Shown here one piece after another: positions 1-57,668 of a stretch of DNA of 57,668 nucleotides (positions are counted from its first letter, which is position 1; each line of letters starts with the position of its first letter). Source of the DNA: a virus; the IMG/VR virus record IMGVR_UViG_3300035703_000107, positions 1 to 57,668 of that record, one strand, 5' to 3'. The notes under the pieces are model-generated. The model was not told where the DNA came from. It saw only the letters and a list, made by a program, of their open reading frames with translations, and did not search any database. Both the position numbers and the translations under genes were made by a program.

Positions 1-127
1 ACTCCCAAAGTGCTATATGCAATAACTAATATATTGCTACTAGCAGATGTTGGAGTAATTGTTGCAGAAAAACCTGTGCTAACGGCAGACCCACTTGAAG
101 TGGAAAATGGCGTTTGTGTTCTTGTTT
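1..127. repeat. Left copy of 127-bp terminal direct repeat
   Basis: Bases 1-127 are identical to 57542-57668. The leftward gene starting at 218 reads without interruption through base 1 into base 57541, so the two copies are one locus seen twice. A repeat of exactly 127 bp is what a de Bruijn assembler leaves on a circular contig when the largest k is 127. It is therefore best read as proof of a circular or circularly permuted genome and not as a physical terminal repeat. Confidence 0.95.
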
Positions 128-218
128 GAACCACTTGCAACACAGAACCAGTAGGTAGCTTCGCCTTGCTTGGTACACCGCTCGCCAGGGAGTTATTGTT
201 GATCTGACTGATTGGCAT
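1..218 (-). CDS. Tail-fibre protein, N-terminal part (gene crosses the window ends)
   Basis: This is the first part of a 162-residue gene that starts at ATG 218-216 and continues from base 1 to base 57541 on the circle, ending at 57271. The start overlaps the stop of the upstream gene as TAATG, so it is translationally coupled. The protein begins MPISQINNNSLASGVPSKAK and has a Ser/Thr/Gly-rich body followed by alternating beta-prone stretches. That composition, and its place among tail-fibre genes, suggests a short fibre or fibre-tip subunit of the virion. No catalytic motif is seen. Family membership is inferred from style and context, not from a specific domain. Confidence 0.75.
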   Translation of the reverse strand, partial: MPISQINNNSLASGVPSKAKLPTGSVLQVVQTRTQTPFSTSSGSAVSTGFSATITPTSASSNILVIAYSTLG

Positions 219-562
219 TATTCGATTTCTTTCCAGCTAATCGTTGATTCGTCCCACTGATATAACTTGCCATCATTAGGCATAGGTACGGGGGATTCCC
301 ACAACCAGGTTGCTTCATTGATAGTCCAGCTTGGGTGAGGCTGGGGTGCATAGAACACATCGTTCTGTGCGTCGTAAGTAAATCCGATACCCGCGTAGTT
401 GCCACGCAGAGGACGACCTTCTGGGTGTTGATTACCGTAGGTGTTGTAAGACGTTTGGATCCATTGACCAGGCGAGCTGTCTACGAACGTATCGAAGAAC
501 TCAGACTCAGCCACAATCACTTGGGTAACTTTGCCGTCTAGTACTTTTGCAAAATGACTCAT
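218..562 (-). CDS. Conserved tail-associated protein, cyanophage-type MSHFAKV family
   Basis: The 114-residue product begins MSHFAKVLDGKVTQVIVAES and contains DSSPGQWIQTSYNT, GNYAGIGFTYD and a PHPSWTIN segment. This block is widespread as a small stand-alone protein or domain in tail-fibre regions of aquatic myo- and podoviruses. Its biochemical role is not established; fibre decoration or assembly is likely from position. It lies between two fibre genes and overlaps the next start by TAATG. Trp and Tyr are frequent, as in beta-sandwich tail proteins. The family resemblance is strong; the function is inferred. Confidence 0.8.
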   Translation of the reverse strand: MSHFAKVLDGKVTQVIVAESEFFDTFVDSSPGQWIQTSYNTYGNQHPEGRPLRGNYAGIGFTYDAQNDVFYAPQPHPSWTINEATWLWESPVPMPNDGKLYQWDESTISWKEIE

Positions 563-573
563 GTTTTTTCCTA

Positions 574-1776
574 TTAAGCCGTATACGTACCAGATGAGGT
601 GAAGGTGTGAATAGTGTATCCGCCTGACGATGTTACAGTTCCACCTGTACCACGCTGAGCGCCAGCGTAAGAAATGATTACAACGCCTGAGCCTCCAGCA
701 CCACCAACTGGACCGTTGGTAGTAGCAGAAGCCGCTTGGCCGCCATTTCCAGTATTTGCTGGTGCCGCCGTTCCATTAGAATTTCCAATAGCATTATATA
801 AACCGCCTTCGCCACCAGCCGCGTAAGTTACATTTGTACCCGAAATAGAATTTGGGGTTCCAATGCCGCCAGCCCCTCTGGTTGTACTGTTTGGGGGAGT
901 CCCTCCAACACCACCTGATCCTCCACCACCACCGCCAGGATAATATGGCGCACCAATTCCTGTTGCAGGACCGCCATCGTTTCCTTGACCAGCCGTTCCT
1001 GTACCAACAGCAGTTCCAAATCCACCACTACCGCCGCCAGAGCCTCCGTTGCGTGCAGTCAGTGCACCGCTAGACGTACCGCCACCTCCGCCTCCAATTG
1101 CAGTAGTTAGCGTACCAAATGTGGAATTTCCTCCGTTATTACCTTGTGCGGTTGTACCAGTACCACCAGCACCAACAATCACTGTATATGAAGCATCAGA
1201 CGTTACTGTACTAGTACCAGATAACAAACCACCAGCACCACCACCTCCACCAACTTCACCACCACCGCTGCCGCCGCCAGCTACTACTAAGTAATTTATT
1301 GGGTATGGCACGCCTTTATTAAATTGAACCCAAGTAGAAGAAGCTGACGAATACCATTCAGGATAACCAGTAGTAGTATTCATACGCATCATCCCAGTAG
1401 CACCAGTAGGTCTTTGCGCCGTCGTTCCAGTAGGAATTTGCATTCCACCTGTTCCAGCTCCTGAACTTCCAACATCTAATTCCGTTTGTCCGACAGTCGC
1501 CTGGCCTGGCTTGATAACCTGAGTGATCAGGCTGGTGTAGCGCACGTAGATGTTGTTCGTGCCGCTAGGAGGAGCTGAGGTGAACGTGATCGTATTGCCG
1601 CTCACCGTGTAGGCATCAGACGGGTTCTGAACTACGTTCTCAATAACAGCCTCGACCTGGTTCACTGAAGCTACAGGACGGCTTAGCGTAAATGCAGTAG
1701 TCGATCCATTACCTGAGAAATAGTCAGTAGTTGGAGTAAACGACTGGGTAGTAGGTGTATTGCCGATGAATGCCAT
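574..1776 (-). CDS. Glycine-rich tail fibre protein
   Basis: The product has 400 residues. Residues 1-90 form a domain with SGNGSTTAFTLS and YTVSGNTITFTSAPPSG, shared with the gene at 56624-57010, probably the attachment module. A spacer (about 95-165) contains GTTAQRPTGATGMMRMNTTT and a YPEWYSSASSTWVQF segment, typical of phage fibres where a trimeric shaft meets the tip. The rest, about 170-385, is dominated by glycine with long runs of GGGG and GAGG, as in polyglycine-II adhesin tips such as phage S16 gp38. It is probably a receptor-binding fibre. It overlaps the upstream gene by one base. Confidence 0.85.
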   Translation of the reverse strand: MAFIGNTPTTQSFTPTTDYFSGNGSTTAFTLSRPVASVNQVEAVIENVVQNPSDAYTVSGNTITFTSAPPSGTNNIYVRYTSLITQVIKPGQATVGQTELDVGSSGAGTGGMQIPTGTTAQRPTGATGMMRMNTTTGYPEWYSSASSTWVQFNKGVPYPINYLVVAGGGSGGGEVGGGGGAGGLLSGTSTVTSDASYTVIVGAGGTGTTAQGNNGGNSTFGTLTTAIGGGGGGTSSGALTARNGGSGGGSGGFGTAVGTGTAGQGNDGGPATGIGAPYYPGGGGGGSGGVGGTPPNSTTRGAGGIGTPNSISGTNVTYAAGGEGGLYNAIGNSNGTAAPANTGNGGQAASATTNGPVGGAGGSGVVIISYAGAQRGTGGTVTSSGGYTIHTFTSSGTYTA

Positions 1777-2102
1777 TAGGTGATATTCAGTACTGAAGTA
1801 ACAACGTCAATTGAAGTAGCTGCGGAGCTGACAACTTTCAGCGCATCGCTAGCCCCCATCACAACTTTCTGATCCCCGCCCACGATGACCAGCGAGCTAC
1901 CCACAGGGACGGTTGCGCCCTTGACCAGGTAGTAGTCCACCGCGGAGCGAGTGATATACGCATCGACGGTGACTGGACTCGTGGTTGTGTTTGCGGCTGA
2001 CATGCCGATCACGGTGGTCTGAGTACTAGCCCCTACCGTTACGACTGTTGCCGCTGAGGTGCCAACGTTCTTGTTGACGTATGAAGTAAATGTATTTGCC
2101 AT
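1776..2102 (-). CDS. Small beta-rich tail-module protein
   Basis: The 108-residue product begins MANTFTSYVNKNVGTSAATV and is rich in Ser, Thr, Val and Ala with alternating hydrophobic residues, as expected for a beta sandwich. PVTVDAYITRSAVDYYLVKG followed by VPVGSSLVIVGGDQKVVM resembles small virion proteins that sit between connector and fibre genes in many podoviruses. It is packed between fibre genes with a one-base overlap downstream and a 3-bp gap upstream. A minor tail or decoration role is inferred; no family is named with certainty. Confidence 0.75.
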   Translation of the reverse strand: MANTFTSYVNKNVGTSAATVVTVGASTQTTVIGMSAANTTTSPVTVDAYITRSAVDYYLVKGATVPVGSSLVIVGGDQKVVMGASDALKVVSSAATSIDVVTSVLNIT

Positions 2103-2105
2103 TTC

Positions 2106-2339
2106 TTATCCTAGAGCGATGGCTAGTGCCACTGCAGTTCCTGCTGGATCAAAGTCTGTCGTGCTTGCGGTAGCGGCTGAGCCCAACCCTAGGTTCGTCC
2201 TGGCGGTCGAGGCGCTCGATAGATCCGACAGGTTGTTAGCGTTTTCCAACTTGGCGTTATTCAAGTTGGTGAAGTTCGCATCGACCTCGGCGTTGGTTAG
2301 GGGTGAGCCTTTACCTGCACGGGTTACGATGGTTGTCAT
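2106..2339 (-). CDS. Short tail-fibre protein (stem-like)
   Basis: The 77-residue product starts MTTIVTRAGKGSPLTNAEVD and continues with ANFTNLNNAKLENANNL. This is the recognisable opening of many phage tail fibres, where the repeated N-x-x-x-x-L spacing forms a trimeric helical stem; a short TARTNLGLGSAAT element follows, also common in fibre shafts. Here the opening stands alone, so it is either a short fibre or a split fibre segment. It shares one base with the upstream gene. The fibre assignment is good; the exact role is unknown. Confidence 0.8.
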   Translation of the reverse strand: MTTIVTRAGKGSPLTNAEVDANFTNLNNAKLENANNLSDLSSASTARTNLGLGSAATASTTDFDPAGTAVALAIALG

Positions 2340-2779
2340 TAGCTAACCGTAATAGCCCAAGTAATGGACATAGCGTCGTCAGCGCCTTTGTTGACGACTG
2401 AGAAGGTGGTACGGCAAAGCATGGTTCCGCTAGAGTTTGCGTTGAAGATTCCTGCCTCAACGACTGCACCAGTACCAGTACCAGCTGGGAAGGTCGCTAC
2501 GTAGGTAGCAATCGCACCAGAAGCGGTACCAGAGGTGAGAGCCACACGACCGAGCTCAGAGCCCAGGGCGGTGTCACCAGCTGCAGGAGCGGTGCTGCTC
2601 GAGCCGATCGCCATGTGACTCATGACGCTGGCTGCAGTACCGACCATACGGCTGGCAATGAAGCCCTTGCCTACGGTTACCACCAGGTTGGGGATAACAC
2701 GTTCTTCTTTTACTTGGCCGTTCTTGTCGAACAGCTTGACGATCAAATCGCCTTTAACCTTCAGTTGATCTTGGATCAT
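2339..2779 (-). CDS. Tail-module structural protein
   Basis: The 146-residue product begins MIQDQLKVKGDLIVKLFDKN and has a GKGFIASRMVG element, then Ala/Thr/Gly-rich beta-prone sequence containing SHMAIGSSSTAPAAGDTALG and AGIFNANSSGTMLCRTTFS. The F-N-A-N-S-SGTML-RT-F pattern recurs in phage structural proteins found beside tail fibres. It is probably a virion protein of the tail tip or fibre attachment. The neighbours on both sides are leftward tail genes. No enzyme motif is visible. Confidence 0.75.
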   Translation of the reverse strand: MIQDQLKVKGDLIVKLFDKNGQVKEERVIPNLVVTVGKGFIASRMVGTAASVMSHMAIGSSSTAPAAGDTALGSELGRVALTSGTASGAIATYVATFPAGTGTGAVVEAGIFNANSSGTMLCRTTFSVVNKGADDAMSITWAITVS

Positions 2780-2789
2780 TGAATAACTC

Positions 2790-3689
2790 CTAAGTGAATG
2801 AGCGGGACGAACCCACGTAGTCCTCTGCGAAATAGGTGATGTCGCAGTAGCCTTGTGAAAGCAGAGAACCAGCGTCTTCGGGTGTTGCCATGTCGCTCAC
2901 CGCTTTACTGGGTTCTAGAGATACAGTATCGGTACTGCTGATACTGTCAGCCGTGACTGTCTTGGCAAGTTCTTTTGCCAGCGAGTCGGAAGTTGAAACG
3001 CTGTCCGTCTTCAGGAGCTCGTGAACCAGAGCTGCTGTGTCGGTCAGGGAGAAGCTGTCTGCCAGCGGCTTATCAAACTCATAAGCCAGCGCATCAGCTG
3101 GTGTCGCGGTATCGGCCAGCACCTTGGAAATATCAAAGGTCTTGGCATCCGATACGAACGCCATGTTGGTGACGTACTTCTGCAGATCGAAGTCTATGTC
3201 TGCGTCGTCGTTCATTGCTACGCCATCGGAAATCCCCTTGGAGAATTCCAACGTATCGTCATCCGCTAAGCTCACCTGGTCGGCTAGCAACTTGAGGTAA
3301 TCGATCGCCACCGTGTCAGGCACGTTGACCGATTCAGCGAAGTTACGGATAAAGATCAGTACTGTCGTCACCACCTCAGACAAGGAGATGGATTCGGCTA
3401 GTGCCTTGTTGGTGCTCTTGACGGATACGTCAGACACACCTAGTGCGTCAGCAAACTGCTTGGCAACTGAGATGATCTTGCTGTCGATGACAGCCACCGT
3501 CTCAGATTTGTATTGATAACGACCACTGGAATCAGACTCCGCGTCAACCTGGATCAGGATGTATTCGATCGCAGCCACAGGGAGCTGGTAGGTCACCCCT
3601 AGTTGAGGGACAACTACCGAGACACTGACTCTAGGTTTGATTACGGAGACTGAGGCGGAAGCGGTCGCACTATTGACCGTCGCTCCCAT
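2790..3689 (-). CDS. Tail protein made of about 18-residue repeats
   Basis: The product has 299 residues. After a beta-prone N-terminal 60 residues it is built from about nine to ten tandem units of roughly 18 residues with the pattern K-x-L-A-D-x-x-S-x-x-D followed by a short hydrophobic stretch, for example KPLADSFSLTDTAALVHE and KVLADTATPADALAYEFD. The net charge is acidic. Such a regular repeat suggests a filamentous shaft or coil in the virion, probably a whisker or fibre. The C terminus (about 280-299) is different and aromatic, and may cap the shaft. It overlaps nothing and lies among tail genes. Confidence 0.75.
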   Translation of the reverse strand: MGATVNSATASASVSVIKPRVSVSVVVPQLGVTYQLPVAAIEYILIQVDAESDSSGRYQYKSETVAVIDSKIISVAKQFADALGVSDVSVKSTNKALAESISLSEVVTTVLIFIRNFAESVNVPDTVAIDYLKLLADQVSLADDDTLEFSKGISDGVAMNDDADIDFDLQKYVTNMAFVSDAKTFDISKVLADTATPADALAYEFDKPLADSFSLTDTAALVHELLKTDSVSTSDSLAKELAKTVTADSISSTDTVSLEPSKAVSDMATPEDAGSLLSQGYCDITYFAEDYVGSSRSFT

Positions 3690-4022
3690 TTAGAAGTCCT
3701 GCCGTAGCTTGAACTTGAGTGGGTCGTATACGGTTTGAATCTGACCGTCCGAGAAGGTGATCTCAATCTCACCCTCGTAATCTCCTGGATCTCCATCCAG
3801 AGAGGTGGGTACAGAGGCCCAGTAAAACGCAACCTGCCCTAGGGCTCCATTGATAATGGAACCTGGGATGGTGGCTTTCAAAGTCTCACTGCCTAACTCA
3901 CGGAACTTCAGAACTACAGTTGCACCTACGATCGAGATCGGGTCATTGGTAGTTTCGTCAGTGAGTGTGCAGATCAACGCTGGGCGTGTATCGCCTTGTA
4001 CTAATTTGATCTTGTCAGTCAT
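3690..4022 (-). CDS. BppU-N-like baseplate/tail domain protein
   Basis: The 110-residue protein starts MTDKIKLVQGDTRPALICTL. The VQGDTRP-x-L-x-x-x-L-T-D pattern followed by GATVVLKFRELGS and DPGDYEGEIEITFSDG resembles the N-terminal beta-sandwich of lactococcal-type BppU proteins, which anchors receptor-binding parts to the tail. It is placed between the connector protein and the repeat fibre, consistent with a bridging role. It overlaps the upstream gene by one base. Family resemblance is judged by eye. Confidence 0.7.
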   Translation of the reverse strand: MTDKIKLVQGDTRPALICTLTDETTNDPISIVGATVVLKFRELGSETLKATIPGSIINGALGQVAFYWASVPTSLDGDPGDYEGEIEITFSDGQIQTVYDPLKFKLRQDF

Positions 4023-4669
4023 CAGATCCGCCTTATACGAACTTGTTTGCTTGCCCGAACGTAGCCGTCCTGTGCACGAATACGTGCGACATTCAACCCA
4101 GCGATATAGAGCGCATTGCGCGCTACAGCGAGTTGAGCGTTTGAGTACGGCTTATCGGGAGATAGGGCCAAGCGTGTGATAGCACCATGTCCAATGGTCT
4201 CGGCATACTCTTCGTAAATTAGATCGTCGATTGTAGTTGCTGACCGAGTTGGCTTCAGAGCCACACGCAAGGTTAGGGAAGACACATCCTTCACATTCGG
4301 AATTGGATAAACCGAGAATGTGCGAGCGTCTTTTTGATAGTAGAAACGTGGGTCCGACCGCTCTACCAAAGCACCAGAACTGGTGTTAAAGGCAGACGGT
4401 GTATAGATCTCGTCAAGCGATCGAGGATCTAGGTTCACACCTTTGAACCACATCTTCATGATCTTGACTACTAGCCTGTCTTTAGGAGGCTCGAGGTCGT
4501 AATCGGAAATGTTTGGGATGGTTGTGATGGGATCGAGATCCGTTTGCAGGATCAAGCTCTTCTCACAGAAATCAATGATGGTGTTCTTGATCTCAAGCAG
4601 TGCCATCTCATTGGTGGCGCCTGGAACTTGAGGAAGAACGTAATCGAGGAATGCGGTATGCGCTGTCAT
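4022..4669 (-). CDS. Head-tail connector / tail adaptor protein
   Basis: The 215-residue protein lies next to a DUF6682-like adaptor. It is mixed alpha/beta, with an N-terminal helical part (FLDYVLPQVPGATNEMALLE), a central FYYQKDARTFSVYPIP segment, and a C-terminal helical part ending in basic RASKQVRIRRI. The Y-x-x-D-x-x-x-F-x-V-Y-P-I-P pattern is recurrent in podovirus adaptor or tail-tube-like proteins. It is inferred to form part of the neck ring between portal and tail. It overlaps the upstream gene by 4 bp (ATGA). Confidence 0.75.
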   Translation of the reverse strand: MTAHTAFLDYVLPQVPGATNEMALLEIKNTIIDFCEKSLILQTDLDPITTIPNISDYDLEPPKDRLVVKIMKMWFKGVNLDPRSLDEIYTPSAFNTSSGALVERSDPRFYYQKDARTFSVYPIPNVKDVSSLTLRVALKPTRSATTIDDLIYEEYAETIGHGAITRLALSPDKPYSNAQLAVARNALYIAGLNVARIRAQDGYVRASKQVRIRRI

Positions 4670-4992
4670 TTAATCATCTCCTGCGTGAAGCGAGCAAGGA
4701 GACCAGCTGCACGACCGTCTTGGGCGTACTCGTCGTCACGTAGCTCAGCACGGAAACAGACATAGTGCTTGAGCAACATCTGGTATTGGGCAGGGAACGG
4801 AACGTTATCGCCAGCTACATAGGTTGGTACTGCGGTGGTATAGCTGCCTAGACGGAAGTCTGGGCGCAGACGGTATCCTTCCTGAATGCCGTCGTTGCAG
4901 TACTCGAGGAGCTGGGCAGTCGTATAACGAACTGCGTCTGCATCCTGTAAATCTACTCGGACGCTATCGATCACGTTTTGGAGTGTTGCCAT
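4666..4992 (-). CDS. Head-tail adaptor, DUF6682-like
   Basis: The 108-residue protein has the helical pattern of small phage adaptors: MATLQNVIDSVRVDLQDADA, then RYTTAQLLEYCNDGIQEGYR and RPDFRLG, then PFPAQYQMLLKHYVCFRAEL. This matches the DUF6682 style of adaptors in podoviruses, which bind beneath the portal ring. It is coupled to the next gene by a 4-bp overlap. The call rests on sequence style and position between capsid and tail genes. Confidence 0.75.
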   Translation of the reverse strand: MATLQNVIDSVRVDLQDADAVRYTTAQLLEYCNDGIQEGYRLRPDFRLGSYTTAVPTYVAGDNVPFPAQYQMLLKHYVCFRAELRDDEYAQDGRAAGLLARFTQEMIK

Positions 4993-5304
4993 CTACCACA
5001 ATACCTTTCTTGCCCAGTAGTTCGCACTAAAGGGGTCGTCTTTGGTGAGCTTGCCGCTCTTGTCTTTAATCCCAGCGGAGCGCTTCATGTAGTTTGCTCT
5101 ACGCTCTGGGTCTTTGTGTTGCCTGAAGTCTTCGTAATCCTTGTGACCAAAGCGAACCAGCTTGACCTCATCACCTTTCTTGGCAAGGACAACCTTCTTG
5201 GTCTTTGCGCCACTGGTGTCATTCTTGGGTTTGTTGAAACCCTCGAACTTCTCACCACGGTAGACAATCTTCCCGCCTTCGCGTTTGATGTTTGACGCTT
5301 TCAT
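4993..5304 (-). CDS. Conserved basic virion-module protein
   Basis: The 103-residue product is strongly basic. Its C-terminal half carries KLVRFGHKDYEDFRQHKDPE, RRANYMKRSAG and a terminal SANYWARKVLW. The pattern V-R-F-G-x-x-x-x-x-x-x-x-x-D-P-x-R-R-x-x-x-x-x-R with a closing A-x-Y-W-x-x-K-x-L-W is common in a small phage protein family usually found between capsid and connector genes. Its role is not known; a basic head-interior or completion protein would fit. No catalytic residues can be assigned. Confidence 0.75.
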   Translation of the reverse strand: MKASNIKREGGKIVYRGEKFEGFNKPKNDTSGAKTKKVVLAKKGDEVKLVRFGHKDYEDFRQHKDPERRANYMKRSAGIKDKSGKLTKDDPFSANYWARKVLW

Positions 5305-5325
5305 TTCTTTGAAGCCCGCATGTTG

Positions 5326-6471
5326 TCAATTAGATTGGGATACGGACGACCCGCTGCTTTTGCCTTTGCTTTGGCTGATGCCTTTTGCTTTGGCGTGAGA
5401 GGTTTGCTCTCTTTCTTTGGATTGGGTTTCTCCCACACTGGTTTCTTTTTCACGAGGCTTCCTCTTCAGTAGCACCTTCGCCATCTCTCGGATGTCGGGT
5501 TCTTTGTTGATGATCTTTTTGAATACCTGCTCGGGGCTGATCAGCTGCAGGGCGCTGCACATGTCATGACAGTTCTGGTCCCAGCCGCCCTCGGATTGCT
5601 CATGGCAGCCCACGCAAGATGCTTGGGGAATAATTGCCTCGAGGTTGTTGGCGCACTCGAATAGATAATCTGGACGGAACTGGGAGACCAATGCGATCGT
5701 CCGCTTGCCGTACAGTCCACCCAGGTGAGCTGGGCCGCTGTCGTTGGACAACACCACGTCTGCGTGTTGTATAAGTCCACACAACTTGTCTTCAGGTACG
5801 TTGATATACCGCGGCACTTCAAGACCGTAGAACATCTCGAAGATCTGCTTCTCATGGCGATCTGCGCCAACCGCAACCACACGGTGACCCGCATCCCTCA
5901 GGAGAATAGCTAGCCGTCTCCAATGAGCTCCAATCCAGGTTCTATCAACAGCAATCGAGAATGGGGCTAACAGGATATAACCGCCACCTTCGGGCGATCG
6001 GAAGTCGTAGATCTCTTTGGGGCGCGATGCCTTGGGTGGTGGAATGCCGTAGGCTTCTCCAATATTGGATAGAAACCAGTCCACTCTTGACATGCCGTTG
6101 GTACGGCAATCACCCAGCTGGGTACGGTAGTTCGCATTTGCATCGAACCCGCCATCCCCTTGGATGATCGTCACGCCAGGATGAGCCACCTTTAGTAGCT
6201 CCTTCCTGTAAGTAAAGTATTCCACCTCATGTCCCGCATCTGCCAGACCACAGGCTGCATACAGCCCTGTCACGCAGTCCCCTACCCCACGAGCGGATAG
6301 TTGGAAACGGATCACATCAGATTGAATCCTTTGAATCTTGGGTACATAGCTCGCATCGAAACGGTTTTCTAGCGGCTTGATGTACTCCTCCATGTCTGGA
6401 CGTTTTGCGAGTTGATCTGTCCAAACGTAAATTTCACTAGTAGTTTTTTGCTTTAAGTATCGTCTTGCCAT
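5326..6471 (-). CDS. Glycosyltransferase family 9-like protein (GT-B fold)
   Basis: The product has 381 residues. Residues 53-310 look like a GT-B fold of the ADP-heptose:LPS heptosyltransferase (GT9) type: an N-terminal Rossmann half with RGVGDCVTGLYAACGLADAG (61-80), then GYILLAPFS, WRRLAILLRDAG, and the family signature SNDSGPAHLGGLYGK (242-256). Four cysteines at about 286, 289, 301 and 305 match the cysteine-rich C-terminal patch of some GT9 members. Residues 320-381 are a basic, Ser/Gln/Lys-rich tail. It lies immediately after the capsid gene, behind a terminator. It could modify host LPS or the virion; the substrate is unknown. Confidence 0.85.
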   Translation of the reverse strand: MARRYLKQKTTSEIYVWTDQLAKRPDMEEYIKPLENRFDASYVPKIQRIQSDVIRFQLSARGVGDCVTGLYAACGLADAGHEVEYFTYRKELLKVAHPGVTIIQGDGGFDANANYRTQLGDCRTNGMSRVDWFLSNIGEAYGIPPPKASRPKEIYDFRSPEGGGYILLAPFSIAVDRTWIGAHWRRLAILLRDAGHRVVAVGADRHEKQIFEMFYGLEVPRYINVPEDKLCGLIQHADVVLSNDSGPAHLGGLYGKRTIALVSQFRPDYLFECANNLEAIIPQASCVGCHEQSEGGWDQNCHDMCSALQLISPEQVFKKIINKEPDIREMAKVLLKRKPREKETSVGETQSKEREQTSHAKAKGISQSKGKSSGSSVSQSN

Positions 6472-6475
6472 ATAG

Positions 6476-6503
6476 AAAAAGGAGGGAGATCTCTCCCCCT
6501 CCT
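6476..6503 (-). terminator. Rho-independent terminator after the capsid gene
   Basis: On the leftward strand a G/A-rich arm pairs with TCTCC-CTCC across a short loop, followed by TTTTT. It lies directly after the major capsid stop (6519) and before the glycosyltransferase start (6471). It would reduce transcription downstream of the capsid gene and so lift capsid expression over the glycosyltransferase and neck genes. Confidence 0.75.
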
Positions 6504-6518
6504 ATTCACTTCGGTTGA

Positions 6519-7505
6519 TTAACCACGCTTAACGTAGCCAGTAACCAATGCTTCTGGTTTAACAACCTTATAGCCGTACACGTTCAAGCCACGAACGATG
6601 TTACCGAACGTGCTTTGTGCACGGAGGGTCTCAACGTTGGTGATCTGAGATGCGAAGCTAATCGCATCACGAGTACCAGCCATGAAGTAGTAACCTTTGA
6701 AGTCATCGGCGGTAGAGCCAGTGGTGCCAGCATTGTCGTTCACTTGCTTGATGTTGTTAGAAACATACAAGGTGAAGCGATCGATCATGCCGAGCTTGCC
6801 GTTACGCAGAGGCGAAGTGTCATCGCCAGTGAGGTAGGCTTGACGGAGGTCAGACTTCTTGAGCATTGCTGCAGCCCAAGGAGAAATAACCAACCAACGG
6901 CCATCTTCAGGAACGTTCTGCTCGTCCAAGCACTGACCCATATTGAGGATGAAGTCGAGGATTGCAGTGGTGCTAGAAGCGCCATCCTTGGTTAGAGCAA
7001 CTGCGTTACCAGCGGTACCGAGGTTGATGTCACCAGAGATTGCACCAGCAGCAGTACCTTTGTTGGCAGCAGCTGCGTCAACGTAGGAGTTCTGAAGAAC
7101 GTCACCGTCAATAGCGATCTTCATTTGCTCAGAAGCGTCGCCAGTGAAGATGTCCATCAAGCGAACGTCTGCTTGAACTTCATCAACGTCGTCAACTACA
7201 ACGGCAAAGTACTTACCTTTGTCGATGGTCAACTCGATTGGGGTGCTGATTGGAACTTCAGTGGTTAGGTTCAGACCCTTCTCATAATCACGGATGGTGA
7301 TTGTGGGAATGGAACGGATATGAACGGTGTCACCTTGGTTCTTGATCTCACCTTCCCAATCGTTGTTGGTGATTTCAGCGAGAACGGTGGATTTATAAAA
7401 CTTGACCTGGAGCTTGCCAGACCAAATTTCAGGGATGAACGCAGAGCCATTGGCATTAGCGTTGTACGAATATTGGGGATATGCCCCATTGACTGGAATA
7501 GCCAT
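6519..7505 (-). CDS. Major capsid protein
   Basis: The 328-residue product follows a scaffold-like gene and portal, the standard order for a coat protein. It begins MAIPVNGAYPQYSYNANANG, has the N-arm and E-loop-like region GDTVHIRSIPTITIRDYEKG, a helix-rich P-domain region with MKIAIDGDVLQNSYVDAAAA and GQCLDEQNVPEDGRWLVISP, and a final segment with SFASQITNVETLRAQSTFGN and YGYKVVKPEALV. WLVISPWAA-x-x-L and the closing V-x-x-P-E-A-L-V pattern are typical of HK97-fold coats of P22-like or T7-like type. It forms the capsid shell. Its gene has its own structured translation start and downstream terminator. Confidence 0.9.
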   Translation of the reverse strand: MAIPVNGAYPQYSYNANANGSAFIPEIWSGKLQVKFYKSTVLAEITNNDWEGEIKNQGDTVHIRSIPTITIRDYEKGLNLTTEVPISTPIELTIDKGKYFAVVVDDVDEVQADVRLMDIFTGDASEQMKIAIDGDVLQNSYVDAAAANKGTAAGAISGDINLGTAGNAVALTKDGASSTTAILDFILNMGQCLDEQNVPEDGRWLVISPWAAAMLKKSDLRQAYLTGDDTSPLRNGKLGMIDRFTLYVSNNIKQVNDNAGTTGSTADDFKGYYFMAGTRDAISFASQITNVETLRAQSTFGNIVRGLNVYGYKVVKPEALVTGYVKRG

Positions 7506-7511
7506 TTAATA

Positions 7512-7531
7512 CACTCCATATAATATGAGTG
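7512..7531 (-). promoter_or_regulatory. Stem-loop covering the capsid ribosome-binding site
   Basis: Leftward, CACTC and GAGTG pair around an AT-rich loop. The GGAG of the capsid ribosome-binding site, about 10 nt before its ATG at 7505, is inside the stem. The weak 5-bp hairpin could delay capsid translation until RNA folding or ribosome traffic opens it. The dyad could instead be an AT-rich promoter element. By eye only. Confidence 0.45.
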
Positions 7532-7547
7532 CTGCTAATACCGTAGG

Positions 7548-8495
7548 TCAGCGGATGCGACCTTCGATCGTTGCAGCGTGGATTTCGGATTCCACGGCCA
7601 CCATGTCAGCTGCGCTCACCTCACCTCTACGAGCTCGTTGATAGAAATCAGCGATCTCAGCGCGGGTGAAGAAGCGTTTGCCCTTCGGAGGTGTAGACAC
7701 CTTGTTGGCGTCAGGCACTACCTGGGACTCAAGAGCTTTATTGGAAGCTGTGGTATTGGTCTGTTGCTGGCTTTTCCATGCGTTAAAGAAACGCGATACG
7801 CGATCAGCATCTCGAGAGTTCTCAGCTTCAGAGAGGAGTTCTTGGCGTCGCTTACCTGTCAGTCCGTCATATTCATCGAGCCACTTGAGGAAGTTGGCAT
7901 CATCATTCGTAGATACCCAGTCTGGTACGAGCTGAGAAAGACGATCATAGAAAGTCACCTCAGCAGTCTTGGCCGTATCCGCATGGATACTTTCGAGACG
8001 AGCTTTGAGTGAATTAATCTCTGCGTCTTTCGCAGCCACCTGTTCTTGGGCGGTGCGTTTGATGACATCCAAAAGATCATCGCCATACTTCTCGCGATCC
8101 TCAGGACTGATGAGTGAGGAAACAGGCTCTGCAGCCTTAGTCTTCAGACTCTCTATTTCTGCTGTGAGTGCGTCCATCTTGGTACGCAACTCTCGATTGT
8201 CGGCGGATAGCCTGGGCACCTCAGCCCGATACTTCCCTTCCAATACCTTGTATCTGTGTTCCCACTGATCGTCTTTCTTCTGCTCGTCTGGCTGCTCATT
8301 AGGTGGAGCTGAAGCAGGATCCGCGGGTTGTGCATCAGCTTGTGGCTGTGCATCCTGCGGAGGAGGATCGTCAGTAGGAGCCGCTACAGGCTCTTCTGGG
8401 GCGTTCTGGGGTTCTTCACTGGGCTTCTCATAAAGCTGTTTGTGAAGGGCTTCGGCACGTTCTGCCGCTTCTTTTACTGCGCGTGGAATTGCCAC
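7548..8495 (-). CDS. Putative scaffolding protein
   Basis: The 315-residue product has the profile of a podovirus scaffold. A short helix (1-24) is followed by a Pro/Ala/Gln/Asp-rich disordered stretch (25-78), then a long heptad-rich coiled coil (about 80-175; e.g. KMDALTAEIESLKTKAAEP), and a basic helical C-terminal part (about 255-315; FFTRAEIADFYQRARRGEVS) that would bind the coat. It lies between portal and coat genes, the usual place. Scaffold directs coat assembly and leaves the procapsid. Its identity is inferred from composition and synteny. Confidence 0.8.
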   Translation of the reverse strand: MAIPRAVKEAAERAEALHKQLYEKPSEEPQNAPEEPVAAPTDDPPPQDAQPQADAQPADPASAPPNEQPDEQKKDDQWEHRYKVLEGKYRAEVPRLSADNRELRTKMDALTAEIESLKTKAAEPVSSLISPEDREKYGDDLLDVIKRTAQEQVAAKDAEINSLKARLESIHADTAKTAEVTFYDRLSQLVPDWVSTNDDANFLKWLDEYDGLTGKRRQELLSEAENSRDADRVSRFFNAWKSQQQTNTTASNKALESQVVPDANKVSTPPKGKRFFTRAEIADFYQRARRGEVSAADMVAVESEIHAATIEGRIR

Positions 8496-8610
8496 TATTT
8501 ATCTCCATGAGCCACCTGGTCGTGCGTAAGCCTCGCGGTAATTACGCGACCTCGGGTAGGTCTTCATTAATCCCAGGTAGACCCACCTGGGTTGGGGTTA
8601 GTCCTACGGA
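8496..8610 (-). other. Intergenic hairpins before the scaffold gene
   Basis: This 115-nt gap in the virion operon contains two perfect hairpins. A 7-bp stem with a UAC/GUA triloop (8598-8614) includes the stop codon of the upstream gene. A second 7-bp stem (CCAGGT/ACCTGG core, about 8571-8590) follows. No T tract follows either, so they look like RNA-stability or processing elements and not terminators. No gene is seen. Confidence 0.5.
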
Positions 8611-8841
8611 CTAAAACTTGCGGATGGTTTCTCTGGCTTGAGTAGCCTTGACAAGAAACTCATCGATCGCCTGACCAGCTCCTTGATACCAGCGGGTTTG
8701 CACCTCGTCCTTGGTATTGAGAGAGTCATGCTGAATCTGTTGAAGGGAACGCTTCATCCAATCCAGCACTTCCTTGAAATCGTTGTCGTTATCAAGGTTT
8801 GCTAAAGACTGAATGAGTCGTTTACTTGGTTGTTCAAGCAC
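8611..8841 (-). CDS. Small conserved phage head-module protein
   Basis: The 76-residue, mostly helical product begins MLEQPSKRLIQSLANLDNDN and has RWYQGAGQAIDEFLVKATQA near the end. The W-Y-Q-G-A-x-Q-x-x-x-E-F-L pattern recurs in small proteins encoded between portal and scaffold in podoviruses. The role is not known; it may be a head completion or scaffold-assisting factor. Four bp separate its start from the stop of the neighbouring small protein, so the two are probably co-translated. Confidence 0.7.
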   Translation of the reverse strand: MLEQPSKRLIQSLANLDNDNDFKEVLDWMKRSLQQIQHDSLNTKDEVQTRWYQGAGQAIDEFLVKATQARETIRKF

Positions 8842-8844
8842 GGG

Positions 8845-9066
8845 TTACTTGCCCTTGCCGTAATCTTGTGCAGAGCGATGACCGCATACATAACCGCCAT
8901 CGGCCATCATCATTGGCTTCTTAGCCATACCGCCGTCAGCCATCTTCTTGCCATGCATCTTTGCTTCATGCATTTTGACTTCGGCTTTGGCAACCTTCTT
9001 CATCATAGGTTTGTCTTTCTTGGCGTCATTGTGCATACCGCCGTCAGCATATTTTTTCATCATCAT
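8845..9066 (-). CDS. Met/Lys-rich small protein with three ADGG motifs
   Basis: The 73-residue product is highly basic and rich in methionine. It contains three copies of the tetrapeptide ADGG (KYADGG, KMADGG, MMADGG) separated by lysine-rich linkers, and a C-terminal CGHRSAQDYGKGK. The same ADGG element is in the C-terminal tail of the portal protein directly upstream and in the internal virion protein at 44847-46025. The family is common beside phage portals. A packaged or portal-binding role is inferred from the shared motif. Confidence 0.75.
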   Translation of the reverse strand: MMMKKYADGGMHNDAKKDKPMMKKVAKAEVKMHEAKMHGKKMADGGMAKKPMMMADGGYVCGHRSAQDYGKGK

Positions 9067-9081
9067 TACTAATACTCCTGG

Positions 9082-11181
9082 TTAAATTGCGTTGTTTGCA
9101 AGCAACACTTGTCTAAGTTCTGAGCTGTAAGAACCAACCTCACCACCGTCAGCCATCGATACGGGTTGAACCGTATTGGCTACCTGCCCGCCCATCGGAT
9201 CTCCGTTAGGTAGAGCTGGGGTAGGAGCTGGGGGTTGCTGCGCTTGAGACTGGGCAATAAGCTCCTGCACCATCTGCTGGGCCATTGCTTGAGCCTTCTG
9301 CTCGGTAGCAGCCTGTTCAATCGTTTCCTGGTTGGGCACGATCTTCTCGGTATCCATCTGCAGACCTCGAGCAAGCTCACGAAGGAGGTATGCCCTGCCT
9401 TCTGGTCCAACAATCTGGGAGTCGATCGGATTAGCCGTAGCGATGAGGAACTCATTGCGGCGCATCTGGAGAGTCTCTTTGTGGATGAGACCGATAGCGC
9501 CCTTCGCTACAACCTTGAAATCACCTTTGATGTACGGATCTTCATCGAACATCATATTGTGCAGATATAGTCGTTGCACAATACCAGATACTATTTTATC
9601 AATGTTTGCTACTGCTTGCTTGATACCTTTTGATGCATTATCCATAAGCATCGATAAACCACTAGCAGTGCGTCCAGCGCCACTTACTGCACTAGAACCG
9701 TACACATAGTTGGGGATACCAGTGATCTCATCTGCCTGCTTTGCGAACTGCTGATACACGTTCATGAGAACGTCAGCGTTCATAGAAGGCTGGAAGAAGT
9801 TAACAGCTCGCTGTCCACCACCTGTGCGGTCTGAAGTGGTTTGCCAGATCTTCCAAGGATAGATCTCGGTTAGATCCTCCCCGTCAGGTAGGCGATCGAT
9901 CACGACCTCAACCTGAGGGCCAGATGCCACAGCCATATTGTTGGCCAGGCTACGAGCTGCAGCGTTGCAAAGGGTTTGGGCATCGCGCATGACCTCAGGC
10001 AGTGCCACACCCCAGAAGCTATGGGGTACTTCTTCCCAGCTTGCGATGTTGTAGGGGCGCTGACCTAGGGGGTCAGGATTGAGGATGCACTTGAATACAA
10101 TGCCTGCCGTCATCCAAAGGTTGACTTCGTACTCTTGGTCTTCCTGGATGGTCTTGTCTTTGATGCCCCACTCCTTGAGCCAGGCACCATTGACGGATGC
10201 CCAGATCTCGATTGCCTCAATGAGGCCTTCGGTAATGGGAGCACGGAAGGGTTTACCCTCGAGTACTCGACGCTCGTTGTCGCCCTGCTGGAAGCTCGTA
10301 TAGCCGTCCTTGCCGAAGCGATCGATGATCGTCTGTACCTTGTCATCATCCACACCAGGAACGCCCTGCATAGCCGCCATAGCGGAGCGGGTGAACTTGT
10401 GTCGATGGCATAGATAGTTATCGTTTACGCTAATACTGCTGGGCGCGGGATAGATGTCATAGGGGCTGACCCGCTCGATCTCACGCACATACTCGGTGGT
10501 GACGATCGGGGTGAAGTCTGGGCCCCACTGCAGACCCTTGCGCTTCTTGACGACTGGGCCTTTGATGATGGCGGTCGGGAAGGTTACGAAGTCGGTGATG
10601 AAGTTCTTGAGCTCGTCATAGAACTTGCCTTCGTTCAACTGATCTTGAATCTTGTCGCCCATGCGTCGGGCTGCGTCTTTAGCCTCGTCCTTGAGACGGT
10701 GCATGATCGTGTCGTGAACCTCTTCCATGCGGGCGCGGAAGGATTCTGGGTGGAGCTGTTCGCCCTGAGCGATGAACTCCATAGCTTCCTGTTTAACCAG
10801 GTCAACGATGGCACTCTTCATCTCCACGGGGAGCATTGGCTCCTTGGATGGGGAAAGTTCAAACACCCGCTCTTGTTGATTGAGCATGACATCACGGATC
10901 CATGACTCAGCTGCACGGCACTTCACGTCCGTGAGCATCATGTAGATGTCAGAGCCACCAGCTCTGTTGATCTCCATCTGCTTGTCAGGATCGTACTCAC
11001 CGCGGCGTTGACGCTCGCACTTGAGCAGACGCTCCGTGATCTGGGTCTTGGCAGTACGCGCCTGGTCCCAGCACTTGGATGCGTAAGCCTCGAGGTTGGT
11101 TTCCAGCAACATGTTTTCTTGCATGTCGCCTTCCATCTTGATGTCTACCTCGACAGGGGGTTTGTTATTTAGATAACTCAT
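9082..11181 (-). CDS. Portal protein
   Basis: The product has 699 residues, the size of P22-like portals. It follows the large terminase with a 4-bp overlap. N-terminal helical wing/clip sequence includes RAGGSDIYMMLTDVKCRAAE and SWIRDVMLNQ; mid-protein has VSPYDIYPAPSSISVNDNYL and SWEEVPHSFWGVALPEVMRD, typical of P22-type portals; a stem/barrel region has QFAKQADEITGIPNYVYGSS with AGRTASGLSMLMDNASKGIK. The last 60 residues are Gln/Pro-rich and disordered, ending with MADGGEVGSYSSELRQ. It forms the dodecameric DNA channel and terminase docking site. Confidence 0.93.
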   Translation of the reverse strand: MSYLNNKPPVEVDIKMEGDMQENMLLETNLEAYASKCWDQARTAKTQITERLLKCERQRRGEYDPDKQMEINRAGGSDIYMMLTDVKCRAAESWIRDVMLNQQERVFELSPSKEPMLPVEMKSAIVDLVKQEAMEFIAQGEQLHPESFRARMEEVHDTIMHRLKDEAKDAARRMGDKIQDQLNEGKFYDELKNFITDFVTFPTAIIKGPVVKKRKGLQWGPDFTPIVTTEYVREIERVSPYDIYPAPSSISVNDNYLCHRHKFTRSAMAAMQGVPGVDDDKVQTIIDRFGKDGYTSFQQGDNERRVLEGKPFRAPITEGLIEAIEIWASVNGAWLKEWGIKDKTIQEDQEYEVNLWMTAGIVFKCILNPDPLGQRPYNIASWEEVPHSFWGVALPEVMRDAQTLCNAAARSLANNMAVASGPQVEVVIDRLPDGEDLTEIYPWKIWQTTSDRTGGGQRAVNFFQPSMNADVLMNVYQQFAKQADEITGIPNYVYGSSAVSGAGRTASGLSMLMDNASKGIKQAVANIDKIVSGIVQRLYLHNMMFDEDPYIKGDFKVVAKGAIGLIHKETLQMRRNEFLIATANPIDSQIVGPEGRAYLLRELARGLQMDTEKIVPNQETIEQAATEQKAQAMAQQMVQELIAQSQAQQPPAPTPALPNGDPMGGQVANTVQPVSMADGGEVGSYSSELRQVLLANNAI

Positions 11182-12605
11182 GTCCAGCCTTTTGCGGATT
11201 TCTTAACGGTAGGTCTCGCCCTTTGAGGAGTGAGACCGCTTCTTACCCGCAAGCACGCATACTGCAACGCATCTTGAATGTGCGATGTCATGTCTTTGAC
11301 GGGTCTGTCTTTGTATCGAGCTGGGCCTGATGTCTTCAGGCGCTCGTATTTGTAGCGTCCCAGGAATCCTTTCCTGAGGAATGTGCAGCGTGGGTTCAGC
11401 GCAAACGCAGGTTGACCATCAGCCATCTTCGTAAGGAAGAAAGCCACTGCTTCACGTCTTGGAATAAAGTCGTTTGTGGGCGCTGGCTCAGTAGCAATGC
11501 CCGCCTCGAGCAGTTCCTGCAAACAAGTGCGTTCGTCAGTTTGTGCTCGGATGTTTCCTGCGGGGTCGCCTGCTGAGTACCAGGTGAAGCCTCCGTACTT
11601 GGTGACCAAGTGCGGTTTGACGACATCGTTGGCGAACTGTCGGATACCCATATCTTGCGATACGAGTTCATCCAGGATGATAACTTTTCCTCTTGCTGAT
11701 ACCTGCATAATGACGCACGCAGGAGTAAGTCCAAAGTCCCATCCAAGAACAAGCGGGAGACCGCGCTCTGCCTCAACGTTTTTATCGAGGGTATGGATCT
11801 TGTCATTGAACTCGGGATAGACAGGTTTGCCATCGCGAGTGCTTCCATAGTTTCCCAATAGGAATACATTGATCCAGTCGTCGTCTTTGCTGGGTAGCTG
11901 TCTGAGGTAGTAGTTGTGTCCATCGGGTAGGTTCAGAATGTTTTCGGCATCGGGGTTTGGTTTGTAGACCTCACCCTCTTTGTAGAGCCCACCAGGTTGA
12001 CGGAAGAACTGCCAGTCTGCTGGCCTGTCTTCCTCAGCCATCTTGTAGTACCAGTGATCGTCATCGCATGGGTTGGTATCGCAGATGATCCCTGTCCAGC
12101 TCGGACCCCCTAGCAGCTTGGACGGAAAACGTCCCACACGCTGGGTGACCATATCGAAGATCTCTTTCGGGATCTCAGATGCTTCGTTGATCCAGGCGCC
12201 AGTCAATTCCAAAGAACGTAACTTGCCTGTCTCAGTCGGGCGATCGAGCGCCATGAACAACACCTCGAGTTCCATTCCAGTGCCGTCCCCGATGTTGTTG
12301 ATCTTCATCGTGGAGGTAATCGGCGTATCCCATTTGATGGGAGCGACATTGGAAGGGAACCAGGTTTCCCAAGTTTTGATCGTGGTCGATTTCAACTCAG
12401 GGTAAGTATTACGGATGATCAGCCAGCGCGATCGACGGATCCCGTCGGGTGAGGCTCTTTGGCGAATCGCTCTGGCCACAATCTCGACGCAACAGCTTGA
12501 GCTTTTTCCCGAGCCGACAGGCCCCATAAGCCCACGCACAAATGCATCTGATTGATGGAACGCTGCAGCGTTCGGACCTGGTGGTTGGTATTTAATGACA
12601 TCCAC
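11178..12605 (-). CDS. terL: Terminase large subunit
   Basis: The product has 475 residues. The N-terminal ATPase has a Walker A GPVGSGKS (28-35), a Walker B-like LTGAWINEASEI (134-145) and a downstream DTNPCDDDHW coupling region. The C-terminal RNase-H-fold nuclease has LGWDFGLTP (287-295), LDEL (311-314) and AGDPAGN (345-351), with SHIQDALQYA near the end. It drives DNA translocation through the portal and cuts the genome. The start is GTG at 12605; an ATG four bases downstream is in another frame. It overlaps the portal gene by 4 bp. Confidence 0.95.
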   Translation of the reverse strand: MDVIKYQPPGPNAAAFHQSDAFVRGLMGPVGSGKSSSCCVEIVARAIRQRASPDGIRRSRWLIIRNTYPELKSTTIKTWETWFPSNVAPIKWDTPITSTMKINNIGDGTGMELEVLFMALDRPTETGKLRSLELTGAWINEASEIPKEIFDMVTQRVGRFPSKLLGGPSWTGIICDTNPCDDDHWYYKMAEEDRPADWQFFRQPGGLYKEGEVYKPNPDAENILNLPDGHNYYLRQLPSKDDDWINVFLLGNYGSTRDGKPVYPEFNDKIHTLDKNVEAERGLPLVLGWDFGLTPACVIMQVSARGKVIILDELVSQDMGIRQFANDVVKPHLVTKYGGFTWYSAGDPAGNIRAQTDERTCLQELLEAGIATEPAPTNDFIPRREAVAFFLTKMADGQPAFALNPRCTFLRKGFLGRYKYERLKTSGPARYKDRPVKDMTSHIQDALQYACLRVRSGLTPQRARPTVKKSAKGWT

Positions 12606-12608
12606 AAA

Positions 12609-12806
12609 TTAGTTTCTCGTATGGTTATTCAAGTTGCGTTCAATGCACGCCGCGGCGAAAGTACTGAATCCAGACTTCGAAGCAGTCTCGGAGACTTGCT
12701 TGACCTTCCTCTCGCAATCCCTCTGTGTGTAGTAGGTGTCGTCAGCGGACACCATTACGCATTCACTGTTGACGCAGAGGACGAGCACGGCGATGAAGAT
12801 CTTCAT
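12609..12806 (-). CDS. Small exported cysteine protein
   Basis: The 65-residue product starts MKIFIAVLVLCVNSECVMVS, a short hydrophobic segment resembling a signal peptide or lipoprotein leader, then DDTYYTQRDCERKVKQVSET and a final FAAACIERNL. Four cysteines (about 11, 16, 31 and 54) may form disulfides outside the cytoplasm. The MVS-x-DDTYYT-x-x-x-C pattern recurs in small phage proteins near terminase genes. It is coupled to the upstream gene by ATGA. The function is not known. Confidence 0.7.
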   Translation of the reverse strand: MKIFIAVLVLCVNSECVMVSADDTYYTQRDCERKVKQVSETASKSGFSTFAAACIERNLNNHTRN

Positions 12807-13039
12807 TTCTTGCCGCCCAGGTCCAGCTGGAACGTGACGGGTTGTGCGTCGACTTCCATACGAACATCGGACAAATCGGGTAGGGTTTTACGCAGTAGAA
12901 CTTCAATAGCCCTTACTTGAGTAGCGCTAAGTTCTACTTTACCGTTAGCGTGGTCTGTGAGACGATTAATCAACTGGGCTGCTTGAATCTTCATCCGAGT
13001 GTTTTCGTCGTGTTTAATTGCTCGCTTGCGTGCTGCCAT
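12803..13039 (-). CDS. terS: Probable small terminase subunit
   Basis: The preferred start, ATG 13039, gives 78 residues (MAARKRAIKHDENTRMKIQA), with a purine-rich AAGGCAGAG upstream; a start 24 bases earlier is possible. ATRMKIQ-type helices then LINRLTDHANGKVELSATQV and RAIEVLLRKTLPDLSDVRME resemble small terminase proteins of podoviruses, where an HTH-bearing N-terminal half is followed by an oligomerisation helix and a short acidic to basic tail. It recognises phage DNA and hands it to the large subunit. Identity rests on position and this L-S-x-T-Q-V-R-A-x-E-x-L-L-x-K-x-L-P-D-L pattern. Confidence 0.75.
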   Translation of the reverse strand: MAARKRAIKHDENTRMKIQAAQLINRLTDHANGKVELSATQVRAIEVLLRKTLPDLSDVRMEVDAQPVTFQLDLGGKK

Positions 13040-13286
13040 TAGTCTCTGCCTTATCAAATGCAATCAAGATCGACTTCGCTAAACGCATACAGTCGTCTGC
13101 GGTCTTGAAGTCGTTCAAATTAATCTCTGCCTCAAACATGTGAGGCTCTCCATGAAGGTTCACCAACCCCGTAAGAACCACTAGCTGAGGTGCAAGGTAC
13201 TTGGACATACCCTCGGGATACTCGACTGAGATCCCCTGCAACACCTCGAACTGCCTGAGGAACTTCTCTAGTTCTTGTTTACGCAT
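13014..13286 (-). CDS. Unknown small protein, first gene of the leftward virion operon
   Basis: The 90-residue product begins MRKQELEKFLRQFEVLQGIS and contains PEGMSKYLAPQLVVLTGLVN and INLNDFKTADDCMRLAKSIL. It is not recognised. Its ATG at 13286 has an AAGG about 6 nt upstream. It overlaps the terminase small subunit by 26 bp and is the first gene of the leftward block. It faces the rightward gene at 13336 across a 49-bp AT-rich gap that should hold the divergent promoters. Confidence 0.65.
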   Translation of the reverse strand: MRKQELEKFLRQFEVLQGISVEYPEGMSKYLAPQLVVLTGLVNLHGEPHMFEAEINLNDFKTADDCMRLAKSILIAFDKAETNGSTQASN

Positions 13287-13306
13287 ACATCCTTCTTCTC
13301 TATTAA
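13278..13306 (+). promoter_or_regulatory. Possible rightward promoter for the SANT/DUF2325-like gene
   Basis: TTTACG and TATTAA are separated by 17 bp and lie 29 bp before the ATG at 13336. Each box matches the sigma-70 consensus at four of six positions. The gap between the divergent genes at 13286 and 13336 is otherwise only AT-rich. The match is weak. Confidence 0.3.
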
Positions 13307-13335
13307 TAAATTATTAGCAGGGTATAGACACCGAG

Positions 13336-14094
13336 ATGCCACCAAAGAACAATCGAGCGAAAGTACCCTCGAAGGGATCACAGAAGATGACCCGTGTAAG
13401 GTGGAGTCCAGAGGAGCAGACGCTCTTGATCAATCAAGCCGCGACCCTGCTCAACGATCGTCAGGCCTTCTCCCTCAGAGAAGCCTTCAACAAATCTCAG
13501 GAGGCGTTACCCGTCGGGCGCCAGCGACAGATCGCTGCTCTCACCCAGATCCCTTGGTTCGCAGATGCGGTACCCAAGCGGGTCAAGGAGATCGAACACC
13601 AGAAGGAGTACAGCCTCGATAATCAGATCGAAGCCGCGGTTGCCAAGGCGAAAGCCGAAGCATGTGAGGAGTTCAAACAGCAGCTCATACGTCAGGGCGG
13701 TCAGATGCTAGCCGAGCTCATCAAGGTCGCCCTCGAGGACGCTACCCTTAGGTCGATCGTCATGTCGGTAGGACTTCAGGGTAAACCTGATCTGTCTCGG
13801 ATCCCCGTTAACAAGACCAAGATGAAGCGGGTAATCGTGGCTGGAAGCCTCAACTCCCAGTCCAACTCGATCGAGAAGGAGTTCGGTGAGAAGCTCGACC
13901 TCAGGTTCTGGACCAAGGATCAGTCCAACGACACCTTGCGGTCTATGCTCCAGCACGCTGATGCGGCTGTAGCGATGGTGGGATTCCTGTCCCATCCCCA
14001 GGACAACATCATCAAGTCTTCCAAAGTCATGTACATCCCCGTCTCTGGGGGCGTGACTCAGGTGAAGCTCACCCTTCAGAAGCTGCTCGAGTAG
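13336..14094 (+). CDS. SANT/Myb-like protein with a DUF2325-like C-terminal domain
   Basis: The product has 252 residues. Residues 20-90 resemble a SANT/Myb DNA- or protein-binding domain (VRWSPEEQTLLINQAATLLN and RQRQIAALTQIPWFADAV), with W24 and W69 as spaced aromatics. A helical linker (95-160) follows. Residues 164-252 look like a small Rossmann-type domain related to DUF2325: RVIVAGSLNSQSNSIEKEF, LHADAAVAMVGFLSH-type residues, then KVMYIPVSGG. It is the only rightward gene beside the leftward terminase block. A regulatory or DNA-handling role is inferred. It is followed immediately by the tRNA on the other strand. Confidence 0.65.
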   Translation: MPPKNNRAKVPSKGSQKMTRVRWSPEEQTLLINQAATLLNDRQAFSLREAFNKSQEALPVGRQRQIAALTQIPWFADAVPKRVKEIEHQKEYSLDNQIEAAVAKAKAEACEEFKQQLIRQGGQMLAELIKVALEDATLRSIVMSVGLQGKPDLSRIPVNKTKMKRVIVAGSLNSQSNSIEKEFGEKLDLRFWTKDQSNDTLRSMLQHADAAVAMVGFLSHPQDNIIKSSKVMYIPVSGGVTQVKLTLQKLLE

Positions 14095-14170
14095 TGGTTG
14101 CGGGAACAGGACTCGAACCTGTGGCCTGTGGATTATGAGTCCACCGCTCTTCCAACTGAGCTATCCCGCG
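14095..14170 (-). tRNA. tRNA-Met (anticodon CAT), C1:A72 initiator-like
   Basis: A full 76-nt cloverleaf reads leftward and encodes its own CCA. The D stem is GCTC/GAGC, the anticodon stem GTGGA/TCCAC with loop CTCATAA (anticodon CAT), the T stem ACAGG/CCTGT with TTCGAGT loop, and the acceptor strand 3' part TCCCGCA-A-CCA. Numbered from the conserved T8-A9, base 1 is C and base 72 is A, giving the mismatch that marks initiator tRNAs. The three G:C pairs of initiator anticodon stems are absent. It could be elongator Met, initiator-like Met or Ile2 (if lysidinylated). Confidence 0.93.
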
Positions 14171-14215
14171 CTAGTTTGTATACTTTGAGAAACATTTCGC
14201 CCAGCGCTTGTCTAC

Positions 14216-14256
14216 TTTATGAATCATAAATGTGACATTAAGCGGGTTAATGACAC
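14216..14256. promoter_or_regulatory. Two inverted repeats upstream of the tRNA
   Basis: TTTATG-AAT-CATAAA (14216-14230) is a perfect dyad. It is followed by a 10-bp inverted repeat with one mismatch (GTGACATTAA and TTAATGACAC) around GCGGG at 14232-14256. Both lie between the tRNA and the coiled-coil gene in AT-rich DNA, where a leftward promoter for the tRNA would sit. They look like protein-binding sites; the protein is unknown. Confidence 0.45.
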
Positions 14257-14309
14257 GTTTATGTTACAAAAATTTTTAGGGATTCAGCCTTAGCCCCCTA
14301 GGGCGAATC

Positions 14310-14507
14310 TCAGTTGGTCCCTACGGGGGTACTCCCCGCCTCTTCTCCCAAGACCCAGTGCGGCGATTCCATCACTGTCACGGAATCAACCGTATATTTT
14401 TGCGGAGCCGCACCACGCTCGTTCTGTTGCTCTAGCGAAATGATGCGAGCTTCTAGCTTAACGATGCGTAGCAGTAGGTCAGCGTAAGTTAAGGGGGAGG
14501 AAGTCAT
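14310..14507 (-). CDS. Small coiled-coil protein (uncertain)
   Basis: From ATG 14507 the 65-residue product begins MTSSPLTYADLLLRIVKLEA and continues RIISLEQQN, a clear leucine-zipper-like coiled coil, then a Gly/Pro-containing tail. Similar short coiled-coil proteins are frequent in phages. The open frame extends upstream to 14699 but that part has no protein-like features. No good ribosome-binding site precedes the start, so the call is moderate. The function is unknown. Confidence 0.45.
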   Translation of the reverse strand: MTSSPLTYADLLLRIVKLEARIISLEQQNERGAAPQKYTVDSVTVMESPHWVLGEEAGSTPVGTN

Positions 14508-14828
14508 AAAAAAGGGTCTCGTGTGTGAGGTGGTAATACAGTGGTTCCAGAACCCCGCACCGATGCACTTCGTGGTCCCGTGCCACCAGGGTTGACAGCT
14601 CTGTTCTGCAGCATCTGAGTCCTGCAACTGATTCAGAATCAGTAGGACTCGTAGTAAATTCAATGACTTAACACCTGAGTGTGCTAATTCTGAGCACATG
14701 ATCTGGTGTTTTCACCTCAGATTGGGTATCGGCTCGTCCCTTTTTTCCTACGGAAAGGGACTGCGCCTGCTTTCTTGCTCATATCTCTTTCATTCATTTA
14801 ACTTTTTACCAACTAACTGGAGTCAACT
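14508..14828 (+). other. 321-nt non-coding region rich in hairpins
   Basis: No convincing gene is seen. It contains GGTTCCAGAACC (14543-14554), a long imperfect inverted repeat at 14617-14650 (GAGTCCT/AGGACTC plus CTGATT/AATCAG), a nested hairpin at 14670-14710 (AACACC/GGTGTT around TGTGCT/AGCACA), and GTCCC-TTTCC-UAC-GGAAA-GGGAC at 14736-14761. The last part, from 14770, is pyrimidine-rich and leads to GGAG and the ATG at 14829. It could be a long 5' leader or an RNA in its own right. Confidence 0.5.
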
Positions 14829-15023
14829 ATGAACGTAATCCTCAAACTCGCTACCGCTCTTCTCTTCGTCAACTACTCAGTGTTCTTTGCTATCTGCTTC
14901 TTAGCTGCCTTCGATGGTGTTACCTACGACGAAGCTAGCTGGACGTTAGTCACCATTGGTGTTCTCAGCATCCTCTGTTTGATCCCGTTTGAGATCCGTA
15001 ATCGTCAGTCTCAGCGTTCTTAG
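14829..15023 (+). CDS. Small two-helix membrane protein
   Basis: The 64-residue product has two hydrophobic segments, about 7-29 (ATALLFVNYSVFFAICFLAA) and 39-56 (WTLVTIGVLSILCLIPF), joined by an acidic loop, and a basic C terminus (RNRQSQRS). It should sit in the inner membrane with the C terminus inside. It has a good CTGGAG ribosome-binding site. It opens a series of small rightward genes. The function is unknown; small phage membrane proteins often act in host takeover or exclusion. Confidence 0.7.
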   Translation: MNVILKLATALLFVNYSVFFAICFLAAFDGVTYDEASWTLVTIGVLSILCLIPFEIRNRQSQRS

Positions 15024-15031
15024 TCCGTGTC

Positions 15032-15061
15032 CTGCCCCTTAACCTTCTTCGAAGGGGGCAG
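15032..15061 (+). promoter_or_regulatory. Leader stem-loop upstream of the 15110 gene
   Basis: CTGCCCC pairs with GGGGCAG, with an inner CCTTC/GAAGG stem and TTC loop. It is followed by a pyrimidine-rich stretch containing TTCATTCTTTCAAC and then AGGAG and the ATG at 15110. The same arrangement precedes the genes at 14829 and 18009. It may be a stabilised 5' end, a processing site or a weak terminator of the preceding gene. Confidence 0.5.
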
Positions 15062-15109
15062 TCCACTCTTCATTCTTTCAACTGTTGTCTATTCATTAGG
15101 AGATTTACT

Positions 15110-15445
15110 ATGTCCACTATCACTGCTAAACCTGCTTCACCTGCCCAACTCAAGCGTTTGGAATACGCTGTCCAATACGGCTTGCTTCCAGAGGGCTTTA
15201 CGATGCCTACAGATTCTTACGCTGCTTCGGGCATCATCGCTAACCTCCCCGCTTCCAAGCGTGACAAGCAAGCCTTGATCGACGCTGGTGGCTTGGTCAA
15301 GCCGAAGATGACTTCCCGTGAAGTCGAGCGTGCTCAGATCGTCATCACTGCTGTGAATGCGATCGATGCAGCTGGTGTCAAGAACGCTAAGGTTCTCGAG
15401 GCTATCCAGAACCTACGCAAAGAGTTCTTCCGTAAGCAAGCGTAG
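15110..15445 (+). CDS. Unknown helical protein
   Basis: The 111-residue product begins MSTITAKPASPAQLKRLEYA and has LPASKRDKQALIDAGGLVKP and a helical C-terminal half with AIDAAGVKNAKVLEAIQNLR and a basic end KEFFRKQA. It is not recognised. The basic, Ala-rich helices suggest nucleic-acid or protein binding. AGGAG precedes the ATG by about 9 nt, and the gene sits between two strong hairpins, suggesting a separately controlled transcript segment. Confidence 0.65.
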   Translation: MSTITAKPASPAQLKRLEYAVQYGLLPEGFTMPTDSYAASGIIANLPASKRDKQALIDAGGLVKPKMTSREVERAQIVITAVNAIDAAGVKNAKVLEAIQNLRKEFFRKQA

Positions 15446-15450
15446 TAGTT

Positions 15451-15493
15451 AACCAGGGGTGGGAAGGCTAGTTCGGCTTTCCTGCCTCTGGTT
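15451..15493 (+). other. Stem-loop after the 15110 gene
   Basis: AACCAG pairs with CTGGTT, and an inner 7-bp stem pairs GGAAGGC with GCTTTCC (one G-U). It starts a few bases after the stop codon at 15445. There is no T tract, so it is a weak terminator candidate at best. It more likely protects a transcript 3' end. Confidence 0.5.
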
Positions 15494-15556
15494 TACCACC
15501 AACTTCGGCTCAGGGTTAACAGCTCTACCGCATATTTCCGTGCAAAGGATATCAGT

Positions 15557-15790
15557 ATGACTAATCAAGAGATTGCCAAGATGATCCGCGGTCGCTTCTT
15601 CGGTGACAGGGGCACAGATCTAGAAGCTGCTTTGCAGTACGCCCTTGATCTTATCTCCCACCTGGAGCCCGAAGGTGTTGTTAAGGGGTTGACTGGCATG
15701 TACGTGGTGCTCAACACGATTGCCAACATCCTTGAAGCAGATCCCCGCGATGAGGCGAGCGGGAAAGTTACAGGAGCGAAGCCTCAATAG
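15557..15790 (+). CDS. Unknown small protein upstream of the structured RNA
   Basis: The 77-residue product begins MTNQEIAKMIRGRFFGDRGT and contains LEAALQYALDLISHLEPEGV and GMYVVLNTIANILEADPRDE, helical throughout. It is not recognised. AAAGGAT precedes the ATG. Its last 13 codons fall inside the first hairpin of the structured RNA candidate (15752-15785), so coding and RNA structure overlap. It may be the mRNA from which that RNA is cut. Confidence 0.65.
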   Translation: MTNQEIAKMIRGRFFGDRGTDLEAALQYALDLISHLEPEGVVKGLTGMYVVLNTIANILEADPRDEASGKVTGAKPQ

Positions 15791-16100
15791 CGGGTTGCTC
15801 TCCCCGCATCCACAAGCGAGCGAATGGACGGTTACCAGCAGTCGAAGCGAGATCCTCACGTGTGAGGTCGAGCGGAGCGGAGTGGTAACTGGTAGTGAGT
15901 CGAGCGTCCTGCTCACTCTATATCCCTGCGTCAGGGAACCGACTGAGATGTGGAAAGCGGATGGCTTTTAGCCAGCAGCGAAACATCTCAGAAGGTGCAG
16001 TGTTCCAAATCGGGGAACGACCAGCGGGTCAGTTCGCTGGGTGAAGCAAATCCTCACGAGTGAGGTGAAGCGGAACCCAGTAGCGAACTGAATGGCTGGT
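15752..16100 (+). ncRNA. Large multi-domain structured RNA candidate
   Basis: About 350 nt are almost fully occupied by nested stems. Three modules share a pattern: an outer stem, an internal loop strand like RAAGCRRAT, an inner hairpin, then a strand like AGCGRA and the outer stem closing. Module A has 8-bp GGTTACCA/TGGTAACT (15830-15890); B has a perfect 9-bp CTGAGATGT/ACATCTCAG (15943-15991); C has CAGTTCGC/GCGAACTG and TGGGT/ACCCA (16030-16090), enclosed by ACCAGC/GCTGGT (16020-16100). A and C have nearly identical inner hairpins, CCTCA-CGWG-TGAGG. Further hairpins lie at 15752-15785, 15790-15807, 15895-15917, 15923-15935 and 16002-16018. No known RNA family was recognised. Confidence 0.7.
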
Positions 16101-16143
16101 GGTGACCTATCAATGTAAGTAGCAACTAACCAAAGGAGGATGT

Positions 16144-16320
16144 ATGTCTACTAAGTTAATCATTGAAGTAACGGATTCTAAAGATCCATCAGGTGTTAGC
16201 GATCTCCTGCAGAAGGCTCTTGACTATATCGGTCAGGGTGCAAGAAGCGGGAACATTACATTACCAACTCAGACCATCTATTGGTCTTTAACTACGAAGG
16301 AGAAATCAAATGCTGTCTAA
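16144..16320 (+). CDS. Unknown 58-residue protein
   Basis: The product begins MSTKLIIEVTDSKDPSGVSD and has LLQKALDYIGQGARSGNITL then a C-terminal QTIYWSLTTKEK. A strong AAAGGAGGA ribosome-binding site lies 7 nt before the ATG. It is the first gene after the structured RNA candidate and overlaps the next gene by 11 bp. Alternating beta and alpha segments suggest a small folded domain. It is not recognised. Confidence 0.7.
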   Translation: MSTKLIIEVTDSKDPSGVSDLLQKALDYIGQGARSGNITLPTQTIYWSLTTKEKSNAV

Positions 16321-16495
16321 CTTCCGCGCCAAGGTTGTCCATCAGGACGATACCTCAGATGTCATTCCGCACTACGTCTATGCAGATCTCGATGGTGAGG
16401 CTGTCATGACTGTTATCTATGCCACGGATCCCCTGGCTGCCATCAAGGCTGCTCAGAATGCTGGCGAATCTGCCAAGTGGGGGGCCGTGCGATGA
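16310..16495 (+). CDS. Unknown 61-residue protein
   Basis: The product begins MLSNFRAKVVHQDDTSDVIP and has HYVYADLDGEAVMTVIYATD and PLAAIKAAQNAGESAKWG. The pattern of a beta-hairpin followed by a helix with A-x-x-x-A resembles small phage ferredoxin-like proteins, but no family is named. AAGGAG is about 9 nt upstream. It starts within the preceding gene and ends with an ATGA overlap to the next, so the run is translationally coupled. Confidence 0.65.
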   Translation: MLSNFRAKVVHQDDTSDVIPHYVYADLDGEAVMTVIYATDPLAAIKAAQNAGESAKWGAVR

Positions 16496-16713
16496 CTACC
16501 TTTACCTCAGAGGATCTTGCCACTGCCTTAGCTAAGTGGCGCCATGATCTACATGATGAGTTGTGTCAGCTACGTGAGCTGGGTATTCCGATACCAGGCA
16601 GGGCTTTCGCCCTATGTCATTCGGCTGAGCCCAGCGACTACGAAGCTATGAGCATCAGTGATTCTGTAGATCTGATCATCAACCAAGCTAGATTGGAGGC
16701 AGCAAATGACTAG
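16492..16713 (+). CDS. Unknown 73-residue protein
   Basis: The start at 16492 overlaps the preceding stop as ATGA and gives MTTFTSEDLATALAKWRHDL; a start 15 bases earlier is less likely because of this coupling. The sequence is mainly helical, with HDELCQLRELGIPIPGRAFA and ISDSVDLIINQARLEAAND. It is not recognised. It overlaps the next gene by 8 bp. A cytoplasmic adaptor-type protein would fit, but nothing shows a function. Confidence 0.6.
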   Translation: MTTFTSEDLATALAKWRHDLHDELCQLRELGIPIPGRAFALCHSAEPSDYEAMSISDSVDLIINQARLEAAND

Positions 16714-16900
16714 CGCAGAGATTGCAGTAATGCAGTGCCGACTCCAAACCCAGGAGTTTTTGAATCGCCAATTGAATATTGACAACGAGCAGATGCGGCT
16801 TGCTATCAGTGTTCTGTTGGATACCTTGCCTTCCGATGTGAAGGTTAACTATCAGGACGCTATCGAGTTAGCCCAGCGTTCTGTTCACCGCATCATATAA
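16706..16900 (+). CDS. Unknown 64-residue helical protein
   Basis: The product begins MTSAEIAVMQCRLQTQEFLN and is helical with RQLNIDNEQMRLAISVLLDT and a C-terminal YQDAIELAQRSVHRII. The N-terminal 30 residues have heptad spacing and may form a short coiled coil. GGAGGCAGCAA precedes the ATG. It overlaps the preceding gene by 8 bp. It is not recognised. Confidence 0.6.
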   Translation: MTSAEIAVMQCRLQTQEFLNRQLNIDNEQMRLAISVLLDTLPSDVKVNYQDAIELAQRSVHRII

Positions 16901-16911
16901 GGAGAAACCCT

Positions 16912-17175
16912 ATGTCTTCTATAAGACCTGTTGTATCTATCCTCGATCCAAACTTTCGGTATATCCCTGCGTCGCAGACGGATGTATCGAAAACTTTCGA
17001 GCGTATTCGCATGGAGATGGGTATCAGTAACCCTGTTCCTCGCCATGTTCCTGCAATGTTTAGCAGTGTTGCCGATGTATCTGATGAGGATCTCGCTTTC
17101 GCTGCAGCCCAGCTCCGTCAGGACTATGAGGAGTACGGCGACCCTTGGTATCCCCGTAAGAAAGGAGGCATCTAA
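16912..17175 (+). CDS. Unknown 87-residue protein
   Basis: The product begins MSSIRPVVSILDPNFRYIPA and contains TDVSKTFERIRMEMGISNPV, DVSDEDLAFAAAQLRQDYEE and a basic terminal PWYPRKKGGI. AAGGAG lies 10 nt upstream. The stop shares its last base with the next start (TAATG). The sequence is not recognised; it has a helical, charged profile typical of early phage proteins that bind host factors. Confidence 0.6.
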   Translation: MSSIRPVVSILDPNFRYIPASQTDVSKTFERIRMEMGISNPVPRHVPAMFSSVADVSDEDLAFAAAQLRQDYEEYGDPWYPRKKGGI

Positions 17176-17519
17176 TGCACCAGGATGACAACCCCAAGTT
17201 CCTCGATGATCTTCATGAGCGCATCGATGACAGTCTTGATTCGATCCGCGCAATCAAAGGCGATCGTTTTGCGGACATCGTGTATGTCAGTTTCATGGGT
17301 GCCCATGCCATGAAGATGGTCGGCACTTACATGAGCAAGCAAAAGGGTGAGTCTATGGCACGCGAGATGATCGGGCGACAGCTCGGTCATTCGATCGCGG
17401 CGTTCATGGCAATGATCGCTGAGCTAGCCAAGCTAACCGAAGATGATTGCAAGGAACTCATGAACTGGAGCGATACGCTCTGTGAGCATGTGAACACTGC
17501 ACTCAAGGAGGCCGAATGA
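17175..17519 (+). CDS. Unknown 114-residue helical protein
   Basis: The product begins MHQDDNPKFLDDLHERIDDS and is predicted helical across most of its length, with FADIVYVSFMGAHAMKMVGT, MAREMIGRQLGHSIAAFMAM and LTEDDCKELMNWSDTLCEHV. Methionine is frequent. The helix near 75-95 is amphipathic. It is coupled to both neighbours (TAATG upstream, a 4-bp overlap downstream). It is not recognised. Confidence 0.65.
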   Translation: MHQDDNPKFLDDLHERIDDSLDSIRAIKGDRFADIVYVSFMGAHAMKMVGTYMSKQKGESMAREMIGRQLGHSIAAFMAMIAELAKLTEDDCKELMNWSDTLCEHVNTALKEAE

Positions 17520-17839
17520 AACGCACATGGGAATTAGCGTTCAGCGAGACTGCTTACTTCGGCAATCTACCGAGACTCATCAACATCCTGCGTGACTGGG
17601 AATACGAAGTAGACACCACAAGCAATCAAGATGGAGACTGCGATTACATCTACGAAATCTATGACAACAACAGCGATTGTATCTGGGCAGAAGGCGATGG
17701 CATTGCAAGTCTACGTCATGCCCTTGCAAGCAGTTGCGTTAGTTATCTAGACCAAGTGTTTGGTAAGGGTAAACCCCAAGTCATCGTTGGCGATGCAGTG
17801 AAGGTTCCGTTTCCGCGGTCTTCACATGTCAGAAGTTAA
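17516..17839 (+). CDS. Unknown acidic alpha/beta protein
   Basis: The 107-residue product begins MKRTWELAFSETAYFGNLPR and has LINILRDWEYEVDTTSNQDG, CDYIYEIYDNNSDCIWAEGD and GIASLRHALASSCVSYLDQV. The first 80 residues are strongly acidic. It is the last gene of the small-gene run, and its stop codon lies inside the first arm of a following hairpin. It is not recognised. Confidence 0.6.
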   Translation: MKRTWELAFSETAYFGNLPRLINILRDWEYEVDTTSNQDGDCDYIYEIYDNNSDCIWAEGDGIASLRHALASSCVSYLDQVFGKGKPQVIVGDAVKVPFPRSSHVRS

Positions 17840-18008
17840 CAGTGTGCCTGCTATATGTGCACAGTTAACCTCAGTTTATTAGTTAGTGTAACACAAGTGT
17901 TCGCTACTAATACACATCGCTTGTTATTCAACCATCGTCGCCCGCCCTTCTTCCCTTCGGGAAGGGCGTTCGACTTCTCTTTCTTTCAACCATTACTAAG
18001 GAGCAACT
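17835..18008 (+). other. Intergenic region with two stem-loops before the amidoligase gene
   Basis: GTTAAC repeats at 17835-17840 and 17864-17869 enclose TGTGC/GCACA, a terminator-like hairpin without a T tract. ACACaaGTGT at about 17891-17900 is a small dyad followed by CTACTAATA. At 17943-17968 CGCCC and CTTCCC/GGGAAG form a hairpin with a TTC apex, then a pyrimidine-rich TCTCTTTCTTTCAACC leads to AAGGAG and the ATG at 18009. No small gene is seen. Confidence 0.55.
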
Positions 18009-19502
18009 ATGAGTCATAGCATGTATTTGTATGCACGTAGGCGCGTCTATGGATCAGAGCTAGGTAGGTCTGAGTTCATACGCACTTTCGTGAAGCGACT
18101 GCTGAAGTCTGTCGCTCGCTCTACAGGTGGCAGGATTCATACGAATCGCTGGCTGCGCCTGATCCAAGAGCTGGCTGCTGCTCATATCGAAGATGGCAAG
18201 GGCCGTGAGTTCATCTCAGATGTTCTCAGCCTTGTATCTCAGTATGAGCGGACGCACCCGATGACAGTAGCTCGCATCAATCTGATGTGCGACATCATCG
18301 TCCAGCGTGTGTTTGTCTCTGGTGAAGAGCGTGACTACGGTTACATCCTGCAGATGCACCAAGTCGCCTTCGATGCCAACAACGATTCAAGCTGGATCGA
18401 GAACGTGTCTAGCAGGATGGGTATCTATCGTGCTGACTGCGGTCATTACTCGGAACGCAGGTATACCTACATCGGTGACCAAGATTCAGTCGAACATCAC
18501 TCCACTGTCTGCCATCAATGTCGGGAACAAGACGTGTCTGCTGGCATCCGACAAGAGATGTTGCATGGTGAGTACATCCTGTCTGCTTTCGCAGTCGAGT
18601 ACACCGACGAGAGTAACCGTCGGCGCGTGGGTGACCGTCGTGCCAACTACCTACGTCAGCACAATGGTCGCTGGGTTCACATCCACTGGTCTCCGTATGC
18701 CAACCTGGTCGATAGCTACCACAGCTCCCGCAGCAAAGGCTTTCATGTAATCGATAGCCCGTGGTTCAGGTCGCATCGTCGTGCCTTTGGCTGCGAGCTC
18801 GAAGTTCAGGTGACCAGCAGTAACACTCCAGTCAACACCGCAGCTGGCAAGGTTCACGATGTCCTGAATCCTAGCGGTAACGTAGGTGAGTACTGCTACT
18901 TCGAGCGTGACGGCTCGATCGGTCATGGCTTCGAGCTGATTACCCAGCCTGCTGGCCTTGACATGCATCGTGAGAAGTTCGCTTTGTTCTTGAACAACCC
19001 TGATCTCAAGCGTGGTCTGAGATCGCACGAGGGTGGCAGCTGTGGCTTCCATGTGCACGTCGGTCGTCAGTACCTGACGCAAGCTCAGATCTACCGTGTT
19101 CAGTCTTTCCTGAACGATGTCCGTAACGAGGGCTTGATCAGGATGATTGCTCGCAGGTATGGGGCTGGTTACTGCCGAGTCAAGGCAGAGATGGCTAAGT
19201 TCACAGCGCATGGCAAGCACAGCTCAGATCGCTACGAGATGCTGAACGTATCCAACGATCACACGGTGGAGTTCAGGATCTTCCGCGGTTCCCTGCGGTA
19301 TGAGTCGATCGCCGCTGCGCTGGAGTTCTGCAATGCGTTGCTGACGTTCTGTCAGCCAGGTGAGGTTGCCTTCAACCAGTTCAATGCAGTCGGCTTCCGT
19401 CAGTTCATCACGAGGATTGATATGCGCTCGGACACCAAGTTCCTGCGTGCATACCTCAATGTGGATGCGGACACCGACGGAGAGAGGAGTAGAGCAGCAT
19501 GA
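18009..19502 (+). CDS. Amidoligase-family protein (glutamine-synthetase-fold COOH-NH2 ligase)
   Basis: The product has 497 residues. Residues 255-450 have the features of the Amidoligase_2 family: GCELEVQ (261-267) with the metal/ATP acidic pair, ERDGSIGHGFELITQPAG (299-316), SCGFHVHVG (344-352), and RYEMLNVSNDHTVEFRIFRG (408-427). These enzymes join a carboxylate to an amine using ATP. Residues 1-250 are an extra, basic, helical N-terminal part with a zinc-like CGH (144-146) and CHQC (168-171) group that may bind a substrate. It has AAGGAG at the start and couples by ATGA to a 38-residue gene, followed by a class II amidotransferase. The substrate is unknown; a phage- or host-surface peptide or protein is possible. 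Confidence 0.88.
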   Translation: MSHSMYLYARRRVYGSELGRSEFIRTFVKRLLKSVARSTGGRIHTNRWLRLIQELAAAHIEDGKGREFISDVLSLVSQYERTHPMTVARINLMCDIIVQRVFVSGEERDYGYILQMHQVAFDANNDSSWIENVSSRMGIYRADCGHYSERRYTYIGDQDSVEHHSTVCHQCREQDVSAGIRQEMLHGEYILSAFAVEYTDESNRRRVGDRRANYLRQHNGRWVHIHWSPYANLVDSYHSSRSKGFHVIDSPWFRSHRRAFGCELEVQVTSSNTPVNTAAGKVHDVLNPSGNVGEYCYFERDGSIGHGFELITQPAGLDMHREKFALFLNNPDLKRGLRSHEGGSCGFHVHVGRQYLTQAQIYRVQSFLNDVRNEGLIRMIARRYGAGYCRVKAEMAKFTAHGKHSSDRYEMLNVSNDHTVEFRIFRGSLRYESIAAALEFCNALLTFCQPGEVAFNQFNAVGFRQFITRIDMRSDTKFLRAYLNVDADTDGERSRAA

Positions 19503-19615
19503 TTCGCATCACAACCAGCAACAAAGTTTGGTCTGACCTAACTGAGCTCGAGGCAAGCACCTTGATCTCGTGTCTCGTGGTCAACAATATTCATTTCATT
19601 GCAGTATATCAATAG
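19499..19615 (+). CDS. 38-residue peptide coupled to the amidoligase
   Basis: The ATG overlaps the amidoligase stop (ATGA). The product begins MIRITTSNKVWSDLTELEAS and ends with hydrophobic NNIHFIAVYQ. Its stop is 10 bp before the next gene's start. Coupling and position between two amide-chemistry genes support it being real. It contains one Lys, several Asn, one Gln at the C terminus, and Glu/Asp residues that an amidoligase could use. A substrate or small regulatory subunit is inference. It could also be a spacer frame with no function. Confidence 0.5.
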   Translation: MIRITTSNKVWSDLTELEASTLISCLVVNNIHFIAVYQ

Positions 19616-19625
19616 GAGAAATACT

Positions 19626-20690
19626 ATGTGCATTCTGATTCATCACCCTGCGGGTTCGGAGCTGACCGACGATCACTTCGCGGACTTCTACGACAAGAAC
19701 CCCGATGGCTTTGGCGCCATCATCAACACTGGCCGCAAGGTCGACGTGATCAAGCGTGTCGGTAGCCTGCGCGAGATCCAGCAGCTGTATCACAAGTTCG
19801 TCAAGGGTCACGACGCTGTGATCCACATGCGTTGGCGCACCCACGGTGACGTTGACCTGGCCAACTGCCATCCATATGAGGTGGTTCCTGGTCTATGGAT
19901 GTCGCACAACGGTGTCCTGTCTACGGGCAACTCCGCGGATACCACCAAGTCGGACACCTGGCATTACATCAAGGATTACCTGCAGCCCTTGCTTGCCCGT
20001 GATCCCGAGCTGATCCATGAGCCTGCCTTTCAGACTCTGATCGAGCGGCATATCGGATACAGCAACAAGTTTGGTTTCATGTCATCCGATGGTCGGTCTG
20101 TGATCATCAACCGTGACGCTGGCCTCGAGCATGATGGCATCTGGTATTCCAATACCTATGCTTGGTCGCCTACCAAGTTTGGCTACAAGTATCCTGGTGC
20201 TAGCACGACTGGCTACCACTATGGCTCGTCGCCTACCTGGGCTGCGTGGAATTCGATGGACAACACGGCTCAGCGCCAGCTCGCATGGGGTCAAGATCCC
20301 GTGGGAAAAACGGTGTCCAAGCGTGGGAAGAAGGCGAAGAAGAAGACAGTCGCCAAGAAGAAAGCAAATCTCTCTGCTCCGCTTGGACGACTAGCTACTG
20401 ATGGCTTGGCTCGCATCATCCGTAAGTTGTGGAACGAGATGATGAGCGATGACTACAACGGTGTGCTTCGCTGGGTTGAAGGCAACCCAATGCAGGCGAT
20501 GCACTTCATCAAGGAGATCTTCCCGACCTATTCGGATCAAGAGATCTCTGACATGGTGAACATGGATCCCGCTGCTGCAACTGAAGTGATCTATGACGCA
20601 TGGGATGTAGCCGAGCCTGACTTGCTAGAACTAGCGGGCATCCCTCTGTACCAAGATGCTTATGTGGAGGAGGATGCAAATGCTATTTGA
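19626..20690 (+). CDS. Class II glutamine amidotransferase-like Ntn hydrolase
   Basis: The ATG at 19626 is chosen because it places Cys at position 2 (MCILIHHPAG), the nucleophile of class II glutamine amidotransferases after Met removal, and has AGGAG 7 nt upstream. The 354-residue product then has NPDGFGA (29-35), IHMRWRTHG, CHPYEV, and MSHNGVL, matching the glutamine-binding R-x-x-(T/S)-H-G and N-G motifs. Residues about 235-255 are a Lys-rich linker (KRGKKAKKKTVAKKK) and the remainder is a helical, acidic C-terminal domain. It should release ammonia from glutamine, plausibly for the adjacent amidoligase. No synthase domain is fused to it. Confidence 0.88.
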   Translation: MCILIHHPAGSELTDDHFADFYDKNPDGFGAIINTGRKVDVIKRVGSLREIQQLYHKFVKGHDAVIHMRWRTHGDVDLANCHPYEVVPGLWMSHNGVLSTGNSADTTKSDTWHYIKDYLQPLLARDPELIHEPAFQTLIERHIGYSNKFGFMSSDGRSVIINRDAGLEHDGIWYSNTYAWSPTKFGYKYPGASTTGYHYGSSPTWAAWNSMDNTAQRQLAWGQDPVGKTVSKRGKKAKKKTVAKKKANLSAPLGRLATDGLARIIRKLWNEMMSDDYNGVLRWVEGNPMQAMHFIKEIFPTYSDQEISDMVNMDPAAATEVIYDAWDVAEPDLLELAGIPLYQDAYVEEDANAI

Positions 20691-21000
20691 TAAACGATGC
20701 ACTGAAGGAGTCAAGAGCAACGCAGAAAACAACTACGAGTACAAGGAGTTCTCTCGTGCTGTAATCCTCAAAGGCGGTAACGATACGATCGACATCTGTT
20801 ATGACACTCATAAGTTCTCTAGTATTCCACGGGAAGCTTATGAGAACGAGATGAGATCGCATCAACTAGCACTGAGTAGCAATGGTATATACGGGTTTGC
20901 CAAGTACCACGTATATGCCATGATGTACGAACAAAACTTGGTAAAACCATTTATTAACTTTGCAAAAACGAAAGGGTATTCCTGTGTCTACACCAACTAA
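20680..21000 (+). CDS. Unknown protein downstream of the amidotransferase
   Basis: The start at 20680 (GGAGGA seven nt upstream) gives 106 residues beginning MLFDKRCTEGVKSNAENNYE; the frame extends earlier but overlaps the coding end of the amidotransferase without a better signal. Features include FSRAVILKGGNDTIDICYDT and AKYHVYAMMYEQNLVKPFIN. It overlaps the upstream gene by 11 bp and the next by 17 bp. It is not recognised. Co-location suggests it belongs to the amidoligase cassette. Confidence 0.6.
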   Translation: MLFDKRCTEGVKSNAENNYEYKEFSRAVILKGGNDTIDICYDTHKFSSIPREAYENEMRSHQLALSSNGIYGFAKYHVYAMMYEQNLVKPFINFAKTKGYSCVYTN

Positions 21001-21298
21001 AAAACAACTCGCTGAACTAGTACGCTCTGCTAAGGCTGAGCGCAAGCAACTGCTCGAGCAAGTCAAGTTCCTCGATGACATCATCGCCTTGTCAGGTGAA
21101 GAGATCACCGTGAGAGCGAAGCCTCAGCTCAGCAAGACGCATAGCACCAAGAAGAAACATGCTTGGTCTATCTCTGCGAAGCGTCGCTTCAAGGAGAAGT
21201 GCAACACGCCTGAGATGAAGAAGAAGTATTCCCAGGCGCAGCGTGCACGGCGTGCTCGTGAGCGGTTGCATCAACCTCAAACGTCGTTGTCCATCTAA
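20984..21298 (+). CDS. Basic DNA- or RNA-binding-like protein
   Basis: A GTG start at 20984 with AAAGGG upstream gives 104 residues beginning MSTPTKKQLAELVRSAKAER. The N-terminal 40 residues form a charged coiled coil (KQLLEQVKFLDDIIALSGEE). The rest is strongly basic with SAKRRFKEKCNTPEMKKKYS and RARRARERLHQ. This resembles small phage proteins with a NUMOD-like or HMG-like basic tail; no family is certain. Nucleic-acid binding is likely from charge. Confidence 0.6.
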   Translation: MSTPTKKQLAELVRSAKAERKQLLEQVKFLDDIIALSGEEITVRAKPQLSKTHSTKKKHAWSISAKRRFKEKCNTPEMKKKYSQAQRARRARERLHQPQTSLSI

Positions 21299-21305
21299 CT
21301 CAGTA

Positions 21306-21335
21306 AGGGTTGCTATGCCTGTGCGTAGCAGCCCT
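21306..21335 (+). promoter_or_regulatory. 12-bp leader hairpin before the exported protein gene
   Basis: AGGGTTGCTATG pairs with CGTAGCAGCCCT (two G-U pairs) around a 6-nt loop. It starts just after the stop of the previous gene and lies 26 nt before the ATG at 21361. No T tract follows. It resembles the leader hairpins before other genes in this block. Confidence 0.55.
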
Positions 21336-21360
21336 GCTGATAACCTAAAAGGAAAACATC

Positions 21361-21669
21361 ATGTATCGCAATACATTTATCGTTGTCGTTCTGTTCTGCG
21401 TATTTGCTCTGCTCAACGTGGCTCGAGCTGACACCGTTGCCACACTGAAGAATCAAGGTGGCGGTCAGATCGTGCTGACTGACATCAAGTGCAGAACAAT
21501 GTCAGGCATGGTCGCTTACGGCACCCATCCTAACAACTCAACCTTGTTCGGTTGCTGGTTCTTGGATGACATCTTTGTTCACATCACATGGAGTGATGGT
21601 GACACACGCTCTTACCCTCGCACTGCTGGCTGGTATTTCCCCAATGCCAAACCCAAAGCTGACATGTAA
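21361..21669 (+). CDS. Exported small protein with signal peptide
   Basis: The 102-residue product begins MYRNTFIVVVLFCVFALLNV and then ARADTVA, a clear Sec signal peptide with an A-x-A cleavage site around residue 23. The mature part has QIVLTDIKC, LFGCWF and VHITWSDGDTRSYP, with two cysteines likely to form a disulfide in the periplasm. This family is common among phages of aquatic proteobacteria, often as a single secreted gene. The role is unknown; a periplasmic or cell-envelope effect is inferred. It is the last gene before the convergent terminator. Confidence 0.75.
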   Translation: MYRNTFIVVVLFCVFALLNVARADTVATLKNQGGGQIVLTDIKCRTMSGMVAYGTHPNNSTLFGCWFLDDIFVHITWSDGDTRSYPRTAGWYFPNAKPKADM

Positions 21670-21698
21670 AAAAAAGCCCGAGGTTATTAGCCTCGGGC
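21668..21698 (-). terminator. Strong rho-independent terminator of the leftward replication operon
   Basis: On the leftward strand GCCCGAGG pairs with CCTCGGGC (8 bp, 7-nt loop), followed by TTTTTTTT. It lies between the convergent 21669 gene end and the last leftward gene (stop 21760). The stem could also stop rightward transcripts, but the T tract favours the leftward one. Confidence 0.9.
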
Positions 21699-21721
21699 AA
21701 GCTCCATTGTTTGGAGAAGGG

Positions 21722-21747
21722 TATACAGTCGGGGAAGTGACTGTATA
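21722..21747. promoter_or_regulatory. 9-bp inverted repeat between operon end and terminator
   Basis: TATACAGTC and GACTGTATA form a perfect 9-bp dyad around 8 bp. It lies after the stop of the leftward HTH gene and before the terminator. It could be a hairpin in the 3' UTR, or an operator, since the arms also resemble -10 boxes. The role is unknown. Confidence 0.5.
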
Positions 21748-21759
21748 TCCATTATGCTC

Positions 21760-22248
21760 CTAGGTACTGTGCAGATATGGATCTGTTTCCAACCACTGCC
21801 ACAGTCCATCCATCAAACGATCCTGAATCGGAGCCAGGATCTCTGCTATAGCTCTTCGGAGCTTCCATGCTTTGTGCTGCGAGATACCTGCTATCTCAGA
21901 AGAATCTCTTATACTTCTACCTAACAGCACATTCCTCAACTCTAGTTTGTTTAAACCAAATCGGGCTAATTGCCCTCTGTGCTTACGCACAATTAGGTTT
22001 GCCGCCAGTTTGCGTTCCCGCATATTGCCGTACAAGTAGAACGCATAGATCTGCTCATCCTCAGGACGACGACTCAGGAAGCTGAACAACATTCCAACCT
22101 GAGCGTGCATGTCATACTGAGTCAGCCGATCGCTCGAGTGTTCGTTGTCCACCTTGTTTGCTAGGTTCGTAGCTGAGGGGATAGTGATGATGCTGGTATC
22201 CCTCATGCGGAATGCAAATCTCAGGGCGTGCTCAGGTGACTTAAACAT
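21760..22248 (-). CDS. HTH regulator, antiterminator-like
   Basis: The 162-residue product begins MFKSPEHALRFAFRMRDTSI, contains YDMHAQVGMLFSFLSRRPED, then EQIYAFYLYGNMRERKLAAN, and a C-terminal HTH that resembles sigma region 4: GRSIRDSSEIAGISQHKAWK and LRRAIAEILAPI. Proteins with this layout are found at the end of phage replication operons, where late regulators of the Q or ArpU kind are encoded. It likely controls the leftward virion operon. The HTH is clear; the late-activation role is inferred. Confidence 0.7.
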   Translation of the reverse strand: MFKSPEHALRFAFRMRDTSIITIPSATNLANKVDNEHSSDRLTQYDMHAQVGMLFSFLSRRPEDEQIYAFYLYGNMRERKLAANLIVRKHRGQLARFGLNKLELRNVLLGRSIRDSSEIAGISQHKAWKLRRAIAEILAPIQDRLMDGLWQWLETDPYLHST

Positions 22249-22687
22249 TCTCGAGCTCCTGACCTGAGATGATCAAGGCATCCAGCCTGGCGTGCATCAC
22301 AATTATCTCAGCAAATAACTGTAGCGACATCTCTACTGTGTATTCGTATTCGTCGCCTTTAATCAATCCCACATCTGACATTCTGACTACGACCCTCCAG
22401 GGTCTACGGTCTTGGCGAAAGGCGAGCGCAGGCCGTGCCGCATATTTCCGTGCTTGCTCAGTTGCCTGTTGCCAGAACCTTTCCAGATCTGCAGGTAACA
22501 CCTCAGCGTACCGCTTCACCTCAAGTGCCCAGCCATCGAGACCGAGGATGTCATGTCCTCCATCTCTGGTCTGATCCAGATTGCGCGTGAGCTCAGAAGT
22601 CAACTCAGGTGGCAACAGCACCTTGAGTTCATTTATGAGTTCCCGTTCACCAGCCTTGCCTTTAGCTCGGCTATTTATTTTCCCCAT
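22241..22687 (-). CDS. Holliday junction resolvase, PD-(D/E)XK type
   Basis: From ATG 22687 the product has 148 residues; a GTG one codon earlier is possible. It begins MGKINSRAKGKAGERELINE, with the helix-borne Glu of archaeal-type resolvases, then RDGGHDILGLDGWALEVKRY with D46 and E57-x-K59 of the PD-(D/E)XK core. These enzymes cut four-way junctions, here probably produced by ERF-mediated recombination and replication. The gene overlaps its downstream neighbour by 8 bp. Confidence 0.85.
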   Translation of the reverse strand: MGKINSRAKGKAGERELINELKVLLPPELTSELTRNLDQTRDGGHDILGLDGWALEVKRYAEVLPADLERFWQQATEQARKYAARPALAFRQDRRPWRVVVRMSDVGLIKGDEYEYTVEMSLQLFAEIIVMHARLDALIISGQELENV

Positions 22688-23024
22688 CACTCCCCCAATT
22701 TAAGATTGTGTCGCCGCGCATCACACGGTTCCAATACTTGCTGACATCAGATACCCCGATCACCTCAGGTTCTTTCTGCCTGTTCACCCACACCACAAAC
22801 CTAGTCTCGGGGTGTTCGCATCTACCCTCTCTCATCATCTTTGCCTTGTGCTCAGGCGAACAGTCCAAGCAATAGCCGTTATCCGTAGGGCTATCAGCCT
22901 GCCTCATCAACCATATGTACTGTCGATACTGAATGGCATTATCAAAACAATCGGGGTGAGATTCCCCGTACTTCCCACTCAAGATCTTGCGTGGATCTTT
23001 CCAGTCAATCTTCTTATGTGCCAT
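22671..23024 (-). CDS. Small cysteine-rich protein
   Basis: The ATG at 23024 is preceded by GAGAAAGG and gives 117 residues, MAHKKIDWKDPRKILSGKYG. A possible zinc site is formed by YCLDCSPEHKAKMM and REGRCEHPE (C-x-x-C then C-x-H). The C-terminal part has FVVWVNRQKEPEVIGVSDVS. It lies in the replication operon between resolvase and helical protein genes. The frame is open further upstream to 23087 but without a good ribosome site. The function is unknown. Confidence 0.65.
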   Translation of the reverse strand: MAHKKIDWKDPRKILSGKYGESHPDCFDNAIQYRQYIWLMRQADSPTDNGYCLDCSPEHKAKMMREGRCEHPETRFVVWVNRQKEPEVIGVSDVSKYWNRVMRGDTILNWGSDGENK

Positions 23025-23352
23025 ACACCTTTCTCTCTTGGCGTTCATCCGCTCTGATTGTTCTCCATACCTCGAGCTGCATCTCATCAGCCTTCATGTC
23101 ATATCTCAGGCGTTCCTCCGCCTCCACTGCAGCTTGAAGACCTGTAAGAAGCTGCTGATAGTCCTCAGATGCAAAAGCCTCACGCTCTTGCGCGGCTGCG
23201 GTCTTGAACCCAGCCTTGTCAGCTTGGCGCATGAGTATCGCGAACTTGCTCTTCTTAAATTCCTCGATATAAGTGCGATGTGCCTTCGCCCTAGCGTACT
23301 CAAACGCTTTCTCACGATAGTCATTCAATAACTCCTCAACGTTTCTTTCCAC
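23014..23352 (-). CDS. Helical conserved protein of recombination operons
   Basis: The 112-residue product begins MERNVEELLNDYREKAFEYA and has RAKAHRTYIEEFKKSKFAIL, GFKTAAAQEREAFASEDYQQ and a long final helix with RLRYDMKADEMQLEVWRTI. The sequence A-x-A-x-R-x-Y-x-E-E-F-(K/R)-K-S-K followed by K-(S/T)-A-A-A-Q-E-R-E-A is typical of a widespread phage family found near replication-recombination genes. It may regulate or support a nuclease, but its role is not established. Confidence 0.7.
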   Translation of the reverse strand: MERNVEELLNDYREKAFEYARAKAHRTYIEEFKKSKFAILMRQADKAGFKTAAAQEREAFASEDYQQLLTGLQAAVEAEERLRYDMKADEMQLEVWRTIRADERQERKVYGT

Positions 23353-23845
23353 TTGTCACCCTCGCTTTCTTGGCTACACGTTTCTTAGGTGCAGTCTTTA
23401 GCTCCACCACATCCAGGCCTACCCCACACTCAGTGCAATAGGTACATGCAATCTCAGCTGCTCTGATTGCATCAGCTCCCATTGCCAGGGCCCCGATCGC
23501 CAGGTCTCGACCTGAACCTGAGGCATAGAAGGCATCTTCGAATACGATGGGGAATGGAACAAACTCGTACTTGTGCACCACACCCTGAGGTGAGATGGCA
23601 ATCATGTGCGCTGCGAACCCGTCTTCCTTCTGCAACGCATGAGGAAACTTATTGGGATCCGCGCCCGCTTCGAACCAGCCAGTCATCATGTTGCACTGAG
23701 CTGTTGCACCAGCCGCTCCGACCAGCCAGCCTTTGTGTTTACCTGAGGTGATCTTGCGAACCTTAGTCACTGTCTGGAGGATGCCTCCCTCAGTGGCCTG
23801 CTTGTCCCCGACCAACTTCTTCCCATCCCAAACAATCACCGTCAT
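23336..23845 (-). CDS. HslV-like Ntn hydrolase (proteasome-type subunit)
   Basis: The 169-residue product begins MTVIVWDGKKLVGDKQAT. Thr2, exposed after Met removal, is the expected nucleophile; D17 and K19 in GDKQA match the proteasome-fold active-site pattern. Later come GWLVGAAGATAQCNMMTGWF, FYASGSGRDLAIGALAMGAD and AADRAAEIA-like residues characteristic of phage HslV relatives. The last 25 residues are Lys-rich (KKRVAKKARVTSGKKR). No HslU or other unfoldase is encoded. It could form a peptidase ring with a host ATPase or act alone. It is coupled to the HNH gene by ATGA. Confidence 0.83.
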   Translation of the reverse strand: MTVIVWDGKKLVGDKQATEGGILQTVTKVRKITSGKHKGWLVGAAGATAQCNMMTGWFEAGADPNKFPHALQKEDGFAAHMIAISPQGVVHKYEFVPFPIVFEDAFYASGSGRDLAIGALAMGADAIRAAEIACTYCTECGVGLDVVELKTAPKKRVAKKARVTSGKKR

Positions 23846-24141
23846 CTAGTTCCTTTAACTTGAATTAAACCAAGATCCCACAGTTTCATATAAGTCCTAC
23901 TAATAGCTTCGAGTATAAACGCACGTCGTTGTTCTCGTGACATGGAATTCCCTTGATCCAGTTCCGTGTGACACATCATGCATAGCCAAGCCATCATGCC
24001 GTCATGCGCTTTGTGACTCTTGCCTTTGCCATGCTCAAGCAGATTGCTATGCGCTGCGACGATCGTCCCGTCCTCACATCCACACATTACACACGCCTGA
24101 CCTCGAGCCAGGGCGAGGAGCTTGGGAGATCTGAATGTCAT
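23842..24141 (-). CDS. YbcO-family (DUF1364) HNH-type nuclease
   Basis: The 99-residue product has MTFRSPKLLALARGQACVMC, then IVAAHSNLLEHGKGKSHKAH and WLCMMCHTELDQGN. It matches the YbcO/DUF1364 family closely (RSPKLLALARGQ, C-x-x-C, AAHSN, GKG-x-x-x-KA-D/H, C-x-x-CH-x-x-x-D-Q-G), whose members are small zinc-binding HNH endonucleases in lambdoid nin-type regions. It probably cuts DNA during recombination. It overlaps both neighbours by 4 bp. Confidence 0.87.
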   Translation of the reverse strand: MTFRSPKLLALARGQACVMCGCEDGTIVAAHSNLLEHGKGKSHKAHDGMMAWLCMMCHTELDQGNSMSREQRRAFILEAISRTYMKLWDLGLIQVKGTR

Positions 24142-24353
24142 TGGCGCTGGTTGTGTTTTTGGTTATCGATCATGAAGAGAAGCTCGTCCTCTTCCTCAGG
24201 TGTCATCGGCCTACCATTCTCGGCCAGCTCTCCAGATTCATGCAGCCGATGGATCTCAGCCACGATCTCAGCCAACTCCTCAGGAGTGCCCTCGAAACTA
24301 TCGAAGCAGCCTTCTGCAAAGACCAGCTTCAGATCATCCTTCTTCTCTGTCAT
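24138..24353 (-). CDS. Small acidic protein
   Basis: The 71-residue product begins MTEKKDDLKLVFAEGCFDSF and contains EGTPEELAEIVAEIHRLHES and MTPEEEDELLFMIDNQ. It is strongly acidic. A similar short protein, with F-x-G-T-P-E-E-L-x-E-x-V-x-x-I, is common in phage early operons. It may mimic DNA or bind a partner in the replisome. The function is unknown. It is coupled at both ends by small overlaps. Confidence 0.65.
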   Translation of the reverse strand: MTEKKDDLKLVFAEGCFDSFEGTPEELAEIVAEIHRLHESGELAENGRPMTPEEEDELLFMIDNQKHNQRQ

Positions 24354-24525
24354 CTTTCACCTCAATCATCTCAGTCCAATTAGCAGGATCACCGCACCTC
24401 CTGAGGTAGTCCTTGCCCCCGTCCACTGCAACCGACTCACACTTGCACCACACAAAGTCATGGCGGTGCTTGCTCTCAATGATGTCTCCGCAAATACGGC
24501 AAGCGATCCTGTTGTGAATAATCAT
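24334..24525 (-). CDS. Small zinc-ribbon-like protein
   Basis: The 63-residue product begins MIIHNRIACRICGDIIESKH, with C9-x-x-C12, and RHDFVWCKCESVAVDGGKDY with C27-x-C29, then RRCGDP. The cysteine pairs suggest one zinc site, as in DUF7695-type phage proteins. It ends in an acidic EVKDDREEG. It lies between the acidic protein and the protein upstream. The role is unknown. Confidence 0.7.
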   Translation of the reverse strand: MIIHNRIACRICGDIIESKHRHDFVWCKCESVAVDGGKDYLRRCGDPANWTEMIEVKDDREEG

Positions 24526-24794
24526 TGATCACTCGCTTTCTTTAATCCTTCAGCATACCCAATCTCATACCCGCTTTGGTGTGCCATAGCCTCGTGGTGA
24601 CTGCATTTATCCAATTGGTTTTCCAACTCCGCTATGCGATCTGCTTGTTTGCGTAGCGTTGCTTGTGCTCTTATAGACCATTCACCACCTGCCAATAATT
24701 CATCTGCTAGTTCGTATGCTTCCCCGCGCTTTTTTGCAAACGCTTCTGCCTCTTCCAACGAGCACAATTTGTATTCATCGTTTAGCAAGTTCAT
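24522..24794 (-). CDS. Small helical protein after primase-helicase
   Basis: ATG 24794 overlaps the primase-helicase stop (ATGA) and gives 90 residues beginning MNLLNDEYKLCSLEEAEAFA. It is helical, with ATLRKQADRIAELENQLDKC forming a coiled coil and a final HQSGYEIGYAEGLKKAS. Small proteins of this kind often end in G-x-x-x-G-Y-x-x-G-x-x-x-x. It is not recognised beyond this. It is the second gene of the operon. Confidence 0.65.
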   Translation of the reverse strand: MNLLNDEYKLCSLEEAEAFAKKRGEAYELADELLAGGEWSIRAQATLRKQADRIAELENQLDKCSHHEAMAHQSGYEIGYAEGLKKASDQ

Positions 24795-26485
24795 CTGATG
24801 TACACCCCCGTGGATTCTGGAATCCTGAACTGACCTGAGTCCTTGTCCCATTCCAGCTTGGTCATGCCCAGTTGACCCAGCCACCTGGATCTAATCTTCT
24901 GGATGTGCACCTCAGAGTAGGCATACGGATCACCCTTGTCCCGATGCACAGCGATGATGTTGTCTGCCTTGTTGAAGAAGTGAGCTGAACCCGCTACGTC
25001 ATAGCCTGTGGGTACGGGGTACTTGCCATCCAATCCCTTCTGCAGTTTGGTGGGATGCGCCACCAACCAGATGTGCACGTCGAACTGACGCGCAAAGCCA
25101 CGCACTCTCGCCAAGAAGTCTGAGATGTACTCCGTCTCAGATATGCCTTCTTTCCGATGGGTGTGGGTAATCTCGTTGTATGGATCAATGATCAATCCCT
25201 TCATGCCATACCGCTTGACCAAGACCTTGGCTTTCGCCAACACAGATTCAAGGGTGCGATCTTCCTCAGGCAAGATGAACTTGAAGAAAGCATTCACCCA
25301 TTCCGCGGACTCCTCGTACTCATCCTTGCTCATCTTGTTCATGCGCTTGCCGATGTACTTCTCCATGAACTTGGTGACGTGATAGGAAACAGGCTGGTTC
25401 TCAGGTGAACACACACCGAATACCCAGCTGTGCTTCTTCGTAAGATTCATGGTGAGGGCATCAAGCCACTCAGATTTACCCATGCCAGGAACACCAGTCA
25501 CGAGCGTCCACTGACCAGGCGAAGGGCGGTAGAACTGATCGACGTTCTCCCAGCCAGTCTCGATACCTTCAGGCAAGCCGTGTTCGTAGATGAGATCGAG
25601 CTCCGATCGGAAGTCCTCGAGCTGGAACACACCATCAACGGGGTAGGGTTTGGCGAACTGAATGATCTCCTTGAGAACCTCAGTGCCGTGCTTCAACAGA
25701 ACTTCGTTGGCGTCCTTACATCCCTCAGGCCACTCAACCCGATAGCATCTTTCCTTGCCGAGCCTACGAGCGAGCTCCTCCTCGAGCCGCTTGCCAGGTG
25801 CGTCGTTGTCTACGGCCAGTACAAATTTCTCCACGGCTTCGATGCGAGGGTCTTCAACGTCGATGTACGTGAACTTGTTCTCGAGGTTTTTAGCAGTAGG
25901 AGTAGGCGCACCATCAGGAACACTAATAGCGTGACGCAAGCCAGCAACTTCAAGGGACAGGGCATCGAACTCACCTTCCGTAATGATGGTGCACTTGGGA
26001 TCAATGTCGTCGTACTTGTACCAGCACTTCTCAGCGCCACCTTCTTGGGTAAAGTTCTTGGCGCCATCCCGATACTTCACATTGACGACGACGCCTTCAC
26101 GGATGAAAGGGAATGCCATGCACCGCTTCTCTTCCTCAACCTGAGGGAAGTAGTGGGTTGTCATGGTGATCTGGTTGCGAGCTGCAACCTCATGTGTGAT
26201 TCCGCGGGAGGCCAGGAAGTCCAGCGACTTCTGCTCGAGAGGTGCGGAGTGAAACTCAGGACGGCGATACTCTTTCCTAGGCGTGATCGGCCTCATGTAA
26301 TTTCCTTTTTTGATTGAGCCAGACCAACCGCAATGCCAGCAGTTGTATACGCCAAGATCGATGTTGACGTTAAGGCAGGGATACGATTTCTTTTTGCGGG
26401 AATGGGAACACTGAGGACAACGGGTCTTGATCTCTCCGTGAGAGTGACCCTTGATGTCAATACCCAGTTCGTGCCAGTTTCCCAT
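24791..26485 (-). CDS. Primase-helicase, T7 gp4-like
   Basis: The product has 564 residues in the standard order. A zinc finger has C23-x-x-C26 and C49-x-x-C52 and would read the primer template. The TOPRIM fold has ITEGEFDALSL (168-178) and LAVDNDAPG (223-231) as its acidic metal sites. A linker leads to the RecA-like DnaB helicase with Walker A GVPGMGKS (331-338), IDPYNEITHTHRK, VAHPTKLQKG and GSAHFFNKADN further on. It unwinds DNA at the fork and makes primers. It is the first gene of the leftward operon. No DNA polymerase follows, so host polymerase must act. Confidence 0.95.
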   Translation of the reverse strand: MGNWHELGIDIKGHSHGEIKTRCPQCSHSRKKKSYPCLNVNIDLGVYNCWHCGWSGSIKKGNYMRPITPRKEYRRPEFHSAPLEQKSLDFLASRGITHEVAARNQITMTTHYFPQVEEEKRCMAFPFIREGVVVNVKYRDGAKNFTQEGGAEKCWYKYDDIDPKCTIITEGEFDALSLEVAGLRHAISVPDGAPTPTAKNLENKFTYIDVEDPRIEAVEKFVLAVDNDAPGKRLEEELARRLGKERCYRVEWPEGCKDANEVLLKHGTEVLKEIIQFAKPYPVDGVFQLEDFRSELDLIYEHGLPEGIETGWENVDQFYRPSPGQWTLVTGVPGMGKSEWLDALTMNLTKKHSWVFGVCSPENQPVSYHVTKFMEKYIGKRMNKMSKDEYEESAEWVNAFFKFILPEEDRTLESVLAKAKVLVKRYGMKGLIIDPYNEITHTHRKEGISETEYISDFLARVRGFARQFDVHIWLVAHPTKLQKGLDGKYPVPTGYDVAGSAHFFNKADNIIAVHRDKGDPYAYSEVHIQKIRSRWLGQLGMTKLEWDKDSGQFRIPESTGVYIR

Positions 26486-26500
26486 ATACCCTTATGCATG

Positions 26501-26525
26501 TAGTCGTATTATTTTATTTCGACTA
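26501..26525. promoter_or_regulatory. Inverted repeat just upstream of the primase-helicase gene
   Basis: TAGTCG and CGACTA are separated by 13 AT-rich bases, 16-40 bp upstream of the leftward ATG at 26485. The position fits an operator over the leftward promoter; the AT-rich centre would overlap a -10 box. The phage repressor encoded at 26976 is the natural candidate to bind here. Binding is inferred. Confidence 0.5.
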
Positions 26526-26566
26526 TCACAAAATTACATTAGGAGATACCCTAACGTTTCACTACT

Positions 26567-26589
26567 CTCCCCTTTCCTTCGGCGGGGAG
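26567..26589. other. Stem-loop in the divergent control region
   Basis: CTCCCC pairs with GGGGAG around an 11-nt loop containing CCTTCGG. It lies between the leftward operator-like repeat and the short-repeat tract. It could be an RNA hairpin at the 5' end of the leftward transcript, or a single-strand initiation structure. Confidence 0.45.
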
Positions 26590-26593
26590 TTAT

Positions 26594-26748
26594 AACCTAT
26601 ACGTATGAATTGATCTGAATGAATTGAACCTATAAGTATTAATTGAATATATAACTACGTTCACCCTAGATCCGAACGTACCTACCCCATCCTCCATTCA
26701 AGTAGGTTCGTTCAACTAGGCTCGTTCACCCTGAGTCCATAAGTACCC
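26594..26748. repeat. Iterated short repeats in the control region (operator or origin)
   Basis: Two 20-bp copies match at 18 of 20 positions: 26594-26613 (AACCTATACGTATGAATTGA) and 26627-26646. A second pair is CGTTCACCCT followed by similar sequence at 26658-26683 and 26723-26748. All four contain a core resembling YMKAWAMGTAY (TATACGTAT, TATAAGTAT, GAACGTACC, ATAAGTACC). AGGTTCGTTCAAC and AGGCTCGTTCACC at 26703-26730 repeat in turn. The tract is non-coding, AT-rich and near the repressor and primase genes. Iterons of an origin or multiple repressor operators are both plausible. Confidence 0.6.
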
Positions 26749-26912
26749 GACAGACGTTCGTGCACAAGGCTCTGTCTTCCCCACCTCTGCTCCTCTACTG
26801 CACTCTTCCCGTGGTAGGAGCCACTTCTCTTCTGACGCCACCGTTGTTATCCCCGTCCGTCAGGAGTTCTAGTTTAGTACTACTAATATTTATTTGCAAG
26901 ACGTGAAAGTAA
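26749..26912. other. Non-coding stretch between repeats and repressor promoter
   Basis: No gene is supported. It has a pyrimidine-rich segment (26776-26815) and an AT-rich end containing TACTACTAATATTTATT (about 26879-26895). The latter precedes the repressor promoter and shares CTACTAATA with the region upstream of the ERF gene and with 17905-17920. Confidence 0.4.
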
Positions 26913-26941
26913 TTGACGCAGATGTTAGTACGTACGATACT
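26913..26941 (+). promoter_or_regulatory. Promoter of the repressor gene
   Basis: TTGACG and GATACT are separated by 17 bp. The -10 box ends 34 bp before the ATG at 26976, giving a short leader. This is one of the best sigma-70 matches in the window and supports starting the repressor at 26976 and not at the in-frame upstream codon, which lies inside the promoter. Confidence 0.75.
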
Positions 26942-26975
26942 CGCGCTGCTTACTAAACCACCGCAGGTAATCACA

Positions 26976-27638
26976 ATGCCAAACCGAGATCTCAACTACG
27001 AAGAGAAAGAAGACGCCAAGCGGTTGAAGGGTATCTGGCAAGACAAGAAAGAGAAGCTCAACCTCAGTCAAGTCAAGGCCGCTCAAGAGCTAGGCTACTC
27101 GAGCCAGGGCGCGATCTCTCAGTACCTCAATGGCAAGGTCGCATTGAACATGCAAGCCGTTGCCAAGTTCGCCAAGCTACTGAAGGTGGGCGTAGGTGAC
27201 ATCAGCCCTCGCTACGCCAGTATGGTGCGGGCCCCAACTCCAGAACCACTGGAGCCCTATAACCCGCCTACAACGGGTTCAATCGGTGGCGTACCCACGG
27301 ATACTGTCCTGACCTGGTTCGCCTTCCATACGTCGTTCTGTGCGTCCCTAGGGGTACCGCCAGAGAACCTGAAGCTGGTGCGTCTCAATGACGAATCGTT
27401 TAAGGAAATGCCTATCGGAACTGTACTTCTGATAGACGATCGCTATCACGAGAAAGCAGAGTCAGGTGTGTACCTCCTCGAGCAGAACGGAACCATCGTT
27501 GCTCGTCGCCTCAATGTGCAGAACGATGAGATTCAAATCGTAGGTGGAAATAAAAAGATGCAATTAAGCGGGTCTGCATATGGTCTGCTACGCATCATAG
27601 CCCGCGTTATCTCAGTGTTTACCCCTGTGGTTGCATAA
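26976..27638 (+). CDS. CI-type repressor: XRE helix-turn-helix with S24-like C-terminal domain
   Basis: The start at 26976 gives 220 residues. Residues 14-75 are an XRE HTH (LNLSQVKAAQELGYSSQGAI and SQYLNGKVALNMQAVAKFAK). A Pro-rich linker (86-108) leads to a LexA/CI-like dimerisation domain (131-220) with NDESFKEMPIGTVLLIDDR, where S141 fits the catalytic Ser position. The general-base Lys expected near GTIVARRLN is replaced by Arg or Ala, so self-cleavage is doubtful. It should repress the leftward primase operon and/or the rightward ERF operon. A terminator and the next promoter follow directly. Confidence 0.85.
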   Translation: MPNRDLNYEEKEDAKRLKGIWQDKKEKLNLSQVKAAQELGYSSQGAISQYLNGKVALNMQAVAKFAKLLKVGVGDISPRYASMVRAPTPEPLEPYNPPTTGSIGGVPTDTVLTWFAFHTSFCASLGVPPENLKLVRLNDESFKEMPIGTVLLIDDRYHEKAESGVYLLEQNGTIVARRLNVQNDEIQIVGGNKKMQLSGSAYGLLRIIARVISVFTPVVA

Positions 27639-27658
27639 CAACACCATCAATTTTTTTT
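27627..27658 (+). terminator. Terminator after the repressor gene
   Basis: GTG(G)TTG pairs with CAACAC around a 5-nt loop with one bulged G, then CATCAA and an 8-base T tract (27651-27658). The hairpin overlaps the repressor stop. It should stop the repressor transcript before the ERF promoter at 27670. Confidence 0.65.
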
Positions 27659-27669
27659 ATTCATACCTA

Positions 27670-27697
27670 TTGACGCTACTAATAAATGTTCTATACT
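27670..27697 (+). promoter_or_regulatory. Promoter of the ERF recombination operon
   Basis: TTGACG and TATACT are separated by 16 bp containing CTACTAATA. The -10 ends 38 bp before the ATG at 27736. The -35 is identical to that of the repressor promoter. The CTACTAATA spacer is a candidate repressor site because the same string recurs just upstream of the repressor promoter and at about 17911. Confidence 0.7.
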
Positions 27698-27735
27698 GCT
27701 ATTACTGCAACATCGCAGAGAGAGAGAAAGGGTAT

Positions 27736-28392
27736 ATGGAAGAACAACTTAAACCGACCAAACCCCCGTTGGTTCTTGTGGGGATTCAGCTGGTCACCGC
27801 CGCATTTGCGGAGAAGGGAATCGGAAAGAACCAGAAGAATGAACAGCAGGGCTTTGCGTTTCGAGGGATCGATGATGTCTTGAATCGCATGAGCAAGGAG
27901 CTGGTTGATGCCAACCTGGCGATCGTGCCTCGAGTCATCAGCCGTGATGTCAGCGAGCGGGTGAACTCCCGTGGCAATCCCCTCTTCTACGTCGTCCTGA
28001 CGGTTGAGTACAAGATCTACTCCACTCTGGATGGATCGAACGTCACCTGTGTCGTAGTCGGTGAGGCTATGGACTCGGGCGACAAGGCAACAAACAAAGC
28101 GTTGTCGATCGCCTACAAGTACATGGCGTTCCAGCTCTTCAGCATTCCGATTGCTGACGATCCCGATCGCACCACCCACACCCTCGCACCTAGCGAAAAG
28201 ACTGTCGGTGCTACTGAGATCGATGCCATCCGCAAACTTGCTGAGCAAGCAGGTGTGACGGAGGACTACATAGCTGGGATCTATAAGGTCGAAGCACTCA
28301 ACTTTTTGCCCCTGTCCAAAGCCCCTGAGGTGATGGCGCAGTTGCAGAAGAAAATCAAATCTAAATCAACCAAAGAGAAGGAAGCAGCATGA
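27736..28392 (+). CDS. erf: ERF-family single-strand DNA annealing protein
   Basis: The start at 27736 (purine-rich AGAGAGAAAGGG upstream, after the promoter) gives 218 residues; upstream codons in frame fall within the promoter. Residues 10-150 match the ERF superfamily: FAFRGIDDVLNRMSKELVDA, VVLTVEYKIYS, and the signature GEAMDSGDKATNKALSIAYK followed by YMAFQLFSIP. A linker and helical C-terminal part (about 170-218) with a Lys-rich end follow. It anneals complementary strands to circularise or recombine the genome, with the downstream nuclease and the resolvase as partners. It overlaps the next gene by 4 bp. Confidence 0.93.
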   Translation: MEEQLKPTKPPLVLVGIQLVTAAFAEKGIGKNQKNEQQGFAFRGIDDVLNRMSKELVDANLAIVPRVISRDVSERVNSRGNPLFYVVLTVEYKIYSTLDGSNVTCVVVGEAMDSGDKATNKALSIAYKYMAFQLFSIPIADDPDRTTHTLAPSEKTVGATEIDAIRKLAEQAGVTEDYIAGIYKVEALNFLPLSKAPEVMAQLQKKIKSKSTKEKEAA

Positions 28393-28637
28393 GCGAGTAC
28401 AACAACATTTCAGTTTTCAAAGCCAAGCCTAGCGAGAACCCCAAGGCTCCACTGTTCAACGTCGTCATCGAGATGTCGAACGGCGAGAAGTTCCGTGGTG
28501 GTCTGTGGAAGAAGGTATCGAAGAACGGCCTCGAGTATCTGAGCGGTACGCTTGAGGAAGATGATGGTCAAGGTGGTGGCGGTCAGCGCAAAGCTCCCGC
28601 GGCTAAGCCCAAGCAAGACGACATGATCGATTGGTAG
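28389..28637 (+). CDS. Small ERF-associated protein with acidic tail
   Basis: The 82-residue product begins MSEYNNISVFKAKPSENPKA and has NVVIEMSNGEKFRGGLWKKV and SKNGLEYLSGTLEED, a small beta-barrel-like pattern, then a Gly/Gln/Lys linker and an acidic-aromatic end QDDMIDW. Such a tail resembles the partner-binding tail of SSB proteins. It follows the ERF gene by ATGA overlap, where phages often encode SSB-like partners. An SSB-like role is inferred; no clear OB family signature is seen. Confidence 0.65.
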   Translation: MSEYNNISVFKAKPSENPKAPLFNVVIEMSNGEKFRGGLWKKVSKNGLEYLSGTLEEDDGQGGGGQRKAPAAKPKQDDMIDW

Positions 28638-28641
28638 TCAA

Positions 28642-28814
28642 GGCGGGGTCAGCGGATTTCCCATATGGCAGATGTGGCGCACCAAGCTGATCCCTGTTTC
28701 CGAGGTGCGATAGTAAGCCCTCCTTTCCCGCGCAAGCGGAGGTCGCAAGACCAAGGCGTAACACCTAACGTCAAGGCAATCTGCTCGGGACGTGACAGCG
28801 GAGAGAGATCCGCC
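28642..28814 (+). ncRNA. Structured leader RNA candidate upstream of the nuclease gene
   Basis: A 196-nt gap between co-directional genes folds by eye into a compact RNA. GCGGAT (28652-28657) pairs with ATCCGC (28808-28813) to close it. Inside are CGCACC/GGTGCG (28678-28709), a CCGC-GCAA-GCGG GNRA hairpin (about 28728-28739) and a GGTC-GCAA-GACC GNRA hairpin (28741-28752). ACGTC/GACGT (28768-28793) has a loop with ATCTGC that can pair with GCAGAT at 28668-28673, a pseudoknot. The closing stem ends 8 nt before AAGGAG of the nuclease, so it could be a riboswitch-like leader. No known class was recognised. Confidence 0.55.
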
Positions 28815-28833
28815 CATATAACAAGGAGTGTGT

Positions 28834-29721
28834 GTGAATCTAACTAACCTACATGATCTACCTGAGGCATTTGTCAGAGCGGTCACCAATGATCCCTACA
28901 CGGGTGGTGGCGACATCTCAGTAACCAAGCTCATCGACTCCCCTCAGGTGCGGATTCTCCGCAAGCAATACGGTCATGCCGTGGTCGAGGATGTGAGCGA
29001 TCGGATCTGGTCTCTCCTCGGTCAGTCGGTTCACACCATCCTGGAACGTGCGGGCAACGAGACATCTGACATTCAGGAAGAACGTCTGTTTGCTGACGTT
29101 GATGGTTGGAAGCTGTCAGGTCAATTCGACAGAATGGAAGTTCGATCCAAGACGATGGACGATTACAAAGTGACCAGCACGTACAAAGTCACAGGCGATC
29201 ACAAGGATTGGGAACGTCAGCTGAATGTACTTCGCTGGCTTGCTATCCAGAATGGCTATGAAGTGGAGCGTCTGAGGATCGTGGCAATCCTGAGGGATTT
29301 TAGTAAGGCTAAAGGTCTTCGCGATCCAGACTATCCAAAGCAAGCGGTCGTTGTAGTTCCGATCGAGGTGTGGCCGATTGAAGAAACGTATCAGTACATC
29401 AGAACCCGTATCAGTCTGCATCAACAGGCAGAAGCAGGCACGATGGTTGAATGTACTGATGACGAAAGATGGTTTAGTGGCAACAAGTATGCATTGATGA
29501 AGAAAGGCGCAAAGCGAGCGATAAAACTATATGAGCGAAGAGAAGACATTCCGACCCCTCTCACTGACGGAACTTTTGTTGAGGAGAGAGCGGGGGTATA
29601 CAGGCGGTGCGCCGAATACTGCGAGGTCGCACCCTTCTGCGAGCAGTACAAACCTATTAGGGAGGCGGTTTCTACTTCCCTCTGGGAGAGTGATAACGGT
29701 GATGGAGGAAACGGGGTATGA
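28834..29721 (+). CDS. PD-(D/E)XK nuclease, RecB/Cas4-like
   Basis: GTG 28834 is preferred since AAGGAG ends 5 nt upstream; a GTG at 28828 lies inside that ribosome site. The 295-residue product has an N-terminal recognition helix (DISVTKLIDSPQVRILRKQY), a helix with HTILERAG, a beta core with SGQFDRMEV (D99) and DDYKVTS (D110-x-K112), and ERQLNVLRW, the Q-containing RecB motif. Near the C terminus RRCAEYCEVAPFC supplies three cysteines like the Cas4/AddB iron-sulfur cluster, though the fourth distant Cys is not evident. It likely degrades DNA ends to expose ssDNA for the ERF protein. Confidence 0.87.
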   Translation: MNLTNLHDLPEAFVRAVTNDPYTGGGDISVTKLIDSPQVRILRKQYGHAVVEDVSDRIWSLLGQSVHTILERAGNETSDIQEERLFADVDGWKLSGQFDRMEVRSKTMDDYKVTSTYKVTGDHKDWERQLNVLRWLAIQNGYEVERLRIVAILRDFSKAKGLRDPDYPKQAVVVVPIEVWPIEETYQYIRTRISLHQQAEAGTMVECTDDERWFSGNKYALMKKGAKRAIKLYERREDIPTPLTDGTFVEERAGVYRRCAEYCEVAPFCEQYKPIREAVSTSLWESDNGDGGNGV

Positions 29722-29854
29722 CAGTTACATCTGTGAGTACGACGTTCCCGAGATCCCGTTGGTAGCTGGCATGACTCGAGAGGAAATCGAAGATGGTCGG
29801 CGTGTGGAGTTTAGAAAAAGTTTTATTTTGAATCATGGCAAGGAGTGGAAGTAA
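29702..29854 (+). CDS. Small unknown acidic protein
   Basis: From ATG 29702 the product has 50 residues, MEETGYDSYICEYDVPEIPL, then AGMTREEIEDGRRVEFRKSF. It overlaps the nuclease end by 20 bp and its stop overlaps the next start as TAATG. The frame stays open to 29531 but that part is coding in the other frame. It is acidic and lacks clear domains. The function is unknown. Confidence 0.55.
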   Translation: MEETGYDSYICEYDVPEIPLVAGMTREEIEDGRRVEFRKSFILNHGKEWK

Positions 29855-30057
29855 TGGATAACAAATTGATGGATGTGGATGAGGCATCGCAATACGTTGG
29901 ACTCTCGCAGTTCACCGTGCGTCGCCTCGCAAGACAGGGGGTATTGCCTGCAGCAAAGATCGGTCGTGCGTATCGGTTCAAGCGTGAGGACATCGACTCC
30001 TATATCAGGACTCAGTACAAGGGAGCTAACGATGCCAATAGATCCAGTCAAGGCTGA
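29854..30057 (+). CDS. MerR-like excisionase/HTH protein
   Basis: ATG 29854 follows AAGGAG by 8 nt and gives 67 residues. MDVDEASQYVGLSQFTVRRL then ARQGVLPAAKIGRAYRFKRE and DIDSYI is a full winged-helix HTH_17 domain of the phage excisionase/MerR type. With an integrase and attP in the genome it is the natural excisionase, though distant (3 kb) from int. It may alternatively regulate transcription. It overlaps the next gene by 26 bp. Confidence 0.8.
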   Translation: MDNKLMDVDEASQYVGLSQFTVRRLARQGVLPAAKIGRAYRFKREDIDSYIRTQYKGANDANRSSQG

Positions 30058-30283
30058 GCAGCTCGAAGGTTTCATACGTCGCTGGGCTGAGTTCTCAGAT
30101 AACAATCCTCAGATTGTTCTAGGAGATTGGCTTCACACCTTCTCGATCATGATGGGCTTGGCCATGCGCCTGTCTGACATGAACGAGGAGGCGCTAGACG
30201 ATGCGTGCTATCGCATCGAGAAGATGGTGCGGTCATCCTTCGATAACTCGAGAGACCATATCAAACCAAGTTCATTGCAGTAG
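30032..30283 (+). CDS. Unknown 83-residue protein
   Basis: ATG 30032 (GGGAG upstream) gives MPIDPVKAEQLEGFIRRWAE and then FSDNNPQIVLGDWLHTFSIM and ALDDACYRIEKMVRSSFDNS. It is helical. Earlier in-frame codons lie inside the excisionase gene. It is not recognised. It is part of a tight run of small rightward genes. Confidence 0.6.
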   Translation: MPIDPVKAEQLEGFIRRWAEFSDNNPQIVLGDWLHTFSIMMGLAMRLSDMNEEALDDACYRIEKMVRSSFDNSRDHIKPSSLQ

Positions 30284-30294
30284 GGAGAATAAGA

Positions 30295-30498
30295 ATGGCA
30301 AAGGTAACTTTAGTGATCGAGGATTTACCCGAAGGGGGCGCTGACATTCTTCAGATTGCGGTGCAGACGGACGATGTAGTTGATCGGGAAAAAATTACTC
30401 CAGCACAGGAGATGGCTGCAACAGTTTTAGGTTTAATCGAATACGCAAGGGAACAATACGAGAATGATTCCATGTCCGAAGTGCAAGAAAAGGACTGA
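30295..30498 (+). CDS. Unknown small acidic protein
   Basis: The 67-residue product begins MAKVTLVIEDLPEGGADILQ and has VVDREKITPAQEMAATVLGL then an acidic end EQYENDSMSEVQEKD. The start has GGGAG. It overlaps the zinc-ribbon gene by 35 bp. The pattern V-T-L-V-I-E-D-L-P-x-G-x-x is common in small phage beta/alpha proteins of unknown role. Confidence 0.65.
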   Translation: MAKVTLVIEDLPEGGADILQIAVQTDDVVDREKITPAQEMAATVLGLIEYAREQYENDSMSEVQEKD

Positions 30499-30805
30499 TG
30501 TCTATGACTCCAGGATCAACACGCTTGGCCAGCTCAGACGCAAGAGGACGTGCCGTTCATGTGGCTGGCGATTCGCAACGATCGAAGTCATGGACTCGGG
30601 AAACCAGCTTCGGCAACTGGACGAACTTCCACCACCAAAACCCAAGGTGGAAAAAGTGCCCAAGCCCAAGCGAGATAAGCCTGTGAAGGTGAAGCAGTGG
30701 AAGCAAGAGAAAGTCAGACGCTTTGATGAGGATGACTTTGAGGAGGATGGCTACCAGGTGCCAGAGGATCTTCGGTATCTGATTAGCGATCGTGGTTTTG
30801 ACTAA
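30464..30805 (+). CDS. NrdR-like zinc ribbon protein without ATP cone
   Basis: The 113-residue product starts MIPCPKCKKRTDVYDSRINT and continues LGQLRRKRTCRSCGWRFATI. It copies the N-terminal zinc ribbon of the NrdR repressor (C-P-x-C, D-S-R, R-R-R-x-C-x-x-C-x-x-R-F-x-T). The ATP-cone domain that follows in NrdR is missing; instead comes a Pro/Lys-rich basic linker (55-85) and an acidic C-terminal part with FDEDDFEEDGYQVPEDLRYL. It could bind DNA near host nrd genes or RNA polymerase. No ribonucleotide reductase is encoded here. Confidence 0.8.
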   Translation: MIPCPKCKKRTDVYDSRINTLGQLRRKRTCRSCGWRFATIEVMDSGNQLRQLDELPPPKPKVEKVPKPKRDKPVKVKQWKQEKVRRFDEDDFEEDGYQVPEDLRYLISDRGFD

Positions 30806-30829
30806 CAGTATCAGTCGGGGAGATATGAT

Positions 30830-31087
30830 ATGAACATGCAAGAACTTAGTAGCAAGATGGATGAATCAGTACGGGTACTCCGTGACGTATTCGTTCATGA
30901 GCAGCAAGAGGCATTACTGATTGAGGTGGCGCATAGCCTGGTTGAGAAGCTGGCTTCGCGTGATGAAGAGATCGACAAGTTGAAGGATCACATCCTTCAC
31001 CTGAATTCAGAAATCAATTCGCTTCGCGCCCGCATCGACAAGTACGTGAGATTGGATGGTTATTCGTCGGAGGACTTGGATGAGTAA
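30830..31087 (+). CDS. Unknown coiled-coil protein
   Basis: The 85-residue product begins MNMQELSSKMDESVRVLRDV and has a helical core, ending with a coiled coil KLKDHILHLNSEINSLRARI and acidic YSSEDLDE. GGGGAG precedes the ATG. Its stop overlaps the next start by ATGAGTAA. It is not recognised. Oligomerisation through the coil is likely. Confidence 0.6.
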   Translation: MNMQELSSKMDESVRVLRDVFVHEQQEALLIEVAHSLVEKLASRDEEIDKLKDHILHLNSEINSLRARIDKYVRLDGYSSEDLDE

Positions 31088-31514
31088 GACACCAGTCGCC
31101 TACATGAAGGGGCAGTACGACTCTGGCTTCTTTGAGCCTGAGCACACCCAGACCTTCGGGCCTATCGAAGGAATCGGTGATGTGAACTCAGCTGAGAAAG
31201 GATCTGGCGCCCGCTACAACGGCGGCAAACCTGATCTCAGTTTGATCCCGCTTTCTACCCTCGAGGATGAGGCGCGGGTCTGGATGTACGGCAAACAGAA
31301 ATACGCCGCCTGGAACTGGACAAAGGGTATGCCTTGGTCGGTGCCACTCGCTTGTGCTCTGCGCCATCTAGCTGCATGGCAACGAGGTGAGGACATCGAT
31401 TCGGAGTCTGGTCAGCACCACCTGGCGCACGTCATGTGCAATCTCAGGATGCTGATGCTCTATTCCAAGACCTATCCAGAAGGAGATGACCGACCACCTA
31501 AGGAGAACCTATGA
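31080..31514 (+). CDS. dATP/dGTP diphosphohydrolase N-terminal-like (DUF5664) protein
   Basis: ATG 31080 has CGGAGG 8 nt upstream and gives 144 residues. The region from 40 matches DUF5664, which is related to the N-terminal domain of phage dATP/dGTP pyrophosphohydrolases: GARYNGGKPDLSLIPLSTLE, EARVWMYGKQKYAAWNWTKG and CALRHLAAWQRGEDIDSESG, then HHLAHVMCNLRMLM. MazG-like alpha-helical nucleotide hydrolases share the H-x-x-x-W/E-D-x-D pattern. It may trim the dNTP pool. No PurZ is seen, so a diaminopurine genome is not suggested. Confidence 0.75.
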   Translation: MSKTPVAYMKGQYDSGFFEPEHTQTFGPIEGIGDVNSAEKGSGARYNGGKPDLSLIPLSTLEDEARVWMYGKQKYAAWNWTKGMPWSVPLACALRHLAAWQRGEDIDSESGQHHLAHVMCNLRMLMLYSKTYPEGDDRPPKENL

Positions 31515-31771
31515 ACACAGACTTACTACGCACTCAGTTGTGGGGCGCAGCCAATGAGATTGATGGACTGAAGAACCGTATTCAGAACGCCGCGGATGTG
31601 CTCGAGATCATGGCGGTATCTGAGACAACGGAACCCCACTCAGGCGCATTGTGGTTTGTGCGCGATTCCATCAAGACACTATGTGAGTTGATGGATTTTG
31701 AAGTGGACAAGCTGATGGAAGTCTCACGTCAGTTGCATGAAGAAGAACCCAAGAAGAAGAAGGTTAAGTGA
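31511..31771 (+). CDS. Unknown helical protein
   Basis: The 86-residue product begins MNTDLLRTQLWGAANEIDGL and has KNRIQNAADVLEIMAVSETT, then LWFVRDSIKTLCELMDFEVD and a Lys-rich end. It starts by ATGA overlap and its stop overlaps the following GTG start. The pattern suggests a short helical bundle. It is not recognised. Confidence 0.6.
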   Translation: MNTDLLRTQLWGAANEIDGLKNRIQNAADVLEIMAVSETTEPHSGALWFVRDSIKTLCELMDFEVDKLMEVSRQLHEEEPKKKKVK

Positions 31772-32013
31772 GGCAGTCAAGACTTGGATCTCTCGTTGAA
31801 GTCAGCGTCAACATCGCGATCGGCTTCTTGATTAACTGGATTGCCAACATCCTCGTGCTACCCATGTTCGGGTTTGAGGTGACGGCAGGCCAGGCGTTCC
31901 AGATGGGATTGGTCTTCACGGTCATCTCAGTGGCAAGAAGCTACGTGGTGAGACGCTACTTCGAACAGCGGATCCACAAGGCTGCGATGAGGCTGGGCAA
32001 GAGACATGGGTGA
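31768..32013 (+). CDS. Small two-helix membrane protein, DUF7220-like
   Basis: A GTG at 31768 overlaps the preceding stop. The 81-residue product starts MRQSRLGSLVEVSVNIAIGF, then LINWIANILVLPMFGFEV and AFQMGLVFTVISVARSYVVR, giving two membrane helices with a basic C terminus (RRYFEQRIHKAAMRLGKRHG). The E-x-x-x-N-x-x-x-G-F-x-I-N-x-x-x-x-x-x-x-x-P sequence is a common signature of a widespread phage membrane family. The role is unknown. Confidence 0.8.
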   Translation: MRQSRLGSLVEVSVNIAIGFLINWIANILVLPMFGFEVTAGQAFQMGLVFTVISVARSYVVRRYFEQRIHKAAMRLGKRHG

Positions 32014-32269
32014 CCTGTTTACTGACCAGCTTTCTCAAGAAGAGAAGTGGGCAATAGAAATACAGGATTGCCGCGATCGGGTGGAGAGCAGGGTGATGGA
32101 AGCCTTGGCTCTTGGTCGGGCAAAGACAAAAAGAAAGGAGTTGTACAAGTCATGGCGTACTCAATATGGCGACGACATCGCCAAAGAATCCGCAAAGCTA
32201 GTGGAAGCAATTATCAAAGGGGATCTAGAGATCCCGAAATGGTTTCGAATAAGGAGAAGAAATAAGTGA
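32006..32269 (+). CDS. Unknown basic helical protein
   Basis: The 87-residue product begins MGDLFTDQLSQEEKWAIEIQ and has DRVESRVMEALALGRAKTKR, then KSWRTQYGDDIAKESAKLVE and a basic terminal IPKWFRIRRRNK. It overlaps the membrane protein gene by 8 bp and the next by 4 bp. It is not recognised; a DNA-binding or membrane-binding basic end is visible. Confidence 0.6.
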   Translation: MGDLFTDQLSQEEKWAIEIQDCRDRVESRVMEALALGRAKTKRKELYKSWRTQYGDDIAKESAKLVEAIIKGDLEIPKWFRIRRRNK

Positions 32270-32475
32270 GTGCACCACATGAAGTAGCAGAAGCAATGCT
32301 CTGCATCCGTGATCAGTGGAAAGAGCTGAACTTGCAACTAGCTGGCACTAACACCGACCACGACAAGGTGCTCGAGATGGCAACCTTGATTCGTGCGAAC
32401 GCTAGTGTGGTGAGGGACTGGAGTATTCACCAAACAGTAAGGGCTGCCGAAGCAGCCCCCAAAGTTACTTCTTAG
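32266..32475 (+). CDS. Unknown small protein
   Basis: GTG 32266 (GGAG upstream) overlaps the preceding stop. The 69-residue product begins MSAPHEVAEAMLCIRDQWKE and contains TDHDKVLEMATLIRANASVV then a C-terminal end KVTS. It is helical. Its final codons carry a strong hairpin and overlap the convergent leftward gene. It is not recognised. Confidence 0.55.
   Translation: MSAPHEVAEAMLCIRDQWKELNLQLAGTNTDHDKVLEMATLIRANASVVRDWSIHQTVRAAEAAPKVTS
32441..32458 (-). terminator. Stem-loop at a convergent gene junction
   Basis: GGGCTGC pairs with GCAGCCC around CGAA (rightward) or TTCG (leftward, a very stable UUCG loop). It sits inside the end of the rightward gene (32266-32475) and just after the stop of the leftward gene (32465). 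The T content downstream is low on both strands, so termination would be partial. Confidence 0.5.
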
Positions 32476-32767
32476 CGGTTCGAGTTCGAGTTGTTTTCTT
32501 GGCTTTGCCAGCACCACCTCGAGGCTTACGAAACGTGACGATCACTGGCCCCATCAACGCTTTGGCTAGCCCGTCGAGAATGTTCTTCTCGGGTAGCTTC
32601 ATCGTAGATGCAGCCTCACGAACTGCAGCGACTGCAGTATGCAGTTGTGGTTCATCGCCATTGAGAACCACGTTCTTCGCTGCTTGTTCTGCTAGCTTTT
32701 GCTGGAGGGCCGCACGCTTTGCCTCGAGCTTCTTGAGTTGCTCTTCATACGAGACGCGCATTTCCAT
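32465..32767 (-). CDS. Basic helical protein with Lys/Arg-rich tail
   Basis: The 100-residue product begins MEMRVSYEEQLKKLEAKRAA and has a coiled coil (LQQKLAEQAAKN), a helical middle (HTAVAAVREAASTMKLPEKN) and a Lys/Arg-rich end GKAKKTTRTRTAKK that could bind DNA. It stands alone leftward between the rightward block and the integrase promoter. An H-NS-like or replication accessory role is possible but not shown. It is convergent with the preceding gene, overlapping by 11 bp. Confidence 0.6.
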   Translation of the reverse strand: MEMRVSYEEQLKKLEAKRAALQQKLAEQAAKNVVLNGDEPQLHTAVAAVREAASTMKLPEKNILDGLAKALMGPVIVTFRKPRGGAGKAKKTTRTRTAKK

Positions 32768-32855
32768 TCCTTTCTTGAGTGGACTTGTGCCGATGAGGCG
32801 AAAGCATTGTAACTCTTTTTTCTGTTACATGTGTAGCACTAATAACTAATGGGTG

Positions 32856-32884
32856 TTGCTTATGTTGCATTATGTTGATACAAT
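32856..32884 (+). promoter_or_regulatory. Promoter of the integrase gene
   Basis: TTGCTT and TACAAT are separated by 17 bp and end 34 bp before the ATG at 32919. Upstream, TGTAAC and GTTACA form an inverted repeat around a T-rich spacer (32807-32828), and TATGTTG is repeated within the promoter. These could be operator sites controlling integrase. Confidence 0.65.
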
Positions 32885-32918
32885 TGTTTCGCGTGTCCTC
32901 GGCTGAAGAGAGGGAACT

Positions 32919-33989
32919 ATGAATCTCTACAGACGGGGTGATGTGTGGTGGGGTCGTTGGTCGGCTAACGGCCGTCAGGTGCGGATGTCTTCGAACACCA
33001 GTGACGAGCGGTTGGCTAAGCAATACCTTGCTCAGAAGTACAGCGAGTCTTTTCGTGAGGTCAAGCTGGGTGAGAAGCCCCGCAGAACTTGGGAAGAGTG
33101 CACGCAGCGGTACCTTGAGAAGCATCGTGACCTGAAGACTTTCGAGAAGTACGAGTATCAGTCTGCATGGTGGACGACGCAGTTCAAGCAGAAGGGCATC
33201 ACGTACATCGATCAGCTGGATCCTGAGGTAGTCGAGAAGATCTGCCTCGAGGAGTTGGCAAGACCGAAGAAGCGTGGTGGTGGTAAGCGGACTCCCGCGG
33301 ATGTGAATCGAAAGATTGCCTATCTGCGTGCAGTTGTGAACGCAGTCTATCGGACGTATCGGTGGGCTGATGGGGTGCCACCCCTGTTTGCAATGCTGCC
33401 TGGTGAGATCGAGCGTGATAAGGCGCTGGAACCCACCGAGGTACTGAGGCTAGCTCGAGCGTTGCCCGAGCCCTACGGGACGATGGCGAGGTTTGCGGTG
33501 GCAACAGGACTGCGGCGCATGAACGTTCTGCGACTGCGCTGGGAGTACGTGGATCTGGGTGCTCGGATGGTTCGCCTTCCGCATCAGATCATGAAGAACG
33601 GTCAGGAGCTGAGGCTACCCCTCAACAGTCTGGCAATTGAAATACTTCGTGGTCAGATGGGTAAGTCGAATGAGTGGGTGTTTGTGAAGAAGGATGGCAA
33701 CCCACCAGGCGAGATACCTTCCAAGGTTTGGACTGCCGCAACAAAGAAGGCAGGGTTGGAAGGGGTACGCTGGCACGATCTGAGGCACTCGTGGGCAACC
33801 ATCCTGGGGGAGAGTGGTATCCCTGAGCAGGAGATCCAAAGGCTGGGCGGATGGAAGGATGCGAGGATGGTAAAGCGGTACTCCAACCTCTCGGTCAGCC
33901 ACCTGTCCAAGGCAGCAGAGGTAGTGTCTGGAGCGTTTAGCACAGATTTAGCACAGTGCGATTTAGACGAACTCCAGAAAGCAGCGTAA
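32919..33989 (+). CDS. int: Tyrosine site-specific integrase
   Basis: The product has 356 residues. The N-terminal part (1-55) has the short beta-sheet arm-binding domain (MNLYRRGDVWWGRWSANGRQ); residues about 57-150 are the core-binding domain; 165-325 are the catalytic domain with R199 (TGLRRMNVLRLRW), K227 in a beta-hairpin (IMKNGQELRLPL), H286-x-x-R289 (WHDLRH), W312 in place of the second His, and the nucleophile Y321 (KRYSN). It catalyses recombination between attP, just downstream, and a bacterial tRNA-Met gene. Its C-terminal codons contain two attP arm repeats. Confidence 0.96.
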   Translation: MNLYRRGDVWWGRWSANGRQVRMSSNTSDERLAKQYLAQKYSESFREVKLGEKPRRTWEECTQRYLEKHRDLKTFEKYEYQSAWWTTQFKQKGITYIDQLDPEVVEKICLEELARPKKRGGGKRTPADVNRKIAYLRAVVNAVYRTYRWADGVPPLFAMLPGEIERDKALEPTEVLRLARALPEPYGTMARFAVATGLRRMNVLRLRWEYVDLGARMVRLPHQIMKNGQELRLPLNSLAIEILRGQMGKSNEWVFVKKDGNPPGEIPSKVWTAATKKAGLEGVRWHDLRHSWATILGESGIPEQEIQRLGGWKDARMVKRYSNLSVSHLSKAAEVVSGAFSTDLAQCDLDELQKAA

Positions 33990-34187
33990 GTACTTGGTTT
34001 GTTGGTGGGCCCAGTTGGATTCGAACCAACGACCAAGGGATTATGAGTTTGTTACTGATAATCCAATAGTAGGGCTGATTGCTTCATAACTGCTTGTATC
34101 GTAATTTTTATCGGTCGGGGACACGCAAACCTACCGAGCAGTGTGAAGCAGTGGATGGTGGTGTGTGCTAGCACAGTTTTAGCACAG
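33936..34187. other. Phage attachment site attP with two pairs of arm repeats
   Basis: TTTAGCACAG occurs at 33936-33945 and 33947-33956, and in a related pair at 34169-34176 (TAGCACAG) and 34178-34187 (TTTAGCACAG). In both pairs the repeats are 11 bp apart and in the same direction. They flank the tRNA-like core at 34003-34047. This is the pattern of arm-type integrase sites. The left pair lies inside the integrase gene end. Confidence 0.8.
34003..34047 (-). other. attP core identical in form to the 3' half of a tRNA-Met gene
   Basis: Reading leftward, this stretch gives an anticodon loop CTCATAA (anticodon CAT), half of its stem, a variable loop, a perfect T arm (GTTGG-TTCGAAT-CCAAC), a TGGGCCC acceptor strand, A and CCA. 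There is no 5' half, so it is not a tRNA gene. It matches what a phage carries to restore a tRNA-Met gene after integration. Confidence 0.88.
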
Positions 34188-34242
34188 CTAATGGACAAGG
34201 GATTGTCTCTCAGGGGGCAATCAGTAGGATAAGGGAGAACAT

Positions 34243-34389
34243 ATGAGCTCTTGGTTAATCATCGTGACGGGTCTGATCTACGGATACATCGCGATCGAAC
34301 AAGGCTTCAAAGGCAACATCGCAATGCTTATCGTGTACAGCGGGTACGCATTCAGCAATGTTGGCTTGTACTGGATGGCGACTAAATGA
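34243..34389 (+). CDS. 48-residue membrane protein
   Basis: ATG 34243 has AAGGGAG at good distance. The product begins MSSWLIIVTGLIYGYIAIEQ and continues with GFKGNIAMLIVYSGYAFSNV and GLYWMATK. Two hydrophobic helices are joined by a short G-F-K-G-N loop. This E-Q/W-x-x-x-G-N-x-x-M-x-x-x-(Y/F)-x-x-Y-A-x-(S/A)-N-x-G pattern is a common small phage membrane protein. Its stop codon lies in the first arm of a terminator. The role is unknown. Confidence 0.75.
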   Translation: MSSWLIIVTGLIYGYIAIEQGFKGNIAMLIVYSGYAFSNVGLYWMATK

Positions 34390-34420
34390 AAGTACTTTGC
34401 AATTTAGTCGCGACTTTTTT
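34378..34420 (+). terminator. Strong rho-independent terminator
   Basis: GCGACTAAAT pairs with ATTTAGTCGC (10 bp, 14-nt loop), followed by GAC and TTTTTT. The first arm contains the stop codon of the 48-residue gene. It should end the integrase-region transcript. A short third copy of TTTAGTCGCG follows at about 34434. Confidence 0.85.
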
Positions 34421-34423
34421 GAA

Positions 34424-34636
34424 ATGCGCTACGTTTTAGTCGCGGCTTATTTCGCAGTAATGGGCTTTGCTATGGGGAAGTTTCATTCTTCCTTGGATTA
34501 CATTCACTGCGATAGCTACACAAAGAATGGAGTGATGTGGCACGGATACGTCTCCATGAGAGATGGTGAGATCCGATGCTTTTGGAAAGAAGAGAGATAC
34601 CCCTGGCGCGTTGTCCAAGGGGTACCAGTTAACTAG
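34424..34636 (+). CDS. Small membrane-anchored protein
   Basis: From ATG 34424 the 70-residue product has an N-terminal helix MRYVLVAAYFAVMGFAMGKF then an aromatic soluble part with DYIHCDSYTKNG, WHGYVSMRDGEIRCFWKEER. The two cysteines may pair outside the cytoplasm. It begins just beyond a terminator and lacks a strong ribosome-binding site; its end overlaps the convergent giant gene by 4 bp. Read-through expression is needed, or it is a cargo gene with a weak promoter. The function is unknown. Confidence 0.5.
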   Translation: MRYVLVAAYFAVMGFAMGKFHSSLDYIHCDSYTKNGVMWHGYVSMRDGEIRCFWKEERYPWRVVQGVPVN

Positions 34637-37600
34637 TCTTCGTCTCGAACCATACCGCCGATCTTGTTCAAGGTATTTCCTTGGACTGCGTTATCGACAA
34701 CCGCATCCCTGAATCCACCTTGAATAGCAGCTTTGACTGCACGCTTATAGAGTAGCTTCTGTTCTTCTTTGATTCGGTTTTGAGCTTTAACCTTGTACTC
34801 GTCTGACGCATTGCTCTCGTTCACCGCCTTGAGTTGTTGATTCAGCTTCTTGATGTCTTGATCCACACCAGCGACTAGCGCTTTTACTTTGCCTAGGCCA
34901 GGATGTTCTTTGACGATCTGAGCTCTACGCTCTGGTGATGTCTGAGTTGACATGTACTCCGCATACAACGTAGATACTTGAGCAGATACACGACGCATTG
35001 CACCAGCATCGTATTGCTCAGGTATACGAGCGGATAGACGATCAATGATAGGTAGTGGCGCACGCTTGGTGTCTTCGCCTCGTAGTGCACGAATAGCCAA
35101 ACCAGCGCCCTTATACAGCTCATTGATTAGTCCTGGTACATAACTAGAAATCAGGTAATCCACCGCACCTGGATTGACATCAACCAATCCAGACTTGTAT
35201 CGGGTACCACCAGTCACCTTGTTCAGTCCCTGCATGATTACTTTGCTGATCGGGTTGACCGACTCGAAGTGCATCCAGGAATCCGCCTCTTGTACATCTG
35301 AGAACGGGGACTGCTGCTTGTAGATTGGTGCACCGAACATGTTCTCGTTGGACATCAGAGAAATCGGTGGCTTGAGGATAGTCGGCATGATCGTATTCAC
35401 GATGTCACCAGACAGGGACTTGGACTCACCACCTGAGTTGATCGGAGCAAAGGCTTCGAACGCTGCTTTCAGTACACGATTGGCAGCTTCCTCGACTTTG
35501 AGTTTGCCGAGCATCACGTCCGCTACGTAGTGACCCATTGTGTAGAACACGTTCCAGCCGTAGGCGATCGGGATAGCAGCGCCTGGTACGTCAGGTGCAA
35601 TGATCAGGCTAGTGGCACGCTTGTACTCAGGAATCTGATCCAGCTTGTCGGTATCTGGTTTGTCCTCAGCTTCACCGCCTAGACCACGGGCAAGGAAATT
35701 GCCGAGGAATCCAATGACGAAGAAGGCACCAGCAACCTTAGCGAACTCGTTGCTAGGTAGGAACTTGGCGACACCCTCTTCTCCGCGGCTGTAGTTCTTG
35801 AACATACGTACCGTGCCCTGAACCGCTGGGTTGAAGAACACATAGGCAGCACGTAGGAAGCGGTTGTTACCCTTCATGTTGAAGTTGACGGTAACTTCCT
35901 TGGCGTATAGAGCAGCCTCGATGTTGGCTTCTTCGAAGGCTTCAGCCTGGCTCATGCCCTTATCAAGGTTGCGCTTGAGGAACTCCTGACGCAGGATCTT
36001 GAAGGTAGCTAGACGAGGCGCTGTTTCCATCGGGATGTTCAGCAACTCCATTGCTTTCTTCGCACCATCTATCCGAGCTTCAAACTTCTGCTTGGTTGTC
36101 TGGGGGCCGAACATATGTACGTTCAGTTCCTCCAGCATGTCAGATAGATTCTTGCGATCCATGAAGAATGTTTCGCCACCGTAGTTCTTGAATGCTTCGA
36201 TCAACTCCTTCTGTTCTGGGGTAATCGAGGTCTTCTGTTTCCTGTTACGCATGTACTTGCCAGTCCAACCCTTCACCTCATCGGCGTTCTCGATGATGTG
36301 CTCACGGAATGCGAGCGAGTAGGCTGGAGCCCATTCGTCTTTGATCTTCTGAGCCAGCGCTGGGCCGACATTGGGATCGGTAGACATGTTGGCGATAGCA
36401 GTTTGGAAGTCACGCGCACCGTTGGGTAGTACCCATGCTGGGTTCCAGGAGGTGAGCATCTGACCGAACATGCGACCCCATGCACCGATGAGATCAATCA
36501 TGTCATTACGCTGCTGCTGACTTGCACCTGAGAGTGCTTGTACAAACTGAGTGGCGCGATCCTCAAAACTCATGAGGATGGGCTTACCTTTATAGCGGGC
36601 AACCACTACATTCTTGCGACCGATGAGGTTGTTGTCTTCAACCATGCTGACGTATCCGTCAGGAGACAGGCTGCCAGACTGGACCGTATCCGCATTAACC
36701 CTAAGTCTTGCGGTCTTGGCTACATTAGGCTCGATCATCCTCATCTGTTCTGCTTGGTCAATCCGAGCAATGAGCTCGAGCTGTGCAGCTTCATCTGAGG
36801 TGGCACCACCATCTACCCTAGCCTTCAGTTCTTTGAGGTACTTCTTGCCAGAGGCTTCGGTAGGTTGCTCACCAATAGCACGCAGGATCTCATTGTCAGT
36901 GATCATGCGATCGAGGTTGAGCTTCTTCTTCTCACTGATCGGTTCGATCTTGACGTAGGTTGGATCTGCTCCAGCCTGTTCAAACATATTCAGGATGGAG
37001 AGGGTGACCCTAGCCTTCTGACCACGAATCAATGTGGCGGTGTAAGCGTTCAAGGTGTTGGCCAGGACATCGACTGCCTCAGTGCCACGACCAGTTGCGC
37101 CCCTGACTTCTCTACCTTTGAAGTTGAAACCGTTGCCCTCGAGCAACGACTCATCATACTGATCCAAGCCAAGCTTCTTGTTTCCAGATAGATTGACGTA
37201 GTGCTGATACCGCATTAGACGCGCTGCGGTCTTCTCGTCAATCAACCCAGTCTCCACCATGTAATTCACATGGTCTGCACTGAGCTTGTCAGTGAGCGCT
37301 CCAAGTTGCTGTAGCTCTTTGTAATACGGTGAGCTCTTGGCTTCATCCAAAATGTCCAAATAGCCAGGCACCATCTCGCCATTCACTTCACGGGCGCGGG
37401 GTGCATAGCCAGAACCAATTGGATTGTTGCCTTCGGTAATCTCGTTTACATAGTCATTACGCTCTTTGGCATGGCGAGCCGCAAGGAAGCGATCAACCAT
37501 CAACATGTCGCCGCCCTTGTCGCCAATATCCTTGAGCAATTTCTGCATGGGTTGTTCGTAGTTCACCCGCAGTCTGTCAATCATAGGTTTCAAGCGAGAC

Positions 37601-40600
37601 TCATACAGCTTCAAGTCACGAATGACAGTGTTCTTGATACCGTTCTTGCTCATGTACTCAGCGATCTCCATGATCGGCAAGTACTGATTCTGAGCACCCA
37701 TAATCAGATTGCGCTTGAAAGCGTTCCAGCCAGCAACATCGTTGTTATCAGGAATCTTGAGGAACTTGTTGGGATCTATTTCTTGACGGGTATCACGATC
37801 CCTAGAGCGGGAGACGGTGCCAATCTTCTTCAGAGTGGCGTACACATCGGAGTACTCTTCCATCATGACGTAGCCCCACTGACCATCCTCACCCTTGGTG
37901 TAAACAATCCAGGAGTTGAGAACAGGATTGATGCGGGCATAACCCGTCACTTCCTCATTGCGTAGGGAGTACAGTTCAACAGGCTGTTTGTTGCGTGCAT
38001 ACAACACTTCCTGAGGTGCGCCATTCATTGGCGATACACCTTGCTCAGTGCGTACTGCCTTGCGTGCCTGAGATAGAACGTAAGCGAGCTCGGCCTCTCC
38101 TTTGGAATCCAGCCAGTCAGCCACCAAGCTCATGTCATGTTCACGCAACCAGGTGATCAAGCGTCCAATGATTTCCTTGAAGAGCTTGGAATCCCCGTTA
38201 GCGGCCATGTCAGAGATCGCCTCTTCGATGGACTCAATGCGGGACATCGGGGTATTGGTTTGTGCAGCCTCGTCAAACTGACGATCGGCTTCAGCCTTGA
38301 CCTTCTGGTTAAGGCGGTACTGGTTCTTGAGGAACACATCAATCTTGTCGCCCAAGAAGTAGCGTAGACCCCAGTGACCATAAAGCTCGTGGAATAGAAC
38401 GAACTCAGCATCAGCCATATCAGCAAGACGCTGGCTGAAGATGTAGACCTTACCTGTATCGGGATCGATCGCGCCCTTGATGTCACCAGTCGGTGAACGG
38501 CTCAGGATTCGATCGCGCAGCTTCGCATCAGGAATCTGACCTGGGTTGTAGTAGACCTCATAGGCAGGCTGAGTTGGCCAGTCATATGTAACCTCAGCCA
38601 GGTGTGCATACACCATCGTGGCTGCGGGGCCATGAGAGTTGACACCACGCTTGTAGCTGATGTCACCGCCCAGAAAACCGCGGTTCTCAGGTTGAGTAGA
38701 AGAATCCGCAGCTTGTTCAGTTACGAACTCATCAGTCATTGCAGACTGAGCGATCTTCTCAAACATGATCGCTTGCTTGATGTCATCGACATCAAATACA
38801 GGCTCCTCACCTTCACGGGCGAGTTTGTCCTGATATGCACGGATCTCTGCATCTGAGACCTGGGGCAGCTGCTCTTGCTCCATCACCTGAACTTGATCAA
38901 GAACCTTGTCAAGTGGGAAGGAGCTCATCGAGTCGTTGTTGTAGACCTGACCTAGCAACGCAGCCATCGCATCGCTGAATTGTTTCTTGTTCTCAGATAC
39001 ACGCTTGAGCTCATCGATCTCGCGGGCACGCTGCAGCAGCTTGGGTAGATCTTTAATCTCAGATGTGCTGATGGCGTTAATGAAGTTGTCGCGTGCTTTC
39101 TTGGGTAGATACTGGAGTGCATCAACCTGAGAGCTGAAGGTGCCGCGCTCAGACTGAGCTAGGTTCTTGGCGACGTTGCCATCTACCTTCTTGAAGAAGC
39201 GTTGGACTGCAACCTTCTCGTCCTCAGTCATGCCGCTTAGGATCTGGCTCTGCAGATCACGACGGGCATTGATAGCGTCATATACGTCAGCCAACCAACG
39301 ACTCTGCAAGAGATCTTCATTGCCACCAACCACAGCACGCAGTGCTTCTCTGGCGTTCTGAGGAATCTTGCTAGGTGCCAGGTCTGCTAGACGGAAGTTG
39401 TTGAATAGCGCATGAGGGAAGGCTTCCTTCGGATCAGAGAAGAACTCACCTTTCTCTTGTAGTACGCCATTGATACGACCTTGCAGGCTACTGCGCTGCT
39501 CGTTCACGTAATCAATGATGCGACGCTCGCTAGGAGTAATGGTTCTTTCGAATGCGCCTAGATCATCTGGGCGATCGGCCAGTACGTTTCTGATCTGGTT
39601 GTATGCGCTGACCCACTGATCTCGAGCTTGGTAATTACCCTCGAGTCCCAGGCGATTGCCGAACACAAAGTCAGCAAGGCGGGTATGGAATGGGGGTAGC
39701 TGGCTGACCTTGATCTCCAGCTGGCTGATGTCGATACCTTTCTTCTTGGCGGCAGCACGGAAGTCTGAGTAAGTGAACTCACGCTCTTCCCGCGGCTTAC
39801 GCATCTCATTGAAGAAGACATCCATGCTCTTTGATTCTTCAATTTCATTCAGAGCATTAACTGCTGCCTGGATACGATCGCTACGCTCCAGGTCAGGGAA
39901 CGGTAGGGTATCCATCTCAGGAGCTGCGTCCTCCTCGACAGCGGTACTGAACTCACCGAGAGCAGAGAGGAACTTGCTGGGGTTCTTCTGGTAGTTGTAT
40001 TCGCCTTTGACCTCAGATTCACGGATAGCGTCTAGGCTGCGTTCTTGTTCGCCAACCACACTGTCAATCGTACTGTCGTCAAAGCCAGCCTTCTGCATCT
40101 CCTGACGCAAACCAGCTAGAGCATCAGAAATTTTCTCGAGGTGGATATTCAGCAGTCCAGCACGGGCATTGGTATCTGCCTTTTGTGCAGCCTCGATTGC
40201 TTTAGAAATAGCAGCAACAGGATTGCTACGCTTAGCACTAGACTCCATCGCGCCCACTTGAGCAAACTGATCGAAGATATATTCCACGTCAGATTGCTTC
40301 TTGTTGAACTTGAAGAAAGGACGCTTCTTACTAATGTCCTTCAGCTTGCCGCGCAACTCAGTCAGAGTTTCTTGCACGGTGCTAGGCGTGAACATTGTGG
40401 TCATGATGCGCTGGGCATCAGCTTTGAATTTGTTCAGCTGCTTGCGCTTCTCAGGTGTGAAATCAATCTCACCCTGAGTAGGCGTCAATACTTTTCTGCG
40501 TGACACAAACTGTAGCTGCTCGCCACCCTTCTTGAGTGCTTGCTGTACGCTTGTAATCTTGCTGGGTTTGGAAATGTCAGATCCGTCGATCGCCTGGTCA

Positions 40601-43600
40601 GTCTTGGCAGTACGGAACATGAAGATGCCGTTCTTGGTGCTGTCATACAGACGACCAATCACAATACCTTTGCTGTTCTTGATGTCGCCCAGCAAGATTG
40701 CTTGGTCGTTTCTGAGGTACTCACTTTTTGCATCGTCAATTGCCATGTTGGCAAGAGCTTGACCTTTGGCATCGCTGAATCCTGACCTTTCAAATTCCTT
40801 GCGCTGCTCAGCCTGGTTAAGCTTGGCTTGCTTAGCCATACGCTCTTGCTCTTGAATATCAGGAGCAACAGGTTTGATCTGCTCTTTGAATGTGCCTTTC
40901 TTAACGCGGTTAGGATCAGCGTTGATTACATCGATCGGACGTTTGTCCTTTACATCCTGAACAGGTGCTTGGTCTTGAACAGATTCAGTTTCGGGAACAT
41001 TTTGCGGAACTCGATCTGGTTCCTGCGCCACTGCTGTTTCGACTGGCGCTTCTCTTGTCGGAGCGACACTCTGAGTTTCTTGTACTTGGTTAGTAGTCTG
41101 CGTGAAGTCGAGTTCTGCATCTGGGCTTGCCTGTTTCTTGAGGAAGTCGGCAAGTAGATTGCGAACTGCCTCATAGTCGGTAATGTATTTCTGAATCGAT
41201 TTGCCACGCGCGGTGTTCGTACCGAACTTGGCAATCAGGTCTTCGATGACGTTGAGTATCTTGCGGATCAAGGTAGGGTTGTCTTCATTCACCTTGTTCC
41301 AGAACTGCTGATCACGGAACAAGAGTCCCATCATGTCAGCAACAGCTTCCTCGTTTACTTGTTCTGGGTTGTAGCCCAGATCTTTCATCTTCTTCTTGTA
41401 GGCAGCTTTGCCTTCGTCGCTCAGGTACTTGATTGCCTCATCGACAAGGGCTCTACCATCGGCTGGATTACGAGAGGCAAGCTCATGCAATACCTCATGA
41501 CCAAAGACGAACATCGACTTCTCTTCGGCACGGTCATGCAGGGCGATAGCACCCTCTTTATTGGACATGCCATAGCGCATCCGCAGCTTCTGACTGTTGC
41601 CGACATAGCGGAAACCAAGAACCTTGATACCCAAGGAATCAGCCAGAGTCTTGATGTCAGGATCAACATTGACCTGGATGTAGTCGGTGGGCTTGGAAGG
41701 GATCTTGTACTGAGCGTTGTCGTATGCCGAGACCTCTTGTTGGAAGCGGGCAAAGTCAGGCTCACCAGCCTGGTTCGTAAAATCTAGGTCTACGGCTGCA
41801 GGATTGGGCTCAGGTTCAACGATCGGGGTTTCCTGAGGCTCGGGGGTCAACTCAACCTGAGCGGCCTCTTGTGCCTCGATCTGAGCGGTCGGCAGCTCCT
41901 CTACCTGAATCCCGTCGGTGGTGGGTTGTGTATCTACAGATGTATCTACGGGTAAACCCTGACGTACCTGTGCCTCAGCTTGGCTGAGTTGAGCAAGCGG
42001 ACTAGGCTCAGATGGGATGGGGGTATCCACCTCAGTTTGGGTAGGTTCCACCCCAATTTGGGTATCTTCCTTGGGTAAGACGCCAAGATCTTCTGCCTGC
42101 TGGTTGAGCAGAGCTTCTTGTTCCTGCGCCATAGCGTCATCCATCCGTTTTCTTTCAACGAATGGAGTCGTCTCCTTGGGCGCGGTCTTGATGGGATCTG
42201 GAACGAAATCCCTAGGACGAGTCCTCTCGTACCACTGACCCAGCCTTTCTTGGAACTGACCAACAAAGACAGGATTGGATTGGATTAGTGCGTTGCCCTG
42301 TGTGAGTAGCGTCTGATTCTGGGAGGAGTTGGCCAGATCCAGCTTCATGTCAGTCTTGTTTGCATAGGACTGAAGCTGAGCTCGAGTACCCTCATCTGCG
42401 TTTGCATAGAGAGCAGACAGCATGGCAGGGGTTTCACGAGCCTTAGGCATCGTGAAGAACTCTTCGTCAGTCAGACCAGTTGGAGGCTGGGTAGCTGGAG
42501 TGTCGATCGGCTGAGCGTTATCAAACTTGGCGGGTGCCTGCTCGACAGTAACGCTAGCCTGAGGTGTCTGTGGCGGTGTTGCGGCTGGAGCAGGTGTGAC
42601 TTCAGGTTGCACACCTGGTGCGCCAGGACGACGTAGACCACCTGAGGTAGCAACTTCGACAGGAGCAAAAGCTGCCTCACCCAGATATTCGGCCAAGAGC
42701 TCACCTCTGCCAGCTTCTTCACCGACAGACTGAGCTGCTTGATATGCACCTACCGCACCACCAAGACCTTGTACGTTGGCTTGGATTGCAGCGTTACCGA
42801 CTGCAGCAGAAATAGGTGCACTTGGAGCAAAACGTGCTACAGGGTTAATACCCATGAAGAGACCAGCAACAGCATTGGCTGGAACTTCAGCAAGGGTTTT
42901 GGTAGCGGCATAGTCAGAAGCAGCCTGAGTATCGCCTTTGAATTTATCTAGACCTTCAACATAGTTGGTGCCTAGAGATCCCAGAATAACTGCACTCGAG
43001 TTAGTAGTTGCTCCAAACGCTGCAGTACCCACTGCGGCAGATTGTGTAGCTGAAAGTCCGCCACGAGCAGCAAGACCGCGAGCACCCAGACCAACAACCC
43101 CACCAGGCAACACGGCTGCAGCCATCGCGGGCAACTGTTCCCCAAGAAAATTGACAGCCACACCTGGGTTCGAAGCAATGTACTTGAGCATTGCCTTAGC
43201 ACCCTCATAGTAATCGGGAGCATCATTTCCTCGTTGTATCAGTTCCTGAATGCGTGGGTCAGAAGCAAGCGCTTTGTATTCTTCAACACTCTTCTGAAGG
43301 ATAGGAGCGGTACTAGAACCGCTTCCTGTGACGGCGGTTTCTAGTTTGTTAGCTAGGTAATCCCAGGTTAGTTTGAGTCCCTTGAAACCCTTCTCAACCG
43401 AGTCAGTGAACCCCACTTCTTTAGGGGGTTCCTGTGACGGCATCGAGGTTTCTGGAGCAAGAGTAGTCTTGCCAGCAAGGTAATCATCAAACTCTGGATC
43501 AGCAGAGAAACGTTCCTGTCTCTGCGGGGTTCGACTCTCAGCTAGGTAGGTATCGAACTCTGGATCAACACTGGCCCTTGGAGCTGCAAGACCGCCTCTG

Positions 43601-43716
43601 GGTTTGTTCTCTGCCAGAGTGGTAGAAGAACTTTGAGGAGCTGGTGCAATGCCAGTTTGACCAGAGCGTCGTACCTCGGCTCCAGCTTCTGCAGAGGATT
43701 TATACAGTTCAGCCAT
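34633..43716 (-). CDS. Giant 3027-residue internal virion protein with two metallopeptidase-like motifs
   Basis: The product is the largest in the genome, and it ends the leftward virion operon. Residues 51-59 and 73-81 repeat DPEFD-x-YLA. Residues about 195-330 contain Ala/Gly-rich hydrophobic stretches that could cross membranes; 370-700 are Pro/Gln/Glu-rich disorder. FGHEVLHELAS gives HExxH at 740-744. A second motif, FHELYGHWG (HExxGH at 1776-1781), resembles that of M49 peptidases. Near the C terminus (about 2615-2680) are FNPAVQGTVRMFKNYSRGEE and FFVIGFLGNFLARGLGG, typical of LPD38-like ejection proteins. It is probably packaged and injected, forming a DNA channel and cutting envelope or host proteins. 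Confidence 0.85.
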   Translation of the reverse strand: MAELYKSSAEAGAEVRRSGQTGIAPAPQSSSTTLAENKPRGGLAAPRASVDPEFDTYLAESRTPQRQERFSADPEFDDYLAGKTTLAPETSMPSQEPPKEVGFTDSVEKGFKGLKLTWDYLANKLETAVTGSGSSTAPILQKSVEEYKALASDPRIQELIQRGNDAPDYYEGAKAMLKYIASNPGVAVNFLGEQLPAMAAAVLPGGVVGLGARGLAARGGLSATQSAAVGTAAFGATTNSSAVILGSLGTNYVEGLDKFKGDTQAASDYAATKTLAEVPANAVAGLFMGINPVARFAPSAPISAAVGNAAIQANVQGLGGAVGAYQAAQSVGEEAGRGELLAEYLGEAAFAPVEVATSGGLRRPGAPGVQPEVTPAPAATPPQTPQASVTVEQAPAKFDNAQPIDTPATQPPTGLTDEEFFTMPKARETPAMLSALYANADEGTRAQLQSYANKTDMKLDLANSSQNQTLLTQGNALIQSNPVFVGQFQERLGQWYERTRPRDFVPDPIKTAPKETTPFVERKRMDDAMAQEQEALLNQQAEDLGVLPKEDTQIGVEPTQTEVDTPIPSEPSPLAQLSQAEAQVRQGLPVDTSVDTQPTTDGIQVEELPTAQIEAQEAAQVELTPEPQETPIVEPEPNPAAVDLDFTNQAGEPDFARFQQEVSAYDNAQYKIPSKPTDYIQVNVDPDIKTLADSLGIKVLGFRYVGNSQKLRMRYGMSNKEGAIALHDRAEEKSMFVFGHEVLHELASRNPADGRALVDEAIKYLSDEGKAAYKKKMKDLGYNPEQVNEEAVADMMGLLFRDQQFWNKVNEDNPTLIRKILNVIEDLIAKFGTNTARGKSIQKYITDYEAVRNLLADFLKKQASPDAELDFTQTTNQVQETQSVAPTREAPVETAVAQEPDRVPQNVPETESVQDQAPVQDVKDKRPIDVINADPNRVKKGTFKEQIKPVAPDIQEQERMAKQAKLNQAEQRKEFERSGFSDAKGQALANMAIDDAKSEYLRNDQAILLGDIKNSKGIVIGRLYDSTKNGIFMFRTAKTDQAIDGSDISKPSKITSVQQALKKGGEQLQFVSRRKVLTPTQGEIDFTPEKRKQLNKFKADAQRIMTTMFTPSTVQETLTELRGKLKDISKKRPFFKFNKKQSDVEYIFDQFAQVGAMESSAKRSNPVAAISKAIEAAQKADTNARAGLLNIHLEKISDALAGLRQEMQKAGFDDSTIDSVVGEQERSLDAIRESEVKGEYNYQKNPSKFLSALGEFSTAVEEDAAPEMDTLPFPDLERSDRIQAAVNALNEIEESKSMDVFFNEMRKPREEREFTYSDFRAAAKKKGIDISQLEIKVSQLPPFHTRLADFVFGNRLGLEGNYQARDQWVSAYNQIRNVLADRPDDLGAFERTITPSERRIIDYVNEQRSSLQGRINGVLQEKGEFFSDPKEAFPHALFNNFRLADLAPSKIPQNAREALRAVVGGNEDLLQSRWLADVYDAINARRDLQSQILSGMTEDEKVAVQRFFKKVDGNVAKNLAQSERGTFSSQVDALQYLPKKARDNFINAISTSEIKDLPKLLQRAREIDELKRVSENKKQFSDAMAALLGQVYNNDSMSSFPLDKVLDQVQVMEQEQLPQVSDAEIRAYQDKLAREGEEPVFDVDDIKQAIMFEKIAQSAMTDEFVTEQAADSSTQPENRGFLGGDISYKRGVNSHGPAATMVYAHLAEVTYDWPTQPAYEVYYNPGQIPDAKLRDRILSRSPTGDIKGAIDPDTGKVYIFSQRLADMADAEFVLFHELYGHWGLRYFLGDKIDVFLKNQYRLNQKVKAEADRQFDEAAQTNTPMSRIESIEEAISDMAANGDSKLFKEIIGRLITWLREHDMSLVADWLDSKGEAELAYVLSQARKAVRTEQGVSPMNGAPQEVLYARNKQPVELYSLRNEEVTGYARINPVLNSWIVYTKGEDGQWGYVMMEEYSDVYATLKKIGTVSRSRDRDTRQEIDPNKFLKIPDNNDVAGWNAFKRNLIMGAQNQYLPIMEIAEYMSKNGIKNTVIRDLKLYESRLKPMIDRLRVNYEQPMQKLLKDIGDKGGDMLMVDRFLAARHAKERNDYVNEITEGNNPIGSGYAPRAREVNGEMVPGYLDILDEAKSSPYYKELQQLGALTDKLSADHVNYMVETGLIDEKTAARLMRYQHYVNLSGNKKLGLDQYDESLLEGNGFNFKGREVRGATGRGTEAVDVLANTLNAYTATLIRGQKARVTLSILNMFEQAGADPTYVKIEPISEKKKLNLDRMITDNEILRAIGEQPTEASGKKYLKELKARVDGGATSDEAAQLELIARIDQAEQMRMIEPNVAKTARLRVNADTVQSGSLSPDGYVSMVEDNNLIGRKNVVVARYKGKPILMSFEDRATQFVQALSGASQQQRNDMIDLIGAWGRMFGQMLTSWNPAWVLPNGARDFQTAIANMSTDPNVGPALAQKIKDEWAPAYSLAFREHIIENADEVKGWTGKYMRNRKQKTSITPEQKELIEAFKNYGGETFFMDRKNLSDMLEELNVHMFGPQTTKQKFEARIDGAKKAMELLNIPMETAPRLATFKILRQEFLKRNLDKGMSQAEAFEEANIEAALYAKEVTVNFNMKGNNRFLRAAYVFFNPAVQGTVRMFKNYSRGEEGVAKFLPSNEFAKVAGAFFVIGFLGNFLARGLGGEAEDKPDTDKLDQIPEYKRATSLIIAPDVPGAAIPIAYGWNVFYTMGHYVADVMLGKLKVEEAANRVLKAAFEAFAPINSGGESKSLSGDIVNTIMPTILKPPISLMSNENMFGAPIYKQQSPFSDVQEADSWMHFESVNPISKVIMQGLNKVTGGTRYKSGLVDVNPGAVDYLISSYVPGLINELYKGAGLAIRALRGEDTKRAPLPIIDRLSARIPEQYDAGAMRRVSAQVSTLYAEYMSTQTSPERRAQIVKEHPGLGKVKALVAGVDQDIKKLNQQLKAVNESNASDEYKVKAQNRIKEEQKLLYKRAVKAAIQGGFRDAVVDNAVQGNTLNKIGGMVRDED

Positions 43717-43719
43717 ATT

Positions 43720-44847
43720 TTATTTTTTGGGATCAGGTTGCGGTTGTCTAGAGAGAGTGAATCGCATTGCTTCGTCAAGTGCTGCGCCAGGCAACATCCT
43801 TTGCTCAGTCATCAGGCGCTCAGCTCTTTGCAAGACCAGAGTTTGTGTCTGTACTTGTTGTTGAGCATTCATCGAAGCAAACGTATCTTTGTAGATGCCA
43901 TTTACTTGGTTGTTGTACATCTTGTACAACTCACCGTACCGTTCTTGCATAGCCTTGTTGCCAGCAATATCGCGATCCGTCTGATTCTTATTGGCAGAAA
44001 TTTCGCGATCCGTTTGGTTCTTGTCTTTTGCACGTCTATCAAGACCACCCTCTTGGATGTTGACGCGCTCAGTCGCCTTGCCTTGAACGAACTTCTCTTT
44101 GCCCATTGCAATGCCGTAGTCGAGCAGCTTCTCTGGCGTGTACAAGAGTTGCATCTCAAACGAACTAGTAAGGCGTTGTGGCTTGCCATCTGCACCAGGT
44201 GCATACACCACATTGGTTGTAAAGCCAGTATCAGGATCTACTTCCTTACGCATGAAGCTACCCTTAGGTAGGGTTCTGCCACCATTCTTGTTGAACGCTT
44301 CAATTGCTTTGTCGCTATCGCCAGTTTGATCGAAGAGTTCAAATGCTTCGAACACACCTTCCTTCTTCAGTTCTTTATTGAGCTGGCGGTTCTTGAGGAA
44401 CGAATCCTCGTCATACAGTTTGTTATCGATACGTGCCTTCTGGAATACGTCAGCACGCAAGCGATCGATCTGAGTCTGGGTTAGTTGCTCAGGCGCTTTC
44501 TCAATCTTGGTTCCTTCCTTGAAGGACAGACCAGAAGCTTTGGCTTCGGCTGGGCTGGAATACTGCAGCTTGCCGATCTCCTGACCGAACTCATCAACTG
44601 CCACCCCACCAACAGTGCCACCACTCAAACGAGCCTCAAGCTCAGCCATGCCGCGGGCAACTTGATCGTTGTAAGATTTCTTGCGCTCAATCTCATCGAG
44701 CTGAGCCTGCTTCATCTTCTGATCGGTCTCGAAGGCTTTTGCTTCGCGCTCATCGCGCTGCTGAGCTAGGCGTAGTGCAGTGCCTTTGCTATAGCCGTCA
44801 GTAAGACCCTCGGCAAATCCGCCAATTCCAACTAGTCCAATTGCCAT
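43720..44847 (-). CDS. Internal virion protein, helical
   Basis: The 375-residue product begins MAIGLVGIGGFAEGLTDGYS, a Gly-rich start as in T7 gp15-like internal proteins, followed by long charged helices (QRDEREAKAFETDQKMKQAQ). KNQTDREISA and KNQTDRDIAG are two adjacent near-identical decapeptides (about 281-301). It is encoded between the giant protein and the ADGG virion protein, the set that forms the ejectosome in podoviruses. Function is inferred from order and composition. Confidence 0.75.
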   Translation of the reverse strand: MAIGLVGIGGFAEGLTDGYSKGTALRLAQQRDEREAKAFETDQKMKQAQLDEIERKKSYNDQVARGMAELEARLSGGTVGGVAVDEFGQEIGKLQYSSPAEAKASGLSFKEGTKIEKAPEQLTQTQIDRLRADVFQKARIDNKLYDEDSFLKNRQLNKELKKEGVFEAFELFDQTGDSDKAIEAFNKNGGRTLPKGSFMRKEVDPDTGFTTNVVYAPGADGKPQRLTSSFEMQLLYTPEKLLDYGIAMGKEKFVQGKATERVNIQEGGLDRRAKDKNQTDREISANKNQTDRDIAGNKAMQERYGELYKMYNNQVNGIYKDTFASMNAQQQVQTQTLVLQRAERLMTEQRMLPGAALDEAMRFTLSRQPQPDPKK

Positions 44848-46025
44848 TATTTTTTCCCTTTAAGAGCTTTGCGCTTACGCTGAACACTGGCTGGCGTATG
44901 CGTCTTGTCTACTACCTTGTCGATATTCTTCTTGCCGATTGCCTTGACGGTATCCGCTGGGAGAACGTACTCACCGTTGGATAGCAGGGCTGGAACCTTG
45001 TCATCGACTGGGCCACCTGGTCCACGCACACCACCAGGGCCTGCATGAATTTTTCCACCGTCAGCAAAGCCAAGAAGCTTGGCGCCAACAGTAGCTCCAC
45101 CACCAGTACCCATGCTGAGACCTGTACCGATCAAGCTACCGATGCCGCGCATTGCACCACCAGCTGCTTGTTGGTTCGCTTGGTAGCCTTGCATACGACC
45201 AGAGAACTCCTGGCCGTAGATATTTCCAGCAGTACCGTATCCACCAATCGCACCTTGGTTTGCTTGAATGGCTGTGTTGTAGCCTTGGTTCATTGCACCA
45301 AGAGATCCTTGCAAGTTCTGACCAACAGAGTTGTTGGCGTTAAGTGCTACACCATAGGCAGTAGAAGAATTACTTGCGAGGTTGCGACCGAGAGAAGCAG
45401 CGTCTTGTAGACGTGCATAACCTAGGTTGTCTGCGTCTTGTCGAGCCTTGGTCTGGGAACCAGCTCGCGCGAGCGCTTCTTGTGTCAATAGGTTTTGATT
45501 GAGAGCAGCAAAGCGACCAGAGTCAGGACGCAAACCAGTTGCTGCCATCTGACGATTCTGTTGTCCGCGAGCTACACCGAACGCTTGAGAGATGTCACCT
45601 GCCGCTTGAGTCGCCATCTGCTCACGCTTGGTATCAGTAGCAAAGTCATAAGCGTCTTGCACCAGTTTCTTTTCCAAGGGACGGAAAGTCTGGCGCTCAT
45701 AGTCGGCATACTCATCAGCTCGTCTTTGATTGGCGTCTGCAATCTTGACTTCATTGTCAACGATCTGATTGTAGAGAGGCTTCATCTCCTCATATTGCTG
45801 ACGATAGAAAGCAAGGGAGTTGGCTGCAATCTCACGCTGAGCGTCTGCAGTTTCCTGAGCAGCTTGAGCTGAGGCGACCATCCCAGGATTGGGATCTGGA
45901 GCCCCGCCGCCCTTACCTCCACCCTCGAGGGTCATCTTCCGACCAAAAGGATTATTCCGCCCGCCAATCGGTTGGAATGCCCGCAGTGGGAGCATGTCAA
46001 ATTCAGTGGTATGCCATCTAGACAT
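44847..46025 (-). CDS. Internal virion/DNA-transfer protein with ADGG-GPGG-LSNGEYVLPA motif
   Basis: The 392-residue product has a coiled-coil part (about 50-135; EEMKPLYNQIVDNEVKIADA), a helical, Ala/Gln/Asn-rich middle and a Gly-rich membrane-like stretch (GAMRGIGSLIGTGLSMGTGG). The end contains FADGGKIHAGPGG and PVDDKVPALLSNGEYVLPA, a motif block well known at the C terminus of phage virion proteins. A basic tail RKRKALKGKK follows. It likely belongs to the ejected proteins that span the envelope. It overlaps the next gene by one base. Confidence 0.8.
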   Translation of the reverse strand: MSRWHTTEFDMLPLRAFQPIGGRNNPFGRKMTLEGGGKGGGAPDPNPGMVASAQAAQETADAQREIAANSLAFYRQQYEEMKPLYNQIVDNEVKIADANQRRADEYADYERQTFRPLEKKLVQDAYDFATDTKREQMATQAAGDISQAFGVARGQQNRQMAATGLRPDSGRFAALNQNLLTQEALARAGSQTKARQDADNLGYARLQDAASLGRNLASNSSTAYGVALNANNSVGQNLQGSLGAMNQGYNTAIQANQGAIGGYGTAGNIYGQEFSGRMQGYQANQQAAGGAMRGIGSLIGTGLSMGTGGGATVGAKLLGFADGGKIHAGPGGVRGPGGPVDDKVPALLSNGEYVLPADTVKAIGKKNIDKVVDKTHTPASVQRKRKALKGKK

Positions 46026-46031
46026 CTTTTC

Positions 46032-46460
46032 TTACCTTTGTTTATCTTGAGGAATGAAGCGGCAATCCTCTTTGAACATCCGATAGATGATCACGTCGCC
46101 GCCATCACGAGCTGCGCTACTGAGCACAGCCTCCTGTTGGAAACCTAAGTGCTCATCAAAGCGTCTAGCGTCGGTATTGCTTACTTCAACCCAACCAGAA
46201 ACACGCTTACAGTTGAGTTGAATAAATGGATATGCAAAACAGGCTTTCAGATACATCCTGTTAAGCCAGTTGCTATTGGGTTTTGCTGCAACGTGCATCC
46301 AAATATTGGAGCCGTTGAAGTCGTCATACAGGACACCAGCAATCAGTTCGCCATCTCGCTCGAGTCCTATACCTTGTTGCCCAGCCGATCGAACCAGAGG
46401 GAAGAAGCCAGTCACAAATTTGTAGACTGGTTCAACCTCTAGTATCAGCTGTGTCGTCAT
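46032..46460 (-). CDS. GNAT-fold acetyltransferase-like protein
   Basis: The 142-residue product has the small GNAT fold seen in phage virion modules: GIGLERDGELIAGVLYDDFN, IWMHVAAKPN, MYLKACFAYPFIQLNCKRVS, and VEVSNTDARRFDEHLGFQQE with VIIYRMFKEDCRFI. The Q/R-x-x-G-x-G/A loop that holds acetyl-CoA is not obvious, so catalysis is uncertain. Members are common next to tail and internal protein genes. It overlaps the following small gene by 4 bp. Confidence 0.8.
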   Translation of the reverse strand: MTTQLILEVEPVYKFVTGFFPLVRSAGQQGIGLERDGELIAGVLYDDFNGSNIWMHVAAKPNSNWLNRMYLKACFAYPFIQLNCKRVSGWVEVSNTDARRFDEHLGFQQEAVLSSAARDGGDVIIYRMFKEDCRFIPQDKQR

Positions 46461-46648
46461 GCGTTCAGGCGGTCTATTACTTCATTTATTTTACTAATAA
46501 CTTCCGCCAATGTAGCACTAGTGTTTAGCTTTGTTAAGGAACCGCCTCTAGTGCCAGTCAAGATCTCAACGTTCTCTTTCAGTGGTCTCAAAAGCGCTGC
46601 TACATGCTGGTCAGATACGTTAACCGCGGGGATAGCAGGCTTCTTCAT
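46457..46648 (-). CDS. Small virion-module protein
   Basis: The 63-residue product begins MKKPAIPAVNVSDQHVAALL and has PLKENVEILTGTRGGSLTKL and a final helix EVISKINEVIDRLNA. The R-P-L-K-E-N-V-E-x-L-T-G-x-R-G pattern is common in very small proteins found after tail nozzle genes in podoviruses. It may be a tail assembly factor. It is coupled to both neighbours by 4-bp overlaps. Confidence 0.75.
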   Translation of the reverse strand: MKKPAIPAVNVSDQHVAALLRPLKENVEILTGTRGGSLTKLNTSATLAEVISKINEVIDRLNA

Positions 46649-48456
46649 AGCGTCTTCAACTCTTTCACTGTCTCAGCCATCTTGAGGTAGCGGAGTTCGA
46701 TGTTGCCGTTGACCTTGATCACAAAGCTCTGACCCTTGTGGCCAGACGGTAGGCGGTAAACACCACGTTGGGTGTACTGACCCGTATAGATGAGCTCGTC
46801 ATCGCAACTCACCTCAACCAGGAGATAGCGATCGTCTACGTTTTCAGGAATGTCGTTCAGAATTGAGCCATTCATGCCAAAGTAGTTGAGCACCTGTGAG
46901 CCAAACATACCTTGCAGAGGAACATTAGAAGCCCAGATCGCCTGGTTCTGAGCAATGAGCTGCGCTACCCTTTCCTGCAGGATCTCAGCCTCTTCAATGC
47001 TGTCAAAGTCTGCTTCGACTTCTATTGCACCGAGGTTGGCTGGGGCTGTGAACACAAAGCGTTTGGATACCCACTCGTAAGGGAGGTTGTTATAGAGGTC
47101 GCCTTCCCATTCCTTGATCTCACTCTCCTCCACGACGTACATGTTCCCGTCTTCAGGATCTACGAAACAGGCCTGAGCTACCAGAGTAGTCAAGCTCAGC
47201 GGGGTAGCAGAGAGGTTTCGGTCTAGGATGAAAGCGCCGTCTGCAATCGTTTCGGTACCGTCATTGAAGAATCCAAAGTATTTACCAGCGAAGAAAGCAG
47301 AACGTAGCGTCTGAGGATTGAACTTCTCAAAGTCGTTCTTCAGCATCACATTGCCAGTCATGAGACCAGCCTGACCTGGGCCGATACCGACTAGACCGTT
47401 TGGACTGGCGTAGGTGACACCTGTGTTGTCTGAGGTGATCGATCGCTTGGCTACGCATGGCTCGAGGATGGCGACCTTTTCCAAGGTCATGCTCTCTGGA
47501 GTTACACCAGAGGCTACATAGGGATAACCCTTAGTCATCACAGCAATGGATTGACCGAAGGCTGCAATGCCTACGATGTCGTAGCCTACGTTGATCTGAT
47601 AGGTGGACGGCCAGGCATGAGGTGCATTCACCTCAGAGAAGCACAGCGTCTGTCCAAAGAAACCAGCCAAGAAGCCGTTAGGCAAGGCGATCACACCCTT
47701 CATGTTGCTGGGGGGTTCTTCATAGAATTGACTTGCCAGAACCTCTCCTAAGCCCGCAGAAGACACGTTGTCGGTATAGGTGGTGGTAGCCACAGGCAGC
47801 TCAGTAACGAACTGAAACTGAGTGGAACCAGTACCAGCGACCGATCGGTAGATCCTGCGCTTGGTGATATTCAGGTTTGAGGTAGGCGCAGTACCGAAAT
47901 TGTTTACAGTTACGGTGTCACCCGTACCGCAGAGAACCTCTGCAGATACAGGGCTAGGTGCGCTTTCCTCCTCGATCCCGCCATAGCTATTGATGTAGGT
48001 AAAGACGTAGACGCGGGTCTCAGGTGATGCGCCCGAACCATTACGGGCTACGGTAGGTGCCTGAGTTGGAGCTGGCACACCCATCTTGTAGTAGGCAGCT
48101 GGAGACGTACCTTCCGTGCTACCGCACAGAGTTGAGTTGGTTTTCTTGGGTACTCCATCTCCTGTGTAGAAGATGTTCATGTACTCAGATCCAGGTATCG
48201 GACTCTTGGCTACGTCAACGTCGTTGTCCCATGCAATCCAGCGGGCATCGTTTGAGGTATCGCGCCCTTTGTAAATGGTCGTGGTGTTCTCTGAAACAAA
48301 AACAGGAACATCGAGGGATCCTGGTTTATTCCAAGCACGCAAGTCTCCTGCATAGAGCTTGGTGTTTAGGGCTTTCTGCGCCTCGTTGTCATTCAACAGA
48401 TGAGGTGCAACGCGGGGTACATACCCGCCCATCGCCATTAGTTTCAGACCTGCCAT
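46645..48456 (-). CDS. Tail nozzle/tubular protein B-like
   Basis: The 603-residue product starts MAGLKLMAMGGYVPRVAPHL with LLNDNEAQKALNTKLYAGDL and RAWNKPGSL, the typical opening of podovirus tail nozzle proteins, which describe fibre and needle binding. It continues with beta-propeller-like repeats such as DDARWIAWDNDVD and TETRVYVFTYINSYGGIEEE-type segments and LPNGFLAGFFGQTLCFSEVN, PHAWPSTYQINVGYDIVGIA, and GYPYVASGVTPESMTLEKV. It should form the tapered tube closing the tail. It overlaps the lysozyme stop as TGATG. Confidence 0.85.
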   Translation of the reverse strand: MAGLKLMAMGGYVPRVAPHLLNDNEAQKALNTKLYAGDLRAWNKPGSLDVPVFVSENTTTIYKGRDTSNDARWIAWDNDVDVAKSPIPGSEYMNIFYTGDGVPKKTNSTLCGSTEGTSPAAYYKMGVPAPTQAPTVARNGSGASPETRVYVFTYINSYGGIEEESAPSPVSAEVLCGTGDTVTVNNFGTAPTSNLNITKRRIYRSVAGTGSTQFQFVTELPVATTTYTDNVSSAGLGEVLASQFYEEPPSNMKGVIALPNGFLAGFFGQTLCFSEVNAPHAWPSTYQINVGYDIVGIAAFGQSIAVMTKGYPYVASGVTPESMTLEKVAILEPCVAKRSITSDNTGVTYASPNGLVGIGPGQAGLMTGNVMLKNDFEKFNPQTLRSAFFAGKYFGFFNDGTETIADGAFILDRNLSATPLSLTTLVAQACFVDPEDGNMYVVEESEIKEWEGDLYNNLPYEWVSKRFVFTAPANLGAIEVEADFDSIEEAEILQERVAQLIAQNQAIWASNVPLQGMFGSQVLNYFGMNGSILNDIPENVDDRYLLVEVSCDDELIYTGQYTQRGVYRLPSGHKGQSFVIKVNGNIELRYLKMAETVKELKTL

Positions 48457-48953
48457 CAGTTCCTCTTAATTAATTCAATCTCAGCTTCTCTCCTAGCCAC
48501 CAGGCCAGGTAATCGTTTGCCACCACCGTTTACCCACTTGCGTAGTTCGTAGATGGCTTCACTCCAATTGCCTTGGTTTATTCGCCGTCTGAGTGTGGAG
48601 GCTTGTAGCCGCCCAACCCCCAGGTTGTAAGCGAAATCAACGATAGCTGCCAATTTCTCAGGAGACTCAAATACCAATCCAGGACAGCATCGGTAGACCC
48701 CAGGGGCATAGGTAGCCAGTAGTTCATGATTCAGTAACGCCCTTGCTTCAGGTTCAGTAATAGGTGGATCTTGCATGGTGACCTTTCGGCCATCAGCGTA
48801 GTAGGTAGATCCGTAGCCGATTGTTGGAACCCCAGCGGGGCAGATGTAAGGCTTAGCGCGAAACCCTTCGAATCGGCGGCAAAGGGTAGCTGCTAGCTCA
48901 ATGGCTCTCGCGTCGGATAACACGATCGAGGAACCAGAAAGTAAATAGCCCAC
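48456..48953 (-). CDS. Endolysin: GH24 phage-type lysozyme
   Basis: GTG 48953 is preferred because GAGAAGG lies 9 nt upstream; TTG 48980 and GTG 48923 are alternatives. The product (165 residues) has RRFEGFRAKPYICPAGVPTI and GYGST, so the catalytic triad is Glu-Cys-Thr instead of Glu-Asp-Thr, a known GH24 variant. LNHELL, FAYNLGVGRLQASTLRRRIN and LRKWVNGGGKRLPGLVARRE with AEIELI complete the family. It cleaves peptidoglycan. It overlaps the holin gene end, as in typical lysis cassettes. Confidence 0.93.
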   Translation of the reverse strand: MGYLLSGSSIVLSDARAIELAATLCRRFEGFRAKPYICPAGVPTIGYGSTYYADGRKVTMQDPPITEPEARALLNHELLATYAPGVYRCCPGLVFESPEKLAAIVDFAYNLGVGRLQASTLRRRINQGNWSEAIYELRKWVNGGGKRLPGLVARREAEIELIKRN

Positions 48954-49368
48954 TGCAGATCGCCTTCTCGTCAGGACCAAAGGTATTGACTAGGGCTTGC
49001 AGAGGAGCGACGCCAGCCTGGACTGCGAGCAAGAAGCTAGCAACCAAGAAGCTGGGATACAGGATCAGGAGCCATTGGGTTGTGATGAGAGGACGCATCA
49101 GAGCGTTCCATGCATCTACCCACCTGACACCTGTAGGTTGAGCTTGAGCTTTGGCGACTTCCATGATTGCGTTCATGTGTGCCATGTCAGCTTGGACATT
49201 CACCTCATTCATCTTCAGGTTGCCCTGGAGTTTCATGAGTTCCATTTGTTGTTGACCAAGCTTGAGCTCATGCTCGCGTTCATTCTTCCGATCCCAGAGT
49301 TTTAGACCCTCAGGAATCAGACGGAAGATACCGCCGAACAAACCACCAAGAATCGAAAACGGATCCAT
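48898..49368 (-). CDS. Holin, three-membrane-segment type
   Basis: The 156-residue product has an N-terminal hydrophobic stretch (MDPFSILGGLFGGIFRLIPE), a charged helical middle (about 28-75) and two hydrophobic segments around TTQWLLILYPSFLVASFLLA and GLFTFWFLDRVIRRESH. R-P-L-I-T-x-Q-W and F-x-F-W-F-x-D-R match the 3TM holin (GTA-type) family. It should make membrane lesions that release the lysozyme, encoded directly after it with a shared stretch. Confidence 0.8.
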   Translation of the reverse strand: MDPFSILGGLFGGIFRLIPEGLKLWDRKNEREHELKLGQQQMELMKLQGNLKMNEVNVQADMAHMNAIMEVAKAQAQPTGVRWVDAWNALMRPLITTQWLLILYPSFLVASFLLAVQAGVAPLQALVNTFGPDEKAICSGLFTFWFLDRVIRRESH

Positions 49369-49583
49369 TACTTCGCCTTCTTCTTTGGGGCTTTGATAGC
49401 AGTACGTTTTTTCGTAGCTGCCTCAGGAGTCTTGCGAGGACGACCACGCTTTGGCTTGGTAGCAGGTACGTGACCAACAGGAAACGGCCATGCGCGCAGA
49501 TGTGCAGGAGTCGGATCAGCTGGGAAGAGCTTCTCCTTCAGCTTTGCTTTGATGTTGTTGTAGATGTCGAATAGAAAGTACAT
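49368..49583 (-). CDS. Small AT-hook-like basic protein
   Basis: The 71-residue product begins MYFLFDIYNNIKAKLKEKLF. After a Pro-rich linker (HLRAWPFPVGHVPATK) it has KRGRPRKTP, an AT-hook like element, and a Lys-rich end TKKRTAIKAPKKKAK. DNA binding is likely from charge. It lies between metallophosphoesterase and holin. The role is unknown; a packaged DNA-binding protein is possible. Confidence 0.65.
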   Translation of the reverse strand: MYFLFDIYNNIKAKLKEKLFPADPTPAHLRAWPFPVGHVPATKPKRGRPRKTPEAATKKRTAIKAPKKKAK

Positions 49584-49585
49584 GT

Positions 49586-50530
49586 TTACACCTTTACTTG
49601 TTTGCCACGGAAGTACGCCTTCTCATTTACTACGAAACAGAACTCAGGATGCAGAAGGATTCCATCCTCGATCGTTAATACTGCGAACCCAGAACAATGG
49701 TTCATTGGGTTGTCTTCTCCGTAGTGCATGTGATCTCCGTGTGTATCTGCCAACGTTCCACAGTCAATGCCCCACCGCGCGCCGCCATAGTCATTGATGA
49801 TGGTGGCTTGCAATCGGTGTAAATGACCCGTGCACATAGACACGCCGCTATAAAGAGTATTGTTCCAAGTGGCATGAGTACCATTCCTAAATCGGTGTTT
49901 GATCATCAAGCTTTGATTGACGAACAAACTAATGCTGATGTTCCAACCTGGGAAATGATCACCAAGCGTGAAGCCTTGAACACCAGCAAACTCAGGAACC
50001 ATATTCGCTAGCTTCGTATCGAATCGCATGTCGTGATTGCCGAGGCACCACCAGGTCTTTGCGTTTGCGGATGCCTGCTTAATCTCAAACAGGCGGTCGG
50101 AAACGGCCTCCAGCTCTTCTTTCACTGAAGGTGGCCTGGACCAGTCGGATTTGGGAAAACGACTGATTGATGCGCCATCAAAGAGATCTCCGTTCATCAC
50201 TACGAGATCTGGCTTGATGTCTTTAATTACTTGGACAAATGCTTTATGTGCTGTGCTGATAACACCAGGCCAATAATGAGCGTCGGATCCCACTACAATC
50301 ACACCGCTATCGATTTCACAATCCACTCGAGGGGAATGTTCGCGTCTTACGAAGGTAGGTGATCGGGGATCGTCTACGCCTAGATGGATGTTGTAGCGCT
50401 CTTCAACTCGCTGTCGTCGCCTGTGCAAGCCACGCAAACCAACATCTAGTTCTTTTGCGACTGCTGCTGCGTTGCGATGTTTATTCCATATTTCTATGAA
50501 CTTTTCGTCACTTACTTTGGGAGTTGGCAT
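49586..50530 (-). CDS. Metallophosphoesterase with N-terminal HTH
   Basis: The product has 314 residues. Residues 6-48 form a short HTH (FIEIWNKHRNAAAVAKELDV). The calcineurin-like domain (77-310) has SDAHYW (82-87; D83, H85), NGDLFDG (113-119; D115), GNHDMRFD (164-171; H166), a KHRFRNG segment and TGHLHRLQ near 234-241, so all metal-binding motifs are present. It may hydrolyse phosphodiesters in DNA, RNA or nucleotides. Proteins with this domain pair are common in phage tail regions and often carry the DNA-binding-like N-terminal helix. The substrate is not known. Confidence 0.9.
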   Translation of the reverse strand: MPTPKVSDEKFIEIWNKHRNAAAVAKELDVGLRGLHRRRQRVEERYNIHLGVDDPRSPTFVRREHSPRVDCEIDSGVIVVGSDAHYWPGVISTAHKAFVQVIKDIKPDLVVMNGDLFDGASISRFPKSDWSRPPSVKEELEAVSDRLFEIKQASANAKTWWCLGNHDMRFDTKLANMVPEFAGVQGFTLGDHFPGWNISISLFVNQSLMIKHRFRNGTHATWNNTLYSGVSMCTGHLHRLQATIINDYGGARWGIDCGTLADTHGDHMHYGEDNPMNHCSGFAVLTIEDGILLHPEFCFVVNEKAYFRGKQVKV

Positions 50531-50870
50531 ATCTTGCTATTGGTTGTTGTAAAACTGTAGTGTGGATGATCATGCCTTTTGGAATCGTGAGTGTTTGGGC
50601 GTGATTGTCCAAAGAGAAAGTCTGGCAGACCTTCACTTGTGTCTTGGTTTCTTTCAGAAGCCAGCCAACTGTCCAGCAGTTGAGCACCTCTTCTTTGTCG
50701 TCAATGTCGTTGCTATCCTGCCAGCCGAACTCATGCTCGGCATCTAGCCATTCGATCAAGACTAGAGCTGGTGTCTTTATCGAGGGAGTATTGGGAGCCA
50801 CGTTAGAATTTTTACGATTAGTCCGCCCGCTGCTGCTGACGCTCCGCTTATGAACATTAGTGTTTTCCAT
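50508..50870 (-). CDS. Small conserved beta protein
   Basis: The 120-residue product has a basic N-terminal tail (1-30) and a conserved body with LVLIEWLDAEHEFGWQ, VLNCWTVGWLLKETKTQVKV, TLTIPKGMIIHTTVLQ. The pattern W-(V/L)-D-x...x-G-W...C-x-(S/T)-V-G-W-L...T-I-P is typical of a widespread phage family of unknown role. Only the part from about residue 30 is typical, so the true start may be GTG at 50801. It overlaps the upstream gene by 94 bp if ATG 50870 is used. Confidence 0.7.
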   Translation of the reverse strand: MENTNVHKRSVSSSGRTNRKNSNVAPNTPSIKTPALVLIEWLDAEHEFGWQDSNDIDDKEEVLNCWTVGWLLKETKTQVKVCQTFSLDNHAQTLTIPKGMIIHTTVLQQPIARYANSQSK

Positions 50871-51019
50871 CCGCCTTTTGCCTCTGACAATGTGTGTTGA
50901 ATACTGGAGAGCTGAGCCATCACCGTCCTGAGGTCATGCTGCAGTTGATCTACTCGATCGTTTAACGCATCGATCTGCGCGTCATGTTTTCCTAGGTCAC
51001 GTTGAATCTCTTCACTCAT
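50777..51019 (-). CDS. XhlA-like coiled-coil membrane protein
   Basis: The 80-residue product has a coiled coil (residues about 5-45, DAQIDALNDRVDQLQHDLRT) and one C-terminal hydrophobic helix (KTLMFISGASAAAGGLIVKI) followed by LTWLPILPR. This layout matches hemolysin XhlA-type phage proteins that assist lysis. It is encoded leftward upstream of the lysis genes by about 2 kb. The role as a holin accessory is inferred. Confidence 0.65.
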   Translation of the reverse strand: MSEEIQRDLGKHDAQIDALNDRVDQLQHDLRTVMAQLSSIQHTLSEAKGGWKTLMFISGASAAAGGLIVKILTWLPILPR

Positions 51020-51097
51020 TTAGCTACCGAATATGTTTATTTCTGCTGCATAACAGCATTGTTAATATTAAGAATTAAATTGCAATAGGTACTTACC
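51020..51097 (-). other. AT-rich gap with possible leftward promoter
   Basis: This 78-bp AT-rich gap separates the collar fibre gene from the XhlA-like gene. It contains TGCTG/CAGCA as a small hairpin and TTAATATT-type sequence. No convincing -35/-10 pair or T tract is found. A weak promoter for the lysis-internal protein segment would fit here. Confidence 0.35.
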
Positions 51098-52096
51098 CTA
51101 ACTCTTGATGATGTAGTTGATCGCAAAGTAGGGAGGTAGGTTTGCATTAGTACCCGACTGTCCAGTATTGGAGATCGTGGTACTAACTTGAATGTTGGTA
51201 ACAGCAGCACCAGTCAAGGCGCTAGAATTAATAGCGCCATGAATCTGCGAGCCAAGAGTTCCGTTGTAAGGAATCAAGTTAATGCTGTGGTTGTGGCCTG
51301 GGTCGTAAACCGCAGAGGTTGCAGCATGGGTGTGGTCAACCACAATCGCGTCTTTGCTACCGCCAGTTGCCGCTAGTGCGTATTGGTCACCAGAACCAAT
51401 CGGCATACGGTTGACGTAGTTGGGTACGTTAAAGGTGGTAGCGCCGTCACCAGCACCAAAGGTGGTGCCAATGATTGCAAACAAGGCGGCATAGGTCGCT
51501 CTCGAGATGGCTTGACCGTTACAGACCAGCCAGCCAGTTGGAGCGCTAGCCGAAGGCCACATCGTCACAGATCCCGTCGGACTGCCGTTGACCTGTACAA
51601 AGGCAGTGGTAGCCACCTGAGTACTATTGGTACCAGCTGCTGCAGTAGGAGCAGTCGGAGTACCCGTCATGACAGGAGAAGCTAGAGTCGCTACTCCAGT
51701 GAAGTTATTCGTACCGCTAAAGGTGTTGTTCCCGCTATGGGTGTTATTTCCGCTTAGCGTGTTGTTGCCACTCAGAGTCTGGTTGGATGCTAGCTGAGCA
51801 AAGGAATCGAGCGCAGCTGCGACTGGGCGTAGCTCTACACGATCGCCAGCGGTATAAGCACGAGCAAGAGTGCCGTCCTGGCCGCGCACCGCGGTGAAGG
51901 TGTCAGATGCCCTTGCGGTGACCTTGATGATCTCGAGGTTGTTGCTCGAGTCCACCAGAGTGGCGAAGAACACGTCTCCTGCGCTGAGCGTAGGAAACAG
52001 AGAGCCCTGCCCTGCCGTAACGACGATCGACGTAGCAGAGCTATTGATCGAGGTTGCCAGTGTTGCAGAGGCGTTATTCGTAAACTTAGTTGCCAT
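51098..52096 (-). CDS. Tail fibre with phage tail-collar domain
   Basis: ATG 52096 (AGGAA about 8 nt upstream) is preferred over an upstream in-frame codon at 52147. The 332-residue product has an N-terminal beta part (KFTNNASATLATSINSSATS), a tandem of SGNNT units (about 112-135; LSGNNT, LSGNNT, HSGNNT, FSGTNN) and a Tail_collar domain with GSVTMWPSASAPTGWLVCNG, QAISRATYAALFAIIGTTFG and FNVPNYVNRMPIG. The C terminus ends with NLPPYFAINYIIKS, as in T4 gp12-like fibre tips. It binds host surface receptors. Confidence 0.9.
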   Translation of the reverse strand: MATKFTNNASATLATSINSSATSIVVTAGQGSLFPTLSAGDVFFATLVDSSNNLEIIKVTARASDTFTAVRGQDGTLARAYTAGDRVELRPVAAALDSFAQLASNQTLSGNNTLSGNNTHSGNNTFSGTNNFTGVATLASPVMTGTPTAPTAAAGTNSTQVATTAFVQVNGSPTGSVTMWPSASAPTGWLVCNGQAISRATYAALFAIIGTTFGAGDGATTFNVPNYVNRMPIGSGDQYALAATGGSKDAIVVDHTHAATSAVYDPGHNHSINLIPYNGTLGSQIHGAINSSALTGAAVTNIQVSTTISNTGQSGTNANLPPYFAINYIIKS

Positions 52097-52109
52097 ATTA
52101 GTATTCCTG

Positions 52110-52256
52110 TTATTCGTCGGCAGGCAAAGGCTGGTTGCCTTCAGCAAGCCATGCTAGGTACTGCTGGTAATCGGTGTTGGCTGGGTCGAATGGTATTGAT
52201 GCACCATCTGACAATCTACGCACCACATTGAGTTGGTCATTAACTAATTTATACAT
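52110..52256 (-). CDS. 48-residue fibre-associated protein
   Basis: The product reads [20 protein letters not shown] then [20 protein letters not shown] and a final NQPLPADE. The V-x-R-L-S-D-G-A-x-I-P-x-D-x-x-N-x-D-Y-x-x-Y-L-x-W-L-x-x-G-N pattern is a very common small protein beside tail fibre genes, related to fibre assembly proteins. It lies between two fibre genes. It is probably a fibre assembly partner or chaperone. Confidence 0.8.
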
Positions 52257-52265
52257 CAGTCTCCC

Positions 52266-53231
52266 TTATAGTTCTATTGATGCAACAAATTGACAAATAA
52301 CTGGTGTTCCCACAGTAAATGTCGTACTGCTCTTAGTTACATTAAGAAAACCACTCATAGATATATTGCCAGCAGTTGCCGCCAATCCATTTGCTATTGC
52401 GGGTTGACTTACATTTCCACTAGAGCCCAGTGAATCATATAAAGTGACAGTCGGTGCGGCTCTCATTGCAGTTGGAAATATTCCAGTTCCATAAGAGGTA
52501 GCATTGTTAGCAGATGGCAATACCTGTCCCGCATACCCGCCACCAATATTTGTAAATGAACCAAAGCCCCAAGTTTGATAGTAATACCTCTGGCACATAG
52601 CCAGTTCGTTTCCAAACGGGCGACGTTCTATTTCGCTTGGCTGATTGCCAGGCGCAAGCTGAACCCCAGTGATGAATGTCGTCTGACCAGCTGCTAGAGC
52701 GCCAGTCGAGATCGTGAGCTGCAGTCCTGTGGTTGCTGCCGCTGGGATTGCTACCGTAGCGGAGTAACGGTTAGCCGTACTGGTGATCGTCCAGGATCCA
52801 GTGGTGATCAACGTAAGACCGCTGTAGTTGTCGTTAGCAGTCGGGTAGTACAACGCCCAGCTCAACGTAGTAGCCGTTGCTGAATAGGCGCTGATCGAGA
52901 TATTCGCTGTGGTGCCAGCCAGGTCCGCGCAGTTGTTGCGCTCGATGCGTTGGCTAGCGGTGAGGTTGGTTACGCCCGATGCACCAGTGAGGGCGAGACC
53001 AGAGATGAATCCGAATCCTGCTGGCCAGCCTGATTGCTGTGCTGTGCCAGTGGCTCCAGCGGACTGCATTAACCAGCGATCGGTGCCATACGCTGGGCTA
53101 GTACTGACGTTGTGAGCTGCGCCTGAGTTACGTTGATCGATCTGGAAGAACGGATTGATGATTCGGTTCTTGAACGACAAAGTAGCTGCGTTGCTATCTA
53201 GTAGTCCTGGGGATACTTGGGTTAATGGCAT
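52266..53231 (-). CDS. Tail fibre protein
   Basis: The 321-residue product begins MPLTQVSPGLLDSNAATLSF then KNRIINPFFQIDQRNSGA and has a carbohydrate-binding-like beta sandwich (TDRWLMQSAGATGTAQQSGW and beyond). EIERRPFGNELAMCQRYYYQ at about 205-224 is a highly recurrent phage fibre signature (E-x-R-P-x-x-x-E-L-x-x-C-Q-R-Y-Y). The C-terminal 95 residues are Ser/Thr/Gly-rich. It overlaps the upstream gene by one base. Receptor binding is inferred. Confidence 0.85.
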   Translation of the reverse strand: MPLTQVSPGLLDSNAATLSFKNRIINPFFQIDQRNSGAAHNVSTSPAYGTDRWLMQSAGATGTAQQSGWPAGFGFISGLALTGASGVTNLTASQRIERNNCADLAGTTANISISAYSATATTLSWALYYPTANDNYSGLTLITTGSWTITSTANRYSATVAIPAAATTGLQLTISTGALAAGQTTFITGVQLAPGNQPSEIERRPFGNELAMCQRYYYQTWGFGSFTNIGGGYAGQVLPSANNATSYGTGIFPTAMRAAPTVTLYDSLGSSGNVSQPAIANGLAATAGNISMSGFLNVTKSSTTFTVGTPVICQFVASIEL

Positions 53232-53755
53232 TACTCCCCTTCTGACGATACTGCGTCTTCAACTACTGGCTCTACATAATTGGGGTCATGTGGCCAGCTC
53301 ACGTTACTCACTGCTGTTGCTACTGCATCTACGTCTGTTGCTGCTTCGATATTAGTCACCGCGATATCACAGGTCGAGCGAATAGAAGCTCGCCAGGTAT
53401 TCCAAGCGGGATCAATCGGAGTCGAGGTCTCCAAAGCCTTGACCACCATCCAGTCGGTGGGGAGAAGCAAGGAATAGGCAGATGCTCTGAGCTGGGTAAC
53501 CGCGGAGGTCTTGACCTGGGCAAGATCCTTGGGCGTGTTCACGTATGTGAGCGTGGCACCCTCGAGCTCCTGGCTAACCCAGTAGTAGCGATCGTCGCCA
53601 GGTGAGTTGGTGGCGACTACTTCCTCGAGGCCAAGAGCCGACTTGTCTTCAGCAGACGAGAGGTTCAGCCAATTCGCTGGGTACTGGACACCATCAATAT
53701 CGAAGGCGTTGCCTTCTTGGATGTAGGTGTTAGTCGTCGTTGAATAGAACATCAT
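53231..53755 (-). CDS. Tail fibre assembly/tail accessory protein
   Basis: The 174-residue product begins MMFYSTTTNTYIQEGNAFDI, has VQYPANWLNLSSAEDKSALG, RYYWVSQELEGATLTYVNTP, then KDLAQVKTSAVTQLRASAYS and LLLPTDWMVVKALETSTPID. The layout (short beta part, then long helices with L-P-T-D-W) is typical of phage tail fibre assembly proteins and tail accessory proteins. The acidic end (VVEDAVSSEGE) is disordered. It lies between the spike and a fibre gene. Confidence 0.75.
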   Translation of the reverse strand: MMFYSTTTNTYIQEGNAFDIDGVQYPANWLNLSSAEDKSALGLEEVVATNSPGDDRYYWVSQELEGATLTYVNTPKDLAQVKTSAVTQLRASAYSLLLPTDWMVVKALETSTPIDPAWNTWRASIRSTCDIAVTNIEAATDVDAVATAVSNVSWPHDPNYVEPVVEDAVSSEGE

Positions 53756-53760
53756 ATTTC

Positions 53761-56217
53761 CTATCGTGCGTTAGCGTATTTAAAGGGGTTTTCTGCGAAA
53801 CAGGCGTATATGTATGTATTACCGCTATTGTTCCAGTTACCAGCAGAACTTTGTCTAATCTTAAAACCATTGGATACCATATCAATAAAATCTGAGCCAG
53901 TAAGTTCCGCACTAGAACTGTTTGGAAGCAAATTAGCCGTTGCCACATTGTATGTAGAACGAGATGTATCCATTAACTGCCAGCTTTGTGCAGCTGTAGC
54001 ATTTTTAACCATCACCCAACGAGGTCTAAACCCAGTAAACACAAACGGACCATCACTAGAACCATTACCTGTGTATGAGCCAAATGCAGAGTATCCAGCG
54101 ACTTCTGCAAAGCAGTAGGCTACCATTGTGTCGGAAATATTGTATCCACCTACTGTAAATACACTAGATGTGGGTGCAGTACTATTCCACCAATTGTTAT
54201 CGCTAGATTGGGCGTTAGTTAAATTAAGCTGTACCGCATATGCCGCACTAGGTAAAGACGCATGATAAACACCATGACTGTAAGCACCAGGATTTGTTCT
54301 GTGCATCCAAATAATCATTTTGGGCGCAACACCAAGCCCATGCCCAATGGTTGCAGTAGAGCCACTTCCAGTCCAAGTAACAATACTAAATCCAGCACTT
54401 GTATTAGCACTTACTGTAGATGTAATAGAACCTGCAGTGTTGGTTGAGCCTGAGCCATTGGCTTTCCACATCCAATCTACATAAGTTACACCATTAGCCC
54501 CGTAACTATTGAAGTTCGCACTTCCAGGAACTGCCGTATAGCCGTCTGAATTGAATGCCGACAAATAACCCCAGCTATCAGCAACCATTTCTGAAGCAGT
54601 TAAATTGCTACGAAGTGCCTTTGTAGCACCACGCACAGAATCGGCTAGCATATGGTCGTAAGCTGCACTTCTTGGTTTCGTCCAAACCAAATCAGGTGCA
54701 AATGGAACTCCTGTTACGGAATAAGTAGATCCGTTACCAGTTCTCGTGGCTATGGACATATACTTATTCGCCTGTGTAGATGCAGTAGCACCAATCGTAG
54801 GAGTAGGTAAGTTAAATGTGTTTAGTGCTACAAAGCCTGTTGGTGGGGTGTAGGCGAATGGGCGTTGACCGAAGTTAGTAAACCATCCATAGTTATCGCC
54901 TGTGTTTCCATACATAGAAACTTGTGGAACGATTGGTGAAGTTGGCAAAGTTGTAAATACATTACCTGTACCGCTTGCTGGCACACCGCTATTCATCCAT
55001 GTGCCGTTTTTACCAACCCATAATTTTCCAGCATCAACATCAAAGGCAATCATAATGACATCGCCACTAGTAGCTGAAGATACTGTGCCAGTTGAGTTAT
55101 CGCCTTGCAAATTACCATTAGCTTGATAACTACGAGTAGTTGAACCACCATAAGCATCACTTAAAGTAGATGTTGTAGTAGTCATTACTCCAATCATATT
55201 GTTGCCAACAGAACCAGTAGAGCCAGTAAATGTTCCTTCAAAATACCATTTTCCACTAGAAACACCTAAAGTTGCACGACAAGTAGACCAAGGAGAACCA
55301 GTATGACCAACACCAGTTCTTCTAAGATTACCTTCTGTTGGTGGGTTATCATAAGTATCAACAGGACTTAACACACAGTAATTAGCAGCAGTATCACTTG
55401 TCAGCGTAGGCACATCTGTCATGCTGTCATAAGTAGAGCCAGCGGTTACGCTGATGTTGTTTGGTGTCCAGTTGTTGCCGTTCCCGCTCGAGTCCTTGCC
55501 GATCGCAGCAGCAGTAGCAGCTGAGTTATCGGTGAAGGCCAGGTAGAACCCGTTGGTTCCGTAGGTGCCTGTGTATTTCTTGGGCACCCAGACTCCCGTG
55601 GATGCGGATGTTTCACCAAATGAGGATGGGGTTAGGGCTTGACCATCAATCCAATTTATTTCGGTAAGGTAAAAATCTGCGTAATAAAATGAACTCCATG
55701 AAGCGTCTGCACCATGTCTACCAACATACATCGGGTTTGTTGTTACTCCAAAAGGAGAAGAAAAACCTGAAGTAATTTCATTGTTAACTACTGTGGTTTG
55801 TTGAACACCATTGATATATACAATAATTCTACTTCCAGCAGAAGCATTGCTATTAAATGCAACTACAACATGATACCAAGCTGATGGGTCACGAAATACT
55901 GCATTTGTGTAGTATTTTTGATATCCGTCAGCATTAATAACTATTTGGTCATTAGCAGTAGAATTTGCAAAGTTTACTGACATATAATTAAAAGCTGATG
56001 TTCCAGTTGAGAACATTGTGTTATATGAAACAGTAGCTGTAAATTGACCCAGTTTAACCCAACCACTCCATGTCCAAGCAGTTCTTGTAGTAGTAGTTGT
56101 TGATGGGCTTCTACTTAAATAAGCAGAAGCACTAGACCGAAAGCGTAGGGAACGGGTCAGGTTGTACCCTGAAGACTGTCCCGAAGATCCTGCCAGGGCG
56201 TTATTAACGATCCCCAT
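53761..56217 (-). CDS. Large tail spike: LamG-like and SPRY-like domains
   Basis: The 818-residue product begins with YNLTRSLRFRSSASAYLSRS and a concanavalin/LamG-like domain (about 25-235: WTWSGWVKLGQ, WYHVVVAFNSNASAGSRIIV, SYYADFYLTEINWIDGQALT-like). A middle domain (about 300-420) resembles SPRY/B30.2: GKWYFEGTFTGSTGSVGNNM, IMIAFDVDAGKLWVGKNGTW. The C-terminal part repeats a WT-GSGSTATIGHGLG and PKMIIWMHRTN type of block twice (about 635-790), seen in aquatic phage tail proteins. Several sugar-binding folds suggest receptor recognition. Confidence 0.85.
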   Translation of the reverse strand: MGIVNNALAGSSGQSSGYNLTRSLRFRSSASAYLSRSPSTTTTTRTAWTWSGWVKLGQFTATVSYNTMFSTGTSAFNYMSVNFANSTANDQIVINADGYQKYYTNAVFRDPSAWYHVVVAFNSNASAGSRIIVYINGVQQTTVVNNEITSGFSSPFGVTTNPMYVGRHGADASWSSFYYADFYLTEINWIDGQALTPSSFGETSASTGVWVPKKYTGTYGTNGFYLAFTDNSAATAAAIGKDSSGNGNNWTPNNISVTAGSTYDSMTDVPTLTSDTAANYCVLSPVDTYDNPPTEGNLRRTGVGHTGSPWSTCRATLGVSSGKWYFEGTFTGSTGSVGNNMIGVMTTTTSTLSDAYGGSTTRSYQANGNLQGDNSTGTVSSATSGDVIMIAFDVDAGKLWVGKNGTWMNSGVPASGTGNVFTTLPTSPIVPQVSMYGNTGDNYGWFTNFGQRPFAYTPPTGFVALNTFNLPTPTIGATASTQANKYMSIATRTGNGSTYSVTGVPFAPDLVWTKPRSAAYDHMLADSVRGATKALRSNLTASEMVADSWGYLSAFNSDGYTAVPGSANFNSYGANGVTYVDWMWKANGSGSTNTAGSITSTVSANTSAGFSIVTWTGSGSTATIGHGLGVAPKMIIWMHRTNPGAYSHGVYHASLPSAAYAVQLNLTNAQSSDNNWWNSTAPTSSVFTVGGYNISDTMVAYCFAEVAGYSAFGSYTGNGSSDGPFVFTGFRPRWVMVKNATAAQSWQLMDTSRSTYNVATANLLPNSSSAELTGSDFIDMVSNGFKIRQSSAGNWNNSGNTYIYACFAENPFKYANAR

Positions 56218-56621
56218 TAGCTATAGTTTCCTGTGAAGACAGCCTGGATCAGGCTCGAGGAACGCACGATGTAGTCGATCCGATCGACTGCGTTGGCAGT
56301 AGTCGAAAGGGTAGGAGCAGTACCGCCAGGGAACTTCCAGTTCGAGCTGTATGCCAGGGTGCGGCTACCCGTACCGTCTTGCACCACGAAGATAGAACCA
56401 GACTGACCTGCCACCGCATTGGTGGGGTTGCCAAGGGTTCTATTGCCGCCAAGGGTCACCACGAAGTTGCAGCTGGTGGACATATCCACCGCAACAGTGG
56501 CCGCATCGGTGAGAGTCGTCACCGTAGGCGCTAGTACGCCATCAATGGTATCGGTAGGGGTGAGCTCGCCAAGAGAGGTTACTGAGCCACCTGTGTAGAT
56601 TGATTTGACTATTTTCGGCAT
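56217..56621 (-). CDS. Small tail-fibre protein
   Basis: The 134-residue product begins MPKIVKSIYTGGSVTSLGEL and has TVTTLTDAATVAVDMSTSCN, VTLGGNRTLGNPTNAVAGQS and YSSNWKFPGGTAPTLSTTAN. N-x-V-T-L-G/A-G-N-R-T-L-x-N-P and F-P-G-G-T-A/x-P-x-L-T recur widely in phage tail fibres. AVDRIDYIVRSSSLIQAVF near the end is the matching closing element. It is a virion fibre part, probably a tip or collar. It overlaps the spike by one base. Confidence 0.8.
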   Translation of the reverse strand: MPKIVKSIYTGGSVTSLGELTPTDTIDGVLAPTVTTLTDAATVAVDMSTSCNFVVTLGGNRTLGNPTNAVAGQSGSIFVVQDGTGSRTLAYSSNWKFPGGTAPTLSTTANAVDRIDYIVRSSSLIQAVFTGNYS

Positions 56622-56623
56622 TG

Positions 56624-57010
56624 TTATGTAGACACCAGTGAAATATTAGACGATGCACCTGCTGAAGTATAAAACGGCAGATACTGGTTATTAGGCAGTG
56701 CGATAGACGTGTACGTGCCTGCGGACGTGGTAAACGGAAACCGATAGTTCAGCGGGTTCACGATTGGCGTAACACCAAGGTGCCGTACTGAGATGTTGCT
56801 CGTCCCAGCGGGAGGAGCGGCAGAAAAGGTAAGGGTTGTCCCTGACACGGTATAGGTCGAAGGATCCTGGGTGACACCGCTTACGAGCACGAGGATCGAA
56901 GTAGTCGATGCTGGTGCAATGCTGAGCGTGAAAGCGGTCGTGGATCCATTCCCACTGAGAGTGTCAGTGGTGAACGATGTCGTCAGGAGAGGGTTACCTA
57001 GGTATGCCAT
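56624..57010 (-). CDS. Tail fibre attachment-domain protein
   Basis: The 128-residue product begins MAYLGNPLLTTSFTTDTLSG and contains NGSTTAFTLSIAPASTTSIL, DPSTYTVSGTTLTFSAAPPA and GTSNISVRHLG. Its first 85 residues are clearly paralogous to the N terminus of the glycine-rich fibre at 574-1776. The last 40 residues (FTTSAGTYTSIALPNNQYLP) are a short beta part. It probably docks onto the same tail site. It is one of two carriers of this domain. Confidence 0.8.
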   Translation of the reverse strand: MAYLGNPLLTTSFTTDTLSGNGSTTAFTLSIAPASTTSILVLVSGVTQDPSTYTVSGTTLTFSAAPPAGTSNISVRHLGVTPIVNPLNYRFPFTTSAGTYTSIALPNNQYLPFYTSAGASSNISLVST

Positions 57011-57274
57011 TTATTCTTTCGGGTATTTCGCTTTGACTGCTAGGCAGTCGGCAATGTATTTGTCGATCTGGGCCTGGTCGCCTTTTACGACGCCATCAAT
57101 ATAATCGGTGATGGATGGGTATGCTGCTTGTCGTTTAGCCTTGTATGCGTTTGCCTGGGCGTAGGCTTCTACAGCGGCTTTGTCGTACTCAACATTGTTG
57201 CCTTCTGCATCGTAAGCGATGTCGCCACGAGTACATACTACCTGTGGATATAGTTTATAAATTGCATCGCTCAT
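57011..57274 (-). CDS. Small tail-module protein
   Basis: The 87-residue product begins MSDAIYKLYPQVVCTRGDIA and contains YDAEGNNVEYDKAAVEAYAQ, then AYPSITDYIDGVVKGDQAQI and DKYIADCLAVKAKYPKE. YP-x-I-x-D-Y-I-D-G-V-V-K-G-D-x-x-Q-x-x-x-Y-I-x-x-C-x-x-V-K-x-K-Y-P-K is a common phage tail protein signature with helical fold. Its start overlaps the fibre gene stop (ATGA). The function is unknown; it may accompany fibre assembly. Confidence 0.8.
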   Translation of the reverse strand: MSDAIYKLYPQVVCTRGDIAYDAEGNNVEYDKAAVEAYAQANAYKAKRQAAYPSITDYIDGVVKGDQAQIDKYIADCLAVKAKYPKE

Positions 57275-57668
57275 GCTGCAATCTCCATTAAAGTCACAGA
57301 AGTCAAAACAGGACTTCCTCCATCTCGTCTTGAACCAACATAAAATGTGCCAGCAGCACCATCTCTGTAAGCGTATAAATTGTATGTAGTCGCACTTGTT
57401 GTTGCTGGTGAATCTAAATAGACTGCTGTAAAAGCCATATTTACATAATCAGCACCACCGTAAGTTACATACCAATCTGTTGCAAGAGTAGTTGATGTGC
57501 CTTTTCGCAAATCAATATGACCATTCATTCCTGATGTAGGAACTCCCAAAGTGCTATATGCAATAACTAATATATTGCTACTAGCAGATGTTGGAGTAAT
57601 TGTTGCAGAAAAACCTGTGCTAACGGCAGACCCACTTGAAGTGGAAAATGGCGTTTGTGTTCTTGTTT
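57271..57668 (-). CDS. Tail-fibre protein, C-terminal part (gene crosses the window ends)
   Basis: This is the remainder of the 162-residue gene that begins at 218 and passes base 1 into base 57541. The part from 57541 down reads GVPTSGMNGHIDLRKGTSTT and then ATDWYVTYGGADYVNMAFTA and ends with SPVLTSVTLMEIAA. The bases 57542-57668 duplicate 1-127. The C-terminal half has beta-strand repeats typical of small fibre tips. It lies at the start of the tail-fibre block that continues to 51098. Confidence 0.75.
   Translation of the reverse strand, partial: TRTQTPFSTSSGSAVSTGFSATITPTSASSNILVIAYSTLGVPTSGMNGHIDLRKGTSTTLATDWYVTYGGADYVNMAFTAVYLDSPATTSATTYNLYAYRDGAAGTFYVGSRRDGGSPVLTSVTLMEIAA
57542..57668. 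repeat. Right copy of 127-bp terminal direct repeat
   Basis: Identical to bases 1-127. It marks the closure point of a circular contig. Unique genome length is 57,541 bp. Confidence 0.95.

Follow-up and report, generated by a model that had tools for sequence, protein, structure and literature searches.

Positions 15743-16104 of the window (the whole 57,668-nt stretch of DNA analysed here, a virus record of IMG/VR) specify, on the + strand, a genuine structured RNA. It is a previously undescribed, modular and elaborately folded RNA that is carried by few uncultured phages and conserved within a narrow clade of temperate podovirus-like phages, in which it measures ~200-410 nt (~362 nt in the window). 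Large structured phage RNAs are few and mostly unexplained, and this one provides a concrete case of a large RNA grown by duplicating one block. What the data establish is the RNA and its architecture rather than its function.

Relatives were fetched via a small upstream gene, P0001 (15110-15445), and the sample consists of eight records (the window and seven IMG/VR contigs: L001-L004 and L031-L033) with seven distinct sequences. The features of the RNA and its immediate surroundings are as follows (the covariance models R1 and R2 are described below).

15110-15445, +: gene of the P0001 family, lying directly upstream in all eight records and encoding a basic, helical protein of 111 aa
15535-15543, +: conserved motif TTTCCGTGC
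15557-15790, +: 77-aa open reading frame (ORF), its 3' end overlapping P1
15743-16104, +: whole structured RNA (fold z; homologues L001, L002, L003, L004 in a short form, L031, L032, L033)
15744-15794, +: P1, CCCGC-GA-TGAGGC / GCCTCA-ATA-GCGGG (minimum-free-energy helix, compensatory changes)
15797-15821, +: P2 hairpin GCTC...GAGC, then GAA (GCTC/GAGC also in L031-L033)
15830-15890, +: module A, or P3 (six-sequence covariation, models R1 and R2)
15830-15837 and 15883-15890, +: module A outer stem, GGTTACCA / TGGTAACT
15894-15917, +: P4 hairpin AGTGAG...CTCACT (consensus fold)
15924-15936, +: P5 hairpin CCCTG/CAGGG (consensus fold)
15938-15996, +: module B, ACC-GA-CTGAGATGT / ACATCTCAG-AA-GGT (covarying pairs)
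15943-15951 and 15983-15991, +: module B outer stem, CTGAGATGT / ACATCTCAG
16002-16018, +: possible hairpin GTTCC...GGAAC (from sequence; window lineage only, not conserved in L001)
16021-16099, +: module C, which repeats the module A block (module A models, direct repeat)
16030-16037 and 16083-16090, +: module C outer stem, CAGTTCGC / GCGAACTG
16144-16320, +: next gene (58 aa), its Shine-Dalgarno sequence ~30 nt past the RNA

The folding energy of the region is -157 to -159 kcal/mol, whereas dinucleotide shuffles average about -128 kcal/mol (z -5.2; 0 of 100 shuffles as good). An earlier note on this DNA had proposed a large modular RNA here and had named comparison with shuffled sequence as a check, and the stems of modules A, B and C are all present where it had placed them; its 5' boundary, 15752, has to be moved to ~15743. 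The opposite (-) strand reaches z -4.9; of the two strands, + is lower in energy for every one of the seven sequences compared and lower in z for six. One homologue, L033, folds weakly when taken alone (z -1.6). Fold energy alone is unconvincing for some homologues, and the main evidence is covariation.

The whole RNA is present in L001, L002 and L003 at ~80% identity. A related RNA occupies the same place in L031, L032 and L033, whose P0001 protein is only ~50% identical; nhmmer with the window sequence alone did not detect it. The remaining contig, L004 (P0001 77% identical), carries the short form. For module A, 93.9% of cells are paired across six divergent sequences, four pairs have changed on both sides, the covariation score is reached by none of 500 shuffles, and pairing is lost once the partner is slid by 1-3 columns. 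The full-length consensus of L031-L033 comprises 106 pairs, and at 19 of these both sides have changed, against a mean of 7.4 in shuffles (0/500 reaching it); its structure was derived from that same alignment, so the slid control is biased toward structure. Eleven pairs have changed on both sides in the consensus of the window, L001 and L002, with a total covariation term that is slightly unfavourable (+0.36). The alignment behind it shifts the 3' strand of P1 by one column, which is why P1 was compared by eye: its stem reads CCGC/GCGG in L001, CCAC/GTGG in L032 and L033, and TTAC/GTAA in L004, and pair 4-73 covaries in the L031-L033 alignment. Covariation in homologues, which the earlier note had named as a check, is thus present.

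That the region is chance structure or coding sequence, across which small ORFs do run, is next to negligible as an explanation: it is ruled out by the covariation, measured against both shuffles and slid partners, and by non-circular model matches (below), and the indels among homologues are not multiples of three. The RNA had been described as lying between two small genes, a placement that needs correction in that the ORF at 15557-15790 runs with its 3' end into the 5' helix (15744-15794). No homologue of this ORF is found in the relatives, and it may not be a gene.

The evidence for internal duplication comes from two covariance models of module A, each searched against 1.01 Mb and giving E-values that are rough owing to short calibration. 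Model R1, built from all six sequences, has the window's module C as its best non-training match (17.2 bits, E 0.31). Model R2, trained only on the window, L001 and L004, reports the window's module C at 28.2 bits (E 1.8e-4), followed by L033 (E 0.0074), L032 (E 0.0095) and module C of L001 (E 0.035); the remaining matches, from E 6 upward, are chance. Because module C is matched by a model trained without it, A and C are two copies of a single block, and the R2 matches to L032 and L033 show homology without circularity. The two copies also form a direct repeat (32 nt, 81%) and share the inner hairpin CCTCA-CGWG-TGAGG, as had been pointed out. The idea of a repeated building block with kept pairing is thereby borne out for A and C, although a claim of three copies of one internal-loop motif goes too far: module B is reported by neither model. 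Module B is structured and covaries (U-A to C-G and C-G to U-A in the consensus of the window, L001 and L002), and in L031-L033 the sequence of its stem is replaced while pairing is kept; its status as a third copy is unproven. P1 might be akin to module B, as each combines a GA/RAA internal loop with an adjoining CTGAG/TGAGG stem.

P1, P2 and module A make up a 5' unit, to which most members add a second part ending in module C; L004 consists of this one unit alone (~200 nt). AGCGRA, a hexamer rich in purines, is present eight times in the RNA against 0.5 expected, in keeping with the loop strands that had been described as shared among modules. The RAAGCRRAT/AGCGRA strands are nevertheless a feature of the window lineage: the same modules in L031-L033 have other loops, so that what is conserved is the stems and the layout, not one loop sequence.

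At the gathering threshold no Rfam family matches the RNA in the window, L001, L004 or L031-L033, and for the window a search at E up to 10 also left it unmatched, the sole match in the stretch being weak, unrelated and downstream; to this extent the element is undescribed, as had been supposed. The RNA has no blastn match among phage and plasmid records. An exact motif scan gave no matches, and two gapped structural patterns returned the known members and others judged by eye to be chance, in which model R1 has no match. Since the pattern searches add no new members, the RNA family seems restricted, within IMG/VR, to this clade. Scans of bacterial genomes yielded no usable prophage relatives.

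The phage encodes a terminase, a head-tail adaptor, an internal virion protein, a primase/helicase, a 3027-aa protein with an LPD38 domain, an HTH/S24-type repressor, an ERF recombinase and an integrase, a set from terminase to integrase that makes it podovirus-like and temperate. Beside the integrase gene lies a 32-nt tRNA-like fragment (34017-34048), 75% like positions 14109-14140 of the phage's tRNA-Met and possibly an attachment site in a tRNA gene; short direct repeats of the type TAGCACAG-NTTT-AGCACAG (33938-33956 and 34169-34187) lie near the end of and after the integrase gene. The late genes and the primase operon are on the - strand, and the RNA is on the + strand, close to where a rightward accessory cluster begins. 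Further along this cluster, an amidoligase-like gene (PF12224, 18009-19502) adjoins a gene (19599-20690) whose sequence suggests a class II glutamine amidotransferase, and both are kept through the clade. A further recurring design, in which a GC-rich hairpin has a small internal loop close to the base and is followed by a pyrimidine-rich tail, stands shortly before start codons (window ~14720-14770, 15029-15075 and 17935-17990).

We place first, tentatively, the reading of the RNA as a cis-acting element of an operon head, acting on transcription or on the transcript. Transcription of the rightward cluster would yield the RNA as its leader or first noncoding cistron, and the RNA's target would be either the transcribing complex or the very transcript that carries it, possibly by processive antitermination as with HK022 put or by mRNA protection or processing; its repeated purine-rich internal loops would be offered to a protein. 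Such action would explain the fixed place after P0001, the closeness of a ribosome site and the indifference to the next gene. What puts this reading first is that the RNA keeps its place at the head of the cluster, that ribosome sites lie nearby (30-40 nt past the RNA in five of the eight records: the window, L001-L003 and L004) and that RF02932 stands at the primase operon (see below). Also counted in its favour are the change of next gene between lineages and the other element that fills the slot in more distant clade members (both below). Against it, classical terminators for it to overcome are few in the scanned window stretch, and the terminator-like hairpin with a T-rich tail that follows the RNA in L031-L033 fits a stand-alone RNA equally well.

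About equally likely, indeed, is that the RNA is a stand-alone noncoding RNA acting in trans, with its own start after the motif ATCKTTCCGTG and its own terminator, which would bind a host or phage protein or self-assemble as large ornate phage RNAs do. Its size and ornate fold, the lack of conservation in the next gene and the L031-L033 hairpin agree with this, as does the ATCKTTCCGTG or TTTCCGTGC motif directly 5' of P1 in L004 and L031-L033. In the window and L001-L003, however, a small ORF enters the RNA and the stretch up to the next ribosome site shows no terminator, no GOLLD, ROOL or OLE model matches, and the motif is only a putative promoter; in the clade it also precedes protein-coding genes, and a sigma-70 scan gave no promoter at it. 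As ATCKTTCCGTG(C), often after a small hairpin, the motif stands immediately ahead of genes or of the RNA in the window, L001, L004, L031-L033, L041, L079, L084 and others, and looks like a candidate promoter or processing site of a novel type.

The gene directly upstream of the RNA in every homologue encodes a small, basic, helical protein, so the RNA might instead be the binding site of this P0001-family protein, in autoregulation or a phage ribonucleoprotein. We consider this unlikely, because P0001 also occurs in clade members without the large RNA, and its predicted fold (AlphaFold2 pLDDT 87) had no match in the PDB and hence gave no relative with RNA-binding activity. Much less probable still is a riboswitch or translational leader specific to the next gene, which the Shine-Dalgarno sequence ~30 nt downstream in the window, L001-L003 and L004 would suit. 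The gene 3' of the RNA differs between the window, L001, L004 and L031-L033, which argues against gene-specific control; in L031-L033 a hairpin and ~90 nt intervene before it, and the two lineages differ in the loops, where a ligand would usually bind.

Three other candidates were rejected: a CsrA sponge of the CsrB/RsmZ type (GGA 10 times against 9.1 expected), a phi29-type packaging RNA (no Rfam match, a terminase of a different type), and an antisense role of module A toward 17085-17105, where the best pairing of 18/21 (17/21 in L001) is probably chance, one of six shuffled windows reaching 17.

More distant clade members carry a different element in the RNA's slot after the P0001-family gene: two tandem hairpins (~85 nt) with the internal loop GGTCG/GTAAATCC (L010, L015, L016, L021, L022, L023, L026, L042, L048, L051, L156 and L161). 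In L010, L015, L021, L026, L042, L048, L051, L156 and L161 the loop is conserved while the stems vary yet stay paired. The two-hairpin pattern matches 14 viral contigs, and all those inspected belong to the same clade. That this element functionally replaces the large RNA is a conjecture. With one- and two-unit versions occurring naturally and a shorter element in the sister clade's slot, small constructs would suffice to probe how the RNA is built up and what it does.

Among known systems, HEARO, the omega RNA of IsrB, is likewise a structured RNA of 300-400 nt; it is not supported here, with no Rfam match and no HNH or RuvC nuclease among the neighbouring genes scanned. GOLLD and ROOL frequently, though not obligatorily, lie near tRNA islands; the phage here has a single tRNA-Met (14095-14170, opposite strand), ~1.6 kb from the RNA, and no island. 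They are nearest in style, being phage-encoded, large, elaborate and modular RNAs of unknown function (PMC12286853). A further mark of GOLLD and ROOL is a multimeric cage made of RNA alone. Many GOLLD RNAs exceed 800 nt, against ~200-410 nt here, and the Rfam models of GOLLD, ROOL and OLE have no match in the window, L001, L004 or L031-L033 at gathering, nor in the window at E up to 10. The kinship with GOLLD and ROOL that the earlier note had entertained is therefore not supported by the tests made.

RF02932 (Betaproteobacteria-1 RNA) is a structured RNA heading the other early operon of these phages. On the primase strand, it lies just upstream of the primase gene in the window (26745-26867, -), L171, L172, L173 and L174, and between primase and a divergent S24-type repressor in the window, L172, L173 and L174, which suggests a phage early-operon leader RNA, possibly put-like. 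It differs in having 123 nt and three hairpins and in its strand and operon, and neither module A model matches it.

The put RNA of HK022 suppresses termination in cis via the zinc-binding domain of the RNA polymerase beta' subunit. Antitermination in HK022 is RNA-only, with put copies heading two early operons (PMC9378689). What the two share is their noncoding nature, a place close to the head of an early operon of a phage, and a two-unit design; put is a two-hairpin RNA of ~70 nt with its own sequence, whereas the RNA here is multi-helical and, at 362 nt, 3-5 times longer, which tells against a put-like form of the cis reading. In the HK022 genome the loop motif of the two-hairpin element, the only feature sought there, was not found. 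It is rather doubtful that an RNA built from a duplicated block seizes RNA polymerase at an operon head, and that sister phages swapped in an unrelated two-hairpin RNA, which would make a second, independent kind of put-like RNA. By analogy, the RNA described here may work like HK022 put, which would then serve as a precedent for its mechanism and not as a relative.
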